Below are positions 1 to 64,000 of a stretch of DNA of 64,000 nucleotides, piece after piece. The notes below the pieces were generated by a model. That model worked only from the letters and a program-made list of their open reading frames with translations, made no database searches and had not been told where the DNA came from. Positions within the stretch are counted from its first letter, which is position 1. The number at the start of each line of letters is the position of its first letter. Both the position numbers and the translations under genes were made by a program. This DNA is from Gammaproteobacteria bacterium (lineage in GTDB: Bacteria; Pseudomonadota; Gammaproteobacteria; Steroidobacterales; GCA-2729495). The stretch spans positions 1 through 64,000 of the forward strand of contig JAJFJS010000038.1 of NCBI GenBank assembly GCA_021773815.1, in the 5' to 3' direction.

Positions 1-570
1 ACCGAACAGACACAACTCACCTTTACAGCCGACTGGCAGGAAGGCGAAGCATACTTCCTGCCCGACAGCGAGACCGTAATCTTCCGGGCGTGGAAGGAGA
101 GCGAGAAAAAACTGCTGGAGATGCTGGACCGGAAAAACGGCACCCACACCCAGACGCCGATGAACCTGTATACATTACGAATATTAGGGCCGGATCGCGA
201 CGTGCAACAGCGCACCTTCACGCACGATACGAACTGGGCCCCGTTCCCGGCACCTGACGGGCGGCATTTTCTCGTGGTGCGCATCATCGAACGCGGGAAC
301 TGGGAACTGTTCCTCGGTGACCTGGCGGACGGCAGCAAGCTGAAACGGATCACCTATAACGAAGGCTGGGACGGCATGGGCGCCTTCTCTCCGGACGGCC
401 GGAAGATGGTCTTTACGCGTGGCGAACCGGGCAGCCGCGCCCTGTATTCCTATGTCATGGATGTCTCGTCACTGAATCTCGGCCCGGAGAACTACCAAGG
501 CGTACCGCCGAAATCCACGCCCCCGCCCGGCTGGGTGGAAAACCCGGCGGATTTCGCCGCCTGGCGCTAG
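1..570 (+). CDS. PD40/TolB-like beta-propeller protein, C-terminal part (5' end outside window)
   Basis: The reading frame is open from the first base, so the gene begins upstream of the window; about 189 codons are visible before the TAG. The visible part holds at least two PD40-type blades, seen as APFPAPDGRHFLVV and GAFSPDGRKMVFTRG, separated by short turns, the pattern of TolB-like propellers. Such propellers bind proteins or peptides in the periplasm, but the N-terminal half that would show the export signal or a catalytic domain is missing. No partner gene follows: the next gene is convergent. The family call is fairly safe; the function is not. Confidence 0.7.
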   Translation, partial: TEQTQLTFTADWQEGEAYFLPDSETVIFRAWKESEKKLLEMLDRKNGTHTQTPMNLYTLRILGPDRDVQQRTFTHDTNWAPFPAPDGRHFLVVRIIERGNWELFLGDLADGSKLKRITYNEGWDGMGAFSPDGRKMVFTRGEPGSRALYSYVMDVSSLNLGPENYQGVPPKSTPPPGWVENPADFAAWR

Positions 571-634
571 AACCGCACGGCAGTAGCGGCTTGACAAAAA
601 ATACTCATATTTTTTTCCGAAATCACTTCATCTC

Positions 635-669
635 GAAAAAACGTGTGCCTGCCAACGGCAGGCACACGT
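635..669 (-). terminator. Rho-independent terminator of the H1-like gene
   Basis: The stem CGTGTGCCTGCC / GGCAGGCACACG has a three-base loop and, read on the minus strand, is followed directly by a run of T. It lies about 40 bases after the stop of the histone-like gene, which it would terminate. The PD40 gene on the other strand ends at 570 and lacks a T-run on its own side. Confidence 0.85.
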
Positions 670-705
670 TCCAGCCTGTCTTGAACAAACTTGCTCAGTG
701 ACTGA

Positions 706-1038
706 CTACTTAGCCATCGTTTCAGCTCTCTTCTTCGCCGCTGCTGCCTTTTTCTTTGCTTCGGCAACACGCTTCATCGCTTTCTTCTTCGCCGCCGCAG
801 CCTTCTTTTTCGCCTGAGAAATAGCTTTCTTCTTCACCGACGCCGGCGGACCCTTGATGCCAGCTTCCTTGGCAATGTGCGCAATCAGCTTGGCTGCGAA
901 GACTTTTTTCTCCGCCTTTGCCTTTGCCTGTTCCGCCTTTTTGACCGCCGCAACGACAGTTGTCATCGATTTATGAACAGCCCCAAGCATTGCTTTTTTC
1001 TTACGTGCCGCTGAAGGTGCTTTTTTCTTCTCTGCCAT
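706..1038 (-). CDS. Histone H1-like lysine/alanine-rich nucleoid protein
   Basis: This 110-residue protein is almost entirely Lys and Ala. The C-terminal half repeats the pattern KKKAAAAKKKA, a low-complexity tail like that of eukaryotic H1 and bacterial H1-like proteins such as AlgP or HctB. The middle (about residues 25-65) is less repetitive and could form a short helical domain. It is expected to bind DNA non-specifically and compact or modulate the nucleoid. The ATG at 1038 was chosen because GAGGGAAAG lies just upstream; a longer in-frame start at 1074 adds 12 residues without a better ribosome site. It is a single-gene unit with its own terminator. Low complexity makes a precise family name unreliable. 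Confidence 0.75.
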   Translation of the reverse strand: MAEKKKAPSAARKKKAMLGAVHKSMTTVVAAVKKAEQAKAKAEKKVFAAKLIAHIAKEAGIKGPPASVKKKAISQAKKKAAAAKKKAMKRVAEAKKKAAAAKKRAETMAK

Positions 1039-1201
1039 GATACTTTCCCTCAATAGTTGTTGCCATATGGCCAATTAACAATATCAGACCGAATGCAAAT
1101 GCTCTAATTTTTTAAATAAGAACATATACTTAAGAACAAATACGTAGACCCGTTTCGCAATACGAAATCGTAAAACAGAAAAACTGAAGTTAGGAGTGCA
1201 G

Positions 1202-2059
1202 ATGGCTGCTCGAACAAAAAAATCGGGGTCCGGCAAGAACGACCGACCCAGGAAAAACAAAAAAAACCCGACCATGGCGGAAAGCGCGGATCTCTATGAA
1301 CTGTATGAAGCCGCAGTACAGAATGTTCCCGAGCAGATTAGATTCATCGACATGACGTTCGAAGAAATCAGGGGTCGGCAGCCACTGAGTTTTCGCGAAG
1401 ATTTCTGCGGCACCGCCAGTGCCGCCTGCGAATGGGTCCGCCAAGGGAAAAATCGTTTCGCGTTCGGCGTCGATCTCGACCAGGAAGTGCTGGAATGGGG
1501 TCGCAGCAATCGCATGGGAAGACTGGGAAAACGCCAGCGCCAAAGAATCGCACTGATGCACGGCGATGTCCGAAAAGTCGAGACACCGCCGGTCGACGTG
1601 ATCGGCGCGTTCAACTTCAGCTACTGGATTTTTCAGGAGCGAGCCGAATTACTGCGTTACTTTAAAACCGTCTACCAGAACCTCGCGCCGGATGGTGTTT
1701 TTTTCCTTGATGCCTTCGGGGGTTACAGCGCCCTGAAGACAATAAGGGAGAAGATGGATTTCGACGGTTTCACATACGTATGGGACCAGGCTCGTTACCA
1801 TCCGGTCACCGGCTACATGCAGACCCATATCCATTTCAGGTTTCCCGACGGATCGAAACTCAAGAAAGCCTTCAGTTACGAATGGCGACTGTGGACACTG
1901 CCCGAACTACGGGAACTGTTGCTGGAAGCCGGATTCCAGAATCCTACCGTCCGCTTTGAACACCTCGATGATGAAGGAGAAGGCCTCGGACTCTGGTACC
2001 CGGACAATTGCGGCACACCGGGCAGCGCATGGATAGCCAATATCACGGCCGAAGTTTGA
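1202..2059 (+). CDS. Class I SAM-dependent methyltransferase
   Basis: This is a protein of about 285 residues. The SAM-binding core is visible as the DFCGTA loop (motif I), the acidic end of strand beta2 in FGVDLD, and motif IV-like FNFSYW with the following LRYFKTVYQNLAPDGVFFLD post-I region. The N-terminal 25 residues are Lys/Arg-rich and probably disordered. The start at 1202 is set by AGGAG five bases upstream; a GTG two codons earlier overlaps that site. The substrate cannot be told from the sequence. It stands alone between the divergent H1-like gene and a convergent flavoenzyme. Confidence 0.75.
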   Translation: MAARTKKSGSGKNDRPRKNKKNPTMAESADLYELYEAAVQNVPEQIRFIDMTFEEIRGRQPLSFREDFCGTASAACEWVRQGKNRFAFGVDLDQEVLEWGRSNRMGRLGKRQRQRIALMHGDVRKVETPPVDVIGAFNFSYWIFQERAELLRYFKTVYQNLAPDGVFFLDAFGGYSALKTIREKMDFDGFTYVWDQARYHPVTGYMQTHIHFRFPDGSKLKKAFSYEWRLWTLPELRELLLEAGFQNPTVRFEHLDDEGEGLGLWYPDNCGTPGSAWIANITAEV

Positions 2060-2150
2060 CGTACCAGCGTCGGCAGGCAATAGTCGCGACTTGATCCGGC
2101 AACGGCTGCGGTTATTGGTGCCGCGTCTGGTAGCTTCTGATCATATTGAG

Positions 2151-4151
2151 TCAGGCTGCTATCGTGCGCACCGCGTTGAAGCCATCCCATACGGCGTGCA
2201 TAACGCTGCCCACCTCGATGCAATCACCGGCGCCGAACACGGTGATGCCGGGGTGCTGCGCATAATGGGCCTCGAGTTCTTTTAGCAGGCGGTCACACGG
2301 CGACAATCGCCCGGCAAACACGAGATTGTCGGCGGGGATCGTGCACTCGGCGTCGCCGCTTTCAGCAATGACACCATCGTCGGTCAGCCGCACCGGCACC
2401 GTGTGCGCCCGAACGTCAATACCGGCCGCCGCAATCATCTGCTGCAACATCGCCCGGCTGGAACGGTCGACAATGTCGCCGCCGAGCTTATCCGCACCGC
2501 GCCGGGTGGTCAGCGTAACCCGTGCACCGTGCCGGGCCAGGTGGACCGCCGTTTCGCAGCCGATGAAGCCACCGCCCATGACGACAACCCGATCGCCGCG
2601 CGCGGTCGCCTTGCCGGTCAACAGATCGATCGCCGTCAACACCGCAACCGTATCACTGCCGCCAAACGGCGGCGCTTCCATCGCAGCCCCGGTGGCCACG
2701 ACGACGCAGTCCGCGCCGAACTCGATGACCGCCTGCTTTGTCGCCCGCTTGTTGAGCACGACGTCGAGCGGCAATCGCGCCGGGAGCCCGCGCAGATACG
2801 TCACGTAGCGATCGATATCCAGTTTGAATTCCGGTGTTGCGGCCGGATCGAGGTTGCCGCCGAGTCGGTCGCCGGCCTCCCACAGCGTTACGGCGAAGCC
2901 GCGTTCGACGCCGGCGCGGGCCGCCTCGATCCCCGCCGGACCGCCGCCGATGACCAGCAGCTTCGCCGCGCCCGACACCGGCCGCAGCGGCCATTCGATC
3001 TCGTGCCCGGTCATCGGGCGGACCGCGCAGCTCGTGGGTCTGCCCTGCGTCATCTCTTCCAGGCAACCCTCGTGGCAACCGATGCACGGGATCACTTCGT
3101 CGGCCTTGCCGTTGCCGACCTTGTTGACCCAATCGGGATCGGCCAACAGCCCGCGGCCGATCGCGACGAAGTCGGCGCTACCGTCGGCCAGCGTCTGCTC
3201 GGCCACTACCGGATCATGCAGCTTGCCGACTGCGACTACAGGTATCGATACCTGCTGCCTGACCTGCGCAGCGAGGTCGACCATGCAGCCCGGTTCCTGA
3301 TACTGCGGCGGATGCGGCCACCAGTGCGATTCGTAGCAACCCGCATCGACATGCAGCGCGGCCACGCCCATGTCTTCGAGTTCACCGGCAACCCACAGTC
3401 CCTCGTCGGGCTCGCGGCCATCGGGTACGTAATGTGCCAGTCCGAACCGGTAGATGATCGGGAAATCCTCGCCGGCCTCGCGCCGGATCGCCGCGATCGC
3501 CTCGCGCGCAAACGTCAAACGTTTTTCGCGCGAGCCACCGTAACGGTCGTCGCGCCGGTTCCACAACTCCGTCATGAATTGATCGAGCAGGTAACCCTCG
3601 TGACCGTGCAACTCGACGCAGTCCGCACCGCCCTCACGCGCGCGCCGCGCAGCGTAGCCAAAAGCCTGTGCATGCGCCGCGGCCTCTGCAGTGGTCAGCG
3701 GCCGGGAATCGAATTTGCGCCGCTCCGGCAGGTAGTGATTCGGGTTGACCGATGCGGATACCGGCTGATGTTCGGCCGGCAGCGGGTCATCGGTCCACCA
3801 TTCGGGTGCGATGAACGGCGGCACAACCCGGCCAAAGCCGGCGGTCAACTGGACGCACAGCCGGCAATCGTAACCGTGCAGCAGATCGGCAAGACGCTGC
3901 ACAGATTCGAGTTGCCGGTCAGATGCCAGGTCGATGCAGGTGCTCGCGGCAGGCTCGAGCGCCCGTGATACGAACACCATCTCGGGAATGATCATGCCGA
4001 CACCGCCGGCGGCCCGCGCCGCGTAGAAGGCCAGCGTGCGGTCTCCCCAGTCGCCGTCGTCGTCGGTCGTGCCACGAATTCCCATCGCGGCCATGATGAC
4101 GCGGTTCTTGATTTCGAGGGCGCCAATGCGCCCCGGTTCCGTCAGCCTCAT
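2151..4151 (-). CDS. FMN/Fe-S/FAD oxidoreductase of the 2,4-dienoyl-CoA reductase (FadH-like) family
   Basis: This 666-residue protein has the full three-part architecture. Residues 1 to about 340 form an Old Yellow Enzyme-type FMN barrel (LEIKNRVIMAAMG at the start, HGHEGYLLDQF in the middle). A 4Fe-4S cluster is bound by C356-x2-C359-x3-C363-x11-C375, the same spacing as in 2,4-dienoyl-CoA reductase. A C-terminal FAD/NAD(P) module carries VIGGGPAGIEAA and VVMGGGFIGCETA. Members move electrons from NAD(P)H through FAD and Fe-S to FMN to reduce enoyl groups or to demethylate amines such as trimethylamine. Which substrate is used here is open. ATG 4151 follows a GGGGGAG ribosome site; longer in-frame extensions look non-native. 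Confidence 0.85.
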   Translation of the reverse strand: MRLTEPGRIGALEIKNRVIMAAMGIRGTTDDDGDWGDRTLAFYAARAAGGVGMIIPEMVFVSRALEPAASTCIDLASDRQLESVQRLADLLHGYDCRLCVQLTAGFGRVVPPFIAPEWWTDDPLPAEHQPVSASVNPNHYLPERRKFDSRPLTTAEAAAHAQAFGYAARRAREGGADCVELHGHEGYLLDQFMTELWNRRDDRYGGSREKRLTFAREAIAAIRREAGEDFPIIYRFGLAHYVPDGREPDEGLWVAGELEDMGVAALHVDAGCYESHWWPHPPQYQEPGCMVDLAAQVRQQVSIPVVAVGKLHDPVVAEQTLADGSADFVAIGRGLLADPDWVNKVGNGKADEVIPCIGCHEGCLEEMTQGRPTSCAVRPMTGHEIEWPLRPVSGAAKLLVIGGGPAGIEAARAGVERGFAVTLWEAGDRLGGNLDPAATPEFKLDIDRYVTYLRGLPARLPLDVVLNKRATKQAVIEFGADCVVVATGAAMEAPPFGGSDTVAVLTAIDLLTGKATARGDRVVVMGGGFIGCETAVHLARHGARVTLTTRRGADKLGGDIVDRSSRAMLQQMIAAAGIDVRAHTVPVRLTDDGVIAESGDAECTIPADNLVFAGRLSPCDRLLKELEAHYAQHPGITVFGAGDCIEVGSVMHAVWDGFNAVRTIAA

Positions 4152-4342
4152 GCGTTCACTCCCCCAAGTGTCTGCAGACCGGCCCCATGATACGCCGCGG
4201 CGCCTGTCCCGCAGCCCGTAATTTGTAACATTGTGTATTGACCGCTCGTGTCCGGCGCGCGCACAACGCGATCGCTCCGCGGTGCGGCACGCCAAATCCG
4301 GCTTACACTGCCGGCGGACATCCATCCATCGGGAGACCCGCC

Positions 4343-5122
4343 ATGACTCGCATCGCATTCCTAATTGCCGCGGCCTGCCTCAGCACCGCAGCGTCCGGCG
4401 CCGGCGCCGCCGAGGGCGCGGCGTCGCGCACCGTTTTGATCACCGGCGCCAATCGCGGTATCGGTTTCGAGTTCGTCCGCCAGTATGCGGACAAGGGTTA
4501 CCGGGTCATCGCGACCTGCCGGAACCCGGACACGGCCGATGAACTGAACACCTTTGCCGAAGCCCGGCCCAAGGTCGTCGTGGAACGACTGGACCTGGTC
4601 GATCTGGACGGCATCGATGCGCTAGCCGAGAAATATGCGGGCCAGTCGATCGACGTGCTGATTAACAACGCCGCACTGATGCGCGGACCGGACAAAGGCC
4701 AGACTTTCGGCACGATCGACTACGCGTGGTTCGACGAATGGTTTCACACGAATGCGCGCGGACCGCTGAAAGTCACCGAGGCGTTCTGGCCGCATCTTGT
4801 CGCGGCCGACAACGGTCTCGTCGCCTCGCTGACGACCGGCCAGGGGCAACACGGCATACCGGTGCCGGGCTTTTCGTACTACAAGGGCAGCAAGGCGGCG
4901 ATCGATAATTTATTTATCGACGTCGGCCGTAAGGGCAAGAAAGACGGCGTGCGCGTGATCACGATCAGCCCGGGCCGCGTGCCGACCCACGGCGGGCCAA
5001 TGCAGCGGGGCATGGTGCCGATCGAAGACAGCATCGCCGGCATGATCACTGTGTTCAACGCATTTACGCTCAAGCAGAACGGCGGCTCGTTCCGGCACGA
5101 TGGTTCTGAAGTAACGCCCTGA
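4343..5122 (+). CDS. Short-chain dehydrogenase/reductase with a predicted signal peptide
   Basis: This protein has 259 residues. Residues 1-23 are a hydrophobic leader ending in an AxA-like site, followed by a classical Rossmann start TGANRGIG (34-41), NNAALM in place of NNAG, and the catalytic YxxxK at Y180/K184. The ISPGRVPTHGGPM loop follows. SDRs use cytosolic NAD(P)H, so an export signal is unusual; the leader could instead be an uncleaved anchor. The ATG at 4343 has GGGAG upstream. The N-terminal third resembles C-factor-like SDRs, but the substrate is unknown. It is divergent from the flavoenzyme and convergent with the PEP-CTERM gene. Confidence 0.8.
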   Translation: MTRIAFLIAAACLSTAASGAGAAEGAASRTVLITGANRGIGFEFVRQYADKGYRVIATCRNPDTADELNTFAEARPKVVVERLDLVDLDGIDALAEKYAGQSIDVLINNAALMRGPDKGQTFGTIDYAWFDEWFHTNARGPLKVTEAFWPHLVAADNGLVASLTTGQGQHGIPVPGFSYYKGSKAAIDNLFIDVGRKGKKDGVRVITISPGRVPTHGGPMQRGMVPIEDSIAGMITVFNAFTLKQNGGSFRHDGSEVTP

Positions 5123-5176
5123 GCGCCGCGACGCTACTGAAACCCGCTTCCAAACGACACTCTGGATATCCAGATG

Positions 5177-5201
5177 GCCCGCCGTCCCGGCGGGCTGTTT
5201 T
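5177..5201 (+). terminator. GC-rich hairpin terminator after the SDR gene
   Basis: A perfect 8-bp stem GCCCGCCG / CGGCGGGC with a three-base loop is followed by TGTTTT, typical of a Rho-independent terminator on the plus strand. Immediately before it, 5161-5174 is the perfect palindrome TCTGGATATCCAGA. The structure sits between two convergent genes and ends at the stop of the PEP-CTERM gene. Confidence 0.7.
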
Positions 5202-7987
5202 CAGACCGGCACGCGCCGGTTTCGACGGCGCGCGAGCAGCACGCCGATCCCACTGGCCAGTAACCAGGCTGCCGCAGGTGCCGGAACGGCTGCGGCGACG
5301 ACCTGGAGCCGGACCACATCGGTGTCACCGAAGGCATCGGTCAGGTATTGCACGTTCCAGTCCGAACCGGCGCCGAGCATCGGCAGGTAGGTCGTCGCAA
5401 ACTGGCCGCTGACGACCGTTGCGCTGAGGATGTCGAAGACCTGGCCGATCGACGGCATGAACGTCGGCCCGCCGAGCAGCGCCACTTCGAGTACGCCGCC
5501 CAGAATCGCGGTACCGGACACGGCCAGTTGGTCGTGAGCATCGGACGCAATCTCGATCTGCAGCGTACCACCCTGCGTATAGTCGCCGGTGATCGCCAGC
5601 GTACCGGGCGAGTTGCCCGGCGCGACAACGCCATTGTTGACGAGGTTACCGAGGATGCTGCCGCTGCCACCGAGCGTGCCGCCATCCAGTAGCAAACCGC
5701 CGCCGGCGCTCAGTACGCCATCGACGACGGTGCTGCCGCCGGTCTGGTGATAACTGCCGGCGTTCGTCGTGAACATCAGGCTACCGACACCGATCTGCAC
5801 GCCGCCGGCGTTGGTCAAATCGCCGGCCGTGGCGAAATCGCGTCCGCCGCGCAGTTCGAAACGTCCGGTCGCCTGGTTCACCGCGAAATCCGCGAGCGCC
5901 AGCACGGTGCCCGACGAACCCGTATACAGGTTCGACCCTGCACCGTCGAGGATGATCTCCGCGCCGTTCCGGATGATGCCGCCGGCGGTCGGCAGACGCA
6001 TCGTGCCGGCCGCCTCGTAGGTACCGCCGGTCAGCGTACCGTTAGCGCCGTTGAAATTGGTCAGCGTACCGGCCACGGTCAGCGTGCTGCCGGCGGCGGC
6101 GCGAAGCGTGCCGTTATTCGTCATGCTGCTGAGCGAACCGCTCGTCACGGTCAGCGGCGTCGCCTGGTCGGCGAGGATCAGCCCGTTGTTGACGACGCCG
6201 AGCACGAACGATGTACCGATGCCGCCGGCGCCCCGGATCGTATGCGTCGCACCGTTGACGAGCGTCGTCGCGAGTCCGCCGCCGCTGGCCACCTGGTTCG
6301 ACGCGCTGTTGGACATCGCGAGACTGCCGGAACCGTCCAGCGTAACCGTGGCGTTAACAGCGAGGCTCAGCGAACGCCCGGTGCTGCCGCTGCCCAGCGT
6401 CATCGAGCCGTCGTTGGTGATGATGCCGGCATTGAAAACCGTCCCCGAGCCGATATCCAGCATGCCGAGATTGGTCAGGCCCTGCAGTTCCACGTTGCCG
6501 CCGGTCATCGTCCGCACCACGCCGGAACCGGAGGTCGTCAGCGTACCGCCCATGACGCGAACATACTTCAGTTCCACGGACGAACCGTCCGCGGCCAGTA
6601 TCACACCGTCGGTATTGTCGACATTGCCGAAGTTGGAGAAATCCGTGGCGGAGATATCGAGAATGCCCCCGTTGCTGGCCCGCATCAGGCCGGTGTTGAA
6701 TAACTGCCCGCCCAGCTGGGGCTGCACGCGCAACCGGCCGCTACTGATATTCGCGTCGACAAGACCCTCGTTGGTGACATAGGCGTTATTCCAGATACGA
6801 CCCTGCCCCTCGATCGTGTGATCCGCGCCGTTGATCAGGTGCGCGCCGCCCTCGATCAGCGAGCGCGTCTCGTTCGTGAGCTGGATGCTACCGATGCCGT
6901 CGACGCGCACCGACGTCGGCGCGATGATGGTATTGACGAAGCCGCTCGAAACCGAGCGGATTGTGCCGTTGTTCGTGATGATGCCGGCCTCGCCGGCCGC
7001 CAGTACCAGCTTCTGACCGCTGTTGACCTGCAGCAGGCCTTCGTTGGTCAGGTCGGCGATGCCCACGCCGTAGCTCTGCACCTCGATAATGCCGGTGCCT
7101 GCCGTCGACAGCGTGCCATTCTCGATCAGCATATTTCGCAGCTCGACGCTGGACCCGTCGAGCGCCTCGATCCGCCCTCCTGCGTTGTCCAGTAACGTTT
7201 GCACCACGTTACCCTGCAGCCGCAGGGTGCCGCCGCCGCTGGCGCGCAGCGTGCCACTGTTGTCGCTCGGTCCGCTCGGCGGCTGAAAATAATTGACGAC
7301 CATGGTGCCGAAAGAGTCATTGGCGTTGACGACGCCCTGGTTGTGAAAACCGGCAGTCGCGCGGATCGTCCCCAAGCCCTCGATCGTGGTCTGGTTGCGC
7401 AGGCCAGGGTCGTTGGCCTCGGTCGGGTTATCGGGCACGTCAATCATCGAGCTGCCCGAATTCATGACGATCTTGCCGAGCCCCTTGATCAACAGATCGC
7501 CGCCGTTACTGTTGATCGTGCCAAACAGATTAATGACGCCGTTATTCGTAAGCTCGGCCTGCTCCCAGATCCAGACGGCATTGTCGCCGTCCCATTTCTG
7601 CTGGTTCATGCCGAGCGTGCCACCGGCGTTCAAGATGACGTCGTCCTGAATCGTCAGCGAGCCAACGGGCGATACGGACAGTCCGCTCAGATTCAGCGTC
7701 GCCGGGCCAAACGGCTCGGTGTTGCCGACCGTGATCTGCCAGAACACCGTCTCGGTCGCATCGGCCGGGACTTGACCCGGGTAGCCGAGCGCCAGGCAGT
7801 TGGACGTCGCGTCACGCAGGGTACAAATATCCGGGTTCCAGTTCGACGCGTTCGACCAATCACCACTGGGTGGGAAATTCGGGATGATCGTCGGTTCGAA
7901 CTTGTAGGACACCGACCAGTCTTCCGCTGCTGCCCAGAACGGCAGCAGGGCAAAAAGAAACACAAACGAACGACATGCACGAAACAT
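5201..7987 (-). CDS. Large repetitive PEP-CTERM-anchored surface protein
   Basis: This 928-residue protein has an N-terminal signal peptide (about residues 1-21). It ends with VPAPAAAWLLASGIGVLLARRR, a PEP-CTERM tail: VPxP motif, transmembrane stretch, Arg cluster. Such tails are processed by exosortase. Between them lie repeating blocks rich in Gly, Thr, Asn and Ser of the type 'NNGTIRxxxG', 'LTNxGxLxVxSG' and 'GGTLTTSGSGVV', the signature of a right-handed beta-helix, as in autotransporter passengers or polymorphic outer-membrane proteins. It probably sits at the cell surface or in the exopolysaccharide matrix. No beta-barrel autotransporter domain is present. Start at 7987 follows GGGGGTGAG. 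The exosortase must lie elsewhere in the genome. Confidence 0.85.
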   Translation of the reverse strand: MFRACRSFVFLFALLPFWAAAEDWSVSYKFEPTIIPNFPPSGDWSNASNWNPDICTLRDATSNCLALGYPGQVPADATETVFWQITVGNTEPFGPATLNLSGLSVSPVGSLTIQDDVILNAGGTLGMNQQKWDGDNAVWIWEQAELTNNGVINLFGTINSNGGDLLIKGLGKIVMNSGSSMIDVPDNPTEANDPGLRNQTTIEGLGTIRATAGFHNQGVVNANDSFGTMVVNYFQPPSGPSDNSGTLRASGGGTLRLQGNVVQTLLDNAGGRIEALDGSSVELRNMLIENGTLSTAGTGIIEVQSYGVGIADLTNEGLLQVNSGQKLVLAAGEAGIITNNGTIRSVSSGFVNTIIAPTSVRVDGIGSIQLTNETRSLIEGGAHLINGADHTIEGQGRIWNNAYVTNEGLVDANISSGRLRVQPQLGGQLFNTGLMRASNGGILDISATDFSNFGNVDNTDGVILAADGSSVELKYVRVMGGTLTTSGSGVVRTMTGGNVELQGLTNLGMLDIGSGTVFNAGIITNDGSMTLGSGSTGRSLSLAVNATVTLDGSGSLAMSNSASNQVASGGGLATTLVNGATHTIRGAGGIGTSFVLGVVNNGLILADQATPLTVTSGSLSSMTNNGTLRAAAGSTLTVAGTLTNFNGANGTLTGGTYEAAGTMRLPTAGGIIRNGAEIILDGAGSNLYTGSSGTVLALADFAVNQATGRFELRGGRDFATAGDLTNAGGVQIGVGSLMFTTNAGSYHQTGGSTVVDGVLSAGGGLLLDGGTLGGSGSILGNLVNNGVVAPGNSPGTLAITGDYTQGGTLQIEIASDAHDQLAVSGTAILGGVLEVALLGGPTFMPSIGQVFDILSATVVSGQFATTYLPMLGAGSDWNVQYLTDAFGDTDVVRLQVVAAAVPAPAAAWLLASGIGVLLARRRNRRVPV

Positions 7988-8130
7988 GGCTCACCCCCAA
8001 TGACTCTCGACATTAGTGTTGTTTACGACCGATTCACCGAATCGGCCGTGCGTTTGCGTCATCTTTCGGCTCGGGACCTGCTACCGCCGGTGTCGAAACA
8101 ACCGACAGTCACGACCCGAGCCTGCGAAAT

Positions 8131-8160
8131 ATAATACCGGATAAAATACTATGCCGGATA
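8131..8160. promoter_or_regulatory. Direct repeat in the divergent 8.0-8.26 kb promoter region
   Basis: Two adjacent 15-base copies, ATAATACCGGATAAA and ATACTATGCCGGATA, sit in an AT-rich patch between the divergent PEP-CTERM and FGE-like genes. The arrangement could be a tandem operator serving one or both promoters. No regulator is identifiable and no consensus promoter is clear. Confidence 0.3.
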
Positions 8161-8262
8161 TGAATTTTTTTACATAAGCGTCAAATTGTTCGCGTCATCA
8201 TGGGCCGCCGGACGGGTCCCCGGCTCGCAACAGGCCCGTGATTCATATACTTTGCGATCAGG

Positions 8263-9579
8263 ATGGATGAACGGGGGTTTTCCAGCGTGCAACGTGCCGT
8301 GATATTCCGCATCTTGCTCACACTCCTTGCGGCGCTGTTCGCCGCGCCTGGCCCGGGCAACGCGACAACGACAAGCGCGTCGCTGTCGGGCGAATGGCAC
8401 TTCGACGTGCTGACGTCACCGAACGGCCCCGGCCGACGCGAAGTGCTGTTCCTGCAGGAAGGCGAGCGCGTCATCGGCTTCATCGACAGCAACTCGGCAT
8501 CGGGACGTTTCGTCGGCCGCGTCGACGGCACCCATCTCGAGTTCACGGCGGTACTGGAATTCGGCGGCCAGCCGATGGCCGCAGACTACCGGGCCGACAT
8601 CGACGGCGACCGGATGTCCGGCACGATCGAATACGGGTTGTACGGCAAGGCGACTTTTGTCGGCTTCCGGGGACGACGGCCGGCCGAACCGACGGCGCCG
8701 GACGCAGAATTCGTTGGCTCGGCCCGCGAAGCGGATCTGGCGGTCGCCACAGCCGGCGCGTTCTTCGGTGTCCTCGACGAAGGCGTTTTGCTGCCGGAAA
8801 TGATCGCGGTCGAGGGCGGCCGCTTTCGCATGGGCAATAACAGTCCGGCGGTCAATCCGGATTACGGCGCGGATTTCGCGTTCGTGCATCCCGTGAAAAT
8901 TTCGGCGTTCCGCATGAGCCGTTTCCCCGTGACCAACGCGCAATATCTCGCCTTCTGCGCGGCGACGAACCGCGAACCTCCGACACCCCCGAAAGGCTGG
9001 GGCGATTACCTGTTTCTCTATCCGAACCACCCGGTCGTCAACGTCAACGCGGCGGATGCCGAAGACTATGCGCGCTGGCTGTCGACTCGCGGTGACGGCA
9101 CCTGGCGCTTGCCGACCGAGGCCGAATGGGAATATGCCGCGCGCGCCGGCGTCGACGGGCAAAACTTCGTGTTCGGCAACGACTGGAAAATCGACGGCGC
9201 CAACATTTCAATCTGGCGCATCGGCGCAATACCGGACCGCGACGGCTGGAAGGCATGGTGGGACAGCGAGGGCCAGCGCATGTCGCAGTCCGAACCCATG
9301 ACGACGCGCGTCGGCCGTTTCCCGCCGAACGCCTGGGGCTTCTACGACATGGCCGGCAATGTCTGGGAGTGGATGCACGACTGGTACCAGGCTGACTATT
9401 ACAAGGTGTCACCGGCCGAAGACCCCATGGGCCCGGAGACCGGCGACGAAAAAGTTCTGCGCGGTTGCTCCTGGTACAACAAGCCCGACGTCTGCTTCAT
9501 CGCAACCCGCGACCGGTACGCGCCGGATCGCCGGCTCTACTACAATGGCTTTCGCGTCGTTGCGACGGCGAACCCGTAA
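8263..9579 (+). CDS. Exported SUMF1/FGE-like domain protein with an extra N-terminal beta domain
   Basis: This protein of about 438 residues has a hydrophobic leader (residues about 13-33). A 100-residue beta-rich module follows (GEWHFDVLTSPNGPGRR to GLYGKATFVGF), then an FGE-sulfatase domain from about residue 178: MIAVEGGRFRMGNNS, FPVTNAQYLAFC, WRLPTEAEWEYAARAG, AGNVWEWMHDWY and GFRVV. In true formylglycine-generating enzymes two Cys lie after the RGGSW motif. Here the segment reads RGCSWYNKPDVC, so the second Cys aligns but the first is Asn. Formylglycine formation is therefore doubtful. The start is uncertain: ATG 8263 or GTG 8287, the latter with a GGGGG site upstream. Confidence 0.8.
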   Translation: MDERGFSSVQRAVIFRILLTLLAALFAAPGPGNATTTSASLSGEWHFDVLTSPNGPGRREVLFLQEGERVIGFIDSNSASGRFVGRVDGTHLEFTAVLEFGGQPMAADYRADIDGDRMSGTIEYGLYGKATFVGFRGRRPAEPTAPDAEFVGSAREADLAVATAGAFFGVLDEGVLLPEMIAVEGGRFRMGNNSPAVNPDYGADFAFVHPVKISAFRMSRFPVTNAQYLAFCAATNREPPTPPKGWGDYLFLYPNHPVVNVNAADAEDYARWLSTRGDGTWRLPTEAEWEYAARAGVDGQNFVFGNDWKIDGANISIWRIGAIPDRDGWKAWWDSEGQRMSQSEPMTTRVGRFPPNAWGFYDMAGNVWEWMHDWYQADYYKVSPAEDPMGPETGDEKVLRGCSWYNKPDVCFIATRDRYAPDRRLYYNGFRVVATANP

Positions 9580-9792
9580 TTGCAGGTCAGCGCGACCGGT
9601 ATCACTGCCTCCGATACGTTGCGGCCGTCGGCAAACATGGTGCCGATCATGGTGCCGATCCCGGCGGGTTCGTTCGCCGGATGCAGGCGCCTCGGGCAGG
9701 GAACCGTCCGGACGTCCGGGAGAGCGGCGACGAATGGACCCGGGAAAAGAGGCGGAAACTGGAAATCCTCGAACGAAAGGAAATACCCTTGA
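9580..9792 (+). pseudogene. Possible decayed start of another FGE-like domain
   Basis: Right after the FGE-like gene's TAA, and in the same frame, the sequence can be read as ...ANMVPIMVPIPAGSFAG. MVxIPAGSF is the characteristic opening of FGE/SUMF1 domains. The expected RMG and later motifs are absent and the frame soon closes. It may be a leftover of a tandem duplication. A chance match in GC-rich DNA cannot be excluded because only about 10 residues carry the signal. Confidence 0.3.
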
Positions 9793-9854
9793 CGCAACCA
9801 TCCGTGAAAACGGGGCAAAACCCGGGATGTCGTGCCGGTCCCCGGAGCGAATGA

Positions 9855-10829
9855 ATGAGCAAGCTTAACCCCGCGGATTGGGACATCCACTGGCAGCGGC
9901 CCGTCGTCACGTCGATGGACGGGCATTTCCCCGATAATTACGATGGCGAGGTGCTGGCGTTCTGGCAACAAGCCATCACCGGGAATTCAGGCCACCTCGC
10001 AGACCTTGCCTGCGGCAACGGTGCCGTTGCATGGATCGCCGATGAGATCCTGAATCGACCCGATCCGCGGGTGCAGGTTACGGGCGTCGATATCGCAACC
10101 ATTGACCCGTTCAAGACACTCGGAAAAAACCCGGCACAATTCCCCAAGGTTCGATTTATCGGCAACACCCCACTGCATGAACTGCCCTTCGAAGATCATT
10201 CCATTGACATGGTGACCAGCCAATGGGGACTGGAATATTCCGATCCGGAGCGGGTTATTCCTGAAATCAGCCGGATCCTCAAACCAACAGCCAGGATGGC
10301 TTTCGTCTGCCACCACGAAGACTCCTACATCCTGCAGGATTCAAGAATCCGTGCGGAAAAATTCGACATCCTGCTTAATCATGGCGATCTCCACGGTCAA
10401 TACCTGGCGCTGAATGATCTGTACAACGCAAAGGCAAGTTTCAATAAAGTCAAAGCCGACCCGGCTTTTCTCTCAATCACGGCGGAAATTGCCCGCACGG
10501 TTTATGAAATTCGGTTCGATTTTCGTTCGTCTAAAGATCCGTCGATTCAATCTGCCGACGACTATCTCAATTCCCTTGCAAAAATGTTCCCCGAAAAAGG
10601 CAAGACCCGGAACCCGCGCAGGAAGCAGAAGATTCTCAGTGGAATGCATCAGCTCGAGGCCACGAAAGCCAGGCTCGATGATCTTTTTGCTGCCGCCCTG
10701 TCCGCAGATGACTATGCCGCGCTGATCAGGCTGATAGAAACCGAAGGCTTTACGATACGGGAGTCGGGCGATCTGCTTTACAACGGCCGGTTCAGCGTCG
10801 GCAAAGCACTGCTTGCCACCCGCGGCTGA
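9855..10829 (+). CDS. Class I SAM-dependent methyltransferase
   Basis: This 324-residue protein has a canonical SAM fold: motif I LADLACGNGAVAWIA, acidic VTGVDIA at strand beta2, FEDHSIDMVTSQWGLEYSD around motif IV, and the ISRILKPTARMAFVCHH region of strand beta5. This is the Methyltransf_11/25 pattern. The C-terminal 150 residues are mostly helical and may determine the substrate, which is unknown. The ATG at 9855 follows GGAGCGA. Its codon use is slightly less GC-extreme than the flanking genes. It lies between two FGE-like genes, but both of those are exported, so a shared pathway is not evident. Confidence 0.75.
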   Translation: MSKLNPADWDIHWQRPVVTSMDGHFPDNYDGEVLAFWQQAITGNSGHLADLACGNGAVAWIADEILNRPDPRVQVTGVDIATIDPFKTLGKNPAQFPKVRFIGNTPLHELPFEDHSIDMVTSQWGLEYSDPERVIPEISRILKPTARMAFVCHHEDSYILQDSRIRAEKFDILLNHGDLHGQYLALNDLYNAKASFNKVKADPAFLSITAEIARTVYEIRFDFRSSKDPSIQSADDYLNSLAKMFPEKGKTRNPRRKQKILSGMHQLEATKARLDDLFAAALSADDYAALIRLIETEGFTIRESGDLLYNGRFSVGKALLATRG

Positions 10830-10865
10830 TCTGCAGCGATGGCCGGACGTGCGAAATTGAGAAAA

Positions 10866-10915
10866 TCGGGTCGGAACGAATGTTCTTACCTGATGATCTA
10901 ATGCCGTCCGACCCC
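10866..10915. repeat. Degenerate REP-like inverted repeat
   Basis: The arms GGGTCGGA and TCCGACCC are separated by about 30 bases between the methyltransferase and the second FGE-like gene. Outer flanks (GCGAAATT / AAATTTGCG) extend the symmetry imperfectly. It resembles other GGGTC-type palindromes in this window. Confidence 0.35.
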
Positions 10916-10963
10916 GCAAATTTGCGATTACAATGGTTTTGTCGTCGTCGCCAGGACAAATCC

Positions 10964-12196
10964 ATGATGTCTCGCTGTAGCCGCATCGCGTTCGCACTAC
11001 TGCTGGCCGCCGCGGCCGGTAATGCCGCCGATCCGGCACCGCCCGACGGCATGGCGCTGGTCCCGGCGGGCCCGTTCCCGATGGGTAATAACAACGACTA
11101 TTACGACAACGATTTCGACGAGCAACCGCGGCACCTCGTCGACCTGCCGCCGTTTTTCATCGACATCTACCCGGTGACAAATCTGCGTTACCAGGTATTT
11201 ATCGAGGCGACCGGGCATCGCCCGCCGCAGTACTGGCCCGACCGCGGAACACTGCCGCCCGGCAAGGCACGACACCCGGTTACCGGCGTGACTTTTGCCG
11301 ATGCGACCGCGTTTGCCGTCTGGTCCGGCGCGCGCCTGCCGACCGAGCAGGAATGGGAGAAGGCATCGCGCGGCAGCGACGGCCTGCGCTGGCCCTGGGG
11401 GCACGTCTTCGATGAGAACAAGGCCAACGTCGGACGGCGCATGACGACGCCGGTCGATGCCTTTCCGCAGGGCTGTAACGCGTACGGCGTCTGCGATATC
11501 TCGGGCAACGTCTGGGAATGGACGAGTACCCGGTATGCCCCCTACCCCGGCGCACCGCCAAACCGGGCCATCCTGAGGTTCCTGAACGATCAGTACCTGT
11601 CGGTGCGCGGCGGTTCGTACAGCAGCGATATCGGCAGCGCGCGCGGCGCGGACCGCGGCATCAAGAAGCCGGCCGAGTTCGGCCCGGCACTCGGCTTTCG
11701 GACCGTACGCGACGTGCCGGACTACGCGGGCTATCGTGCCGCACAACAGACCATCGAACTGGCGCAGGATGCGCAACGGCTCGCGGCGCCGGACATCACA
11801 GCATACGAAGAACACGCACCCGCACGTACGCTGCTGCGTGAAGCCCGGGAACATCTGTCGCGCGCCGAGCAGGCGTTTACCGAAACGCGATTCGTCGACA
11901 GCGGCGTCGCCGCGCAACGCGCGATCGTTGCCTTCAAGGACGCACACGAATCGGCGCTGACCGTCCGGCGCGCGTACCAACAGGACAAGCGCGCCGGCAC
12001 GGCCGAAGTACTGGACCGCCTCGAGTCGCTGCTGGCACAGCGGCGGCTGAATATGACCGCACAACAGCGAGCGCCGATCGAGCGAGCGGACACGCATCTG
12101 CAACAGGGCCGGCTCATGGAGGCCGAGGGCGGCTGGGGCTATGCACAGATGCACGGCTACATCGGCATTCACCTGCTGGAGAGCATCGCAGACTGA
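10964..12196 (+). CDS. Exported SUMF1/FGE-like protein with a helical C-terminal domain
   Basis: This protein has 410 residues. A signal peptide covers residues 1 to about 21. The FGE-sulfatase domain (about 25-255) shows MALVPAGPFPMGNNND, YPVTNLRYQVFIEATG, ARLPTEQEWEKASRG, SGNVWEWTSTRY, RGGSYSSD and GFRTV. After RGGSY there is no Cys, so the copper/cysteine chemistry of true FGE is absent. The last 150 residues are strongly helical with heptad-like Ala/Arg/Glu content (AREHLSRAEQAF, LDRLESLLAQRRL), probably a periplasmic coiled-coil or TPR-like bundle. Start: ATGATG at 10964 with AGGA upstream. The fold is likely used for binding rather than formylglycine formation. Confidence 0.8.
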   Translation: MMSRCSRIAFALLLAAAAGNAADPAPPDGMALVPAGPFPMGNNNDYYDNDFDEQPRHLVDLPPFFIDIYPVTNLRYQVFIEATGHRPPQYWPDRGTLPPGKARHPVTGVTFADATAFAVWSGARLPTEQEWEKASRGSDGLRWPWGHVFDENKANVGRRMTTPVDAFPQGCNAYGVCDISGNVWEWTSTRYAPYPGAPPNRAILRFLNDQYLSVRGGSYSSDIGSARGADRGIKKPAEFGPALGFRTVRDVPDYAGYRAAQQTIELAQDAQRLAAPDITAYEEHAPARTLLREAREHLSRAEQAFTETRFVDSGVAAQRAIVAFKDAHESALTVRRAYQQDKRAGTAEVLDRLESLLAQRRLNMTAQQRAPIERADTHLQQGRLMEAEGGWGYAQMHGYIGIHLLESIAD

Positions 12197-12279
12197 TGAT
12201 GCGGTTCATTCGGTAATCCATACACTGGCGCAACGCCTTGCCACACCGAATTCAGACATACGCCCGGGAGCACTAATAC

Positions 12280-13365
12280 ATGGATATCGACATCATCCTC
12301 GAACCGGACGTATCGCCGGCCCAGATGGCCGAGATCGGCGTCGAGGCCGAGCGTCTCGGGATACGCGCGTTGTGGTCTTCCAACTACCACTTTCACTACG
12401 ATGCATTTCTTGCGCTGGCGCCCGTCGCGGCCGCGACATCGAAACTGATCATCGGCCCGCTGGCCGTCAGCCCGTGGGAGATGCACCCGCTAAAGATGGC
12501 CAACGCGCTGCTGACGCTCAACGAGATGTGCGCGGGCCGCGCAATGATCGGTATCAGCGCCGGCGGCGGCTTGCTCGGCGCGATGGGCTGGCGCGCGAGC
12601 AACGACGGCGAGATCTGGCCGCCGCAACATCCGGTCAAACGCACGAACGAACCCGACCGGCGCGTGCGCGGCATGCGCGAGTGCATCGAGGTGCTTGAGA
12701 TCGCGCGCTCCGGCAAGTTCGTCATGGGCTACGACGGCGGGCTGTTCGTGATTCGTCGACCGTTTGGCATGGCCTGGGCGAAGGCGCCGGGGCCGCTGAT
12801 CTACGGCTGCTCCAGCGGCCCGCAAATGATTCACATGGCCGCGCGTCTGGCCGACGGCATCCAGTTCAGCGACTTCACACCGGAGCAGCTGCCCGCGGCG
12901 ATGGACAACATTCGCGCCGGTCTCGCAAAACGGGACACGCAGCCCGAAGACTTTCGCATCGGCAACTTCTGGGCCTGGCACATCAAGAAGGATCGCGAGG
13001 CATCGATGTACGAGGCTCGCCGCGAACTGATCTGGCGCGGCGCGATTATCGGCCAGGTCCGCGAAGAAATCCGGCCGTTCTGCCACGACGACAGCGAGGT
13101 CGATCTCGTCATCGATAACTGGGAAGAGCTGCGCATCGCATTCCGAACACGCACCGGCAAAATCGACAGCCTGCCGAAAGATCTCGTCGAAAGACTGATC
13201 GCCGGCATGTCGTCGGCCGGCGACCTGTCGGACATCGAGCGCGAGGTCGAACGCTACCGGCAATTTGCCGCGGGCGGCCTGACGGAATTGTCGATTCGCC
13301 TGTTCGATGACCCGATGGATGGTTTGCGGATGATCGGCGAACACGTGCTGCCGGCGCTACGGTAG
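12280..13365 (+). CDS. LLM-class F420/FMN-dependent oxidoreductase
   Basis: This 361-residue luciferase-like TIM barrel shows the N-terminal strand (MDIDIILEPD), SSNYHFHYDAFLALAPVAAAT, IIGPLAVSPWEMHPLKMANALLTLNEM and GRAMIGISAGGG. These are typical of luciferase-like monooxygenases and F420-dependent reductases. C-terminal helices carry FRIGNFWAWHIKKD. Such enzymes use reduced flavin for monooxygenation or F420/FMN for hydride transfer; no other F420 gene is in view. ATG 12280 has GGGAG upstream. It is followed by the NAD(P)-binding protein in the same direction with a 35-base gap, possibly co-transcribed. Confidence 0.8.
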   Translation: MDIDIILEPDVSPAQMAEIGVEAERLGIRALWSSNYHFHYDAFLALAPVAAATSKLIIGPLAVSPWEMHPLKMANALLTLNEMCAGRAMIGISAGGGLLGAMGWRASNDGEIWPPQHPVKRTNEPDRRVRGMRECIEVLEIARSGKFVMGYDGGLFVIRRPFGMAWAKAPGPLIYGCSSGPQMIHMAARLADGIQFSDFTPEQLPAAMDNIRAGLAKRDTQPEDFRIGNFWAWHIKKDREASMYEARRELIWRGAIIGQVREEIRPFCHDDSEVDLVIDNWEELRIAFRTRTGKIDSLPKDLVERLIAGMSSAGDLSDIEREVERYRQFAAGGLTELSIRLFDDPMDGLRMIGEHVLPALR

Positions 13366-13400
13366 ACTCGAAACACCGACACACGCGGAGAAACGATGCG

Positions 13401-14087
13401 ATGACCGATGGTGTCCTGATCTTCGGCGGCACGCGCGGCACCGGGCTGCATGTCGCACGACTGCTGCGCGCGCGTGGCGACGACGTGACCGTGCTGGTGC
13501 GTGAAGGCTCGGATGCCGCCGAACTCGAGGCGATCGGCGCGACGATCGTACGCGGCAGCGCGCTGGATGCGACGGGGGTCGATGCAGCCTTCGCCGCCGG
13601 CCCGTTCCGGGCCGCGATTAACACGCTCGGTGGAAAACGCGGCGAGACACCGCGGCCCGATGTCGAGGGCACACGCCAGATCATTCGCGGCGCAAACAAA
13701 GCCGGCGTGTCACGCGTGTTGATGGTGACCGCGATCGGCTCGGGCGACAGTCGCACCGCCGTTGCACCGAAAGTACTGGAAGTCCTCGGCGAAGTGCTGA
13801 AGCAAAAGACCGTGGCCGAGGACGATCTGCAGACCAGTGGCCTCGACTGGACGATCCTGCGCCCCGGCGGCCTGACCAATGAACCGGCCAGCGGCACGGC
13901 GATTCGGACCGAGGATCACCAGCGCATGGGCGTGATCCACCGCCCGGACCTGGCCGCACTCGTTGTCGACTGTATCGATGACGACACGACGATCGGCCGG
14001 ATCTATCACACGGTCGACCCGGGCATCACCTGGGAGGCCCCGCTGCAGCGGGGCGCAGACCCCGCCACCTGGAAGGCCCCGAAGTAA
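13401..14087 (+). CDS. Atypical SDR / NAD(P)H-binding protein (NmrA/SDR_a5-like)
   Basis: This 228-residue protein opens with the dinucleotide motif IFGGTRGTGLHVARLL (GxxGxxG). DVTVLVRE follows, where the Arg suggests NADP preference, then the later strand RVLMVTAIGSG. The WTILRPGGLTNEP and GVIHRPDLAALVVDCI segments are typical of YwnB/BVR-B-like atypical SDRs, which lack the YxxxK pair. Probable roles are NADP(H)-dependent reduction or quinone/redox sensing. It sits 35 bases after the LLM oxidoreductase gene. The function cannot be narrowed further. Confidence 0.75.
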   Translation: MTDGVLIFGGTRGTGLHVARLLRARGDDVTVLVREGSDAAELEAIGATIVRGSALDATGVDAAFAAGPFRAAINTLGGKRGETPRPDVEGTRQIIRGANKAGVSRVLMVTAIGSGDSRTAVAPKVLEVLGEVLKQKTVAEDDLQTSGLDWTILRPGGLTNEPASGTAIRTEDHQRMGVIHRPDLAALVVDCIDDDTTIGRIYHTVDPGITWEAPLQRGADPATWKAPK

Positions 14088-14088
14088 A

Positions 14089-14102
14089 CCGGGGTCAGAC
14101 CC
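14089..14102. repeat. Single GGGGTCAGACCC half-element of the REP-like family
   Basis: CCGGGGTCAGACCC lies in the 22-base gap between convergent genes. The same core occurs twice, inverted, at 61891-62015. It is a short self-complementary motif and probably a remnant of a mobile palindrome. Confidence 0.4.
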
Positions 14103-14109
14103 GTGCCCA

Positions 14110-15474
14110 TCACAACGGCTTGAACCGCGCCGTGAAGTGGCGCAGCGCCGATGGCTCCCACGCGATGCTCAGCCCGGTTAGCCGGTCTTTGGCCGCGTTC
14201 AGTTCGGCGAAACACTCGATGACGTAGTCGATGTGGCTCTGCGTATAGACCCGACGCGGAATCGCCAGGCGCACCAGATCCATGACTGCAGGCTGTTCAC
14301 TGCCGTCGGGTTGGCGACCGAACATCACGGTGCCGATCTCACAGGCGCGGATGCCCCCTACCCGATACAGCTCCACCGCCAGTGACTGACCGGGGTACGC
14401 CAGCGCGGGTATGTGCGGCAGCATCGCGCGCGCGTCGACGTAGATCGCGTGGCCGCCGACCGGGCGCACGATCGGCACGCCCATGTCGATCAGCGCCTGG
14501 CCGAGGTACGCCGTCGAGCGGATCCGGTACTCGAGATAGTCCTCGTCGACGATCTCCTCGAGCCCGACCGCGATTGCCTCGAGGTCCCGACCGGCCAGAC
14601 CGCCATAGGTGGGAAAGCCTTCCGTCAGGATCAGGATGTTGCGTGCACGCTGCGCCATCTCATCGTCGTTCATCGCAAGCCAGCCGCCGATATTCGCAAA
14701 CGCATCCTTCTTGGCGCTCATCGTCATACCGTCCGCATGCGAAAACATTTCCCGGACGATGTTCTTGACGGATTGATTCTCGTAACCGGGTTCGCGCAGC
14801 TTGATGAAATAGGCATTCTCCGCAAACCGGCACGCATCCAGGAACAGCGGCTTGCCGTAGCGTGCACACAGCGCCTTCGTAGCCCGGATGTTCGCCATCG
14901 AAACGGGCTGCCCACCCCCGGAATTGTTGGTCACCGTCAGCATCACCAGCGGCACGCGGTCGCCGTCGGTGGCCAGCAGCGATTCCAGTTGCTCCAGGTC
15001 GATGTCGCCCTTGAACGGCGCCTCCAGTGCCGGGTTCTTTGCCTCTTCGCGGAGCAGATCCAGCGCCCGGGCCCCGGTCGCCTCGACGTTGGCGCGTGTC
15101 GTGTCGAAATGCGTGTTGTTGGGCACGATCCGCCCTTCGCCGCCAATGATCGTGAACAGGATTTTTTCGGCGGCGCGGCCCTGGTGGGTCGGAATAATAT
15201 GCTGGAACGGCATCAGGTCCTGCACCGCCGCCTCGAAGCGAAAAAACGACGGCGAGCCCGCGTAACTTTCATCGCCGTGCATCATCGCGGCCCATTGGCG
15301 CGTGCTCATCGCGGACGTACCGGAATCCGTCAACAGGTCGATCAGCACATCGTCCGACCGAAGACTGAAGAGGTTGTAGTGCGCCTGCGAGATCAGCGCC
15401 TCACGATCCTCGCGCGTCGTCATGCGCACCGGCTCGACGGACTTGATACGGAATGGTTCGATAATCGTTTTCAT
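14110..15474 (-). CDS. tnaA: Tryptophanase (PLP-dependent beta-eliminating lyase)
   Basis: This 454-residue protein matches the tryptophanase/tyrosine phenol-lyase family end to end: THQGRAAEKILF, LTVTNNSGGGQPVSM and the PLP lysine in MSAKKDAFANIGG (K255/K256). Residues that separate the two enzymes point to tryptophanase. Asp, not Thr, stands in HFDTTRA; VGGIRACEIG lacks the tyrosine phenol-lyase Arg; His replaces Phe in LRHFTARF. It would split tryptophan to indole, pyruvate and ammonia. No tnaC-like leader or transporter is adjacent; the upstream neighbour on the same strand is the hydrolase-OsmC gene, 113 bases away. The call is firm; an unusual amino acid substrate cannot be excluded. 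Confidence 0.88.
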   Translation of the reverse strand: MKTIIEPFRIKSVEPVRMTTREDREALISQAHYNLFSLRSDDVLIDLLTDSGTSAMSTRQWAAMMHGDESYAGSPSFFRFEAAVQDLMPFQHIIPTHQGRAAEKILFTIIGGEGRIVPNNTHFDTTRANVEATGARALDLLREEAKNPALEAPFKGDIDLEQLESLLATDGDRVPLVMLTVTNNSGGGQPVSMANIRATKALCARYGKPLFLDACRFAENAYFIKLREPGYENQSVKNIVREMFSHADGMTMSAKKDAFANIGGWLAMNDDEMAQRARNILILTEGFPTYGGLAGRDLEAIAVGLEEIVDEDYLEYRIRSTAYLGQALIDMGVPIVRPVGGHAIYVDARAMLPHIPALAYPGQSLAVELYRVGGIRACEIGTVMFGRQPDGSEQPAVMDLVRLAIPRRVYTQSHIDYVIECFAELNAAKDRLTGLSIAWEPSALRHFTARFKPL

Positions 15475-15587
15475 GATCTGCCTCGAATGTATCCGGACGG
15501 ACGGGTCGCACGGTGCGATAACCCTCGCCGGTTGCCCGTCACCGGAACTCCTGTCGCCTCATGCCTTGTATCAATCGGCCCGCCCGC

Positions 15588-16835
15588 TCATTCCTGCTCG
15601 ACGGTGCGAATCTCTATTTCACCCGTCAGCGTGCGGTGCACCGGGCAGCGATCGGCGATCTCGAGCAAACGCGACCGTTCTTCGGCGGACAGATCACCTG
15701 TCATCGCGATGACGCGATCGAACCGATCGATCTTTCCGGTCTGCGTCTCGCAGTGTTCGCAGTCCTGCGCATGGATCTTCGCATGACGAACCGCCACGCT
15801 GGCCGATTCGAGCGCCAGACCCTTGCGTCGCGCATACATCTGCAGCGTCATCGATGTGCAACTGGCCAGCGCGCTCGCGAGCAGGCCATAAGGCGAAGGA
15901 CCCGCATTTGTGCCGCCGACGGCAGCCGGTTCGTCCGCGACGAGCGGATGGCCGTGCGCCCGGATCGTCGTACGGAAGCCGTCCGCACCGGTCGTCGCGA
16001 CAACTTCGTCGGTTGCGGCGGCATCAGCCCCGGCAGCATGCGACGTCGCGGTCGCTTCGACGGCAGCCCCGGCGGTCGCGATATACCGCGAGGCCCAGGC
16101 GGCGGTCATCGAGCCGACATAGGCTGCATCATCTTCGTTCGTCAGCAGATGATCGGCCTTGTCCAGCGTGATGAAACTCTTCGGATGCAACGCCTGGGTA
16201 AAAATCTCGGCGGCGTTATCGATACCGACGATACGATCGACGGGTGAATGAAAGATCAGCAGCGGCACTCTCAATTTCGCCGCACGCGCAGACACCGATT
16301 GCGCGGCAAGATCGTCGAGCAACTGCCGGCGGATCGTAAACGGCCGGCCACCGATGTCGACCCGCGCCTCACCGTCGGTTTCCAGCATCTCTTCGCCGCC
16401 AACGAGCAGATGCCGCACGTGATCGGCGCGTGACGGAGACCCGATCGTCACGACGCCCCTGAGCGATGAAATATCCGCGGCGGCCATCAGCATCGCCGTG
16501 CCGCCGAGCGAGTGGCCGATGCCGAGTACCGCCGGCGTGCCGCTGTCGGCGAGAAAATCGGCAGCGGCGAGCAAATCGTCGACGTTCGACGAGAAATTCG
16601 TGTCAGCGAATTCGCCCTCGCTGTCACCGAGCCCGGTGAAGTCGAACCGCAGGACCGCGAAACCGGCATCGTTCAGTGCCCGACTGATGCGCCGAACCGG
16701 TTTCAGGTTCTTGTTGCACGTAAAGCAGTGCGCGAACAGCGCCGTGGCACGGACCGGGCCGTCATCGGGCGTATCGAGGACACCGGCGAGCTGATCGCCG
16801 TTGCGGTTCGTAAAGCGGACATGCCGGCTGCCCAT
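15588..16835 (-). CDS. Bifunctional alpha/beta hydrolase - OsmC family protein
   Basis: This 415-residue fusion begins with residues 1 to about 255, an alpha/beta hydrolase. Its FAHCFTCNKN oxyanion region, FDFTGLGDSEG, nucleophile elbow GIGHSLGGTA, and FHSPVDRIVG / DKADHLL contribute the Asp and His. After an Ala-rich linker, residues about 275-415 form an OsmC/OhrA domain with LLASALASCTSMTLQMYA, containing the first redox Cys, and the DRCPVHRTL Cys. OsmC proteins reduce organic hydroperoxides. The fusion is a known architecture and may de-esterify lipid hydroperoxides before reduction; that linkage is inferred. ATG 16835 follows ACGGAGAG. Confidence 0.88.
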   Translation of the reverse strand: MGSRHVRFTNRNGDQLAGVLDTPDDGPVRATALFAHCFTCNKNLKPVRRISRALNDAGFAVLRFDFTGLGDSEGEFADTNFSSNVDDLLAAADFLADSGTPAVLGIGHSLGGTAMLMAAADISSLRGVVTIGSPSRADHVRHLLVGGEEMLETDGEARVDIGGRPFTIRRQLLDDLAAQSVSARAAKLRVPLLIFHSPVDRIVGIDNAAEIFTQALHPKSFITLDKADHLLTNEDDAAYVGSMTAAWASRYIATAGAAVEATATSHAAGADAAATDEVVATTGADGFRTTIRAHGHPLVADEPAAVGGTNAGPSPYGLLASALASCTSMTLQMYARRKGLALESASVAVRHAKIHAQDCEHCETQTGKIDRFDRVIAMTGDLSAEERSRLLEIADRCPVHRTLTGEIEIRTVEQE

Positions 16836-17018
16836 CGCGTCTCTCCGTGATTCGTATCGTCCGCCGAGTATGCACGGGTCCGACCGACAATCCGAGATCG
16901 AAACGCGCGGCCACGTTCGCCGTAATCCGCATGTGCCGTGGCCACCGGACGGCTGCGGCGCAGGATGCGCCCGGCACGGCACGCGCCCGCCGGATTCAGG
17001 GTGTGTTGGCCGGCCGAC

Positions 17019-17042
17019 CGGGCGCCCGTTGCGGGGCGCCCG
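17019..17042 (-). terminator. GC-rich hairpin between the PEP-CTERM and hydrolase genes
   Basis: A perfect 9-bp stem CGGGCGCCC / GGGCGCCCG with a six-base loop sits 18 bases after the PEP-CTERM stop codon on the minus strand. There is no T-run on that strand, so it may only attenuate or protect the transcript. Confidence 0.4.
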
Positions 17043-17059
17043 TTTCGATGGCCGGCGCG

Positions 17060-17671
17060 TCAGCCGCGGCGGCGGCGCGCGCGCAGCATCAACACCAGGG
17101 CCGAGCCAAACAACCAGCCGGCCGCCGGTACCGGCACCTGCTGAAAAGTCAGCTCGTAACCGTAGCCGTTGACATCGAAATTGTTCATCGTGACCAGCGG
17201 CAACACGGCGCCGCCGAGCATCATGCCGTCATAATCGTTGACGGACTGCGGCGGGCCGAGAATCACGTCGTCACCGGTGCCGCCCTCGTCGGTGTAATTG
17301 TCGCCATAGTTGTAGTTGTTACAGAGGTTGGCACCGACGGCTGTACCGAAGAGTCCCTCGATGCACTGGAACACGGCCGCCGATGCATCGCCGGTTGCGG
17401 CGGTAATCTGGAGCTGATCGAATTGGTGCGTGAACAGGTGGTGACTGGGGAAGGACGGACTGATGGCATAACGCACCTCGAAGACGCCGTTGCCGACAAA
17501 ATCGTTGTTGCCAAGTCGCGTGAACGATCGATTCCCCGACAGCGTCACGGACCCGACCGGGCCGTTTTGGGTAACACTTTCGACATTAATCAGTTGCCAT
17601 GATGTCGCCGCGTTGGCAGACGACACGCTGACCAGAAGAATCAAACCGAGACATATAAGGACCGTTTTCAT
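17060..17671 (-). CDS. PEP-CTERM sorting-domain protein, short
   Basis: This 203-residue protein has a signal peptide (about 1-22, ending SSANA). A beta-rich, aromatic and Asn/Asp-rich body follows, ending with VPVPAAGWLFGSALVLMLRA and a terminal run of Arg, the standard PEP-CTERM tripartite tail. It carries two Cys (FQCIEG and NLCNNYN) that could pair outside the cell. It is probably an exosortase-processed exported protein associated with exopolysaccharide. ATG 17671 has GGAGAG upstream; longer in-frame starts give no signal peptide. No homologous domain is recognised in the body. Confidence 0.85.
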   Translation of the reverse strand: MKTVLICLGLILLVSVSSANAATSWQLINVESVTQNGPVGSVTLSGNRSFTRLGNNDFVGNGVFEVRYAISPSFPSHHLFTHQFDQLQITAATGDASAAVFQCIEGLFGTAVGANLCNNYNYGDNYTDEGGTGDDVILGPPQSVNDYDGMMLGGAVLPLVTMNNFDVNGYGYELTFQQVPVPAAGWLFGSALVLMLRARRRRG

Positions 17672-18114
17672 CGTTTTCTCTCCAAAGATCGGACCTGAGA
17701 ACCGGCGTTCGGAAAGCTGGCGCGTCGAGATATGGTTTTTGTTGACGCATCCGGCCGTGAATTCCGCCGCCGGGAACACCGATAGCCGCGGCTCGGGACA
17801 CGAGTCCGCCCGCGGATATCGATACGATGTCCGGCCCGATCGAGGTTGCGCCATCGGTGGGCGGACCCCCTTTTTATAGAACTTTTTTGCATTGCAAACA
17901 AGCGCCGGAACCGGGCACACCCGGGATGCGCCACCGACCGTCCCGGATTATGTCAAGCACCCGCCCGACTCAAGGCGCCGCGTTCGTAGCGCAGATGTCG
18001 GGCTCATCCGTGTGCCCGCGTTCTTGTGAGGATTTCGACATCCGCTTAGTATCCGTCAACCGGCAGCCGATGCCGCCGGCACCCCGATCGGAAAAACCCC
18101 GGAGGTATTGGCAG
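17672..18114. other. 443-base intergenic region between divergent genes, with a TTTGCA/TGCAAA palindrome
   Basis: No convincing gene is visible here. The region holds the promoters of the divergent PEP-CTERM and DUF3795 genes. At 17886-17898 is the 13-base palindrome TTTGCATTGCAAA next to an AT-rich patch, a plausible operator or promoter element for the PEP-CTERM gene. The ribosome site GGAGGT at about 18101-18106 belongs to the DUF3795 gene. Confidence 0.4.
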
Positions 18115-18513
18115 ATGAACGATGCACGGCAACTCGCTCCTCATATCGCCTACTGCGGCCTCGACTGTTCGGGCTGCGACATCTTTCAGGCAACGGCCTT
18201 TGATGACGACAGCCTGCGTCAGGGCTATGCCGACAAGGTCAAGCTGCAGTGGAACCTGGTCGTCGAACCGTCGACACTCAACTGCCATGGCTGCCGCGAC
18301 GCGCGCCCCAAGTCGGGCTACTGCGCTTCATGCCAGGTGCGCCAATGCACCCAGGAACGCGGACTCGAAAACTGCGCCACCTGCGAGGACTACGGCTGCG
18401 ACAAACTGCAGAAGGTCCACGCGGCAATGATCAACGTCGGCAAGGCCATCGACGGCGTCGCGACGGCGCACCTGAACCTCGAAGCAATCCGCCGCGATCT
18501 CGGACTGGCCTGA
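18115..18513 (+). CDS. DUF3795 cysteine-rich protein
   Basis: This 132-residue protein begins with the family signature AYCGLDCSGCDIFQAT. It contains further Cys groups, LNCHGCRDAR, YCASCQVRQC and NCATCEDYGCDKL, giving a zinc-ribbon-like or Fe-S-like set of about 12 Cys. The biochemical role of DUF3795 is unknown. The ATG at 18115 is chosen because GGAGGT lies eight bases upstream; an open frame continues upstream but is not protein-like. The rhodanese gene begins two bases after its stop, so the two are almost certainly translated from one mRNA. Confidence 0.8.
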   Translation: MNDARQLAPHIAYCGLDCSGCDIFQATAFDDDSLRQGYADKVKLQWNLVVEPSTLNCHGCRDARPKSGYCASCQVRQCTQERGLENCATCEDYGCDKLQKVHAAMINVGKAIDGVATAHLNLEAIRRDLGLA

Positions 18514-18515
18514 CG

Positions 18516-18974
18516 ATGGCGACCAAACCATCTGACTGGAAGATGCCCGCAGGCGACTACGCCGGCGACGTCGCACCGCAGGCAGCATGGGATGTACTGG
18601 CGGCCGACCCGGACGCGGTGCTCGTCGACGTGCGCACGCAGGTCGAGTGGAACCTGATCGGCCGTCCTGACCTGTCGTCGCTCGACAAGGAACCGGTCTG
18701 CCTGCAATGGGTCACCATGCAGGGACCGAACAAGCAGTTCGTCGCCGAACTGCAGGCGGCGCTTGACGAACGTCACGTCGCAAAGCACGTGCCCGTCTAT
18801 TTCATGTGCCAGTCCGGCGGACGATCAAAGATCGCAGCAATGCAATGCACCGAACTCGGCTACACTGCCGCATTCAACATCGCCGAAGGCTTCGAAGGGC
18901 CGCTCGACGAGCAGCAACACCGCAACAGTGTCGGTGGCTGGAAGGTCGCACAGCTGCCGTGGACGCAAACCTAG
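18516..18974 (+). CDS. Rhodanese-like sulfurtransferase domain protein
   Basis: This 152-residue single-domain rhodanese contains AWDVLAADPDAVLVDVRTQVEW, then the active-site loop CQSGGRS with the persulfide-forming Cys and the RSKIAA helix, and FNIAEGFEGP typical of the C-terminal strand. It would carry sulfane sulfur or sense reactive species. It starts two bases after the DUF3795 stop, implying translational coupling; the cysteine-rich partner may accept or be protected by the sulfur. No transmembrane segment is present. Confidence 0.88.
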   Translation: MATKPSDWKMPAGDYAGDVAPQAAWDVLAADPDAVLVDVRTQVEWNLIGRPDLSSLDKEPVCLQWVTMQGPNKQFVAELQAALDERHVAKHVPVYFMCQSGGRSKIAAMQCTELGYTAAFNIAEGFEGPLDEQQHRNSVGGWKVAQLPWTQT

Positions 18975-18999
18975 ATTCATCAACAGGAGTAATCACCCG

Positions 19000-19938
19000 G
19001 TGACAGCAACAACAACGACCCACCGGCACCCGGCACGCATCACAGGCCGCCAGTCGCCCCTTCTACCGCTCCTCACGATCATCGGCCTGTGGTCGATCGG
19101 CGGCTGCGATGGAAACACACCTGACCCGTCAACCGGGCCAGACATGGCGGACCCGGATGGCGCCGCAACCCCGGTGCTCGCCCGCGTTGACGGTGCCACG
19201 ATCACGACCGCCGACCTGGAGCGAGCCATCCTGAGCACGCCCCGCCCCGAACAACTCGAGTACATCAATCCGCCCCAGCGCCAGGAACTGCTCGAAGCAC
19301 TGATCGACCGAAAACTCATCGCACATCGAGCCCGCAACGAGGGCCTCGACCGGGAACCGGCAATTGCCGAACGCCTGACCACGACCGATACATTCGACCA
19401 GGAACGGTTGCTGGCCCAGGCATTTCTCGATCGCTACCTTGAGGGTCAGGCGATTACCGACGATGACATCGCCGCCGACTACCAGGCGCGGTCAGCAGAG
19501 TTCACGGAGCCCGAGCGGGCGTTCGTGACCCGCGCCGTGCGACCGGACGAGACCAATGCGGCAGTTGCCCGGCAATCACTGCTGGACGGAGCCGATGTGA
19601 ACGCGTTGCAACAGCAAGCCGCGGACCGGGGTCAGACGAGTCAGGTCTGGCTGGCCCAGCGAGGCGAAGCCGGCCCGATGGAACAGGCCGCTTTTAGCCT
19701 CGAACCGGGACAGGTCAGCGCAGTTTTTCCGATCCGCGGCGGCTGGGCGACGCTGCGGGTAGAGGAACACAAGCCGGCGCGGCTGCGGCCGCTGGCCGAG
19801 GTCCGCGACGGCATCGCGGCGCGATTGGATCAGGCGCGGCGCGCGCAGACGCGTCAGGAACTGCTTGAAAATCTGCGGAAAAATGCCGCCGTCACCGTCG
19901 ATTCGGAGGCCCTCGCAAACTATCAGTGGCAAGACTGA
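19000..19938 (+). CDS. SurA/PpiC-like peptidyl-prolyl isomerase or foldase lipoprotein
   Basis: This 312-residue protein has an N-terminal hydrophobic stretch ending in SIGGC, a probable lipobox (Cys about residue 36). The body has the SurA_N-like segment LARVDGATITTADLERAI ... QELLEALIDRKLIAHRA, a helical chaperone arm, and a parvulin-like region (VFPIRGGWATLRVEEHKPARLRPLAEVRDGI) near the C-terminus. The catalytic parvulin core is shortened, so chaperone activity is likelier than prolyl isomerisation. The GTG at 19000 has AGGAG ten bases upstream. It lies 25 bases after the rhodanese gene and is probably in that operon. EpsD-type PEP-CTERM foldases look similar, but no eps cluster is here. 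Confidence 0.72.
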   Translation: MTATTTTHRHPARITGRQSPLLPLLTIIGLWSIGGCDGNTPDPSTGPDMADPDGAATPVLARVDGATITTADLERAILSTPRPEQLEYINPPQRQELLEALIDRKLIAHRARNEGLDREPAIAERLTTTDTFDQERLLAQAFLDRYLEGQAITDDDIAADYQARSAEFTEPERAFVTRAVRPDETNAAVARQSLLDGADVNALQQQAADRGQTSQVWLAQRGEAGPMEQAAFSLEPGQVSAVFPIRGGWATLRVEEHKPARLRPLAEVRDGIAARLDQARRAQTRQELLENLRKNAAVTVDSEALANYQWQD

Positions 19939-20208
19939 AACTATCCGACGTCAAACCACCGGGGCCGGGAAAGCGCCCTTTTCAGCGTCCATTCAGGGCA
20001 TTACCCCGGATTATTAACTTGTAATAACATCATCAGATTATGTAATCATAATGATTGTACGTATTTATACGTATTGCCGCCCCCTCGGCCCGGTTGAGAT
20101 AAGCAGTCAATCGGCGCGCGCTCAGAACGGACTCCAGGCTCGCACCATCATGCCGCATGCCGGCATAAACGGCAGCGGATCGCAACGCACTTGCCTAGGG
20201 GGTCTAAG

Positions 20209-22311
20209 ATGAGCAAGAGCAAATTTCGCAGAGTATTCCTCTGTGTCCTGATACCAATCACGTTATTGCTGCTGATTGCGGCGCAGCCCGCGATCGCGGA
20301 CTGCCGCGCACCGGTAGCCTGTATCGAATGTCACGCCACGATCGGCTATCCGCCGGCCAGCGTGCTGGAAAATATTGCCCAGGGCACGTGCGAGCGCGGC
20401 GATTTCGGTCGCGGCCACGACCTGTCGGTACCGCGGTTCATTCACCGCGCCGCCCTGCTGGACGACGATCGTGTGCTGCTGACCGGCGGCGCCCGCGCCA
20501 TCTGGGTGATCACGAACACGGTCGACGTATTCGACCCGAGTAACAATTCCATCTCGCCGGCCGCGGCGATGTCCGTCAAGCGCTGGAGCCATACCGCGAC
20601 GACGCTTGCCGACGGACGCGTCATGGTCACGGGCGGACGCACCGGCGTCAGCGCCAACCCTGCCAGTTCGTTCTTCGGCGTCGTGCTCGATACGTCCGAA
20701 CTGTACGACCCGGCCACGGACTCCTGGAGCCCGACGGGTTCCATGAACGTGGCCCGCCGAAGTGCAACCCAGACACTGCTGCCCGACGGGCGAGTGCTGA
20801 TTTGCGGCGGCGGCGACGGCGTCAGCACGGGTACGGCGATGGCGATCGCGTCCTGCGAGACGTTCGATGCGACCACGGGCACGTTCACGCTCGTCGGCAC
20901 CATGACGACGCCGCGCTCGGCGCACAGCGCCAACCTGCTCGATGACGGCACCGTGCTGATCACGGGCGGCTCGAACGGCGCAGGCACGAGCGCGCCGACG
21001 ACGCTGGCCGAAATCTTTGACCCGGCGACGAATACGTTCACGGCCGTCGGGCCGATGAACTTCCCGCATCTCGCCCAGACGGGCGCGAAGATGCGCGACG
21101 GCCGCGTCATGCTGGCGGCCAGCTACTACGGGTCGGGCGGTATTACCGACGACAGCGAGATCTACGATCCGGTCAGCCAGACGTTCACGATCGCACCGTC
21201 GATGTTCAAACAGCGCATCGACATCGGCGGACAGCCGCTGCTCGACGGCACCGTGCTGGTTGCCGGCGGTGTGGCCACCGGCGCCTTCCCGTCAGTGTTC
21301 CATTCGAGTTCCGAGGTCTACGATCCGGTGGCCGACAAATGGCGACTGTCCGGCATCATGGCCGATGGGCGCGACGAGTTCAGCGGCGCGCTGCTCAACG
21401 ACGGGCGTGTGCTCGTTGCGGGCGGCTTCACGCGCGATCCCAGCTCCCGACTGCTCGATAGCGTGGAGATTTACTCCCCGGGCCTGACACAGCAGATCGC
21501 GGGGCTCCTCAACGTCGTCGGCGACATGCCGCTGTCGGTATTCAAGAACGGCTGGCCTGGCCAGAACGACCTGATCGGGGCAATTAACTCGGTCGGCGCC
21601 GCGCTGAGCGGGTCCGGCAACCAGGGCCCCAATTACGACAAGGCACGCCGAGCGGCCGTCAACCTGCAGGACAAGCTCAACAAGAAGGTTGTCGACGCAG
21701 AAGCGCTGCTGCGGCTGCATTCGATCGTTCAGGTGCTGATTGACTCCCTGGACCAGAAGCTGTCGCCGAACGTACCGCCGACGGTCGCACCGACGGCCAC
21801 GCCCGATACCGGGACGGAACCGCTGCCGGTCACGTTCGCGGCCAACGCCAGCGATTCAGACGGTGCCATCGCCAGCGTCCTGTGGCTCTTCGGGGACGGC
21901 GCCATCGCCAATGAGCCGAATCCGGCCCACACCTACGCGTGTGACGGAAACTACACCGCGACGGTGCAGGCAACCGACGATAAGGGTGCCGTGGCTTCGG
22001 GCGATGTAACAGTCACGGTTGTGCCGGCCGGCGGGCCGCTGACTTATGACTGCGACGTGCAACCGGTATTCAACGCCAACTGCATCTCCTGTCACGGGTC
22101 TTCCGGAGGCGTGAGCCTGGGCAACTGTGACGCCGTTCAGGGGTCAAAGGACATCGTCGACCCGGGCAGCAAGGAGACCAGTCCTCTTTGGCTGAGAATC
22201 GATGCAGGCACGATGCCGCCGGTCGGTGGCCGGCTGCCGCAAGCCGACATCGACAACATCGGCGCGTGGATCGATGGTCTGAATCCTGCGGATCCGGACT
22301 TCTGCGACTAA
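20209..22311 (+). CDS. Exported Kelch-repeat / PKD protein with two haem c motifs
   Basis: This 700-residue protein has a signal peptide (about 1-30). A CxxCH haem-binding site lies at C38-H42. Five or six Kelch blades follow (about 70-425), seen as DGRVMVTGGRTG, DGRVLICGGGDG, DGTVLITGGSNG, DGTVLVAGGVA and DGRVLVAGGFT. Next come a helical linker, a PKD domain (about 540-605, VLWLFGDGAIA ... TVQATDDKGAVASG), and a C-terminal cytochrome c-like domain with CISCH at C625-H629 and a candidate distal Met in GTMPPVG. It is likely a periplasmic or surface redox protein, comparable to glyoxal/galactose-oxidase-like Kelch proteins, though copper ligands are not apparent. ATG 20209 follows AGGGGGT. A strong terminator ends the unit. 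Confidence 0.85.
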   Translation: MSKSKFRRVFLCVLIPITLLLLIAAQPAIADCRAPVACIECHATIGYPPASVLENIAQGTCERGDFGRGHDLSVPRFIHRAALLDDDRVLLTGGARAIWVITNTVDVFDPSNNSISPAAAMSVKRWSHTATTLADGRVMVTGGRTGVSANPASSFFGVVLDTSELYDPATDSWSPTGSMNVARRSATQTLLPDGRVLICGGGDGVSTGTAMAIASCETFDATTGTFTLVGTMTTPRSAHSANLLDDGTVLITGGSNGAGTSAPTTLAEIFDPATNTFTAVGPMNFPHLAQTGAKMRDGRVMLAASYYGSGGITDDSEIYDPVSQTFTIAPSMFKQRIDIGGQPLLDGTVLVAGGVATGAFPSVFHSSSEVYDPVADKWRLSGIMADGRDEFSGALLNDGRVLVAGGFTRDPSSRLLDSVEIYSPGLTQQIAGLLNVVGDMPLSVFKNGWPGQNDLIGAINSVGAALSGSGNQGPNYDKARRAAVNLQDKLNKKVVDAEALLRLHSIVQVLIDSLDQKLSPNVPPTVAPTATPDTGTEPLPVTFAANASDSDGAIASVLWLFGDGAIANEPNPAHTYACDGNYTATVQATDDKGAVASGDVTVTVVPAGGPLTYDCDVQPVFNANCISCHGSSGGVSLGNCDAVQGSKDIVDPGSKETSPLWLRIDAGTMPPVGGRLPQADIDNIGAWIDGLNPADPDFCD

Positions 22312-22340
22312 CCCACCCTTAAGTTACGGGGCTGGTTAAC

Positions 22341-22375
22341 GGCCGGATTCCTTCGGGAATCCGGCCTTTTTTTTT
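22341..22375 (+). terminator. Rho-independent terminator of the Kelch/cytochrome gene
   Basis: The stem GGCCGGATTCC / GGAATCCGGCC has a short CTTC-type loop and is followed by nine T. This is the clearest terminator in the window. Confidence 0.95.
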
Positions 22376-22400
22376 GCGCAAAGATCACGAGAATCAGTCG

Positions 22401-22520
22401 AACAGTTTCCTTATCTCCCGCCCGGAAGAATTAAGGGGACAGTTTACTTATCTCCAACTGAGCTCCAGAAAACCAGGGAAGAGGTGCGAAGGGAGATAAG
22501 TAAACTGTCCCCTTAATTCT
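22401..22520. repeat. REP-like inverted repeat, 29-base perfect arms, plus a partial third copy
   Basis: The arms 22427-22455 and 22492-22520 are exact reverse complements sharing the core GGGGACAGTTTACTTATCTC, separated by 36 unrelated bases. At 22401-22418 lies a truncated direct copy, ACAGTTTCCTTATCTCC, with one mismatch. The element sits between convergent genes and has no coding capacity. Motifs of this shape often accompany REP-associated tyrosine transposases; none is present here, so this would be a non-autonomous copy. Confidence 0.85.
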
Positions 22521-22530
22521 GATTCACCCT

Positions 22531-23619
22531 TTAATTCACCGCCCCCGGGTTCAGCCGCACCGGCATGCGCCGGTTACCGAACGCACCCGGCTGCGCAGCG
22601 AAGCGCCCGGGCAACGCGGTCGCGCAGCCGGCGCAGCGGCCCTGTGCATCCAGACCCCAGCGGCCCAGCTGGTACCCGTCACGCTCGATCAGCAACGCTT
22701 TGCAATGGTGACAATAAGTGCTTGCTCCCGCCGGGTCGTGCACGTTACCGGTATAGGCATAGCGCACGCCGTTGCGCATCGCGATGTCGCGCGCGCGGGT
22801 CAGCGTGCCCTTCGGCGTCGCGTCGATCGTCTGCATCTTCCAGTCGGGATGAAAGGCCGAGAAATGCATCGGCACATCCGGCCCGAGGTGCTCCACGACC
22901 CAGCCCGTCATCTCGTCGAGTTCCCGGTCGGAATCGTTCTCACCCGGAATCAGCAGCGTTGTCAGCTCCAGCCAGGCATCCGTTTCCTGCGCGATATAGC
23001 GCAGCGTGTCGAGTACCGGCGCAAGATGGCCACCGCAGATCCGGTGATAAAACCGGTCCGTGAAGGCCTTCAGGTCCACGTTGGCCGCGTCCATCGCGTC
23101 AAAGAAGGCCGCGCGCGGTTCCGGATCGACGTAACCGGCGGTGACCGCAACCGATTTCACGCCGCGCTCCCGACACGCCGTGGCCACATCGACGGCATAC
23201 TCCAGGAAAATAATCGGATCGTTATAGGTGAACGCGACGCTGCGACACGACAACTCCGCCGCGGCCGCGGCGAGTTGCTCGGGCATGGCCTGGTCGGCCA
23301 GCGTGTCCATCTCGCGGGACTTGCTCATGTCCCAGTTCTGACAGAATTTGCAGGCGAGATTGCAGCCCGCGGTACCGAACGACAGCACGGCGCTGCCGGG
23401 ATAGAAATGATTGAGCGGTTTCTTCTCGATCGGGTCGACACAGAAGCCGCTGGAACGACCGTAACTGACCAGCCGGATGTCGTCATCGATACGCTGACGC
23501 ACGTAGCACAGGCCGCGCTGGCCCGGGCGCAGCCGGCAATGCCGCGGGCACACGTCGCACTGCAGCCGGCCGTCGGCCAGCGTATGCCAGTACGTCGTGG
23601 GTACAATAGTCGGATCCAT
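22531..23619 (-). CDS. amrS: AmmeMemoRadiSam system radical SAM enzyme
   Basis: This 362-residue protein has an N-terminal Cys set, CDVCPRHCRLRPGQRGLC, then GTAGCNLACKFCQNWDMS with the radical SAM CxxxCxxC that binds the 4Fe-4S cluster and SAM. VAFTYNDPIIFLEYA and STYCHHCKALLIERDGY near the end are typical of the AmrS subfamily related to pyruvate-formate-lyase activases. It is divergently paired with Memo and AMMECR1 genes, the combination that names the system. The substrate of the complex in bacteria is not established. Start ATG 23619; the 76-base gap to memo must hold both promoters. Confidence 0.92.
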   Translation of the reverse strand: MDPTIVPTTYWHTLADGRLQCDVCPRHCRLRPGQRGLCYVRQRIDDDIRLVSYGRSSGFCVDPIEKKPLNHFYPGSAVLSFGTAGCNLACKFCQNWDMSKSREMDTLADQAMPEQLAAAAAELSCRSVAFTYNDPIIFLEYAVDVATACRERGVKSVAVTAGYVDPEPRAAFFDAMDAANVDLKAFTDRFYHRICGGHLAPVLDTLRYIAQETDAWLELTTLLIPGENDSDRELDEMTGWVVEHLGPDVPMHFSAFHPDWKMQTIDATPKGTLTRARDIAMRNGVRYAYTGNVHDPAGASTYCHHCKALLIERDGYQLGRWGLDAQGRCAGCATALPGRFAAQPGAFGNRRMPVRLNPGAVN

Positions 23620-23695
23620 AGCTTGTCAAATGGGGGCGCCGCCCATACATGTCAAGTAACGGACACGCACGGGCCGCTGCCCACAGGGAACCGAC

Positions 23696-24478
23696 ATGAC
23701 GAACCGCCCGCCGGCCGTCGCCGGTCAATTCTATCCGGCCGATGCCACGCAATTGCAGCACACGGTCGCCGAACTGCTGCGCGCGACATCGACCGGCGAA
23801 CGCACGCCGCCGAAAGCGATGATCGTGCCGCATGCCGGCTACCGGTATTCCGGCGCCGTGGCCGCATCGGCATATCGACAACTTGCACCGGCGCGGCACC
23901 GCATCCGGCGCGTCGTGCTGATCGGCCCGGCACACCATGTCTTCGTGCCCGGCATGGCGGTGCCTGCCGCAGACACTTTCGCGACGCCGCTTGGCGCGAT
24001 ACCCGTGGATCGCGACGCGATCGCATCGATCGCCGATTTGCCGGGCGTCTGCGTGTCCGATGCCGCGCATGCGCCTGAGCACAGTCTCGAAGTGCAACTG
24101 CCGTTCCTGCAGGAAACGCTCGACGCCTTCACGCTGGTACCGATTGTCGTTGGCCACTGCGCGCCTGAACGCGTGGCCGCCGTGATCGACACCCTGTGGG
24201 GCGGTCCGGAAACACTGATCGTCGTCAGCTCGGACCTGTCACACTTTCATGCCAGTGATGAGGCCCGGCGGCGCGACCGGGCGACCTGCCGGCAAATCCT
24301 GGCCAGAGCGACGACACTGGACGGCGATGACGCCTGCGGTGCATATGCAATCAACGGACTGATGCAGTCTCAAAGCACCCGGTCACTGACGATCGAAGCG
24401 CTGGATACCTGCAACTCCGGAGACACCTCCGGAGCAACGGACCGGGTCGTGGGTTATGGCGCCTTCGTCCTGCATTGA
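23696..24478 (+). CDS. amrB: AmmeMemoRadiSam system protein B (Memo family)
   Basis: This 260-residue Memo-like protein resembles the extradiol dioxygenase (LigB) fold. It has AVAGQFYPAD at the N-terminus, PHAGYRYSGAVAASAY (first metal-site His), LIGPAHHVFVPGMAV, EHSLEVQLPFLQ and VSSDLSHFH (further His ligands). Human MEMO1 belongs to the same family and binds metal. In bacteria it accompanies AMMECR1 and a radical SAM enzyme. Its 3' end overlaps the AMMECR1 start by 23 bases, so the two are translationally coupled. Confidence 0.92.
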   Translation: MTNRPPAVAGQFYPADATQLQHTVAELLRATSTGERTPPKAMIVPHAGYRYSGAVAASAYRQLAPARHRIRRVVLIGPAHHVFVPGMAVPAADTFATPLGAIPVDRDAIASIADLPGVCVSDAAHAPEHSLEVQLPFLQETLDAFTLVPIVVGHCAPERVAAVIDTLWGGPETLIVVSSDLSHFHASDEARRRDRATCRQILARATTLDGDDACGAYAINGLMQSQSTRSLTIEALDTCNSGDTSGATDRVVGYGAFVLH

Positions 24479-25070
24479 GATCACGCCTGACGAACGGGCA
24501 CAACTGCTATCGATCGCGCGGCAGTCGATTCGTCATGGCCTGAACACCGGCCAACCGCTCACGGTCACCGCAGACGGATGGGCGGGGGTGCCGGCCGAAG
24601 AGTATGGCAATTTCGTCACGCTGACACAGGCCGGACAGCTGCGTGGATGCGTCGGCTGCGTCGAACCGACCCAACCGCTCGCCCCGTCGGTGGCCGCCCA
24701 TGCGTTCGGCGCCGCGTTCGGCGACCCGCGCTTTCCGCCGCTGACCGACACCGAAGCGGAGCACACACGTATCGAGATTTCCGTGCTGTCATCACCCGAA
24801 CCTGTCGACGCGCCAACGCGTGAATCGCTGGCGGCGGCGCTGCGCCCGCGCAAAGACGGACTGCTGCTGGCGGACGGCACCCATCGCGCCACGTTCCTGC
24901 CCAAGGTCTGGGAACAACTGCCCGACCCCGAACAGTTTATCGCCCATCTGCGCAGCAAGGCCGGCCTGTCGGCGCACGGCTGGTCCGACACGATTCGTTG
25001 TTTCCGCTACCACACGATCAGTTTTGCCGAAGACAACGGGCTGGACGCGGTCGCCGGCACACAGGCATGA
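24456..25070 (+). CDS. amrA: AmmeMemoRadiSam system protein A (AMMECR1 family)
   Basis: This protein has 204 residues. The AMMECR1 signature [14 protein letters not shown] (family RGCIG motif) lies near residue 60. [14 protein letters not shown] and [14 protein letters not shown], standard for the family, follow, with [23 protein letters not shown] near the C-terminus. The biochemical activity is unknown; the conserved Cys-containing motif suggests catalysis or metal binding. The start lies inside the end of the Memo gene. The MBL-fold hydrolase begins seven bases after its stop, so three genes probably form one operon. Confidence 0.92.
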
Positions 25071-25077
25071 TCGACGC

Positions 25078-25938
25078 ATGCATGCGTGGTCCATCGACGG
25101 CAATGCGCAACGCCTCGACGGCGGTGCGATGTTCGGCAATGTGCCGCGCGCGTTGTGGCAGGACTGGCTGGCGCCGGATGAACACCACCGTGTATCACTC
25201 GCCTGCCGGGGCCTGCTCGTCGACGGCCTGAACGGCCGGACCGTCCTGTTCGAAACCGGCATCGGCGCTTTCTTCGAACCGGCACTGCGGCGCCGCTTCG
25301 GCATCGAAGGGGACCATAATCGGCTGCCCGAATCGCTGGGGGCGGCGGGCTTTAACGAAGCGGACATCGATGCCGTCGTACTCAGCCACCTGCACTTCGA
25401 CCACGCGGGCGGACTACTGACCGACTGGCAGGAAGGCCGCGAGCCCGGCCTGCGTTTTCCGAATGCCCGCTACCTCGTCGGTGCCGCCGCGTGGGCGCGC
25501 GCGTGCCGGCCGCATCCACGCGACCGGGCATCGTTTATTCCGTCATTGCCGCCGCTACTCAAAGACAGCGGGCGCCTCGAACTCATCGACGGCGATACAT
25601 CGGCAACGCTCGGCGCGGACGTTCGTTTCCGCTTCAGCGACGGACACACGCCGGGCCTGATGATATCGGTCATCGGCGGCGACGGCGGCCTTGCGTTCTG
25701 CTCGGACCTGATCCCGGGACGGCCGTGGGTGCACCTGCCGGTGACGATGGGCTTCGACCGCTACCCCGAACGGCTCATCGATGAGAAGCGCGTCTTTCTC
25801 GACGAGATGATCGCGCGGGATATTCGCCTCGTCTTCACGCACGATGCAGAATGCGCGGTCGCCACGCCGACGCAGGATGAGCAGGGCCGCTACCGCGTTG
25901 CGAATGAAGCGCCGGCCATCGTTGCCATGGAACTGTAG
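25078..25938 (+). CDS. Metallo-beta-lactamase-fold hydrolase
   Basis: This 286-residue protein carries the zinc motif HLHFDH at H104-H109, preceded by [13 protein letters not shown] and followed by [13 protein letters not shown] (next His) and the [15 protein letters not shown] Asp segment, which form the rest of the binuclear site. Members hydrolyse lactones, glutathione thioesters or phosphoesters. No signal peptide is present. It is the last gene of the Memo-AMMECR1 group, with a seven-base gap, so it may act in the same pathway. The substrate is not evident; the spacing resembles AHL-lactonase-like members more than glyoxalase II. Confidence 0.82.
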
Positions 25939-25951
25939 TCGCCGGACCCGG

Positions 25952-26833
25952 TCACCTCGCCTGCGACCAGAATGCCGAGATCAGCGGGCTCTTGAGTTTC
26001 TTCTCGAGCGTGAACAGGCCCACGTCGTAGGACGCGAGCTGCGGCCGAACTTCGAGCACGCGAACCTTGTCGGCCAGCGGGCTGTTATCCAGCACGATCC
26101 GCGGCACGACGCCGACGCCGAAGCCGAGGCTGACCATGCTGACGATCGCCTCGTTGCCGGCGACCTGAGCATAGATCTGCGGCTGCACACCAAGCTGCCG
26201 AAACCACGCATCGATTCGCTGCCGGGCCAGGCCGCTCTCCGACAGGATCATCGGCGTGGTCGCCCAGGCGGCAGGATCCGGCGTGCGCCGGGACAGGCGC
26301 GCCTGCTCGAGGCGTTCCCGCGAGGCGATGAATACGAGCGGCGAGATTCGTATCGACTTGAAGGCGAGCCCGGCGGGCAACACGTCGGGCCGCGCGCCGA
26401 TGGCGATATCCTCGTCACCCGACACGACGCGCGCCATTGCGTGCTCCGGGTCGCCGGTATGCAAATTGATCTCGATACGCGGATGATCGCGACGAAAAGC
26501 ACTGAGCAGGTCGAACAGGAAACTGTAGCTGGCGGTCACCGAGCAATACATGCTGACGCGTCCATGCAACTCGCCCGCCTCGGCGATCAGCGCATGCCGG
26601 ACAACATCCCATTGCGTCAGGGCATCGCGCGCGTAATCGAGAAACATCGCCCCTTCGTGGGTCAGCGACACGGTCCGGTTATCGCGCTCGAACAGCCGGA
26701 CGCCGACCGCGGCCTCGAGCTGCCGGATGCCGCGGCTCAGCGCCGACGGGCTGATATGGCTGGCCTCACTGGCGCGGCCGAAATGCAGGGTCTCGGCGAC
26801 CGCGATGAATTGCCGGAGCAGCCGCGTATCCAT
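25952..26833 (-). CDS. ilvY: LysR-family regulator IlvY
   Basis: This 293-residue protein has an N-terminal LysR helix-turn-helix (LLRQFIAVAETLHFGRASEA, then SPSALSRGIRQLEAAVGVRLF) followed by FERDNRTVSLTHEG, very close to the E. coli IlvY sequence. The effector domain spans about residues 90-290. It is divergent from ilvC with a 132-base shared promoter region, the classic ilvYC arrangement. IlvY senses acetohydroxy acid substrates and activates ilvC while repressing itself. Identity rests on both sequence and context. Confidence 0.92.
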   Translation of the reverse strand: MDTRLLRQFIAVAETLHFGRASEASHISPSALSRGIRQLEAAVGVRLFERDNRTVSLTHEGAMFLDYARDALTQWDVVRHALIAEAGELHGRVSMYCSVTASYSFLFDLLSAFRRDHPRIEINLHTGDPEHAMARVVSGDEDIAIGARPDVLPAGLAFKSIRISPLVFIASRERLEQARLSRRTPDPAAWATTPMILSESGLARQRIDAWFRQLGVQPQIYAQVAGNEAIVSMVSLGFGVGVVPRIVLDNSPLADKVRVLEVRPQLASYDVGLFTLEKKLKSPLISAFWSQAR

Positions 26834-26842
26834 CGGCCGATT

Positions 26843-27982
<1,140 letters not shown>

Positions 27983-28097
27983 CCTGCATGAAGAATGCAG
28001 GCCAGGTGCCGGTCACGACCGGCATCATGACGGGTTCTTGCGGCCGCTCCGATTGCTCCGTACCATGCCCGTCACTTGGCCGACGCTAGTTGCCGCT

Positions 28098-29576
28098 ATG
28101 AAGTCACCCGCACCGCGCATTGCCCGGTTCATTCTCACGCTGTCACTGCTGTTGACGTCATCGGCCGCAGTTGCCGGGCCATGGCTCGCGCCGGGCGACA
28201 GCGCGCTGCGGGCCGATATCCAGATGCTCGCCGATACCGGCGTGCTGGATGCGCCGGTCACGACCTGGCCGCTGGCCTGGGGCGACATCGCGACGGCGTT
28301 GCAGACCCCGGTCGCCGAGCTCAACGCCGAACAGATGGCCGCGCTGATGCGCGTGCGCATGCGCTTCTCCAATGCTTCACTGACCGGCCAACCGCGCCTG
28401 AACGCTCATGCATCGCTGGCGAAGAATCCCCGGGGCATTCGCTCCTTCGAAGACGGCCCGCGCGAAGATGCCGAGGTCGGTGTCGGCGTCGAATGGACCG
28501 GTGACTGGTGGGCGGTCTCGGCGCAGGGGCAGTGGGCCCATAACCCGACGGACGATCGCGAATGGCGCGCGGACGGTAGTTACGCGGGCATCGCGCTCGG
28601 CAACTGGATGCTGGCCGCGGCCGCGACCGATCGCTGGTGGGGCCCCGGCTGGCAGGGCAGCCTGATCCTCGGCAACAACGCGCGGCCGATCCCGGCGCTG
28701 ACGCTCGAACGAAACTCGACACAGGCGCTTCGGAGCAAATGGCTGAGCTGGATCGGCCCGTGGGACCTGGCGATCATGTACGGATTGCTCGAGAACGATC
28801 GCGCCGTATCGGATGCCCAGATGTTCGGTATGCGGCTCAACTTCAAGCCGTTCCACAGCCTCGAAATCGGTCTCAGCCGCACGAGCCTGCTCTGTGGCGA
28901 CGGACAATCCTGCAGCGCGGGCACCGTCGCGGACATGCTTGTGTTCAGCGGTACCGATGCGAGCTTCGACCACCTGGCCGGTTACGATGCGCGATGGTCG
29001 ACATCGCCGTTCGGTGTGCCGATGGCGTTTTATTTCCAGTTCATCGGCGAGGACGGCAACTTTTTCCCGGGCGACTACCTCGGCCAGTTCGGTGCCGAGA
29101 CCCGGGGACGGATCGAGTCACTTGGCAACTACCATATCTTTCTGGAATGGTCCGACACGGAATGCGATTTTCGCTTCCGCCGTAGCATCCGCAATGATTC
29201 CGGACCGGGTTCGGGCGGCTGCGCCTACACGAACGGGTTGTACCAGACCGGACAGACTTACCGCGGGCGCAGTCTTGCGCACGGCTTCGACAGCGATGCG
29301 AGCGTGTTCACGCTCGGCGGCGTGCTCACCGATCACGGCGACCACGCATGGCTCGCCAATATCTCGGTCGGCAACCTGAACCGGCGCAATGCACGCGTGA
29401 ACACCGTCGCCGCGAACAAGACGCGGTATCGAGAGATCGAGTTCAGCCATCGCCGCTCCGGCGTATACGGCGGCGAACTGTACACCGGGCTGGGTTACGA
29501 CTACCGACGCGATACCGTGACCGGACGAGCGACCGACGATATCCGCGCATTCGTCGAATGGTCGTTCACCTATTAG
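28098..29576 (+). CDS. Capsule assembly Wzi family outer-membrane protein
   Basis: This protein of about 492 residues has a signal peptide (MKSPAPRIARFILTLSLLLT...). A helical N-terminal part follows (PGDSALRADIQMLADTGVLDAPVTTWPLAWGDI), typical of Wzi. The remainder is an aromatic, alternating beta-strand region (WWAVSAQGQWAHNP, NWMLAAAATDRWWGPGWQGSLI) ending in ...FVEWSFTY, an outer-membrane barrel terminus. Wzi is an outer-membrane lectin that attaches capsule or exopolysaccharide, which fits the PEP-CTERM proteins here. In-frame starts at 28065 and 28038 are possible; 28098 gives the best leader but no strong ribosome site. Confidence 0.85.
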   Translation: MKSPAPRIARFILTLSLLLTSSAAVAGPWLAPGDSALRADIQMLADTGVLDAPVTTWPLAWGDIATALQTPVAELNAEQMAALMRVRMRFSNASLTGQPRLNAHASLAKNPRGIRSFEDGPREDAEVGVGVEWTGDWWAVSAQGQWAHNPTDDREWRADGSYAGIALGNWMLAAAATDRWWGPGWQGSLILGNNARPIPALTLERNSTQALRSKWLSWIGPWDLAIMYGLLENDRAVSDAQMFGMRLNFKPFHSLEIGLSRTSLLCGDGQSCSAGTVADMLVFSGTDASFDHLAGYDARWSTSPFGVPMAFYFQFIGEDGNFFPGDYLGQFGAETRGRIESLGNYHIFLEWSDTECDFRFRRSIRNDSGPGSGGCAYTNGLYQTGQTYRGRSLAHGFDSDASVFTLGGVLTDHGDHAWLANISVGNLNRRNARVNTVAANKTRYREIEFSHRRSGVYGGELYTGLGYDYRRDTVTGRATDDIRAFVEWSFTY

Positions 29577-29631
29577 CCGACGGTTGCCGAACCACTTCAT
29601 TTCACTGACGCCGCACAAGACGGCGCAACAA

Positions 29632-30765
29632 TCAGTTCGCGGCCGTCGGAAGTTCCATCGGTGACGTGGGCACGATGTCATCCGCCCGCCCCAAGCGTGC
29701 CTCGAACCGCGGTGCCAACCAGTCTGCAACAATCCGGTTGCCGTGGGGCGTCAGGTGACGGTCGGCAAAGTAATACAGGCGCTCGTCGGTGGTTTCCTGC
29801 GCGGCGCGCAGCGGTTCCAGCAGGCTCCAGTATTCAATCTCCAGCGCCGCGGCAACATCGGCCAGCGTCTCCTCGACATTGACGGCCAGCGGTTCGATAC
29901 CGTCAATATGCGCGTCGGGATCGACCCGGTCCTGGCCGGGAATCGAGAGCAGCACAAGCCCGGCCCCGATCTCCGCAGCCCGCGCTTTCATCATCGCGAG
30001 ATAGGGCCGCGTGACCTCCCAGGCGGCCGCGCGCTCCGCGGGCGTCGTCGGGAACCGGGTCTGCACGCCGAACAGCCGGTAGCGCAGGCCGCGCAAAGCA
30101 CCGCGATACAAACGCTTCAGGTAAACGGTGTTCCGCGCACGCTGCTGCTCATCAATCGGCCGTGCCGTGCGCCGGGCCAGTGGATCGAAGTCGGCAGGAA
30201 CCGCAAGATCGGTACGCACAACCAGGCCCGCCGGATCGAAAACAAACGCCGGCCAATCCTTGTTGAAATTGTCGCCGAGGTCATTCCAGAAGAATGTCGC
30301 CACAATAAGATCGGGGCGCAACGCCGCGCCGAGCTGATCGAGTATCGCCAGTTGCTCGCGCTGGCCGTAACCGCTGCAACCGGCGTTGATGAATTCGACG
30401 ACCGGCAGCGCCCGGCGCAACCGGTCGACAAAGGCCTCGTCATCGGCGACGCCGACGCCGTAGGTAAAAGAATCCCCGAGCACGAGCACGCGCAACTTCG
30501 TGCCGGGCGGGCGCATTTGCGCAAATTCCTCGGCACCGCGCATGCCCTGCGCCGAGTGCGTGAATGTGTATTCGAATTCAGACGACACGCGCTTGCCTGT
30601 GATCGCCGGCCGCGGCGCCGAGCGATAGATCGCGTGCGCCTCCTCGACCGGCGTCGACCGAAGTACGGGCGGCGTCCAGGTCAGGCGCAGCGCAAGCTCG
30701 GCAACGCCGAAACCGATGGCGAGCCCAAACACAATCGTCACGCCACCCATTAGTGCGCGGCGCAT
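29632..30765 (-). CDS. Membrane-anchored SGNH/GDSL-type hydrolase
   Basis: This protein of about 377 residues has one N-terminal transmembrane segment (GGVTIVFGLAIGFGVAELAL). The SGNH blocks follow: VLVLGDSFTYGVGVADDEA (nucleophile Ser), NAGCSGYGQREQL, FFWNDLGDNF and DRHLTPHGNRIVADWL with the Asp-x-x-His dyad. Such proteins act outside the membrane as esterases or acyltransferases on polysaccharide, like AlgX/AlgJ relatives. The start at 30765 follows GGGGAGG; an alternative ATG at 30795 overlaps the end of the upstream methyltransferase gene. The tight spacing suggests co-transcription. Confidence 0.8.
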   Translation of the reverse strand: MRRALMGGVTIVFGLAIGFGVAELALRLTWTPPVLRSTPVEEAHAIYRSAPRPAITGKRVSSEFEYTFTHSAQGMRGAEEFAQMRPPGTKLRVLVLGDSFTYGVGVADDEAFVDRLRRALPVVEFINAGCSGYGQREQLAILDQLGAALRPDLIVATFFWNDLGDNFNKDWPAFVFDPAGLVVRTDLAVPADFDPLARRTARPIDEQQRARNTVYLKRLYRGALRGLRYRLFGVQTRFPTTPAERAAAWEVTRPYLAMMKARAAEIGAGLVLLSIPGQDRVDPDAHIDGIEPLAVNVEETLADVAAALEIEYWSLLEPLRAAQETTDERLYYFADRHLTPHGNRIVADWLAPRFEARLGRADDIVPTSPMELPTAAN

Positions 30766-30787
30766 GCGCCCTCCCCGCCCCACGGCA

Positions 30788-31522
30788 TCAGTCATCGCGG
30801 CGGCGGGCCACGACGCCGGCATGATCCCGATCGCTGCTCCAGCGTGTCGACCCGGCCAGGAATCGCGCCTCAAGCACCTCAAGACCGGCAGCTTCGCAGA
30901 CCCGCCGCAGGATATCCGGATCCATCGGGTTGATGAACGTCGGGTGTTCGGCCGGATCGGCCGTCGCCGGCAGGTAGCGCGCATAATCGTCGACAAATCC
31001 CGGCCAGGGCTCGCCGGCCGCCTTGCGCCGCTCGTACTCGTCAGCCTGATCCTTCCACGGACCGGTGTACGGCGAGTCGGCAACGAGAAACAGGCACCCG
31101 CCGGGTTTTAGCCAGTCGTGCATCTTTGCAACCGTCTGCTCGACGGCGTCGCCATCGAGAAAATGCAGCACGCGCGCGGCCAGGATGGCGCCGAAGCTGG
31201 CAGTATCGAACGCGACGCCCGGCAGCGCGCCGGGCTTGCTCCGGTACCGGTCCCGCGCCGCAACCGGCACGCGCCGCGCGAGCACCTCGAGGTGGCGTGG
31301 TTCGATGTCGCAGGCGAACACGCGCGCGCCCTTGTCGAGGGCGGCCAGCGTCGCGATACCGTACGCGCAACCCATATCGAGCACCTCGTCGTCACGGCCA
31401 CCGGCAAAGTCGGTGAATGCCGTCGAGATCTCATCGAGCGACTCGGTCATCCAGCCGGTGTTGTTCATCGTCGGCACGAGGCCCGCGATGGGCGACTCCG
31501 GCAACAGATCCTTGTCATGCAT
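30788..31522 (-). CDS. Class I SAM-dependent methyltransferase
   Basis: This 244-residue protein has motif I DEVLDMGCAYGIATLAAL, the acidic beta2 end RVFACDIEP, and motif IV-region ASFGAILAARVLHFL, followed by KMHDWLKPGGCLFLVADSPYTGPW. The fold is clear. The C-terminal region (PTFINPMDPDILRRVCEAAGL) is typical of the UbiE/Methyltransf_25 group acting on small molecules. It directly precedes the SGNH hydrolase gene on the same strand, with 22 bases or a short overlap depending on the start chosen. The substrate is unknown. Confidence 0.8.
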   Translation of the reverse strand: MHDKDLLPESPIAGLVPTMNNTGWMTESLDEISTAFTDFAGGRDDEVLDMGCAYGIATLAALDKGARVFACDIEPRHLEVLARRVPVAARDRYRSKPGALPGVAFDTASFGAILAARVLHFLDGDAVEQTVAKMHDWLKPGGCLFLVADSPYTGPWKDQADEYERRKAAGEPWPGFVDDYARYLPATADPAEHPTFINPMDPDILRRVCEAAGLEVLEARFLAGSTRWSSDRDHAGVVARRRDD

Positions 31523-31634
31523 CGTGCAATCTCACTCCCGATTCGTATCGATTGGGTTTGCGTCGGTCCGGCCCACGGACGATGAACGGGCATCGGCCCG
31601 ACGACGCACGGGATATCCAGTATATTGCCTCGGG

Positions 31635-32786
31635 ATGCCAAACGATATCGACACCCGGCGAATTCGCACGACGCACGTCGGCAGCCTGCCGCGCCCAGAA
31701 TCCCTGCTGTCACTGCTGCGCGCCCGCGCCGACGGTGCGGACGTCGACGCCGATGCGCTGGCAACGGAACTGCGCGACGGTGTACGTGAGGTCGTCGCCC
31801 GCCAGGTTCAAATCGGCATCGATATCGTCAGCGACGGAGAGTTCAGCAAGCCGAGCTATGCGACCTATGTGACGGAACGGCTGACCGGTTTTGCCGGCGA
31901 ATTCTCCGGCCACGCCGCACAGGACCTGCGTGACTATCGCGCGTTCGCGCGCCACCTCGTCGCGATCGGCGGCGTCGTGCCGACGGCCGGCGGCGCCTGT
32001 TGCCGTGGGCCCGTGCGCAGCGGCGACCCGACGGCGCTCACCACCGACCTGGCGAACCTGCAGGACGCCGTCGACGCGACCGGCGCGCCGGCGGCCTTCA
32101 TGAATGCCGCATCACCCGGGGTCGTCGCCGTGTTTCAGCGCAACGAACACTACCCGAGCGAGGATGCCTATATCGACGCCGTAGCCGAGGCGCTGCGACC
32201 CGAGTACGAGGCTATTGTCGACGCCGGATTCCTGCTGCAGGTCGACAGCCCGGACCTGGCGATGGGCCGGCACCTCGCATTTGCCGAACTCGATGACAAT
32301 GCCTTCGTTGCCATCGCCCGCCGCAACGTCATCGCACTCAATGAAGCGCTGCGCAATATCCCGTCCGACCGCGTGCGCATGCATCTGTGCTGGGGAAATT
32401 ATCCCGGCCCGCATCACCGCGATATTCCGCTGGACCGGATTATCGATGTCGTACTCACGGCGCGCCCACGATATTTATTGCTCGAAGGCGCGAATCCGCG
32501 CCATGCACATGAATGGGCCGTCTTCGACCGGATCGCGCTGCCCGATGACAAGGTTCTGGTGCCGGGCGTCATCGACTCGACATCCAACTACATCGAACAC
32601 CCGGACCTCGTCGCCCAGCGGATCTGCCGTTACGCCGACGTCGTCGGGCGCGAGCGCGTCATCGCCGGCTCGGACTGCGGTTTCTCGACGTTCAGCGGCT
32701 ACCCGACCGTTTACCCGGACATCGCCTGGGCGAAACTCGCCGCCCTCGCCGAGGGCGCGCGACGCGCCGGGGAACGGCTCTGGTAA
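31635..32786 (+). CDS. Cobalamin-independent methionine synthase-like protein (MetE C-terminal domain only)
   Basis: This 383-residue TIM barrel matches the catalytic half of MetE without the duplicated N-terminal half. TTHVGSLPRP opens the barrel and ISDGEFSKPSY follows. The zinc ligands are recognisable as MHLCWGNY (His and Cys), LEGAN (Glu) and SDCGFSTF (Cys). Stand-alone members include core methionine synthases and epoxyalkane:coenzyme M transferase-like enzymes, which activate a thiol on zinc. Which thiol and methyl or alkyl donor are used cannot be told. CGGG is the only ribosome-site-like sequence before ATG 31635. It is convergent with the thiolase gene. Confidence 0.82.
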   Translation: MPNDIDTRRIRTTHVGSLPRPESLLSLLRARADGADVDADALATELRDGVREVVARQVQIGIDIVSDGEFSKPSYATYVTERLTGFAGEFSGHAAQDLRDYRAFARHLVAIGGVVPTAGGACCRGPVRSGDPTALTTDLANLQDAVDATGAPAAFMNAASPGVVAVFQRNEHYPSEDAYIDAVAEALRPEYEAIVDAGFLLQVDSPDLAMGRHLAFAELDDNAFVAIARRNVIALNEALRNIPSDRVRMHLCWGNYPGPHHRDIPLDRIIDVVLTARPRYLLLEGANPRHAHEWAVFDRIALPDDKVLVPGVIDSTSNYIEHPDLVAQRICRYADVVGRERVIAGSDCGFSTFSGYPTVYPDIAWAKLAALAEGARRAGERLW

Positions 32787-32796
32787 TCAGGCGCCG

Positions 32797-33981
32797 TCAG
32801 GCAACCTCGAACAGGCCGGCCGCGCCCATACCGCCGCCGATGCACATCGTAATCACGACGAAACGTGCGCCGCGTCGCCGACCCTCGATCAGCGCGTGGC
32901 CGACCATCCGGGCCCCGCTCATGCCGTAGGGATGGCCGATTGAAATGCTGCCGCCGTTGACGTTATACAGGTCCGGGTCGATACGGAGCGTATCGCGGCA
33001 GTACAGCGCCTGGCAGGCGAAAGCCTCGTTCAGTTCCCACAGGCCGATGTCGGCCACCTGCAACCCGAAGCGTTGCAACAGCTTCGGAATCGCATAGACC
33101 GGGCCGATACCCATCTCTTCGGGCGCGTTGCCGGCAACCGCCACGCCCCGATAGATACCCAGCGGCTCGAGGCCGCGCTGCTCGGCAAGCGCGGCATTCA
33201 TGACGACACAGGCCGACGCGCCGTCCGACAACTGGCACGCATTGCCCCCGGTGATCACGCCGCCGTCGATGGCGGGCTTCAGGGCCTGCAGATTCTCAAT
33301 CGTCGTGCCCGGACGATTGCCTTCATCCTTCGACAGCGTGACCTCGGCATAACTGACCGATCCGGTCGCCTTGTCCAGGATGGCCTGCGTCGTCGTCATC
33401 GGCACGATCTCATCATCGAGCCGGCCGGCCGCCTGCGCCGCGGCGGTGCGCTGCTGCGACGACAGCGCGTATTCATCCTGAGCTTCGCGTGAGATGCCGT
33501 ATTTTTTCGCGACATGCTCGGCCGTCAGCAGCATCGGCATGTAGGCATGCTCGGCATGGCGGGTGACAGCATCATCCTGCGCCGACCCGCACCACTCGTA
33601 ATAGCGATCCTGGATCTCGGAAATATTTTCCTGCCCGCCGGCGACGACGACCTGCATGCCCTCGACGATGATCTGCCGGGCGGCGATCGCGATCGCCATC
33701 AATCCGGACGAGCACTGCCTGTCGATCGTCTGCGCCGCAACCGTGTTCGGCAGACCTGCCGCCAGGGCCGCGAGGCGCGCGATATTAGGCGCCGCACTGC
33801 CCGCATTGAGCACCGATCCGAGCACGAGGTCGTCGATCTCGGCGCCGTCGACGCCCGCACGCTCGACGGCGTGGCGAATCGCGTGCGCGGTCAGCGTCGG
33901 CGATTTCGTGTGATTGAACGCACCGCGGTAGGCGCGTCCGATGGGGGTACGAGCGGTCGAGACGATCACGGCATCGGTCAT
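32797..33981 (-). CDS. Acetyl-CoA C-acyltransferase (thiolase)
   Basis: This 394-residue protein has the full thiolase signature. The acylated Cys lies in [16 protein letters not shown], the His in [25 protein letters not shown] supplies the Asn/Glu loop, and the second Cys lies in [10 protein letters not shown] at the C-terminus. Thiolases cleave 3-ketoacyl-CoA (beta-oxidation) or condense acetyl-CoA. No FadB-type partner is adjacent, so the chain length is not known. ATG 33981 has CAGGAAA upstream. It is divergent from a succinate-semialdehyde-type dehydrogenase with a 69-base shared promoter region. Confidence 0.92.
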
Positions 33982-34050
33982 GACGGTTTCCTGTTGGACT
34001 GGAACGTCGAACATACCAACAACGCCGCAGAAAGTGGTAGTTTTGACGGC

Positions 34051-35541
34051 ATGACGAACCCCCACGACAAACGACCCGACACGCACGGCAGCAACTTCGC
34101 GCTACTCCGGTCGGCGGCGTTCATCGACGGCGACTGGCGCGCGGCCGACGACGGTGCGGTGTTCGAGGTCACGAATCCGGCCGATAGCACGGTTCTGGCG
34201 ACCGTCCCTGACATGGGCGCCGGCGAGACCCGTGCGGCGATTGAGGCGGCCGATGCCGCATGGCCGGCGTGGCGCGCGTTGACCGCACGCAAGCGCAGCG
34301 CACTGCTGCGCGCCTGGTTCGACCTGATCGTTGCGCATCGCGAAGACCTCGCGCGACTGATGACCGCCGAGCAGGGCAAGCCGCTGGCCGAGGCGCGCGG
34401 CGAAGTCACCTATGCCGCGTCGTTCGTCGAGTGGTTTGCCGAGGAAGCCAAACGCGTCTACGGCGATGTCATCCCGACGCCTGCAGCCGACCGTCGCCTG
34501 TTCGCCATCCGTCAGCCCGTCGGCGTCGTCGCGGCGATTACGCCGTGGAACTTTCCGCTCGCAATGATCACGCGCAAATGTGCGCCGGCGCTCGCGGCCG
34601 GCTGCCCGGTCGTTATCAAGCCGGCTGAACAGACACCGCTTAGTGCGCTGGCGCTCGCCGAACTCGCGCAACGCGCCGGTTTCCCGGCCGGCGTACTGAA
34701 TGTCGTGACGACCTCGAGCGGCGAGCGCGTCGGCGCGGAACTGACGCGCAACCCGACGGTGCGCAAGCTGTCGTTTACGGGGTCAACGGCGGTCGGCAAG
34801 CTGTTGCTGCGGGAATGTGCCGATACCGTGAAGAAAGTATCACTGGAACTCGGCGGCAATGCGCCGTTTATCGTTTTTGACGACGCGGATATCGAGGCGG
34901 CGGTTGCCGGCGCGATGGTCTCGAAATATCGCAACAGCGGCCAGACCTGTATCTGCACCAACCGGTTCATCGTACAGGACTCCATTCACGATGCATTCGT
35001 CGAACGACTCGCGGCCGCTGTCGGTACGTTGCGGGTCGGTCCCGGCGATGGCGAGGCCGTCGATCAGGGACCGCTGATCGATCTGGCCGCCGTCGAACGG
35101 GTGGAGCGGCATATCGCCGACGCCTGCGCGCGCGGCGCGCGCATCGTCTGCGGCGGCCACCGCCACGCACTCGGTGGCACGTTCTTCGAACCGACAGTGC
35201 TCGACGACGTCACGACGGACGCCGCGGTCGCAACCGAGGAGATCTTCGGCCCGGTCGCGCCCGTGTTCCGATTCACGACAGAACGCGAAGCCATCGACCA
35301 GGCGAATGCAACGGAATATGGCTTGGCCGCCTACTGTTACACCCGTGACGCCGCGCGCGTCTGGCGCGTCGCCGAAGCGCTGGAATACGGTATGGTCGGC
35401 ATCAACGAAGCGGCAATATCGACGGAAGTCTCACCGTTCGGTGGCATCAAGGAGTCGGGACTGGGGCGCGAGGGATCCAGATACGGCATCGACGAATTCA
35501 CCGAGATCAAATCGATCTGTCTCGGCGGCCTCGACCGCTAG
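34051..35541 (+). CDS. gabD: NAD(P)-dependent succinate-semialdehyde dehydrogenase-like aldehyde dehydrogenase
   Basis: This protein has 496 residues. Typical aldehyde dehydrogenase motifs are [30 protein letters not shown], the catalytic Glu in [11 protein letters not shown] and the nucleophile in [14 protein letters not shown]. The pair of Cys at the active site and the [15 protein letters not shown] tail are characteristic of GabD succinate-semialdehyde dehydrogenases, which feed GABA or 4-hydroxybutyrate carbon into the TCA cycle. A GABA aminotransferase is not adjacent, so a related semialdehyde is possible. Confidence 0.85.
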
Positions 35542-35660
35542 CCTTAAACCGCACCGGCCGGCAGACAGCGGGCCAGTAAGCGACTGAATCAGCACGGGGA
35601 AAAGCGCGCATCGGTCGGTTTCCGCAACCGGTACCGGGTGTCCGCCATCGGCCGATCCCG

Positions 35661-35681
35661 GATCCGGCCGACGGCCGGATC
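35661..35681. terminator. Hairpin shared by convergent dehydrogenase and Rieske genes
   Basis: GATCCGGCC / GGCCGGATC is a perfect 9-bp stem with a GAC loop. It touches the Rieske stop codon on the minus strand and lies 120 bases past the dehydrogenase on the plus strand. There is no T-run, so it is a weak or Rho-assisted terminator. Confidence 0.4.
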
Positions 35682-36789
35682 AGTCACCCGCCATCAGCGG
35701 TATCGTGTCGAGCACCCAGTTCTTGTGCACGCGGCGGTCCGGCGACGGAATCGTTAAGGCGACATCGCCGCGCTGGGCGCGAAAGGCCTTCTGATCGATG
35801 CGCCAGCCGCGCGCTTCCCAGTCCTTGAGAAACTCCCGGTAACGCACAATCGGTCGGTCGGCCGGCGTCAGAAACTCCTGCGTCGTGCAATGCGGCGTAC
35901 GGATCGGGTCGAGTGCCTCGATGATCGCGATATCCTCGCCGGCAATCTTCATATTCATGTCGATCAGCTTCTGATCCATCTCCTCTTCCATCATGAAAGA
36001 GCGGATGTTGACGAAGAAGATACGCGTTCGATTCTCGTCGATCGGCGCCTCGAAGAAATACTGCGCGAACGCCCGGGTATCGGAAAAGATTATGCGCGTG
36101 ATCAGCGTATTCGGACCGTGATGCGCAGACCCGGCTCGCGTCGTCCCCTCACTGGCGCCGAGCACCTTGGTATCTTCGGACATACTCTTGCCGAAGGCGA
36201 CCAGAAAGCCGCTGCCCCACGGCGGAAACTCGTCGATTTCGATCGGGTGACGGCGCAGCGTCTCGTTGATCGTCGGCGCACCCTGCATCGGGTGCACGAA
36301 TTCGTTGTGCGCGGCATCGAGGCCGTTCTCGACCGAGCGTTCGTAATAGGCTCCGACCTCGAACACGACGGTATCGTTGACGCGCCAACCGTCAACATCG
36401 TACTCGGGAATATCAAACAGCGTCGGCCGCTCGTCCTCCGGCAGATCGCCGAGGAACGCGAAAACGATGCCGTATTTCTCCTGCGTCGGATAGCTGTCGA
36501 TCTTGGCCCGCGCCGGCAACGCCGTGTCTTCGCCGAAGGTCGGAATCCTACGGCATTTGCCGTCGCCCTGGTATTCCCAGCCGTGATACGGACAGATGAC
36601 GCAGCCGTCCCTTACCCAGCCCTTGCCGAGTGCGCCGCCGCGATGGATGCAGGTATCGCTGAGCACCCTTGCAACACCTTCCGTATCCCGAAAGGCGACA
36701 AATTTCAGGCCGAGGATCTGGACCCGCAGTGGCTGATCGTCCTTCACTTCCTCTGACTTTCCGACCGGGTACCAGAAATTGATATACAT
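35680..36789 (-). CDS. Rieske non-haem iron oxygenase, alpha subunit type
   Basis: This protein has 369 residues. The Rieske 2Fe-2S ligands are C47-x-H49 and C66-x2-H69 (TCIHRGGAL and ICPYHGW). The mononuclear iron site is seen in NGLDAAHNEFVHP (facial two-His motif with the bridging Asp before). Such oxygenases hydroxylate aromatic rings or demethylate substrates using electrons from a reductase. No ferredoxin or reductase gene is adjacent, so electrons must come from elsewhere. ATG 36789 has GAAGGA nine bases upstream; an earlier TTG start is possible. The substrate is unknown. Confidence 0.88.
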   Translation of the reverse strand: MYINFWYPVGKSEEVKDDQPLRVQILGLKFVAFRDTEGVARVLSDTCIHRGGALGKGWVRDGCVICPYHGWEYQGDGKCRRIPTFGEDTALPARAKIDSYPTQEKYGIVFAFLGDLPEDERPTLFDIPEYDVDGWRVNDTVVFEVGAYYERSVENGLDAAHNEFVHPMQGAPTINETLRRHPIEIDEFPPWGSGFLVAFGKSMSEDTKVLGASEGTTRAGSAHHGPNTLITRIIFSDTRAFAQYFFEAPIDENRTRIFFVNIRSFMMEEEMDQKLIDMNMKIAGEDIAIIEALDPIRTPHCTTQEFLTPADRPIVRYREFLKDWEARGWRIDQKAFRAQRGDVALTIPSPDRRVHKNWVLDTIPLMAGD

Positions 36790-36918
36790 GCAAGCGTGTC
36801 CTTCTGCCAAGCGTCGACGATTCTGTAGATTCAGTCTAGCAACCCGTCACTGCGTCACCTGCCGCGGACGCCGTTAGCGGCCGCGGCGCGAACAGCACGC
36901 GGCCACGCGCGAGAACTT

Positions 36919-37386
36919 TCAAGCGTGCGCCGGCGTCCCGTCTCCCTTGACGCACAGCACCGGACAGCGCGCATGACGCAGTGTGGACTCGGTCGTGCTG
37001 CCGAGAATCAGGTGCCGCACCCCGCTGTACCCGTGGGCGCCCATGACGATCATCGCGGCGCCGACCTCCTTGGCATAGCGCGTGATCTCATCGGCCGGGT
37101 TGCCGACGACCACCTGCTCGACAACATCGATCTCCTGATTGGCCAGATTGGCGGCAACGAATGCCTCGATGCGCGTCCAGGCGCCCTGCTGCAGGTCATC
37201 CAGGCTCGGCAGGGTTGCCTGGCCGACCTCGACCTCGAGCACGCCGAACACCTGGGGCTCCTCGACGACGTAGATCACGTGCAACGCTGCGTTGGTAATC
37301 TGCGCCATTCGCACCGCCCAATTCAGGCCCGCCAGCGACGCCGTCGAGAAATCCGTCGGAAAAACGATCGGTTGTTGTCCTGCCAT
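36919..37386 (-). CDS. Universal stress protein (UspA family)
   Basis: This 155-residue single-domain protein has the Usp N-terminus IVFPTDFSTASLAGLNWAV, ALHVIYVVEEP at strand beta2 and the ATP-binding G-2xG-9xG(S/T) region in VMGAHGYSGVRHLILGSTTE. ATP-binding members act in stress signalling. ATG 37386 has AGGGGAC upstream. It is divergent from an AraC-type regulator, which could control it, but no operator is clear. Confidence 0.9.
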   Translation of the reverse strand: MAGQQPIVFPTDFSTASLAGLNWAVRMAQITNAALHVIYVVEEPQVFGVLEVEVGQATLPSLDDLQQGAWTRIEAFVAANLANQEIDVVEQVVVGNPADEITRYAKEVGAAMIVMGAHGYSGVRHLILGSTTESTLRHARCPVLCVKGDGTPAHA

Positions 37387-37532
37387 CACGCTGTCCCCTG
37401 TCGTCCGGCCAAGAGCCCATTAACGCAGAATCCGGGCCGGCTTTTCAACTGCCGCCCCCGGCGGAGGTCGCCGAACCCTTGTCAAACCAGGCCGGGTCCG
37501 ATTCAATGCCGGAATCGGAACGGTAAATCAAC

Positions 37533-38555
37533 GTGTTATTTGAACCGACAACTCTCGCGGCAACCGCCAGGAATATCGCCGAAACGCTCGAGTCGCACTA
37601 CTCGATCAAGCCGGCACCGGTATTCGAGCGGGCCGGACTCGATATTGATGCGCTGTCGGTATCCGGCGCACGCTATCCATCGCGCAGCATGCAGGCACTG
37701 TGGCGGGCCGCCGTGGAAGCGACGGGCGATCCGTGCTTCGGGCTGTTCGCCGGCCGGCGCATCCGCCCGACGAGTTTTCATGCGCTCGGTTTTTCCTGGA
37801 TCGCCAGCCAGTCACTACTCGGTTCGCTGCGCCGCCTGTGCCGTTACCACGATGTCATCACGACGATGCCGCTGCGGCTGAAAATCGAGCTGAACGGCGA
37901 CGGCTACGACATGACGATCGAATATCCGGACCCGGAGCACGCCCCCGAGATTGCCTCCATCGACGCCTTCGTCACATCGATCGTCCAGTTGTGTCGGGCC
38001 GCGACGGACAGCAATTTCGCGCCCCGTTCGATCGCGTTCAAGCGAGCCGACCGGGGTTCGATCGGAACCTATGTCGAAGTGCTCGGCTGTCCCGTCACCA
38101 CGGGTGCGGATCGCATCACGCTGCGCTTCGACCGCGAGTCGATGGAAAAACCTCTGCCGGGTAACAACATCGAACTGGCCAAGGCCAATGACTCGGTCGC
38201 CGAGAAATATCTTGAGTCGCTGGACCCGCGCACGGTCGCCTCGGAAGTCCGAGAACGATTAATCGCATTGCTGCCATCAGGCAAAACGAATCAGGCACGG
38301 ATCGCCGAATGCATGCATCGCAGTCTGAGTACGCTACAGCGTCAACTCGCCCAGGAGGGCACGAGCTACCAGGAAATTCGCGACGACACGCGCCGCCGGC
38401 TGGCCACCGAGTATGTGCGCGAGGCAAAACTGTCATTGGGTCAAATTGCGTATATGCTCGGCTTTTCTGACCAGAGCAACTTCTCTCGCGCCTTCAAGCG
38501 CTGGACCGGCAAGCCGCCGAGGGAATTTCGCACCCACGACGCGGCACACGGCTGA
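37533..38555 (+). CDS. AraC-family transcriptional regulator with Arabinose_bd-type sensor
   Basis: This 340-residue protein has two parts. The N-terminal 200 residues match the arabinose-binding-like domain found in OruR/VirF-type regulators (DPCFGLFAGRRIRPTSFHALGF, SLRRLCRY). The C-terminal 100 residues form the AraC double helix-turn-helix (RIAECMHRSLSTLQRQLAQE, then LGQIAYMLGFSDQSNFSRAF followed by KRWTGKPPREFR). The ligand is unknown. GTG 37533 is the apparent start, with a weak ribosome site. It is followed by the aminotransferase/omega-amidase pair 17 bases later, so it may regulate or share transcription with them. Confidence 0.85.
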   Translation: MLFEPTTLAATARNIAETLESHYSIKPAPVFERAGLDIDALSVSGARYPSRSMQALWRAAVEATGDPCFGLFAGRRIRPTSFHALGFSWIASQSLLGSLRRLCRYHDVITTMPLRLKIELNGDGYDMTIEYPDPEHAPEIASIDAFVTSIVQLCRAATDSNFAPRSIAFKRADRGSIGTYVEVLGCPVTTGADRITLRFDRESMEKPLPGNNIELAKANDSVAEKYLESLDPRTVASEVRERLIALLPSGKTNQARIAECMHRSLSTLQRQLAQEGTSYQEIRDDTRRRLATEYVREAKLSLGQIAYMLGFSDQSNFSRAFKRWTGKPPREFRTHDAAHG

Positions 38556-38572
38556 TCGATTACACTGCCCCG

Positions 38573-39724
38573 ATGCCGCCGACCATCAACAGCAAACTGC
38601 CGGATACCGGCACGACGATCTTTACCGTGATGTCGCAACTCGCCGCGGATTGCGGCGCGATCAACCTGTCGCAGGGATATCCCGACTTTGCCGTGCCGTC
38701 CGGCCTGCTCGACCGTGTCGCGCACCATCTGCGCAACGGCTGCAATCAATACGCGCCGATGCCCGGCGTTGCGCAACTCCGGGAACAAATCGCCGCCAAG
38801 ACCGAGCGTCTCTACGGCAGACCCACCGACACCGACACCGAGGTCACGGTCACATCGGGCGCAACCGAGGCGCTGTTTGCGGCAATCACGGCATTCGTGC
38901 ATTCGGGCCACGAGGTCATCGTGTTCGATCCGGCCTACGATTCGTATGATCCGGCCATCCGGCTGGCCGGCGGCACGCCCGTCCATATCCCGCTGCGCAC
39001 ACCGGCTTTCGACATCGACTGGCCACGCGTCGCCGCGACGATCAGCCCGGCCACGCGCATGATCATCCTGAATTCGCCGCACAACCCAACCGGTGCCGTG
39101 CTGAACGACGACGACCTGAACACGCTAACGGACCTGGTCCGCGGCCGCGACATTGTCCTGCTCGGCGACGAGGTTTACGAACACATTATCTTTGATGGCC
39201 GGACGCATCACAGCCTGCTCGGTCGCGAGGAACTCGCCGCGCACAGCCTGGTCGTCTCCTCGTTCGGCAAGACCTTTCATGCAACGGGCTGGAAGGTCGG
39301 CTATTGCGTCGCCGGCGCGGAACTGATGCGCGAGTTTCGCAAGGTCCACCAGTTCGTGCAGTTCTGCGTTGTCGCACCAATCCAGTACGCACTGGCCGAT
39401 TTTCTCGTCGACGACCCGGGCCATGCGGACGGTTTATCCGCTTTCTACGAGCAAAAGCGCGACTATTTCTGCACCTTGCTGGCGCCGTCACGATTCCAGC
39501 TGACGCCGTCGGCCGGCACCTATTTCCAACTGGCAGATTATTCGGCGATCACGTCCGAGGCGGACGTCGACTTCGCCCGGCGGCTGACCCGCGACGTCGG
39601 CGTCGCGACGATACCGGTTTCGGTATTCTGCGCGTCGCCGCCGCAACGACAATGGCTGCGATTTTGTTTCGCCAAGGATGACGCCACGCTCGAAGCGGCC
39701 GCGGAACGACTATGCGCGATCTGA
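38573..39724 (+). CDS. Methionine/glutamine-type aminotransferase (YbdL-like, class I PLP)
   Basis: This 383-residue class I aminotransferase shows INLSQGYPDFAVP and the CNQYAPMPGVAQLREQI substrate region, NSPHNPTGAV (Asn for the cofactor), DEVYEHIIFDG, and the PLP lysine in VSSFGKTFHATGWKVGY. The sequence follows E. coli YbdL and plant/mammal glutamine transaminase K. It transaminates 2-oxo-4-methylthiobutyrate from glutamine or methionine. It overlaps the omega-amidase gene by 13 bases. That enzyme would hydrolyse the 2-oxoglutaramate product, as known for this pair. Confidence 0.9.
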   Translation: MPPTINSKLPDTGTTIFTVMSQLAADCGAINLSQGYPDFAVPSGLLDRVAHHLRNGCNQYAPMPGVAQLREQIAAKTERLYGRPTDTDTEVTVTSGATEALFAAITAFVHSGHEVIVFDPAYDSYDPAIRLAGGTPVHIPLRTPAFDIDWPRVAATISPATRMIILNSPHNPTGAVLNDDDLNTLTDLVRGRDIVLLGDEVYEHIIFDGRTHHSLLGREELAAHSLVVSSFGKTFHATGWKVGYCVAGAELMREFRKVHQFVQFCVVAPIQYALADFLVDDPGHADGLSAFYEQKRDYFCTLLAPSRFQLTPSAGTYFQLADYSAITSEADVDFARRLTRDVGVATIPVSVFCASPPQRQWLRFCFAKDDATLEAAAERLCAI

Positions 39725-40497
39725 CCGTTACGCTCATTCAAACGACGCTCGACTGGCAGGATGCCGCCGCGAACCGGACGCGATTTGCCGACCTGATCGC
39801 CGGCATCGACGGGTCGACAGACCTGATCGTGCTGCCCGAGATGTTCACGACCGGATTCACGATGAACTCGGTCAGCCAGGCCGAAACGATGCATGGCGAG
39901 ACACTCGCCTGGATGAGTCGCATGGCGCGCGACCGCAATACGACCCTTTGCGGCAGCCTGATCATCGCGGACGATAGCCGCTACACCAATCGACTGATCT
40001 GGATGCCGCCCAATGCGCCGCCGGCCGTGTATGACAAGCGCCACCTGTTTCGGATGGCCGGCGAGCACGAACATTTCACACCCGGCCGCGGTCGCCTGAT
40101 CGTCCGGCTCGGTGACTGGCGGGTCTGCCCGCTCGTCTGTTACGACCTGCGCTTCCCGGTCTTCAGTCGCGGCGTCAACGAATTCGATTTGCTGCTCTAT
40201 GTCGCGAACTGGCCCGCCCCGCGCCGTTCGGCCTGGCGCACGCTACTGCCGGCCCGGGCCGTCGAAAACCTCTGCTACGCGGCCGGCGTCAATCGCATTG
40301 GCACCGACGGCAACGCCGTTGCCTATGCCGGCGACAGCATGATCGTTGATTACTTCGGTAATTCGATTGTCGACTGTGACGATAGGGAACATGTCGTCAC
40401 GACAAGACTCGACGCCGCCGCGCTGCTGCGTTATCGCAAGAAATTCCCGGCCCACCTGGATGCCGACCGGTTCCGGATCGACGATCCGCCGCCCTAA
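39712..40497 (+). CDS. Omega-amidase (YafV/NIT2-like carbon-nitrogen hydrolase)
   Basis: This 261-residue nitrilase-superfamily protein has the catalytic triad in order: Glu in DLIVLPEMFTTGFTM, Lys in VYDKRHLFRM and Cys in PLVCYDLRFPVF. NIT2-type omega-amidases hydrolyse 2-oxoglutaramate or 2-oxosuccinamate, clearing the product of glutamine-dependent transaminases. The gene start lies inside the aminotransferase end, so the two are coupled, supporting a methionine-salvage role. The last four bases overlap the convergent lipoprotein hydrolase gene. Confidence 0.92.
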   Translation: MRDLTVTLIQTTLDWQDAAANRTRFADLIAGIDGSTDLIVLPEMFTTGFTMNSVSQAETMHGETLAWMSRMARDRNTTLCGSLIIADDSRYTNRLIWMPPNAPPAVYDKRHLFRMAGEHEHFTPGRGRLIVRLGDWRVCPLVCYDLRFPVFSRGVNEFDLLLYVANWPAPRRSAWRTLLPARAVENLCYAAGVNRIGTDGNAVAYAGDSMIVDYFGNSIVDCDDREHVVTTRLDAAALLRYRKKFPAHLDADRFRIDDPPP

Positions 40498-41576
40498 CGC
40501 ACCGACAGCGTAGCGCGCGGTTCGGCCCGCCAGTCGGCCGCAGCGGCGAGAAATGCGCGGGCATCGGCGTCATCGCGCAGGTAAGCATCGAGAAACGCGA
40601 CGCTAACGCCGCCGATGATGTAAGCCGCGTCGGCATCGGGCAGATCGCCGTCACGCGGTTTGCAGATCAGTCCGCCGAGGTAGTGGTCCATGTCATCGAC
40701 AAACAAATAGTGATTGTCCGTTGCAGCAAACCCGACACCGGCCGGATATCGATAGACAGAACGACTTTTCCTGATATGCCGGACCAGGCCGCTGAAATCG
40801 TTCGTACCCGTCGCCACCAGCGTCGGCAGCGCAACAACCCGCCACGGCGTCTCGGGCATCATCGGGCTGTTGCCCGGGTCGGTAATCAGCAACAGCGCAT
40901 CAAAGCGCTCGTCGCGAAAACCGAACGCGGTATCGTTCGACGGATCGATCATGACCAGGCCGGTCACGGACAGCGCAGTACCACCACCCAGTGAGTGTCC
41001 GGCCGCGGCGACCCGGCTCGCGTCAATGCGCCCGCCGAGACCGGGCACCAGCGCGCCGATCGCATCGAGTGAATCGAGCACATGCACCATATCGAGGCGC
41101 CGCGTCCGCACGGCCTCGATCATCATCCGCATACCGCGGATCTTCGGTGGCGGCAACGAACTCGAATCGAGGTGCGCCGGCTGAATAACGACATACCCGT
41201 GCGACGCCCAGTGGTCGGCGAGATGCGTATACCGGTCGCGATCGCAGCGCCCGCCGTGGGAGAAAATAATGGCCGGCAACGATGCCGGCGCCGTTGCGCC
41301 CATCGGAAACGTGATGCGCAGATCGAGATCCTTTTCCAGCGCCGGGAATGCCAGCGAGACGGATTCGGCAACCTGAATTGCATACGGCCCGGGATCGGGT
41401 CGGTACGCGCTCGCCGGTCCTGATTGCCCCCACTGCGAGCAGCCACCCGCGGTCAACAGAAACAGCACCGCCACGGCGCCGGCAAATCCCCTGGCGGGCA
41501 AGCGGGCGGCAACAGGCCGTCGAAAGATACTCAGGCGATACCGATGCGCAAATGATTCAGGATCCGAGGCGTGCAC
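40494..41576 (-). CDS. Lipoprotein alpha/beta hydrolase (chlorophyllase/PAF-acetylhydrolase-like)
   Basis: This protein of about 360 residues has an N-terminal leader ending in LTAGGC, a strong lipobox. The catalytic domain shows PAIIFSHGGRCDRDRY (oxyanion), VAAAGHSLGGGTAL (nucleophile Ser), the Asp side near LVATGTND, and the later DNHYLF/DMDHYLGG His segment. This is the pattern of secreted esterases. The substrate is unclear. The GTG start at 41576 gives a 27-residue cytosolic head before the lipobox; a shorter start is possible. It is convergent with the omega-amidase gene, sharing CTAA. Confidence 0.75.
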   Translation of the reverse strand: MHASDPESFAHRYRLSIFRRPVAARLPARGFAGAVAVLFLLTAGGCSQWGQSGPASAYRPDPGPYAIQVAESVSLAFPALEKDLDLRITFPMGATAPASLPAIIFSHGGRCDRDRYTHLADHWASHGYVVIQPAHLDSSSLPPPKIRGMRMMIEAVRTRRLDMVHVLDSLDAIGALVPGLGGRIDASRVAAAGHSLGGGTALSVTGLVMIDPSNDTAFGFRDERFDALLLITDPGNSPMMPETPWRVVALPTLVATGTNDFSGLVRHIRKSRSVYRYPAGVGFAATDNHYLFVDDMDHYLGGLICKPRDGDLPDADAAYIIGGVSVAFLDAYLRDDADARAFLAAAADWRAEPRATLSVR

Positions 41577-41596
41577 GGCGCTTTCCCAATAAGCTG

Positions 41597-42016
41597 CTAG
41601 TTAAATGCGCCGATTAGCGCTCCCATGATCGACAACGACACGATATGGAAGCTGCCGTTGACGAAAATACGCACGATCGGTCGCCGATCAAATATCGCCG
41701 AGATGCCCAGTGCCGTCGTGACGAAAAAACAGCCGATCAGCACGCCGACAATCACGCCGTCGCGGATCGAAGCATTCGGGCCCAGCACGGCCGCCAGCAG
41801 GCTGCCGGTCAGCCACTGGAACAAGAATGCGATGACGAATATCAGCTGGACGTTCCGTTCCCCGGCCGCACTGGCGGCCGCCTTCTCGGCATCGCGGACG
41901 CCGAACCGGCCGAACACGCTTGGCGCATACCAGACGCCGGCCAGCAGGAACGACGCGAGCGTCGCTGCCAGAACGCCCCACCAGTTCACGAATTCAAAAT
42001 TGACCGTAATTTCCAT
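41597..42016 (-). CDS. DUF1761 family membrane protein
   Basis: This 139-residue protein has four predicted transmembrane segments: [58 protein letters not shown] and [16 protein letters not shown]. The DUF1761 pattern includes the WYAPSVFG motif. The function is unknown. GGAAGGA precedes the ATG. It lies upstream of and parallel to the lipoprotein hydrolase gene with a 20-base gap. Confidence 0.85.
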
Positions 42017-42152
42017 AGTTCCTTCCCGGATCGACGGCGACGATGCCGTTCGATTATAGGCGCGTTGACCGAAAGCGAAACCCCGCCACGCATTGACAGA
42101 GCCGCACGAGTCAAGGATCGTTGGCGCCGTGACAGGCAGCTGCGGCCCGACG

Positions 42153-42899
42153 ATGAGACGACTTCTGGTTTTCCAACATGTGCCCTACGAGATACTCGGC
42201 AATCTCGACCCGTTGCTGCGCGACGCAGGGTTCCGCATACGCTACGTCAATTTCGGCCGCGAGCCGGAGGCCCGACCGGATATCACGCGCTATCACGGTC
42301 TGATCGTCCTCGGCGGACCGATGAACTGCGACGAGTGCGATCGCTATCCCCACCTCGCGACCGAAGTCGAACTGATCCGGCAAACCATCGAGGCCGGCAA
42401 GCCCGTGCTCGGCATCTGCCTCGGCGCACAACTGATCGCCCGTGCACTCGGCGCGCGCGTGGCGCCGAACGACAAAAAAGAAATCGGCTGGTACGAACTC
42501 AACCCCACCGAGGCCGGGCACGCAGACCCGCTGTTCGCCCCGCTCGCCGCCAGCCAGATGATTTTTCAATGGCACGGCGACACGTTCCAGATCCCGCGCG
42601 ACGCCGTGCACCTGGCAACTTCGCCGGACTGCCGCAATCAGGCATTCCGCTACGGCGACAACGTCTACGGCCTGCAATTTCATCTCGAAGTCGACGAACC
42701 GATGATTCTGCGCTGGCTGCATACGCCGTCGATGGCGCGCGAGGCCGAGGCGCTGGGCGGCCCCGGCAACACGGACCGGATCGCCGCGCAGACGAAGGAC
42801 CATATCGAGCATTCCGTATCGCTGGGCAACCGGGTATTCGGCGAGTTCATCCGCCGATTCCATACGCATCCGCGGCGCCGGGCCCTGCCGTCGCGCTGA
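42153..42899 (+). CDS. Class I glutamine amidotransferase-like protein
   Basis: This 248-residue protein has the GATase triad: nucleophile Cys in [17 protein letters not shown], His in YGLQFHLEV and the Glu two residues on. [11 protein letters not shown] is the family's substrate loop. Stand-alone members include gamma-glutamyl hydrolase or GMP-synthase-like proteins of unknown amide acceptor. ATG 42153 was chosen because the fold begins there; GTG 42129 is an alternative. It ends 89 bases before the copA start and may be only a neighbour. Confidence 0.82.
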
Positions 42900-42988
42900 C
42901 GGGGGCAGCGGCTCACAGCGCCACATTGCGACGTGGCGCCGACAGCCGCTACACTGGCGGATCGACTATTTACCGGAGCTCATTCCCC

Positions 42989-45448
42989 GTGAGTGTGACC
43001 GCAACAGCCGCCACCGATGCAAAGATTCGAACCGCAGGCCTGCCGATTCGCGGCATGACCTGTGGCGCCTGCGCAGCGCGGCTGGAAAAGGCACTGACAC
43101 GGGCCACCGGCATCACGGTCGCGGCCGTTAATTTCGCGCTCGAGCGCGCCGACGTGTCGTTCGACCCGGCGGCCACCGACATCGGGTCGATAACAGGGGT
43201 CGTGCGCAACGCCGGCTTCGAGGTGCCCGAAGAATCGTTCTCGCTGGGCGTCGGCGGCATGACCTGCAGCGCCTGCGCCGGACGCGTCGAGAAGTCGTTG
43301 TCGAGGCTGAGCGGCATCATCGAGGCCAACGTCAACATTGCGCTGGAACGTGCCGATGTCCGCGCGGTTGCCGGCATGGTGAGCATCGATGCATTGGCCG
43401 GCGCCGTCCGCGACGCCGGTTATGAACCGCAGGTCGCCGCGGCGACGGAGCGGCAGGCAGATGCAGACCGTGCGCATCGGGATCGGGAAGCGGCGCAACT
43501 GGCGCGCGAAAAACGCATCCTGCTGCTGTCAATCGCGCTGTCATCGCCGCTGGTCCTGCACATGGCGCTCAAGTTCGTCGGTATCCACTTCATGCTCCCG
43601 ATGGTCGTCGAGATCGCACTGGCAACCCCGGTGCAGTTCCTGATTGGCGCTCGCTTCTACAAGGCCGCCTACAAGGCGCTGCGGGCGCGCTCGGCGAACA
43701 TGGATGTCCTCGTCGTCATGGGTACGACCGCCGCGTATGCCTATAGCTGGTACCTGATCGCCACACTCGGCAGCGACGCCGCCGGCAAACTGTATTTCGA
43801 GGCGTCGGCCGTGATCATTACGCTGGTGCTGCTCGGCAAGTTCATGGAGGCGCGGGCCAAACGCGGCACGACTGCGGCAATTCGGCAATTGATGGACCTG
43901 CGCCCGGAAACTGCACGTGTCAGGCGCGACGGCAGCGAACAGCAAGTGTCAATCGGCGAGGTCGCCAGCGGCGATATTGTCATCGTCAGGCCCGGTGAGC
44001 GCATCCCGGTCGACGGTAAGGTTGTCAGCGGGCAGAGCGACGTCGACGAGGCGCTGATCACCGGCGAGAGCCTGCCGGTCGCCAAGCATCCCGGCGACAT
44101 CGTGACCGGCGGCGCGATCAACGGTACCGGCCTGCTCGATATCCAGGCCACGCACGTTGGCGAAGACTCGACGCTGGCGCGAATTATCCATCTCGTCGAA
44201 AACGCGCAGGCCGGCAAGGCGCCGGTCCAGCGCCTCGTCGACCGGATCAGCGCGATCTTCGTGCCGGTCGTCGTCGGCATCGCCGGCCTGACGTTTGTCG
44301 GCTGGTATGCATTTGGCGGCGCCTTCGAACCGGCGCTCATCGCTGCGGTATCGGTACTCGTGATCGCCTGCCCCTGCGCACTGGGCCTGGCGACACCGAC
44401 GGCGATCATGACCGGTACCGGCGCCGCGGCGCGCTCGGGCATCCTGATCAAGGACGTGGAATCGCTCGAACGCGCCCACCGACTGAATGCGATCGTTTTC
44501 GACAAAACCGGCACGCTGACCGCCGGCAAGCCCGCCGTGGTCGAAATCCACGCTTTCGACGGCGACGACAAGGACGTGCTGCGTGCGGCCGCGGCCGTCC
44601 AGCAGGGCAGCGAACACCCGCTGGCCCGTGCGATGCTCGAACGCGCCCGAGAAATGACCATCACGCTGCCACAGGTCACGGCGTTTCAGAGCCGCACCGG
44701 TTTGGGCGTCACCGCGACGATTGAGGGTCAGTCCATCGTTTGCGGCAACCTGGCCATGCTGCAGGAACACGGCATCGAACCGATCGAACCCGAGCGGGCG
44801 GAAGAACTCGAATCACAGGCCCGAACTGTCGTCTGGGTCGCGCGCAGCGGGGCCGTCATCGGCACCATTGCAATCGCCGATGTGTTGCGCCCCGAAGCCA
44901 TCGATGCGATCGCGGCCCTGCGCAAACTCGGCGCCCGCACGTTGATGCTGTCCGGCGACGCTGAACGCGTCGCCGCCCGGGTCGGCGCGGAGGTCGGCGT
45001 GGACGAGGCCCGCGGCTCGGTCAGGCCCGATCAGAAGGCACAGGCGATCGACGCATTGCGTGCCGAAGGCTATGTCGTCGGCATGATCGGCGACGGCATC
45101 AACGACGCCCCGGCGCTGGCCGCGGCCGACGTCGGCATCGCGATGGGCAGCGGCACGGACATCGCGATGGAGACCGCCGGCATCACGCTGATGCGCACCG
45201 ACCCGCGCCTCGTCGCGGGCGCCATCTCCGCGAGTCGCGCGACGTTCCGCAAGATCAAGCAAAACCTGTTCTGGGCCTTCGTCTACAATGTCGTCGGGAT
45301 TCCGCTGGCGGCTGCGGGCGTACTGACGCCGGCGATGGCCGGCGCGGCGATGGCGCTCAGCAGCGTCAGCGTCGTCAGCAATTCCCTGCTGCTGCGTGGC
45401 TGGCGCCCCGAGTTCATGCGCGCGGAGACCCGCAACAGCCGGCATTGA
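42989..45448 (+). CDS. copA: Cu(+)-exporting P1B-type ATPase with two N-terminal metal-binding domains
   Basis: This 819-residue protein has two HMA domains with GMTCGAC (C25, C28) and GMTCSAC (C93, C96). Transmembrane helices follow, including the metal-binding CPC at C461-C463 (ACPCALG). The actuator has TGES, the phosphorylation site is DKTGT at D505, SEHPLA is the HP motif, and GDGINDAP surrounds D702. CPC with these HMA motifs indicates Cu(+) or Ag(+) export. GTG 42989 has GGAG about ten bases before it. A small chaperone gene follows 32 bases later. No CueR-type regulator is adjacent. Confidence 0.95.
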
Positions 45449-45480
45449 TATTCAACCTTGTCTTTCAGGAGTAAGACGAA

Positions 45481-45690
45481 ATGGCAACCACGACAATTAA
45501 AGTCAGCGGCATGACCTGCGGCGGCTGCGTCAAGAGCATCGAGAATGCACTGAACGAACAGGCGGGCGTACTGCGTGTCAAGGCCAACCTGGACGCCGGC
45601 ACCGTCAGCATCGACTTCGACGCCGGCGCCATTGCGCCTGCCGCACTGGAACAGGCCATCGAGAAAGCCGGGTTCGACGTCGCGGCCTGA
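45481..45690 (+). CDS. copZ: Copper chaperone, heavy-metal-associated domain (CopZ-like)
   Basis: This 69-residue single HMA domain has the metal motif GMTCGGC at residues 10-16 and the beta-alpha-beta-beta-alpha-beta pattern (KVSGMTCGGCVKSIENAL, TVSIDFDAG). It would deliver Cu(+) to the HMA domains of the adjacent ATPase. AGGAG precedes the ATG. It immediately follows copA and is almost surely co-transcribed. Confidence 0.95.
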   Translation: MATTTIKVSGMTCGGCVKSIENALNEQAGVLRVKANLDAGTVSIDFDAGAIAPAALEQAIEKAGFDVAA

Positions 45691-45844
45691 TCGCGACTTC
45701 ACGGACCCGCTACATCTGCGGCACGGCGTGGCAACGCGCCGTGACTCGCGGTGATACCGGCGATTGAAACGCCGGCGAACCGGGATCGCGTTCAATCCGG
45801 ATGGTGACGCGGCATAAGTCCTGAACGGCTTTGGCGACAGGCGG

Positions 45845-47209
45845 CTAATCTCTCTCGCGCATCTCCGACACCGCGCCGTCACGCGACGGGATATGTCCCG
45901 GTGATTTGATGCGCACAATGATCGCCAGCAGCATGACGATAGCATTGAGTGTGCCGATCAGTGCAAACGGCGCGGCGGGTCCGACGGTGTCAAACAGGCG
46001 CCCGCCCAGTCCGGATGCGAAGAAGATACCGATCGCGCCGCACATATTGAACGCACCGACGACGGCGCCTCGGCTCAGACGCGGCGCCTCGGCACTGATC
46101 AGCGTCGTCGCTCCAAAGAACGAGCTGATCTGACCGATGCCGAGCAGCACGAAAGACGGTATCGCGGCCGCGGACAGCGGTTCGTCGACGATCCACATCG
46201 CGCCATAACCGATCGCCGCCAGCGCCATACAGAAAATCAGCCCCGAGACGCGGTTGAAGCGATCCATGAACGAGCCGAGGACCAGCAGCCAGACCAGCGC
46301 CGCGCCCGATGCGAGTCCGAACAGGCCGGCGCCGCGGGATGCCGCCACGGCCGGGTCCATACCCTGACCGATACCTGCAACCGTGCCCCACAGCACGACG
46401 AACGTGCCGAGGATCACGAGGTCGCTGCGCGCGACGAATGCGCCCGAGTAGGCGAGCGCGATACGCGGGTTGCGGACGGCGGCGGCGAATCCGCTGATGA
46501 TGAGTTCGCGCATCGGCAGACGGTCTTCTTTGGCAACCGGCAGCCCCTTCTTCAAGCCAACCAGGTAGAGGACGGACGAGAACGCGCAGGCGATAAACAC
46601 CATGGCGTGGATGATCCGCGTCGCCGTGATCGCATCAAATCCCGCATTGATCAGCGCGGGCGGCACATAACGGCCGAACACCACAGTCACGCAGATGACG
46701 CCGAGACCGTTGAACACGCCACCCAGGGCGACGAACTTGCCCCGCGACCGATCCTGCGGATAATCGGTAACGATCGTCTGCAGCATGCCCGTCGACATGC
46801 CCAGACCCGCGGCATACACCGCGCGATACACGATCAGGTGCGTGACGGACTCGGCAAACGGATACAGCAGGTAGCCGACGCCCATGATCAGCATGCCGAC
46901 GGCAAACAGTTCGCGCCGGCCGATCCGGTCGGCGAGCACGCCGACGACACCGAAGACCAGCAACTGCACGACCTCGGTCACGATGACCAGGTCGCCGCTG
47001 ACCGTGCCCTGCTCGCCCACCGGCATGCCGAAGTTTGCGTTCAGGACCAGCGCCGTGCCGGTCGAGATGAAGGTCAGCAGCCCGATCGTCGCGAACGCGG
47101 CGTAACAAAAAACGACGGCGTTCAGCCGCGTAATGCCGGGCAAGAACCAGACGAACAGGAATCGCCTGCCGCCCTGTACGTGCTCCGTTTCAGTCGTTCC
47201 GGTATTCAT
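45845..47209 (-). CDS. MFS transporter (paralogue 1 of 3)
   Basis: This 454-residue protein has about 12 transmembrane segments. The MFS loop motif is seen as GVLADRIGRRELFAVG. The segment GAVVGAFNMCGAIGIFFASGLGGRLFDTVGPAAPF is closely echoed in the two related transporters at 47.3-48.7 kb and 51.4-52.7 kb. ATG 47209 has GGAGG nine bases upstream. It is the last gene of the minus-strand unit. The substrate is unknown; a shared one is inferred from duplication in the same operon. Confidence 0.85.
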   Translation of the reverse strand: MNTGTTETEHVQGGRRFLFVWFLPGITRLNAVVFCYAAFATIGLLTFISTGTALVLNANFGMPVGEQGTVSGDLVIVTEVVQLLVFGVVGVLADRIGRRELFAVGMLIMGVGYLLYPFAESVTHLIVYRAVYAAGLGMSTGMLQTIVTDYPQDRSRGKFVALGGVFNGLGVICVTVVFGRYVPPALINAGFDAITATRIIHAMVFIACAFSSVLYLVGLKKGLPVAKEDRLPMRELIISGFAAAVRNPRIALAYSGAFVARSDLVILGTFVVLWGTVAGIGQGMDPAVAASRGAGLFGLASGAALVWLLVLGSFMDRFNRVSGLIFCMALAAIGYGAMWIVDEPLSAAAIPSFVLLGIGQISSFFGATTLISAEAPRLSRGAVVGAFNMCGAIGIFFASGLGGRLFDTVGPAAPFALIGTLNAIVMLLAIIVRIKSPGHIPSRDGAVSEMRERD

Positions 47210-47302
47210 GCTCTACGAACCTCCGCGCTGCCCTTGGGGCAAGTCGCTGTATCCGGGCCGAATCGCGTCCCGTCGCCACGGGCATGCGGCATCTCACTCT
47301 GA

Positions 47303-48655
47303 CTAAACCGCCTCCGGTTGCTCGCCCTGCCCCAGAATCGGACCCGGGGACTTGATGCGGACAATGAGCGCAAACACGGCAACGAATCCATTCATGATGC
47401 CGATCAGCACGAAGGGCGCCGCCGGCGCGACCGTATCGAACAGGATGCCGCCGAACCACGAGGCGACGAGAATCCCGATCGCCCCGGAGGTATTGAACAC
47501 GCCGACGACGGCGCCCCGTTGCAACAACGGCGCCTCCTGGCCGATCAGCGTCTGTGCACCGAGGAACGCACTGATCTGCCCGATGCCGAGCAGCACAAAG
47601 AAAGGCCACTCCGCGCCAAGGTCGAGCGGGTTGTCGATGAATCCGGCGGACATATAGCCGATCGAGCCGAGCGCCATGCAGAGCAGCATCGCCGTCACGC
47701 GGTTTAATCGGTCCAGCAACGGAGCAATGACGGGGATCCAGAACAGCGACGCGGACGACGCGATCACGAAGATCCACCGCGACTGGGACACGGCTTCCGA
47801 CGGATCAATGCCCTGATCGACCGCGACGGTTACGCCCCACAGAATCGAGAATGTACCCATAATGACCAGGTCGCCGCGCGCTACAAACGCCGCGGCATAG
47901 GCGAGCGCAATACGCGGATTGCGCGCCGCACGCACGCCGCTTGCCGCCAGTCGGCCAAAAGACTGCTGCTCCCTGTCTCGAGACGGAACGCCGCGCTTGA
48001 GCCCGAACCACGCGACCAGCGCGCCGATCATGCAACAGCCGAACGAGGTGAAATGCGTATACAACGACGCCGTGACCTCATCGAATCCGGCGCCGACCAG
48101 TATCTCCGGCAGTTTACCGAGCAGTACCACGACCATGACGACACCGAGCCCGTTGAACATGCCACCGAACGCGACGAGTTTGCCGCGCGAGCGCTCCTGC
48201 GGTATATCGGTCGTGACGGTCGCCAGCATGCCGGTCGCAGTACCGAGGCCGATGGCATACAGGACACGATAGAACGTCAGTTCACCGATCGAATCGGCAA
48301 ACGGATAAAAAAGATAGGCGAGCCCCATGACCGCCATGCCGATGGCCAGCAGGTGACTGCGCCCGACGCGGTCGGCAAGGATGCCGACGAACGCGAACAG
48401 CAGGATCTGCGTAATCTCGGTCGCGAACACGAGCTGCCCGGAGATCGTGCCCTGCTGGTCCGTCGGAATCTGCATGTGCGTATTCAGCACCAGCGTCGTC
48501 GCGACACTGATAAAGGTCAGCATGCCGATCGTCGAGAACGCCGTGTAGAGATAGGCGACGAAGTTGCCGCGCGTGATGCCGGGCGCCAGCCACAGAAACC
48601 AGACCTTGATCCCCTCTGGCTCGTTGTTGTTTGGCTTGTTGTCCAGTTCGGGCAT
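47303..48655 (-). CDS. MFS transporter (paralogue 2 of 3)
   Basis: This 450-residue protein has the same 12-helix layout and loop motif (GILADRVGRSHLLAIG). Its tail segment GAVVGVFNTSGAIGILVASW is close to that of paralogue 1. Similarity at the N-terminus (WFLWLAPGITRGNFVAYLYT vs FVWFLPGITRLNAVVFCYAA) also links the copies. ATG 48655 is preferred to the TTG one codon before. It lies between the aldehyde dehydrogenase and paralogue 1 genes with gaps of 58 and 93 bases. Confidence 0.85.
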   Translation of the reverse strand: MPELDNKPNNNEPEGIKVWFLWLAPGITRGNFVAYLYTAFSTIGMLTFISVATTLVLNTHMQIPTDQQGTISGQLVFATEITQILLFAFVGILADRVGRSHLLAIGMAVMGLAYLFYPFADSIGELTFYRVLYAIGLGTATGMLATVTTDIPQERSRGKLVAFGGMFNGLGVVMVVVLLGKLPEILVGAGFDEVTASLYTHFTSFGCCMIGALVAWFGLKRGVPSRDREQQSFGRLAASGVRAARNPRIALAYAAAFVARGDLVIMGTFSILWGVTVAVDQGIDPSEAVSQSRWIFVIASSASLFWIPVIAPLLDRLNRVTAMLLCMALGSIGYMSAGFIDNPLDLGAEWPFFVLLGIGQISAFLGAQTLIGQEAPLLQRGAVVGVFNTSGAIGILVASWFGGILFDTVAPAAPFVLIGIMNGFVAVFALIVRIKSPGPILGQGEQPEAV

Positions 48656-48713
48656 CAAAATATATCTCCGGAGCCTGCGGCAACGCCACGGCTATCTTGG
48701 TAAGCGGTAATCG

Positions 48714-50162
48714 TTATTGAATGATGTGAACGGCTTTGACCCGGGTGTAGCTCAACACTTCGTCCAGGCATTCTTCGCGGCCCAGGCCGCTGTTCTTCCA
48801 GCCGCTGAATCCGGTTCCCAGGTAATGCCGTCCCGTGCCGTTCACCCAGACGAGCCCCGACTGCAGTGCACGCACCGTGCGCATCGCGGCCTTGAGGTCG
48901 TTGGTCCAGACGGCGGCCGTCAGGCCGAGGTCGAGGTCATTGGCCATTGCGATGGCCTCATCGGCCGTCCGCCATTTCAGGACGGCCAGCACCGGGCCGA
49001 AGACTTCCTCGCGCGCGACGCGCATGTCCTGCGTGACGTCACCGAATACCGTGGGTTCGACCCAGAACCCACGCTCGAATTGATCACCGGCCGGTCGACC
49101 GCCGCCGTTGATGACGGTCGCCCCCTGCGCCTTCGCCGAGGCGATGATGTCGAGGATGCGACGGTAGTGCGGTTCCGAATTGACGGGCCCCATGCCGGAC
49201 GCCGGGTCGAGCGGATCACCGACCCGGATCGCCGCGACGCGTTCGCGAATCCGCTCAACCACTTCATCGTACAGCGACTCGTGCAGCAACAGCCGACTCG
49301 TCGAACCGCACGATTGTCCGGACCACGCAAAATTCATGCCGTTGACGGCAGCCTCGGCGATTGCCTCGGGATCCGCATCGGGGAACGCGATCATCGGGTT
49401 CTTGCCGCCGAGTTCGAGTGAAACGTGCTTGACCGCCGTCTCGGCCGCCGCGCGCTGTATTGCCATGCCGGTGCCGACCGAGCCGGTAAATCCGATGCGC
49501 GGCACCGCCGGATGGCGCACGATCGCATCACCGACGACGACGCCGTGGCCCGAGACGATATTGACCAGGCCCGGCGGCAGGATCTCGGCACAGATTTCGG
49601 CCATGACGCTCGCCGACAGCGGACTCTGGTCCGGTGACTTCAGCACGACGGCATTGCCGGCGATCAACGGCGCACCGAGATGTGCAGCCGCAAACAGGAA
49701 CGGATGATTGAAAGGCACGATACGCCCGACAACGCCGTACGGTTCGCGCATCGTGAAATGAATATTTTCGACCGTCGCCGGGACGCTCTCGCCCTTGATC
49801 TCCATGCCGAGGCCGGCAACGAAATCGATGTATCCCGCGGCGAGCACGATATCGCCGGCCAGGCTCGCAATCGTATTGCCGGTGTCGGCAGCTTCCAGCG
49901 GCAGAACGTCGGACCGCGCGCGAATCGCGTCGGCGAGCCGGCGCAACAGGCGTCCGCGTTCGAACGCATGCAACGCTGCCCATTCGGGCTGTGCTCGTTG
50001 CGCGGCCGCAACCGCACGGCCGACGTCGCCGACCGTGCCCGCCGGCACACGGCCGTGCACTTCGCCGGTCGCGGGATTGATCGAATCCATCCATTCGCCG
50101 CCGTCACTGGCGACGAATTCGCCGCCGATCAACATCGGTCGGTCACCAAAATGCTCTGTCAC
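48714..50162 (-). CDS. Aldehyde dehydrogenase family protein
   Basis: This protein of about 482 residues has the NAD-binding and active-site motifs GVVGRIVPFNHPFLFAAAH, IGFTGSVGTGM, VSLELGGKNPM (Glu) and WSGQSCGSTSRL (nucleophile Cys). The C-terminal KNSGLGREECLDEVLSYT is typical. It resembles betaine-aldehyde or other short-chain dehydrogenases, but FAWSGQSCGS differs from the GQxC consensus of those named enzymes. GTG 50162 has AGGGGAC upstream and fits the fold start; ATG in DRPMLIG is an alternative. In the MFS-DUF1838 unit it may oxidise a product of the transported compound. Confidence 0.85.
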   Translation of the reverse strand: MTEHFGDRPMLIGGEFVASDGGEWMDSINPATGEVHGRVPAGTVGDVGRAVAAAQRAQPEWAALHAFERGRLLRRLADAIRARSDVLPLEAADTGNTIASLAGDIVLAAGYIDFVAGLGMEIKGESVPATVENIHFTMREPYGVVGRIVPFNHPFLFAAAHLGAPLIAGNAVVLKSPDQSPLSASVMAEICAEILPPGLVNIVSGHGVVVGDAIVRHPAVPRIGFTGSVGTGMAIQRAAAETAVKHVSLELGGKNPMIAFPDADPEAIAEAAVNGMNFAWSGQSCGSTSRLLLHESLYDEVVERIRERVAAIRVGDPLDPASGMGPVNSEPHYRRILDIIASAKAQGATVINGGGRPAGDQFERGFWVEPTVFGDVTQDMRVAREEVFGPVLAVLKWRTADEAIAMANDLDLGLTAAVWTNDLKAAMRTVRALQSGLVWVNGTGRHYLGTGFSGWKNSGLGREECLDEVLSYTRVKAVHIIQ

Positions 50163-50332
50163 GAGTCCCCTGTTTCTATTACCGGCAGAACGCGGGCTCA
50201 ACTGTAGGCAGCAGTTCGGCGCGGGGGAAGCTTTGGATGGCGCAGTCGGGAAAACTGACCGCGTGACGGCAGCCACGGAGAAAGTGACCGATCGGTCACG
50301 CGCCGCGCGGCGCCGTTTGCGCTCAATTGAGA

Positions 50333-51343
50333 CTAAGTTGCATCTTTGACGGGCGCGGGTTGTTGCGTCTCGCGGTAGTTTTCGAGACTCGACAACCCGA
50401 CCGGCGTCCAGACCTTCGGCGCTTCAAAATACTTCGACAGGTGTTTCTCGGCATAGTCGACGACCGGACGCGGCAGCACATCACCCGGGTGCGCACAGGT
50501 ACCCATGAATGCGGCGTACTGGCAGTTGCCCGGCGCCTGTCCCATCAACATCCACGGCAGCCACGGCGTAATCCGATTCCACGTGCCGTGATAATCGAGA
50601 CTCGTGATCTTCGGATTCTGCATGTCGGCCGCCTTGACGTGGTGCGCGAAGAACTCCGACACCTGCGCGATCGGGCCCGACGACTCGCGCGGCCATGCAT
50701 CGGGTTGCAGCGAATTCGGATAGGCCAGGTGGATATGCATCTCCATCTCCAGCCAGTCACCGTTCTGCACCCACGGCAGAATGAACGGCACACGCTTGGG
50801 CGGCGCCTTTTTCTCGTTCAGCCCGCCGAATTCCGGCGGCGCCGGGAAGAACGGCTCGATCAGGTAGTTGTACGGATCATTGGCGACATGCACGACCCGC
50901 ACGGTCTCGTCGGTCAGCGGGTTACGCCACTCCTCCAGCACCTCGTTGCTGCGCAGGTCCGTGTACAGGATGATCTCGCGACAAATGCGTTCAATCGTCC
51001 CGTCTTCCCGCTCGTTGAGCCGGATCACGCCGAATCCCTGCGCACCGAACAGGTCCTGTATGCGCTGCATCGGCCGATGGCCCATGACGTAACCCTTGAA
51101 CCAGAAATATTTTTGCGCGCCAAATTTCAGATCGCTCTGCAGCCGCGCGTACGCGAGCTGATTGCCGCGCCCGGTCAGCAAATCCAGATACGGGCCTCGC
51201 AACGCGGCGCCGCCGACGGACGTGCCGGCCTGCATGTGCGCCTCGGCCTCGGCACGCCGGCCGAACGCACTCATCGCCATCGCCGCAGCGCCGGCATAGC
51301 CGACGCCGGCAAATCCATTCTTCAGAAAATCTCGTCGTTGCAT
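50333..51343 (-). CDS. DUF1838 family protein, Tat-exported
   Basis: This 336-residue protein has a twin-arginine leader MQRRDFLKNGF followed by a hydrophobic stretch and a cleavage-like AEA. The body is beta-rich with many Trp/Tyr/His, e.g. YFWFKGYVMGHRPM, HIHLAYPNSLQPDAWPR and NRITPWLPWMLMGQAPG. It matches the DUF1838 family, whose activity is unknown. Export by Tat implies folding with a cofactor in the cytoplasm, but no metal-binding motif is obvious. It lies 15 bases after paralogue 3 of the MFS genes, so co-transcription is likely. Confidence 0.85.
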   Translation of the reverse strand: MQRRDFLKNGFAGVGYAGAAAMAMSAFGRRAEAEAHMQAGTSVGGAALRGPYLDLLTGRGNQLAYARLQSDLKFGAQKYFWFKGYVMGHRPMQRIQDLFGAQGFGVIRLNEREDGTIERICREIILYTDLRSNEVLEEWRNPLTDETVRVVHVANDPYNYLIEPFFPAPPEFGGLNEKKAPPKRVPFILPWVQNGDWLEMEMHIHLAYPNSLQPDAWPRESSGPIAQVSEFFAHHVKAADMQNPKITSLDYHGTWNRITPWLPWMLMGQAPGNCQYAAFMGTCAHPGDVLPRPVVDYAEKHLSKYFEAPKVWTPVGLSSLENYRETQQPAPVKDAT

Positions 51344-51358
51344 AATCGTTGCACTCCC

Positions 51359-52705
51359 TCAGGTAGCGGCCGAATCCGCGGATGCCGACGCTCGGCGTCG
51401 CAGAATCAAATAAACAGACCACAATAGCAGCGCGATGTTCGCACTGGCGACAAACAAAAACGGGCCAACCTGGCTGACATTATCGAACAAATAACCGCCG
51501 ACGAGCGCCACGGTCAGGATGCCGAGCGCGCCGAAGAAACTCCACATGCCCAGCACGGCGCCGCGGCCGCGCTCCGGCGCTTCTTTGCCGATCAGCGACG
51601 TGGCCGCAAGATTTGCGGTCATCTCGCCCATACCGATCAGCGCCGCGCAAATATACATGCCGCTGCCGATCGGGTTATCGAGCAACCACAACGACCCGTA
51701 GCCGACGCCGGCGACGGCCATCGCGATCGCCAGCCCGTACAACCGGTCGATCCTGTCCAGAAAGTAGCCGGCAATCGGCGCCCACGGCAGCGTCGCACCC
51801 TGCACGACGAGGTAGAACGTCAGCGCAGTCTTCGCCGCTTCGGCCGTCGGCATACCCTGGCGGATGCCTTCCTGGGTCAGCCACAGCGTGAAGAACGTGC
51901 TCATGACGGACAGGTCACCGCGCGACACGCTCGCCGCCGCGTAGGCCAGCGCGATGCGGCCGTTGCGGGCCGCACGCAGGCCGACCTTGAAGGTCGCCAG
52001 CAGCGGCTCGCGTTGCTCGAGTTGGCGCGGCGCGCCGGGCTTGAGCGTCAGCGCGATCACGACGGCGACGATCAGGCACAGGCCGGACATGATCCAGAGC
52101 CAGTAACGTCCGACCCAGACCGGGTCGATCCCCATGTCGGAGAACCAGACGGGCATGCCGCGCATGACCGCGAGAATGACAACGAGGCCGAGTCCGTTGA
52201 AGATGAAACAGGTCGCCAACATTTTCGCCCGGCAGCGCTCTTGCGGATAGTCGTTGGCGACGGCCGGCAGCATGACGATGTTGTTTGCGGCGCCGGCGGC
52301 GAAGACCATCCGGAATACGAACAGCATCAGCAGCGATCCGGCCAGCGGGTACAAAAAATAGGCGAGCGAGAGCAGGATGAACGCGGCGATGTACAGCGGC
52401 TTTCTGCCGATCTTGTCGGACATCGCGCCGATTGGCCCGAGCAGGCACAGCAGCACGATCTCCTGCACGAACGTCAGGTTGCCGGCGAGCGTGCCCTGCT
52501 CGTTCTGCGGGATCAGCATCAACTCGGTCAGCACATACGGCTGACTCGCGTTGATAAAACTCATCGACGCAATGCCGAAGAACGAGGCAAAAAACAGGCC
52601 GAACAGATTCTTGGCCGACACACCGGGCATCATCGTCAGCGGGCCGAACCGCAGTCCGTCGGTCGGGGCCGTCTGCTCTGAGTCTGGTTTTTCTGCTGCG
52701 CTCAT
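51359..52705 (-). CDS. MFS transporter (paralogue 3 of 3), first gene of the unit
   Basis: This 448-residue 12-helix MFS protein has loop GAMSDKIGRKPLYIA and the tail segment RGAVLGMWSFFGALGILTVALV, aligning with paralogues 1 and 2 but more distant. It is the first of five minus-strand genes and is followed by the DUF1838 gene 15 bases later. The sequence upstream, TTAGAA before the ATG, has no strong ribosome site. Confidence 0.85.
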   Translation of the reverse strand: MSAAEKPDSEQTAPTDGLRFGPLTMMPGVSAKNLFGLFFASFFGIASMSFINASQPYVLTELMLIPQNEQGTLAGNLTFVQEIVLLCLLGPIGAMSDKIGRKPLYIAAFILLSLAYFLYPLAGSLLMLFVFRMVFAAGAANNIVMLPAVANDYPQERCRAKMLATCFIFNGLGLVVILAVMRGMPVWFSDMGIDPVWVGRYWLWIMSGLCLIVAVVIALTLKPGAPRQLEQREPLLATFKVGLRAARNGRIALAYAAASVSRGDLSVMSTFFTLWLTQEGIRQGMPTAEAAKTALTFYLVVQGATLPWAPIAGYFLDRIDRLYGLAIAMAVAGVGYGSLWLLDNPIGSGMYICAALIGMGEMTANLAATSLIGKEAPERGRGAVLGMWSFFGALGILTVALVGGYLFDNVSQVGPFLFVASANIALLLWSVYLILRRRASASADSAAT

Positions 52706-52877
52706 TTCTAATTGATTCTTATCAGTCTGGAAGCATGCAAGTGTTCGTTATCCTACGCGAATCGGAGGCCAGATATGCGGTCATTGACCGCACGATGACC
52801 GGGATTTTGCGCACCGGGCCGATCCATGCGACAGTCACTCCGTTCCGCCCATGACACGGAACGGGAGCGGAAAGACC

Positions 52878-53915
52878 GTGAGAATACTCAAGAACATTCT
52901 GATCGCAATCGTCGCTTTGGTCGCCGTCGCCGTGCTCGGCCTTTACGGGTACCTCCGGTTCGGGCTGGCGCCGGCACATTTCGCCGGTCAGTGCGACGCG
53001 CTGGAACTGGGCGAGAGCGCCGAAGACATGCAGATCGACCGCGAACGCGGATTTGCCTATCTGTCGCTGATCGACCGCAGGACGCTCGCCCAGGGCGGCG
53101 ACGCGCAGGGCTGGATCGGGCGCCTCGACCTCAACGCGGATACGCCGGTCGTCGAACCGGCGCTGATCGACCCGCCCGCACACTTCCGGCCGCACGGCCT
53201 GAGCCTGCACATTGATGACGAGCGCCAACGAACGCTGGTCGTGATCAATCATCCCGTCGACCGTGGCGTCGGCGCCGAACACATCGAGCGGTTCATCGAG
53301 GAAACGCCGGGGCGGTTCCGGCATGCCGGAACCTTCACCGATCCGTTGATCGCGCGTCCCAACGATCTCGTCGCCGTTGGCCCCGGGCAGTACTACATCG
53401 CCAACGACAGCCCGCCGAACAGCGGCGAACTGACGAACCTAGTTTTCGTCGACGCCGACACGAAAACGGCGCGCACCGTTGCCGGCGACATCCGGTCCGG
53501 CGGCGGCATCAACGCATCACCGGACGGACGCACGCTGTACGTCGCCGAGACCGGCGGCAATGCGCTGCGCATCCTGACACGCAACCCGGCGGACGGGTCA
53601 GTGACGACGACGGCCGACATCGACCTGGGCACGTCACCCGATAATATCGACGTCGCGGCCGACGGTAGCCTGTGGATCGGCGCGCATTCGAGCCTGCTGG
53701 CGCTGGTCATGCATTTCATCACCGGCGCCGATGCGCCGACACAGATCCTGCGCGTCGTCCCCGACGCAACAGGCGGCGCGATCATCAAGGAGATCTACAT
53801 GAATCGCGGCGATGAAATCTCGGCCGGCAGCGTCGGCGTCACCGACGGCAATCGCCTGTTGATCGGCTCGATTACGGCGCGCCGGATCCTGGTCTGCGAG
53901 CGGGACGGCGCCTGA
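52878..53915 (+). CDS. Membrane-anchored paraoxonase/arylesterase-like beta-propeller
   Basis: This 345-residue protein has an N-terminal signal anchor (ILIAIVALVAVAVLGLYGYL). A six-bladed PON/SMP-30-type propeller follows: INHPVDRGVGAEHIERF, RPNDLVAVGPGQYYIAND (the Asn/Asp calcium-site segment), GGGINASPDGRTLYVAETGG and LGTSPDNIDVAADGSLWIGA. Paraoxonases are calcium-dependent lactonases and esterases. GTG 52878, preceded by GGAGCGGAAAG, is preferred to ATG 52851, which has no ribosome site. It is divergent from the MFS/DUF1838 unit and may be regulated with it. The substrate is unknown. Confidence 0.8.
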   Translation: MRILKNILIAIVALVAVAVLGLYGYLRFGLAPAHFAGQCDALELGESAEDMQIDRERGFAYLSLIDRRTLAQGGDAQGWIGRLDLNADTPVVEPALIDPPAHFRPHGLSLHIDDERQRTLVVINHPVDRGVGAEHIERFIEETPGRFRHAGTFTDPLIARPNDLVAVGPGQYYIANDSPPNSGELTNLVFVDADTKTARTVAGDIRSGGGINASPDGRTLYVAETGGNALRILTRNPADGSVTTTADIDLGTSPDNIDVAADGSLWIGAHSSLLALVMHFITGADAPTQILRVVPDATGGAIIKEIYMNRGDEISAGSVGVTDGNRLLIGSITARRILVCERDGA

Positions 53916-53933
53916 CGCGGGACGGCGCCGGCG

Positions 53934-55715
53934 TTATTGGCCGGGCGCGCCGGGCTCGACGACAGTCACGGTCTGCCCGGGCCGCACATTATCGATTCGC
54001 TGCACGAGACCGCTGGGCCAGGTCACCTCGATCAGATCGATTGCATCGGCGTCACCGAGACCGAACAACAGTCGCGGATCATTCCCCGAATTATAGCCGT
54101 GTGCGCTCGTGTGCTCCCGGTACTGCACGAGATCCCCCGCGACAACCTTGACACGCGCGCCGTAACCGGACCGGTTGCTGCGCGTACCTGTCAGCGCGAC
54201 GCGGACCCAGCGGTTCGCGCCGCCGGTGTTCAGCAGCAACTGGTTTTGCTGTTCGATGCCGACGCGCTTGCCCATGCTGTAGTACGTACGGTTCGTCACG
54301 AACAGGTCCGGCCAGCCGTCGTCGTTGATGTCGGCCGCACCGACGCCGCTGCCGATGCCGACACCCTCGGCGCCGGATCCGGCGGTGACATCCGTGAACG
54401 TCAGGTCACCGTTGTTGCGGTATAACCTGTTGCCCGCCGGCTCCCAGGCAATATAGAACTGTACAAACACCGGCATGCGAATCACGTCGTTGATCAGCAC
54501 GTTCGATTCGCCGCCGTTGTTGACGTAAATATCCAGCAGGCCATCATTATCGAAATCGGCCATCGCGCAGCCGCGTGCGCCGCCCATATCGCCGACTCCC
54601 GACGACAGTGTAATGTCATCGAACCGCAATTCGCCTTTTTCGACGAGGCGGCTGACGATCAGACGATTGGCCTGATCGGCGGTCGGCAGGAATATATCCT
54701 GATCGCCGTCGTTGTCGATATCGCCGAGACAGGCGCCGTTCGCGTCACCGGGATTCAACAGCGCGAGTGCGCGCGGCGGCTTGCGGTTGCGCGTGATATC
54801 GGTAAACGTCCCGTCACCATCGTTGCGGAATGCGACGTTGCGGTCACCCTCGATCGTCACGAGCAGATCGAGCTGTCCGTCTTGGTCAAAATCAGTCCAG
54901 TTCGGCGCGCCCTGCGCGTTGGCCTTCAGCACCCGGCCGACGACCCCGGTACCGGTCTGTGCCGTGACATCGGTGAACGTGCCGTCGCCGTCGTTGCGGA
55001 ACAGGATGTTGTCGACGTCATAGTCGGGCAGTTTCACGTACAGATCGAGGTCACCGTCGCTATCGTAGTCGCCCCATGCGACGCCGGCGCCGCTGACGCT
55101 GATGCCACCGACCCGCGCGTCATCTTCATTGCCCGCGCGCACGAAGCCCGCGGCCACGGTGATGTCCTCGAAATCCGGTTCGCCGGTCTCGGTCATCAGG
55201 TTGCGGTATGCCGTGTGCGGAATCGGCGTCTCGCCACGGTTCGTCGTCGGCATATTGGCGACAAACATGTCCATGTCGCCGTCATTGTCGATGTCGCCCC
55301 ATGCGGCGCCACGCGCCAGACCGCGACCGTTGTCGATACCACGCGCAACGGCAACATCCTGGAAGTTGCCCCGTCCGTCATTTTCGAACAGCCGGTTGCC
55401 GTGCCCGGGCAGGTGCGCCTCGGTCGACACATAGATATCGAGATCGCCGTCCTGATCGTAATCGACGAAGGTCGGTCCCGTGCTGTTGACGGCGCGATCG
55501 GCGACCCCGGCCCGCTCGGCGTCATCAACGAACCGGATCGGCGCCGTCGCAGCAGCCACACTGCCGGCCGGAAGCAGGCAGGCCGGCAAGAAGACAAGTA
55601 GTGCGCACAACCAGCCGGCAGGTTGTTGAAAAAGTTTCGGGCAGCGCGAACCCGCGTTGTAAAAAGAACCCCGCTGACGATTGACCGGGAGCTCATGACC
55701 TGACGTGTGCACCAC
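53934..55715 (-). CDS. CRTAC1-like FG-GAP/VCBS and ASPIC/UnbV secreted protein
   Basis: This 593-residue exported protein has an internal hydrophobic leader (about 33-55). At least seven EF-hand-like calcium loops follow: DYDQDGDLDIYVS, DIDNDGDMDMFVAN, DYDSDGDLDLYVK, DFDQDGQLDLLVT, DIDNDGDQDIFLP, DFDNDGLLDIYVN and DINDDGWPDLFVT. The C-terminus carries the ASPIC/UnbV domain (NRWVRVALTGTRSNRSGYGARVKV). The VCBS blades form a propeller stabilised by calcium. Such proteins are secreted and may bind carbohydrates or matrix. The tandem GTG start at 55715 has CGGAG eight bases before it. It is convergent with the paraoxonase gene. Confidence 0.88.
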   Translation of the reverse strand: MVHTSGHELPVNRQRGSFYNAGSRCPKLFQQPAGWLCALLVFLPACLLPAGSVAAATAPIRFVDDAERAGVADRAVNSTGPTFVDYDQDGDLDIYVSTEAHLPGHGNRLFENDGRGNFQDVAVARGIDNGRGLARGAAWGDIDNDGDMDMFVANMPTTNRGETPIPHTAYRNLMTETGEPDFEDITVAAGFVRAGNEDDARVGGISVSGAGVAWGDYDSDGDLDLYVKLPDYDVDNILFRNDGDGTFTDVTAQTGTGVVGRVLKANAQGAPNWTDFDQDGQLDLLVTIEGDRNVAFRNDGDGTFTDITRNRKPPRALALLNPGDANGACLGDIDNDGDQDIFLPTADQANRLIVSRLVEKGELRFDDITLSSGVGDMGGARGCAMADFDNDGLLDIYVNNGGESNVLINDVIRMPVFVQFYIAWEPAGNRLYRNNGDLTFTDVTAGSGAEGVGIGSGVGAADINDDGWPDLFVTNRTYYSMGKRVGIEQQNQLLLNTGGANRWVRVALTGTRSNRSGYGARVKVVAGDLVQYREHTSAHGYNSGNDPRLLFGLGDADAIDLIEVTWPSGLVQRIDNVRPGQTVTVVEPGAPGQ

Positions 55716-55774
55716 GATTTATTCTCCGATTCCTGGTTTGCCCTGCAACCGTCCCGGATTTTCTATACGCGCGG

Positions 55775-56641
55775 CTAACCCAGCAGCAGCGTATCGAGGA
55801 TGGCCGCCGTCAGCAGCAATCCGAGTTGCACGATCGACGCGGCGAAGGTGCGCCACGCATGTGAAATATTCGGCTCACGATACAGCCGGACGCTCGCATA
55901 GACGAAGAACGCCCCGCCACTCGCGGCACCCGCGAGGTAGATCCAGCCCATGCCGTACCAGACCGGTACGATCGACAGCGCGACGAGCACGACGGCGTGG
56001 GCGAGAATCGTCCCGGTCGACACGGCATCGCTGGCGATGACCGGCAGCATCGGGACGCCGGCGGCTGCATAATCCTTTCGGCAGGCAAACGCGAGCGCCC
56101 AGAAATGCGGCGGCGTCCACAGGAACAGCACCAGCGCGAGAATCAGCGGCGCCGGCGCGAGTGTCGCACCGGTCGCGGCGGCGCCGGCCATGACGGCAAA
56201 GCTGCCGGCCAGCCCGCCGATGACGATATTGAGCCAGGTTCGGGTCTTGAGCCACACCGTGTAGACGATGCCGTAGGTAAACGCGCCGAGGAAAATATAG
56301 ACGGCCGCCTCAATATTCGTTGCCAGCGCGGCGGCGGCGAGTGACACGAGCAGCGCCAGCGCCAGCGCCACCCACCAGTAACCGCTGGCACGCAGCGAAC
56401 CGGTCACGAATGCACGCTTGCGCGTGCGCTTCATGCGCGCATCGAGGTCGCGCTCGTAGAGCTGGTTGAATGCACCGGCCACCGATGAGGACACCAGCAC
56501 GGCGAGGCCGAGCACGAGCACCTGCCACGATGCCGGCGGCGCACCGGGGCTGACGGCAATGCCGGCCATCGCGCAGGCCATAATCAGGAATCCGAGGCGA
56601 ACCTTGCCCGCCTGATAGATCAGTTTGAGTGTCCGTAGCAT
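55775..56641 (-). CDS. ctaB: Protohaem IX farnesyltransferase (haem O synthase)
   Basis: This 288-residue UbiA-family integral membrane protein has nine predicted helices. The first Asp-rich motif is NQLYERDLDARMKRTRKR (N-x3-ERD-x-D-x4-RT). The second helical region holds WLNIVIGGLAGSFAVMAGAA, and LFLWTPPHFWALAFA is the haem O synthase hallmark. It attaches a farnesyl group to haem B for haem O/A-type oxidases. Cox genes and ctaA are not nearby, which is unusual because ctaB usually sits with them. ATG 56641 is preferred; in-frame extension adds 18 residues without support. Confidence 0.93.
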   Translation of the reverse strand: MLRTLKLIYQAGKVRLGFLIMACAMAGIAVSPGAPPASWQVLVLGLAVLVSSSVAGAFNQLYERDLDARMKRTRKRAFVTGSLRASGYWWVALALALLVSLAAAALATNIEAAVYIFLGAFTYGIVYTVWLKTRTWLNIVIGGLAGSFAVMAGAAATGATLAPAPLILALVLFLWTPPHFWALAFACRKDYAAAGVPMLPVIASDAVSTGTILAHAVVLVALSIVPVWYGMGWIYLAGAASGGAFFVYASVRLYREPNISHAWRTFAASIVQLGLLLTAAILDTLLLG

Positions 56642-56875
56642 GTTGTCTTGCGGTGTGTGAACCGGGTCCGGCAAAGACCGCGAAGTGTACCGCATCCGGG
56701 GAAAAAATTAAGACTGCGTCTAAGGGATTGCCCGTGTCTCGGTGGCCCGGTTCATGGCCGGACGTGACGACGGTTTGGCGGGTCGGACCGCCTGACCGCC
56801 GTGCCCCAGCGACCCCCGGCTCGGCAACGCGGGTGCCGGCACCGCGCCGGCCACCGAATTTGCGTCAAGCGGCCG

Positions 56876-57826
56876 TCACGGCGGATCGGACCGGGTGCCG
56901 ACCGCCTCCTGCAGCGGGAATTCGAGTTCCACGTCGGGGACGTGCCGGGTCCGGGTCTCCCGGAACAGGATAATCAGGCCGCTCGCGACGATGATCGCGG
57001 CGCCGAGCCACGTATTCCACCCGGGCACCTCGTGCCAGAACGCGTAGCCGGCGGCCGGCGCCCAGATCAGACCGGTGTATTCGAACGGCACGATGAGCGC
57101 CGCCGGCGCGCGCGCATAGGCCGCGTTGATGAACAGGAATGCGGCCGCACCCAACGCCCCGCTGAGCGCCGCCACGACCCAGCCAATCGGATCCGGCATG
57201 ATCCACGTCGGAATACTGAACGCGCCGGCAACCAGCGACGGCACGATGAACGAGTACAGGCTCAGCGACCACGGCGATTCGGTCGGCGACAACTTGCGCG
57301 CCGTCAGCGCGAGCCCGGAGTAAAACGCCGCCCCGGCCAGCGCGACAAACGCGGCAGGATGGACCGCAGATACGCCCGGCCGCACGACGATCAACACGCC
57401 GACGAACCCCAACAGCACGGCGCCCCAGCGCCACGGCCCGACCGGTTCACCGAGCAACGGCCGCGACAGCGCCGTGACGATCAGCGGCGCCGCATAGGCA
57501 ATCACGATGACATCGGCCAGTGGCAGGTGCTTGAGCGCGTAGTAAAACGTAAACATCGATCCGGTCATCAACAGTGACCGGAACACGTGCCAACCGGCGC
57601 GGCGGGTACGCAGCGCAGGCATGCGCCGACGCTGCCAGATCAGCAGGAACACCAGAACCAGCGCAAACGCGCTGCGCAACATGACGACCTGTGCCAACGC
57701 ATAGTCTTCGAGCAGCGTGCGCACCGCGACGTCGAGCGCAACCATGCAGAAAGCGGCCGCGCACATGCAGGCAATGCCGACGGCAGCCGGCGCAGTATTC
57801 GACAGTTGCGGAAGACGGATCGTCAT
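56876..57826 (-). CDS. EamA/DMT family transporter
   Basis: This 316-residue protein has ten predicted helices in two repeated EamA halves (about 15-140 and 160-290), e.g. FRSLLMTGSMFTFYYALKHL and AAFLFINAAYARAPAALIVP, each typical of drug/metabolite exporters such as RhtA or S-adenosylmethionine uptake relatives. The substrate is unknown. It is upstream of ctaB on the same strand, with a 234-base gap, so it is probably not co-transcribed. Confidence 0.88.
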   Translation of the reverse strand: MTIRLPQLSNTAPAAVGIACMCAAAFCMVALDVAVRTLLEDYALAQVVMLRSAFALVLVFLLIWQRRRMPALRTRRAGWHVFRSLLMTGSMFTFYYALKHLPLADVIVIAYAAPLIVTALSRPLLGEPVGPWRWGAVLLGFVGVLIVVRPGVSAVHPAAFVALAGAAFYSGLALTARKLSPTESPWSLSLYSFIVPSLVAGAFSIPTWIMPDPIGWVVAALSGALGAAAFLFINAAYARAPAALIVPFEYTGLIWAPAAGYAFWHEVPGWNTWLGAAIIVASGLIILFRETRTRHVPDVELEFPLQEAVGTRSDPP

Positions 57827-57987
57827 GGAACTCGCTCGTGGGGCCGATCATAGCGCGTTGCCGCATCATATAAACAACGGTTATACGACGATAACAACAA
57901 CGACGTTCACGCAGCCCGTCGATCCGATTACCGTACGGCCTGCGTCGCACACCGTTTGACGGCGTGCCTGCCAGCGAGTCTTCACGG

Positions 57988-58755
57988 ATGTCATCGAATA
58001 CTGCAACGATCCTCGACCTGCCCGGCGTCAGCGCTGTCGATGAGGAAGGCTCGCGGCGACACGCGCTCGATCACTGCAACGAACTGATGGCGTCAAAGAC
58101 CGCCGAGGAGCGCATCGCGTGGGCGCTCGAACACCTGCCGCCACAGCACGTGCTGACGTCGAGCTTCGGCGTTCAGGCGGCCGTGTCGCTGCATCTCGTG
58201 ACCCGGCTCACGCCGCAGATCCCGGTGATCTTCATCGACACCGGCTACCTGTTCCCGGAAACTTACCGCTTCGTCGATGCCCTGACCGAACGGCTCGACC
58301 TGAACCTCAAGGTCTTCCGCGGCCGCATGAGTCCGGCCTGGCAGGAGGCGCGCTTCGGACCGCGCTGGACGCAGGGACTCGAAGGCATCGAAGCCTACAA
58401 CCACGACAACAAAGTCGAACCGATGCAGCGCGCGCTGCGGACCTGCGACGTCGGCACGTGGTTCGCGGGCCTGCGTCGCGCGCAGTCCGACAGCCGCAAC
58501 GACGTCGCGTACCTGGACTGGTCGGGAGACCGCTGGAAGGTGCACGCAATTGCCGACTGGTCCGACCGCGACGTGTTCACGTACCTGAAACAGCACGACC
58601 TGCCCTATCACCCGCTCTGGGATCAGGGCTATGTGTCCGTTGGCGACACGCACACCACCCGGCCGTTGCACGCGGTCGACCATCCCGATGAAACGCGCTT
58701 CTTCGGGCTCAAGCGCGAGTGCGGCCTGCACGACATCGACCTGTCGTCGCTGTAA
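57988..58755 (+). CDS. cysH: Phosphoadenylyl-sulfate (PAPS) reductase
   Basis: This 255-residue protein reduces PAPS to sulfite with thioredoxin. [14 protein letters not shown] carries the PP-loop SSFG motif. [13 protein letters not shown] and [14 protein letters not shown] follow, with the catalytic Cys in KRECGLH (C245). The cysteine pairs that hold a 4Fe-4S cluster in APS reductases are absent, so this is the PAPS type. ATG 57988 is used; a GTG eight codons earlier is possible. The neighbouring array of tandem repeats separates it from cysB. Confidence 0.92.
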
Positions 58756-58769
58756 CGGTATCCGACCTC

Positions 58770-59259
58770 ACCGTCTGGTTGAGCGGATTCGATCGTCGGG
58801 CCGCGCGAACCACTATGGCCACTGAATAAGCGGTCCGATTGACGGGGAACGTCCAATGATTATCTGGTCCGGTTGACGGGGCCTGCCCGAACGAACGACT
58901 CAGCACCGGTCGGCACTGCCGTCTGGTGGGTCGGGTTCGATCTTCGCGCCGCGCAACCCATAACGACCACCGAACCACCGGGCTGATTGACTGAGCCTGC
59001 CCGAACCAACGACACAGCGCCGGCCGGCCTCGCCGTCTGATTGATCGGGTTCAATCTTCGTACCGCGCAAACCATAACGGCCAGTGAATACCCGGGCCGG
59101 TTGACGGGACCTGCCGGAGCGAACGACACAGCGTCGGTCGGCCTCGCCGCCTGATTGATCGAGTTAGATCTTCGCGCACGGCGGACCAAAACAGCCAGTG
59201 AATATCCGGGCGGGTTGACGGGACTTGCCCGAACGAACGACTCAGCGCCGGCCAACACC
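58770..59259. repeat. Array of four 114-bp tandem repeats between cysH and cysB
   Basis: Units begin at about 58770, 58918, 59032 and 59146. Units 2, 3 and 4 are exactly 114 bases and differ by scattered substitutions. Shared blocks are CGTCTGATTGATCGGGTT, GCCAGTGAATA and GGTTGACGGGAC-CTGCCC, with CGAACGACACAGCG near the end. The first unit is 34 bases longer because a GGTCCGRTTGACGGGG block is present twice. A minus-strand frame shows a 38-residue period, because 114 is divisible by three, with VNRPGYSLAVMV-like blocks. No start with a ribosome site or known domain is present, so protein coding is doubtful. Confidence 0.9.
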
Positions 59260-59288
59260 GCGATCCGGTACCGATTTTCGGGTGCTGG

Positions 59289-60299
59289 TTACAGCGCGAG
59301 CGTGGTTTCGTGTCCGCAGCCGCCGCGGACCGGCAGCGCGGTGTCGGCAAACAGCGCATCGACCTCGGCCTGACTTTCAAGTGCCGCGGCATCGCGCGTC
59401 AAATCCGGCGTCAGGTGGGGACCGAGCAGCGAGATAAATTCGATCATGTAGCCGCGCAATACCGAATCACGCCGGAACCCGAGCCACGTCGTGCAGCGTG
59501 GAAACAGCCCTTCGGCCGACAACGCGACGAGGTCCTTTTCGTCATCGCACTCGTACGCGAGCCCTGCCACGACGCCCACGCCCATGCCCATGCGCACATA
59601 GGTCTTGATGATGTCGGCATCGCGGGCCGTAAACACGACATCCGGTTCAAGCTCCTGCTCGGCGAATGCGTTCTTGAAGGAAGATTCGCCCGTCAGGCTG
59701 AACACATAGGTCACCAGCGGATGACGCACCAGCGTGGCCAACGTCAGGCGCCCGTGCGTGCCGGCGAGTTCGTGTCCTTTCGGCACCAGCACGATCCGGT
59801 CCCAGTGAAAGCACGGCAGCAGCACCAGCCCGGGGAACAGGTGGCGGGATCCCGTCGCAATCGCGAAATCGACGGCATTGTTTGCGACCAGTTCGGCAAT
59901 CTGCTCGGACGTGCCCTGGTGCAGTTCGAGACCGACCTGGGGATAGCGCTCGCGAAACGTCTTGATGATCTCCGGCAACACGTAGCGGGCCTGCGTGTGC
60001 GTCGTCGCGATCGACAACGTGCCCTCCTGCTCGCCCGACAGGTCGCTGGCCAGGCTGCGGATGTTTTCGACCTCACGCATGATGGCGCGCGCCCGGGTGA
60101 TGACCTCGCGGCCGGCCGGCGTGATCGCAGCCAGGCTCTTGCCCTTGCGCGTGAATAACTGGACCTTGAGTTCCTGCTCCAGCAGCTTCAATTGCTTGCT
60201 GATTCCCGGCTGGCTCGTGTACAGACGCTCGGCCGCCGCGGTGATGTTCAGGCCGCTGTCGGCGATCGCGAGAAGATAACGCAGTTGTTGCAGGGTCAT
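59289..60299 (-). CDS. cysB: LysR-type regulator CysB
   Basis: This 336-residue protein opens with MTLQQLRYLLAIADSGLNIT, then RLYTSQPGISKQLKLLEQEL, close to E. coli CysB in the helix-turn-helix. IATTHTQARYVLPEIIKTF and LELHQGTSEQIAELVANNAV match the inducer domain that binds N-acetylserine or O-acetylserine. It controls sulfate assimilation genes. It is divergent from cysG with 178 bases between starts; AT-rich segments around 60385-60425 could hold CysB sites but no consensus can be pinned. A weak ribosome site precedes ATG 60299. Its stop lies 29 bases past the tandem array. Confidence 0.93.
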   Translation of the reverse strand: MTLQQLRYLLAIADSGLNITAAAERLYTSQPGISKQLKLLEQELKVQLFTRKGKSLAAITPAGREVITRARAIMREVENIRSLASDLSGEQEGTLSIATTHTQARYVLPEIIKTFRERYPQVGLELHQGTSEQIAELVANNAVDFAIATGSRHLFPGLVLLPCFHWDRIVLVPKGHELAGTHGRLTLATLVRHPLVTYVFSLTGESSFKNAFAEQELEPDVVFTARDADIIKTYVRMGMGVGVVAGLAYECDDEKDLVALSAEGLFPRCTTWLGFRRDSVLRGYMIEFISLLGPHLTPDLTRDAAALESQAEVDALFADTALPVRGGCGHETTLAL

Positions 60300-60477
60300 G
60301 ACGGGGCCGCTGGCTCGGGTTCGGCATATAACCATTAGTTACAACAGGCTGTCAATCGACCTTTCCCGGGTTCCGGGCAAGATATAGCCAATAGAAATAT
60401 AGGCAGATAAATTGATTATTTTTAATGCGTTGCAGTCGGAGTAAGGTACGCGCTCGGATCCTCCGGGGGACGCCTCG

Positions 60478-61965
60478 ATGCGCCATTTTCCATTGTTCGC
60501 GAGCCTGCAAGGGCGACCCTGCCTGCTGGTCGGCGGCGGCGCCGTCGCCGCCCGCAAATCCCGTCAACTGCTCGCGGCCGGCGCGCAGGTCACGGTCGTC
60601 GCGCCGCGGCTGGACGCGGAACTGGCGGCCGCCGTCACCTCGCATCGCATCCGCCATTGGCCGCGGCAATTCACGCCGGAACTCATCGGCACGCACTGGC
60701 TGATCGTCGCGGCCACCGGCAACCGCGCGGTCAACGAGCAGGTTGCGATAGCCGCGACCGAGGCGCTGCGCTTTTGCAACGTCGTCGACGATCCGGAGCT
60801 GTCGAGTTTCATCATGCCGGCGGTCGTCGACCGTTCGCCGATTGTGATCGCCGTCAGCACCGGCGGTGCGGCGCCGGTACTCGCACGGCTGTTGCGCCAG
60901 CGTATCGAGGACTGGCTGCCGGCCCGCATCGACCGGCTGGCACGCTGGGCCGGTCGGCGGCGCATTACTGTCAAGCACCGCATCACGGACCAGTTGGCAC
61001 GACTGCGATTCTGGGAGAACGTCCTGGACGGCGCGGCGGCTGATGCACTGCTGAACAACGACATCGAACGCGCCAACCGGGCGCTGGACGCGGAGATCGA
61101 GGCTGCCGGCAACGGCGCCCCACCGGGCGTCGCCTGGCTGGTCGGGGCCGGTCCCGGCGATCCGGGGCTGCTGACCCGCCGCGGGGCCGAGTTGTTGCGG
61201 CGCGCCGACGTCGTGTTGTACGACCGACTCGTGTCGCCGGCCATTATCGCGCTGGCGCGCCGCGACACCGAACTCATCGCCGTCGGCAAGTCGCCGGGTG
61301 GCCCGTCAACGAGCCAGCAGGAAATCGATGCCACCCTGGTGCGCCTCGTCGGCGCCGGTCGTCGCGTGTGCCGGCTCAAGGGCGGCGACCCGTTTATTTT
61401 CGGTCGGGGCGGTGAAGAGATCGCGGCGCTGGCGCGCGCCGGCCTGACCTGGGAAGTCGTGCCGGGCATCACGGCCGCCGCCGGTTGCGCCGCCGCGGCC
61501 GGCATCCCGCTGACGCATCGCGGTGTCGCCGGCGCCGTGACGCTGGTCACCGGCCATGCGGCCGCCGGCGGTCCGGAAGACAGCGCGGACTGGGCCGCAC
61601 TCGGCGCCGGACAACAGACGCTGGCGATCTACATGGGCGTCACGCGCCTGGAAAAAATCTGCACACGCCTGGTTGAATTCGGCCGCGCACCGGCAACACC
61701 GGTGGCAATCGTCGAGAACGGCACCACGACGGCGCAGCGCATCATCGGCGGCACGCTGGATACGATCGTCGCCCATGCCGCCAATCAGCAGGTCACCGCA
61801 CCGGCCCTGCTGATCGTCGGCGATGTTGTCGCGCTGGCTGATACACTGCATTGGCAGACGCAACACGAAAAAACAACGGCACCGCCGACATCCGGGGTCA
61901 GACCCCAAACCGGAAATGCGCGAGAAAGGATTGATGATCTGACCCTTGGGACCTCCCAAGGGTAG
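60478..61965 (+). CDS. cysG: Siroheme synthase, trifunctional
   Basis: This 495-residue protein makes sirohaem for sulfite reductase. Residues 1 to about 205 are the precorrin-2 dehydrogenase/ferrochelatase half: LVGGGAVAARKSRQLL binds NAD, and STGGAAPVLARLLRQRIE follows. From about residue 215 comes uroporphyrinogen III methyltransferase: VGAGPGDPGLLTRRGAELL, VVLYDRLVS, RLKGGDPFIFGRGGEE, VVPGITAAAGCAA and VTGHAAAGG. E. coli CysG has 457 residues. Here about 25 extra codons run through a REP-like palindrome (from 61888), so the tail is probably foreign to the enzyme. GGGGGACG precedes ATG 60478. Confidence 0.95.
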   Translation: MRHFPLFASLQGRPCLLVGGGAVAARKSRQLLAAGAQVTVVAPRLDAELAAAVTSHRIRHWPRQFTPELIGTHWLIVAATGNRAVNEQVAIAATEALRFCNVVDDPELSSFIMPAVVDRSPIVIAVSTGGAAPVLARLLRQRIEDWLPARIDRLARWAGRRRITVKHRITDQLARLRFWENVLDGAAADALLNNDIERANRALDAEIEAAGNGAPPGVAWLVGAGPGDPGLLTRRGAELLRRADVVLYDRLVSPAIIALARRDTELIAVGKSPGGPSTSQQEIDATLVRLVGAGRRVCRLKGGDPFIFGRGGEEIAALARAGLTWEVVPGITAAAGCAAAAGIPLTHRGVAGAVTLVTGHAAAGGPEDSADWAALGAGQQTLAIYMGVTRLEKICTRLVEFGRAPATPVAIVENGTTTAQRIIGGTLDTIVAHAANQQVTAPALLIVGDVVALADTLHWQTQHEKTTAPPTSGVRPQTGNARERIDDLTLGTSQG

Positions 61966-62015
61966 AACTTTTTCCCGCACCAAACGGCGGAGAAATTTGG
62001 GGTCTGACCCCCGGA
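61891..62015. repeat. REP-like inverted repeat overlapping the cysG 3' end
   Basis: The arms 61891-61909 and 61996-62015 are reverse complements with a one-base difference, sharing CCGGGGTCAGACCCCAAA. Between them lies a smaller hairpin at 61942-61963. The same GGGGTCAGACCC core occurs once at 14089. The left arm is read through by the cysG frame. Confidence 0.85.
61942..61975 (+). terminator. Hairpin with T-run at the cysG stop codon
   Basis: ACCCTTGGG / CCCAAGGGT forms a tight stem that includes part of the cysG stop codon (TAG 61963-61965), followed by CTTTTTCC. It may terminate cysG transcripts before cysK or only attenuate. It lies inside the REP-like element. Confidence 0.55.
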
Positions 62016-62043
62016 AAAATTCAACAAAAAGCGAGCGACAATC

Positions 62044-63000
62044 ATGATTTACGACAACATCCTGCAGACGATCGGCAACACGCCGGTCGTGCGCCTGAAC
62101 CGGATCGGCCCCGAGCACGTCGATCTCTTCGTCAAGGTGGAATCGTTTAACCCGCTCGGCTCCGTCAAGGACCGGCTCGCGTGGGCGATTATCCAGGACG
62201 CGGAAAAAAGCGGTGCGCTCAAACCCGGACAGACCGTCGTCGAAGCGACGTCGGGCAACACCGGCATCGCGCTGGCGATGGTTTGCGCGGTGCGCGGCTA
62301 CCCGTTCGTCGCAACCATGGCCGACTCGTTCTCCGTCGAACGTCGACAGATCATGCGCGCGCTCGGCGGGCGCGTCATCCTGACGCCGGCGGCCGAAGGC
62401 GGCACCGGTATGGTGCGTCGTGCGGCGGAACTGGCCGAGGAACACGGCTGGTTCCTCGCGCGCCAGTTCGAGAACCCGGCCAACCCGGCCTATCACCGCC
62501 AGACTACCGGCCCCGAAATTTTGCGTGACTTCGCCGATCGCCGGCTCGATTTCTGGGTCACGGGCTGGGGCACGGGCGGCACGCTGACCGGCGCCGGCGA
62601 GATCATCAAGGCCGCGCGACCCGAGACCAAGATCGTCGCCGCCGAGCCGGCCGGCGCATCGATGCTCGCCGGGCAGGACTGGCAACCGCACAAGATTCAG
62701 GGCTGGACGCCGAACTTCCTGCCCGACGTACTGAACCGCGAGGTCTTCGACAAGCTGATCGCCGTCGCCGACGAGGACTCGAAGAACAACGCACTCCGGC
62801 TCGCGCGCGAGGAAGGCATCTTCGTCGGCCTGTCGGCCGGCGCAACGCTGACGGCCGGGCTGAAAATTGCCGAAAACGCCGAACCCGGCACGACGATTCT
62901 CGTCATGCTGCCGGATACCGGCGAGCGCTACCTGAGCACCTACCTGTTCGACGGCCTGCTCCAGGGCTCGGACGACGAATGGCTCGCGGCGCAGGGCTAG
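62044..63000 (+). CDS. cysK: Cysteine synthase A (O-acetylserine sulfhydrylase)
   Basis: This 318-residue PLP enzyme makes cysteine from O-acetylserine and sulfide. The cofactor lysine is K42 in NPLGSVKDRLAW. SGNTGIALAM binds substrate carboxylate. GWGTGGTLTGAG is the phosphate loop, and LPDTGERYLSTYLF is the family's C-terminal motif. Sequence and length favour CysK over CysM. It lies 78 bases after cysG, beyond the terminator-like hairpin, so it may have partly separate expression. Confidence 0.95.
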   Translation: MIYDNILQTIGNTPVVRLNRIGPEHVDLFVKVESFNPLGSVKDRLAWAIIQDAEKSGALKPGQTVVEATSGNTGIALAMVCAVRGYPFVATMADSFSVERRQIMRALGGRVILTPAAEGGTGMVRRAAELAEEHGWFLARQFENPANPAYHRQTTGPEILRDFADRRLDFWVTGWGTGGTLTGAGEIIKAARPETKIVAAEPAGASMLAGQDWQPHKIQGWTPNFLPDVLNREVFDKLIAVADEDSKNNALRLAREEGIFVGLSAGATLTAGLKIAENAEPGTTILVMLPDTGERYLSTYLFDGLLQGSDDEWLAAQG

Positions 63001-63123
63001 GCAACGGCGATCGTTCCGGGCACACGGCGGCAGTCCCGGGCGAACGACGGGCGGCTGGCAGCGACGATATCCGGCGGCGGCGACCGCACCGGCGTGCCGC
63101 CGGCGATAACGTGCCGGTGACCC

Positions 63124-63573
63124 GTGCCTCCCGTTGCTGAGCTGCGTTCGGGGCGAACCGCGCCCGCGGCGCCCGGCACCTACGCGCTGATACTGCGCTG
63201 CCGGAAGACGGTCTGCACCCGGGTCGGACGCCTCGGCGTCGTCACGCTGCAGCCCGGCTACTACCTTTATGTCGGCAGCGCGCTCGGCCCCGGCGGCCTG
63301 CGCGCCCGCATCGCGCGGCATCGCCGCCGCGAGAAAAAGCGCCACTGGCACATCGACTACCTGCGCCGCCACACCGCGTTCGTCGACACCTGGTTCCTGG
63401 CCGACGGCCGCAACCATGAACACGAATGGGCGGCGGCGCTCGCCGCGCGGTACGACATCGCGCACCCACGCTTCGGCGCGTCCGACTGTCGCTGCGCGTC
63501 GCACCTGTTCTACGCGGATGCGCTACCAGCCCTCGACCTGGGCACCGTGTCGGTGCCGGACGTCACTGCATAA
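63124..63573 (+). CDS. DUF123 / GIY-YIG-like nuclease-family protein
   Basis: This 149-residue protein has the DUF123 layout: PAAPGTYALILRCRKT, then LQPGYYLYVGSALGPGGLRARIARHRR, resembling the GIY-YIG core (Y-x-YVGS followed by the RIxRH), then KKRHWHIDYLRRHT and HPRFGASDCRCASHLFY with conserved Cys. DUF123 proteins often accompany DNA repair enzymes such as endonuclease III. Here it stands alone after cysK, with a 123-base gap. The start is the weakest point: GTG 63124 has no clear ribosome site. Confidence 0.8.
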   Translation: MPPVAELRSGRTAPAAPGTYALILRCRKTVCTRVGRLGVVTLQPGYYLYVGSALGPGGLRARIARHRRREKKRHWHIDYLRRHTAFVDTWFLADGRNHEHEWAAALAARYDIAHPRFGASDCRCASHLFYADALPALDLGTVSVPDVTA

Positions 63574-63592
63574 CTTATTGACGGTTGCCGAA

Positions 63593-63757
63593 GCCAGAAC
63601 AGGTACCGGACTTTATCTTGATGGCTTGATGACTGGTGCCCCGCCAACCCCGAGCCAGGACAGATGCCAGACTTCACTTGATGACTGAATGCCCCATCAA
63701 ATCCGACGGCCGTCCCCACCACTCAAGACAATAAGCCATCAAGTAGTGTCCGGCACC
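63593..63757. repeat. Degenerate REP-like repeats, two direct copies and one inverted
   Basis: Copy A (63593-63635) and copy B (63654-63693) share GCCAG-ACAG and GACTT-a-CTTGATG. Copy C (63732-63756), read in reverse complement as GGTGCCGGACAC-TACTTGATGGCTT, closely matches A's GGTACCGGACTTTATCTTGATGGCTT. The three copies fill the gap between convergent genes and have no coding capacity. Confidence 0.7.
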
Positions 63758-63763
63758 GAAACC

Positions 63764-64000
63764 CTATCGATGCACCCGCCCGGCGCGAATCACGTGCCGG
63801 ATCCGGCGGATGTTCGACACGTCGTCACGCGGGTCCGCATCGAGTATCAGCAGGTCCGCCTGCGCGCCCCGGGTCAGCGTCCCGAACTCACCCGGTCGCC
63901 CGAACGCTACCGCGGCAGCGCTGGTCGCGGCCCGCAGCACATCAATCGGATCGAGCCCGGCCTCCTGGTGCATCACCAGTTCGAGTTGTGCCGAGATGCC
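63764..64000 (-). CDS. Amidohydrolase family protein, C-terminal part (5' end outside window)
   Basis: The frame is open to the last base, so about 78 C-terminal residues are seen. ISAQLELVMHQEAGLDPIDVLRAAT is followed by AFGRPGEFGTLTRGAQADLLILDADPRDDVSNI and RHVIRAGRVHR. This is the usual end of imidazolonepropionase/prolidase-like amidohydrolases, in which the terminal strands return to the small beta-sandwich. Metal-binding residues lie outside the window. The substrate cannot be judged. Confidence 0.85.
   Translation of the reverse strand, partial: GISAQLELVMHQEAGLDPIDVLRAATSAAAVAFGRPGEFGTLTRGAQADLLILDADPRDDVSNIRRIRHVIRAGRVHR

Follow-up and report, generated by a model that had tools for sequence, protein, structure and literature searches.

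Gene content and layout of the locus

The window, by which we mean the whole 64,000-nucleotide stretch of DNA analyzed, contains a minus-strand run of five genes at 45845–52705, encoding MFSa, MFSb, an aldehyde dehydrogenase (ALDH), a DUF1838 protein, and MFSc, with families assigned by Pfam matches above curated cut-offs. ORFs and Pfam matches agree with the first-pass annotation, which had described five same-strand genes with three related MFS transporters, a DUF1838 protein and an ALDH. The divergent paraoxonase-like gene named there was likewise recovered at 52851–53915, matching PON1 at E 4e-23. The features are as follows.

42989..45448, plus strand: heavy-metal P-type ATPase, opposite flanking anchor (NCBIfam ATPase-IB_hvy, 639 bits, cut-off 346; family synteny)
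45845..47209, minus strand: MFSa, MFS transporter, 454 aa (Pfam MFS_1, 96 bits; clade at the same site in most family genomes)
47303..48658, minus strand: MFSb, another MFS transporter of about 450 aa (Pfam MFS_1, 114 bits; three-row clade)
48714..50135, minus strand: ALDH, 473 aa (Pfam Aldedh, 486 bits)
50333..51343, minus strand: DUF1838 protein, 336 aa, twin-arginine motif RRDFLK (PF08894, 141.9 bits, cut-off 25; orthologue clade)
51359..52705, minus strand: MFSc, MFS transporter from a clade of its own (Pfam MFS_1, 123 bits; clade 100/99 including f14 genes)
52706..52850, no strand: divergent intergenic stretch, 145 bases (by position)
52851..53915, plus strand: paraoxonase-like propeller protein (PON), 354 aa, hydrophobic N-terminal helix (phmmer PON1, E 4e-23)
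53934..55559 (longest ORF to 55715), minus strand: FG-GAP/ASPIC-UnbV repeat protein (Pfam; synteny)
55775..56695, minus strand: ctaB heme O synthase, flanking anchor (NCBIfam cyoE_ctaB, 240 bits, cut-off 210; synteny)

MFSc is the first gene of the unit. The last is MFSa, which some 400 bases separate from the gene for the P-type ATPase; the ATPase ORF stays open back to 41645. The gaps measure 93 (MFSa/MFSb), 55–58 (MFSb/ALDH), 197 (ALDH/DUF1838), and 15 bases (DUF1838/MFSc). The longest ALDH ORF reaches 50276, which would reduce the ALDH/DUF1838 gap to 56 bases; codon usage favors the start at 50135. With one shared strand and gaps of 15–197 bases, the unit is a putative operon. The 145-base divergent stretch is probably the promoter region for both arms. 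A sigma-70 scan placed no site inside it, and the outcome of a combined promoter and terminator scan was no better than that of shuffles.

Conservation of the unit in two families

Our sample comprised 40 genomes of family f1, plus a second family, f14, of the same order. In f1, the unit lies between ctaB and the metal P-type ATPase gene. It includes DUF1838 in 22 of the 40 genomes, beside a PON, MFSc, ALDH, or MFSa-type gene, and is present without it in 11, which retain the carriers and ALDH. Contig ends leave three genomes undecided, and in four the unit was not recognized. Genomes of f14 are small (1.3–1.6 Mb), with a G+C content of 0.36–0.41 in the examined stretches. In all 10 PON-bearing f14 genomes, PON, MFSc, and DUF1838 are adjacent, mostly with a second MFS gene downstream. 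Thus, DUF1838 recurs with PON and two MFS clades, MFSc upstream and an MFSa-type gene downstream, in both families. DUF1838 genes located in the unit form a single clade across f1 and f14 (34 rows, 97/95), and the MFSc genes of both families likewise share one clade (support 100/99). This recurrence argues for a real conserved unit rather than a chance grouping, and we conclude that the PON-like gene diverging from MFSc-DUF1838-ALDH-MFS is a vertically conserved unit, in line with the earlier proposal that the genes belong together.

Not every member is equally old. Since the f14 units are devoid of ALDH, the old core consists of PON, MFSc, DUF1838, and the MFSa-type carrier, and ALDH is a lineage-specific addition to it, contrary to its earlier treatment as an integral member. 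MFSb is a lineage-specific extra carrier: its orthologues were found only in two genomes of the same genus (G037 and G038), so that it is present in three genomes of this genus and absent from a fourth. The three-carrier state occurs in 5 of the 40 family genomes and was reached by two routes, two other genomes having two MFSc-type copies in place of MFSb. The suggestion that three paralogous carriers form a meaningful set is therefore not sustained, and the third carrier, as a late addition, gives no general clue to function. MFSb is under purifying selection; dN/dS was near 0.1 for it and for the other four minus-strand genes analyzed, although dS was near saturation.

The ctaB anchor implies that the shared order could partly reflect a slowly rearranging housekeeping neighborhood instead of function. 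The genes might stay linked merely by lying in this region, with DUF1838 serving a separate pathway. Such a scenario would accommodate the 11 f1 units without DUF1838, four of which belong to genomes with a DUF1838 orthologue at another locus (G032, G033, G034, and G036), as well as the lack of general enrichment of DUF1838 near the same MFS subfamily. However, the PON-MFSc-DUF1838 order has remained constant across two families of very different genome size and G+C content, though the inserted genes around it differ, and we consider linkage by synteny alone rather unlikely. Given the same 11 genomes, DUF1838 is no more than a putative key enzyme of the locus.

Family f1 genomes carry up to 16 DUF1838 genes each. 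After split domain rows had been merged by hand to at least 132 entries and 12 core entries set aside, 6 of 120 non-core DUF1838 genes among the matches listed lay within 5 kb of the same MFS subfamily, compared with 5.0 expected from genome size used in place of contig layout (P 0.39). The conserved DUF1838-MFS neighborhood anticipated by the first-pass annotation thus holds at this locus in two families but not generally elsewhere, and DUF1838-MFS pairing was rejected as a genome-wide rule.

Properties of the encoded proteins

The PON-like protein aligns with mammalian PON1 over residues 55–349. PON1 E53, N168, D269, N270, H115, and H134 correspond to E58, N171, D264, N265, H115, and H134, the H134 match depending on the wild-type residue, as the aligned PDB chain carries H134R. 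We take E53, N168, N224, D269, and N270 to be the catalytic calcium ligands of PON1 and H115/H134 to be its His pair. The aligned calcium-ligand and His-pair columns are at least 95% conserved in 27 sequences. The residue at the N224 position is a glycine of the SGGGIN motif, constant in the same 27 sequences; we therefore name the protein PON-like rather than filing it as PON, and lactonase activity is not assured. In a plasmid search, relatives of this protein were found only in Azospirillum, at about 30%.

PON lactonases open acyl-homoserine lactones, and the sequence relation to PON raises the question of whether the PON-like and DUF1838 proteins alter a lactone signal, either foreign or of the cell's own making, with the carriers moving the signal or its product. 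Signal quenching needs neither ALDH nor two carriers, though; the annotated neighbors include no LuxI or LuxR gene, and with position 224 altered in the PON-like protein we regard such a role as quite improbable.

The DUF1838 protein begins with MQRRDFLKNGFAG, in which a twin-arginine motif was read by eye, and the RR pair is retained in the listed in-unit orthologues of f14. Conserved residues of the DUF1838 protein include E123, N141, N155, E230, R257, and W261. The PDB, searched with the single sequence and with a profile at E limits of 1 and 10, gave no DUF1838 match, and no relative was found in viral contigs or phages. The earlier plan of predicting its structure to find a pocket yielded poor models: AlphaFold2, run from five sequences, reached a pLDDT of 37 on the whole protein and of 46.6 (pTM 0.49) on the mature part. 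Foldseek gave the latter model no match reaching E 0.001, so we claim no fold; the model no more than hints at a mostly-beta protein.

ALDH scored 485.6 bits against the Aldedh superfamily (PF00171, cut-off 23), and its nearest solved relatives are betaine aldehyde dehydrogenases (E 1e-108). Its top NCBIfam match is also betaine aldehyde dehydrogenase (TIGR01804), but the 437.9 bits fall below the equivalog cut-off of 668.6. The model thus does not give the substrate, and the protein is filed as Aldedh superfamily only.

MFSa and MFSb are 54% identical, and each is 35–36% identical to MFSc. The closest curated models of all three are MamH/MamZ, every score being under the cut-off; with 165, 175, and 129 bits against the NF040986 cut-off of 300, none was assigned to the MamH magnetosome transporters, and the carriers were filed as MFS_1 (PF07690) only. 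No MFSa relative was found in plasmids at E 1e-30.

TonB receptors adjoin the unit in five relatives (G021, G022, G031, G023, and G009); the window's own unit has none inside. The FG-GAP/ASPIC-UnbV repeat protein is probably associated with the unit, its gene occupying the same site in G037, G038, G039, and G008 and in those f14 loci that extend far enough. Among 28 rows inspected by eye, four show a relative of a flavin amine-oxidase-like f14 gene next to DUF1838, two of them sharing a locus in sister genomes, and a gene of this type adjoins PON in all six loci examined in family f11; the best f1 relative mostly lies elsewhere in its genome. A partnership of this enzyme with DUF1838 is no more than suggested.

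The carriers also bear on efflux or detoxification, whereby a toxic compound or its product would leave the cell through them and inactivation of the compound would be the task of DUF1838, ALDH, and the PON-like protein. PON homologues are known for detoxification, a metal-export ATPase adjoins the unit, and the only solved MFSc relative found is the MFS transporter 3wdo (E 5e-5). Efflux models (2_A_01_02 and the tet models) match the carriers weakly, far under their cut-offs, and the closest models, equally under cut-off, are not drug pumps. The adjoining TonB receptors point inward, and persistence in streamlined genomes suits nutrition at least equally, leaving efflux unlikely in our judgment.

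Proposed function and comparison with known systems

We favor, with a probability of roughly 45%, a conserved unit serving to import a small lactone or ester, probably a hydrophobic one, and to break it down. Retention of the unit in small genomes supports a function, because genes without a use would be expected to disappear from them. The compound would cross the outer membrane, via the TonB-dependent receptor in those relatives whose unit adjoins one. Its opening in the periplasm would fall to the PON-like protein, presumably membrane-anchored, and DUF1838, a putative twin-arginine export substrate, may perform a second step there. The product would then be carried over the inner membrane by two MFS carriers of different clades, and in family f1 a cytosolic ALDH would oxidize an aldehyde intermediate. 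The placement of PON and DUF1838 outside the inner membrane is suggested by N-termini read by eye; the order of steps, transport direction, and substrate class are what we infer from the whole. The catabolic role suspected earlier is thus plausible, while a survey of neighbor genes for a substrate clue recognized no pathway.

DUF1838 has no known function yet reaches up to 16 copies per genome in f1, and the present copy is fixed in its setting across two families, streamlined genomes included. This setting supplies a defined partner set (PON-like protein, two carrier clades, and ALDH) for a direct test of DUF1838 activity. Tentatively, and with more doubt than for the locus itself, one may speculate that DUF1838 proteins make up a large unrecognized class of periplasmic enzymes, exported and in many cases bearing a twin-arginine motif, whose partners in degrading small molecules imported through the outer membrane would be TonB receptors, PON-like hydrolases, flavin amine-oxidase-like enzymes, and MFS carriers; the present locus would be the best-conserved such pathway seen, kept in streamlined genomes.

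Of the known systems, mammalian serum PON1 has retained equivalents of its E53, D54, H115, H134, N168, D269, and N270 in the PON-like protein, which differs in being bacterial, in its hydrophobic N-terminal helix, and in the glycine replacing calcium ligand N224. The window protein matches the DUF1838 family (PF08894), for which we found neither a function nor a solved structure. The one paper found to name the domain lists ArtU of the aurantimycin cluster, in a setting that differs from the present locus (PMC5031334). Plasmid pP6W1 of Novosphingobium sp. P6W carries a TonB receptor-DUF1838-DUF1838 cluster; the stretch is without PON, ALDH, or MFS of the present type, but its TonB-DUF1838 pairing resembles that in some family members.

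Composition and conservation of the gene unit

The five minus-strand genes proposed in the first-pass annotation were confirmed, and a paraoxonase (PON)-like gene lies divergent from them:

51359-52705, minus strand: MFSc, transporter of the MFS_1 family, first in minus-strand order
50333-51343, minus strand: DUF1838 gene, second, after MFSc
48714-50135, minus strand: ALDH, aldehyde dehydrogenase gene, third, after DUF1838
47303-48658, minus strand: MFSb, MFS_1 transporter, fourth, after ALDH
45845-47209, minus strand: MFSa, MFS_1 transporter, last of the five
52851-53915, divergent from the five across a 145-base gap: PON-like gene (PON)

MFSa and MFSb are 54% identical to each other, and MFSc is 35-36% identical to either. 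The ALDH is a complete Aldedh protein, closest to betaine aldehyde dehydrogenases but scoring under the cut-off of that equivalog, and a twin-arginine motif was read by eye on the DUF1838 protein. Among named records, the closest matches to the DUF1838 protein come from Gammaproteobacteria MAGs, including one labeled Steroidobacteraceae. Compared with close relatives, the five minus-strand genes showed dN of 0.09-0.17 versus dS of 1.0-2.2 (the latter near saturation); thus, none of them, MFSb included, appears decayed. In the flanking region, the P-type ATPase reading frame (41645-45448) extends over 1267 aa, and codon usage favors a start near 42989; this start is tentative, and an overlap with the ORF at 42180-42899 is possible.

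Alignment of the PON-like protein to PON1 revealed retained equivalents of E53, D54, H115, H134, N168, D269, and N270. The position of the PON1 calcium ligand N224 is occupied by a conserved glycine in this protein and in 26 other aligned PON-like sequences, the other ligands being kept. We therefore name it PON-like, with putative activity.

The DUF1838, MFSa, and PON proteins served as queries against 40 genomes of the window's family f1 (G000-G039; G000 is the window's own), and the loci were fetched and mapped by tblastn. In this family, the unit lies between ctaB (heme O synthase gene) and a heavy-metal P-type ATPase gene. DUF1838 adjoins a PON, MFSc, ALDH, or MFSa-type gene in 22 of the 40 genomes (G000, G006-G014, G019-G023, G025, G026, G028, G030, G031, G035, and G039). 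The unit is present without DUF1838 inside it in 11/40 (G001-G005, G017, G032-G034, G036, and G037), and three could not be judged, contigs ending at the locus (G027, G029, and G038). A recognizable unit was not found by tblastn layout in four (G015, G016, G018, and G024); a single MFS gene separates ctaB from the ATPase gene in G016, and one adjoins the ATPase gene in G015. Several genomes behind all of these counts are incomplete, with some unit genes split between contigs in G001, G006, G009, and G023. Gene content varies, MFSc being absent in G011-G014 and MFSc, ALDH, and PON in some g8 genomes. In G022, a CRISPR-Cas-like set of the Csx17 kind was seen by eye beside an MFS copy (L109:8911-16000).

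The DUF1838 orthologue resides at another locus in G032, G033, G034, and G036. This displaced gene (L048, L049, L050, and L059; four genomes, one genus) was seen by eye beside bioA-/bioD-like genes of the biotin-synthesis type.

The emphasis of the first-pass annotation on three related carriers was misplaced. MFSb is restricted to three genomes of a single genus (G000, G037, and G038) and absent from G039, and its three rows group as the sister of the larger MFSa clade; G002 and G005 instead carry two MFSc-type genes. Three-carrier versions thus occur in 5/40 family genomes, reached by two routes.

An older core shared with family f14

PON relatives were detected in 55/296 genomes of the order. 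For family f14, whose genomes measure 1.3-1.6 Mb, every genome with a PON hit was fetched (n=10), and in all ten PON is divergent from MFSc, followed by DUF1838, with an MFSa-type gene downstream in 7/10 within the stretch fetched. The f14 in-unit DUF1838 proteins are 52-56% identical to that of the window. In a DUF1838 tree excluding distant and short rows, six in-unit genes sampled from f14 share a 34-row clade with those of f1 (support 97/95). In a separate tree, six f14 genes sampled for MFSc fall in the MFSc clade (100/99). The window-type ALDH was not found in the f14 units fetched. This gene order and the shared clades define an older core of PON, MFSc, DUF1838, and an MFSa-type carrier, with ALDH specific to f1. 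The unit is real and old; its conservation, with DUF1838 inside it in 22/40 f1 genomes and in f14, speaks against a grouping by local chance.

On the PON side, all ten f14 loci carry a ~200-aa protein of no known family and a short-chain dehydrogenase, followed in nine by a flavin amine-oxidase-like gene and an ASPIC/UnbV gene; the contig of the remaining locus stops before these two. The short-chain dehydrogenase (L164:6075-6857 and its f14 counterparts) has a signal-like hydrophobic N-terminal stretch, a feature that NAD(P)-dependent enzymes do not usually have.

DUF1838 was not found beside the PON relative at any of the loci fetched from three further families, f11 (6 of its 7 loci), f13 (7 of 8), and f3 (1 of 1). 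In f11, a flavin amine-oxidase-like gene adjoins the PON-like gene (L147, L148, L149, L150, L153, and L155), and L149, the sole f11 locus annotated, also encodes an FAD monooxygenase, an arylmalonate-decarboxylase-like protein, an SDR, a MetE-like protein, and ketoacyl synthase III. This neighborhood is a putative pathway.

DUF1838 beyond this locus

PF08894 occurs in 93/296 genomes and 22/68 genera of the order, and relatives of the window protein at E 1e-40 in 5/369 class and 3/398 phylum genomes, own and family genomes counted. Twelve family genomes each carry 4-16 DUF1838 genes; G000 (3.87 Mb, 149 contigs) has 11 PF08894 rows, or 9 genes once split rows are merged. In family f13 (e.g., G102, G095, and G122), 13 to 42 first-look candidates per listed genome, at most nine of them scored, would represent a very large expansion. 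Comparison of 19 diverse paralogues revealed no variation at G84 and G272, with N141, V150, M265, and P309 present in at least 17/19; E123, W139, N155, E230, and R257 are also invariant in a 14-row alignment.

A check for DUF1838-MFS neighborhoods beyond this locus revealed no general pairing, other copies lying within 5 kb of this MFS subfamily in 6/120 cases versus 5.0 expected. Exceptions are a DUF1838-MFS-DUF1838 arrangement in G003 and a cytochrome c - PQQ dehydrogenase - DUF1838 - MFS set in G010 (L118:7985-12722; domains confirmed) and G039 (L115:3503-8218). In the latter set, DUF1838 is a different paralogue and the MFS belongs to the unit's subfamily, suggesting a putative independent periplasmic-oxidation setting for DUF1838. 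A TonB receptor adjoins DUF1838 in Novosphingobium P6W, two f146 genomes, G459, G021, and G022, with a flavin amine-oxidase-like gene after the pair in G459.

Proposed role of the unit

With gene content and its conservation observed, we infer steps, transport direction, and substrate. The N-terminal helix of the PON-like protein and the twin-arginine motif of DUF1838 lead us to propose one or more periplasmic steps, with transport by the two MFS clades and, in f1, cytosolic aldehyde oxidation. A TonB receptor beside the unit in G009, G021, G022, G023, and G031 suggests import across the outer membrane in these relatives. The catabolic role proposed earlier is a plausible hypothesis; its main rival is detoxification, in which the carriers would export rather than serve uptake and breakdown.

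Judged by title and abstract, none of the papers found on Steroidobacteraceae, TonB-dependent receptors, and paraoxonases, in a collection covering few subscription journals, described such a unit. In that collection, the PF08894 identifier appeared nowhere, and DUF1838 was named in one paper, which lists ArtU of the aurantimycin cluster as DUF1838 (PMC5031334). The unit provides a well-defined, conserved setting for a protein family without assigned function.
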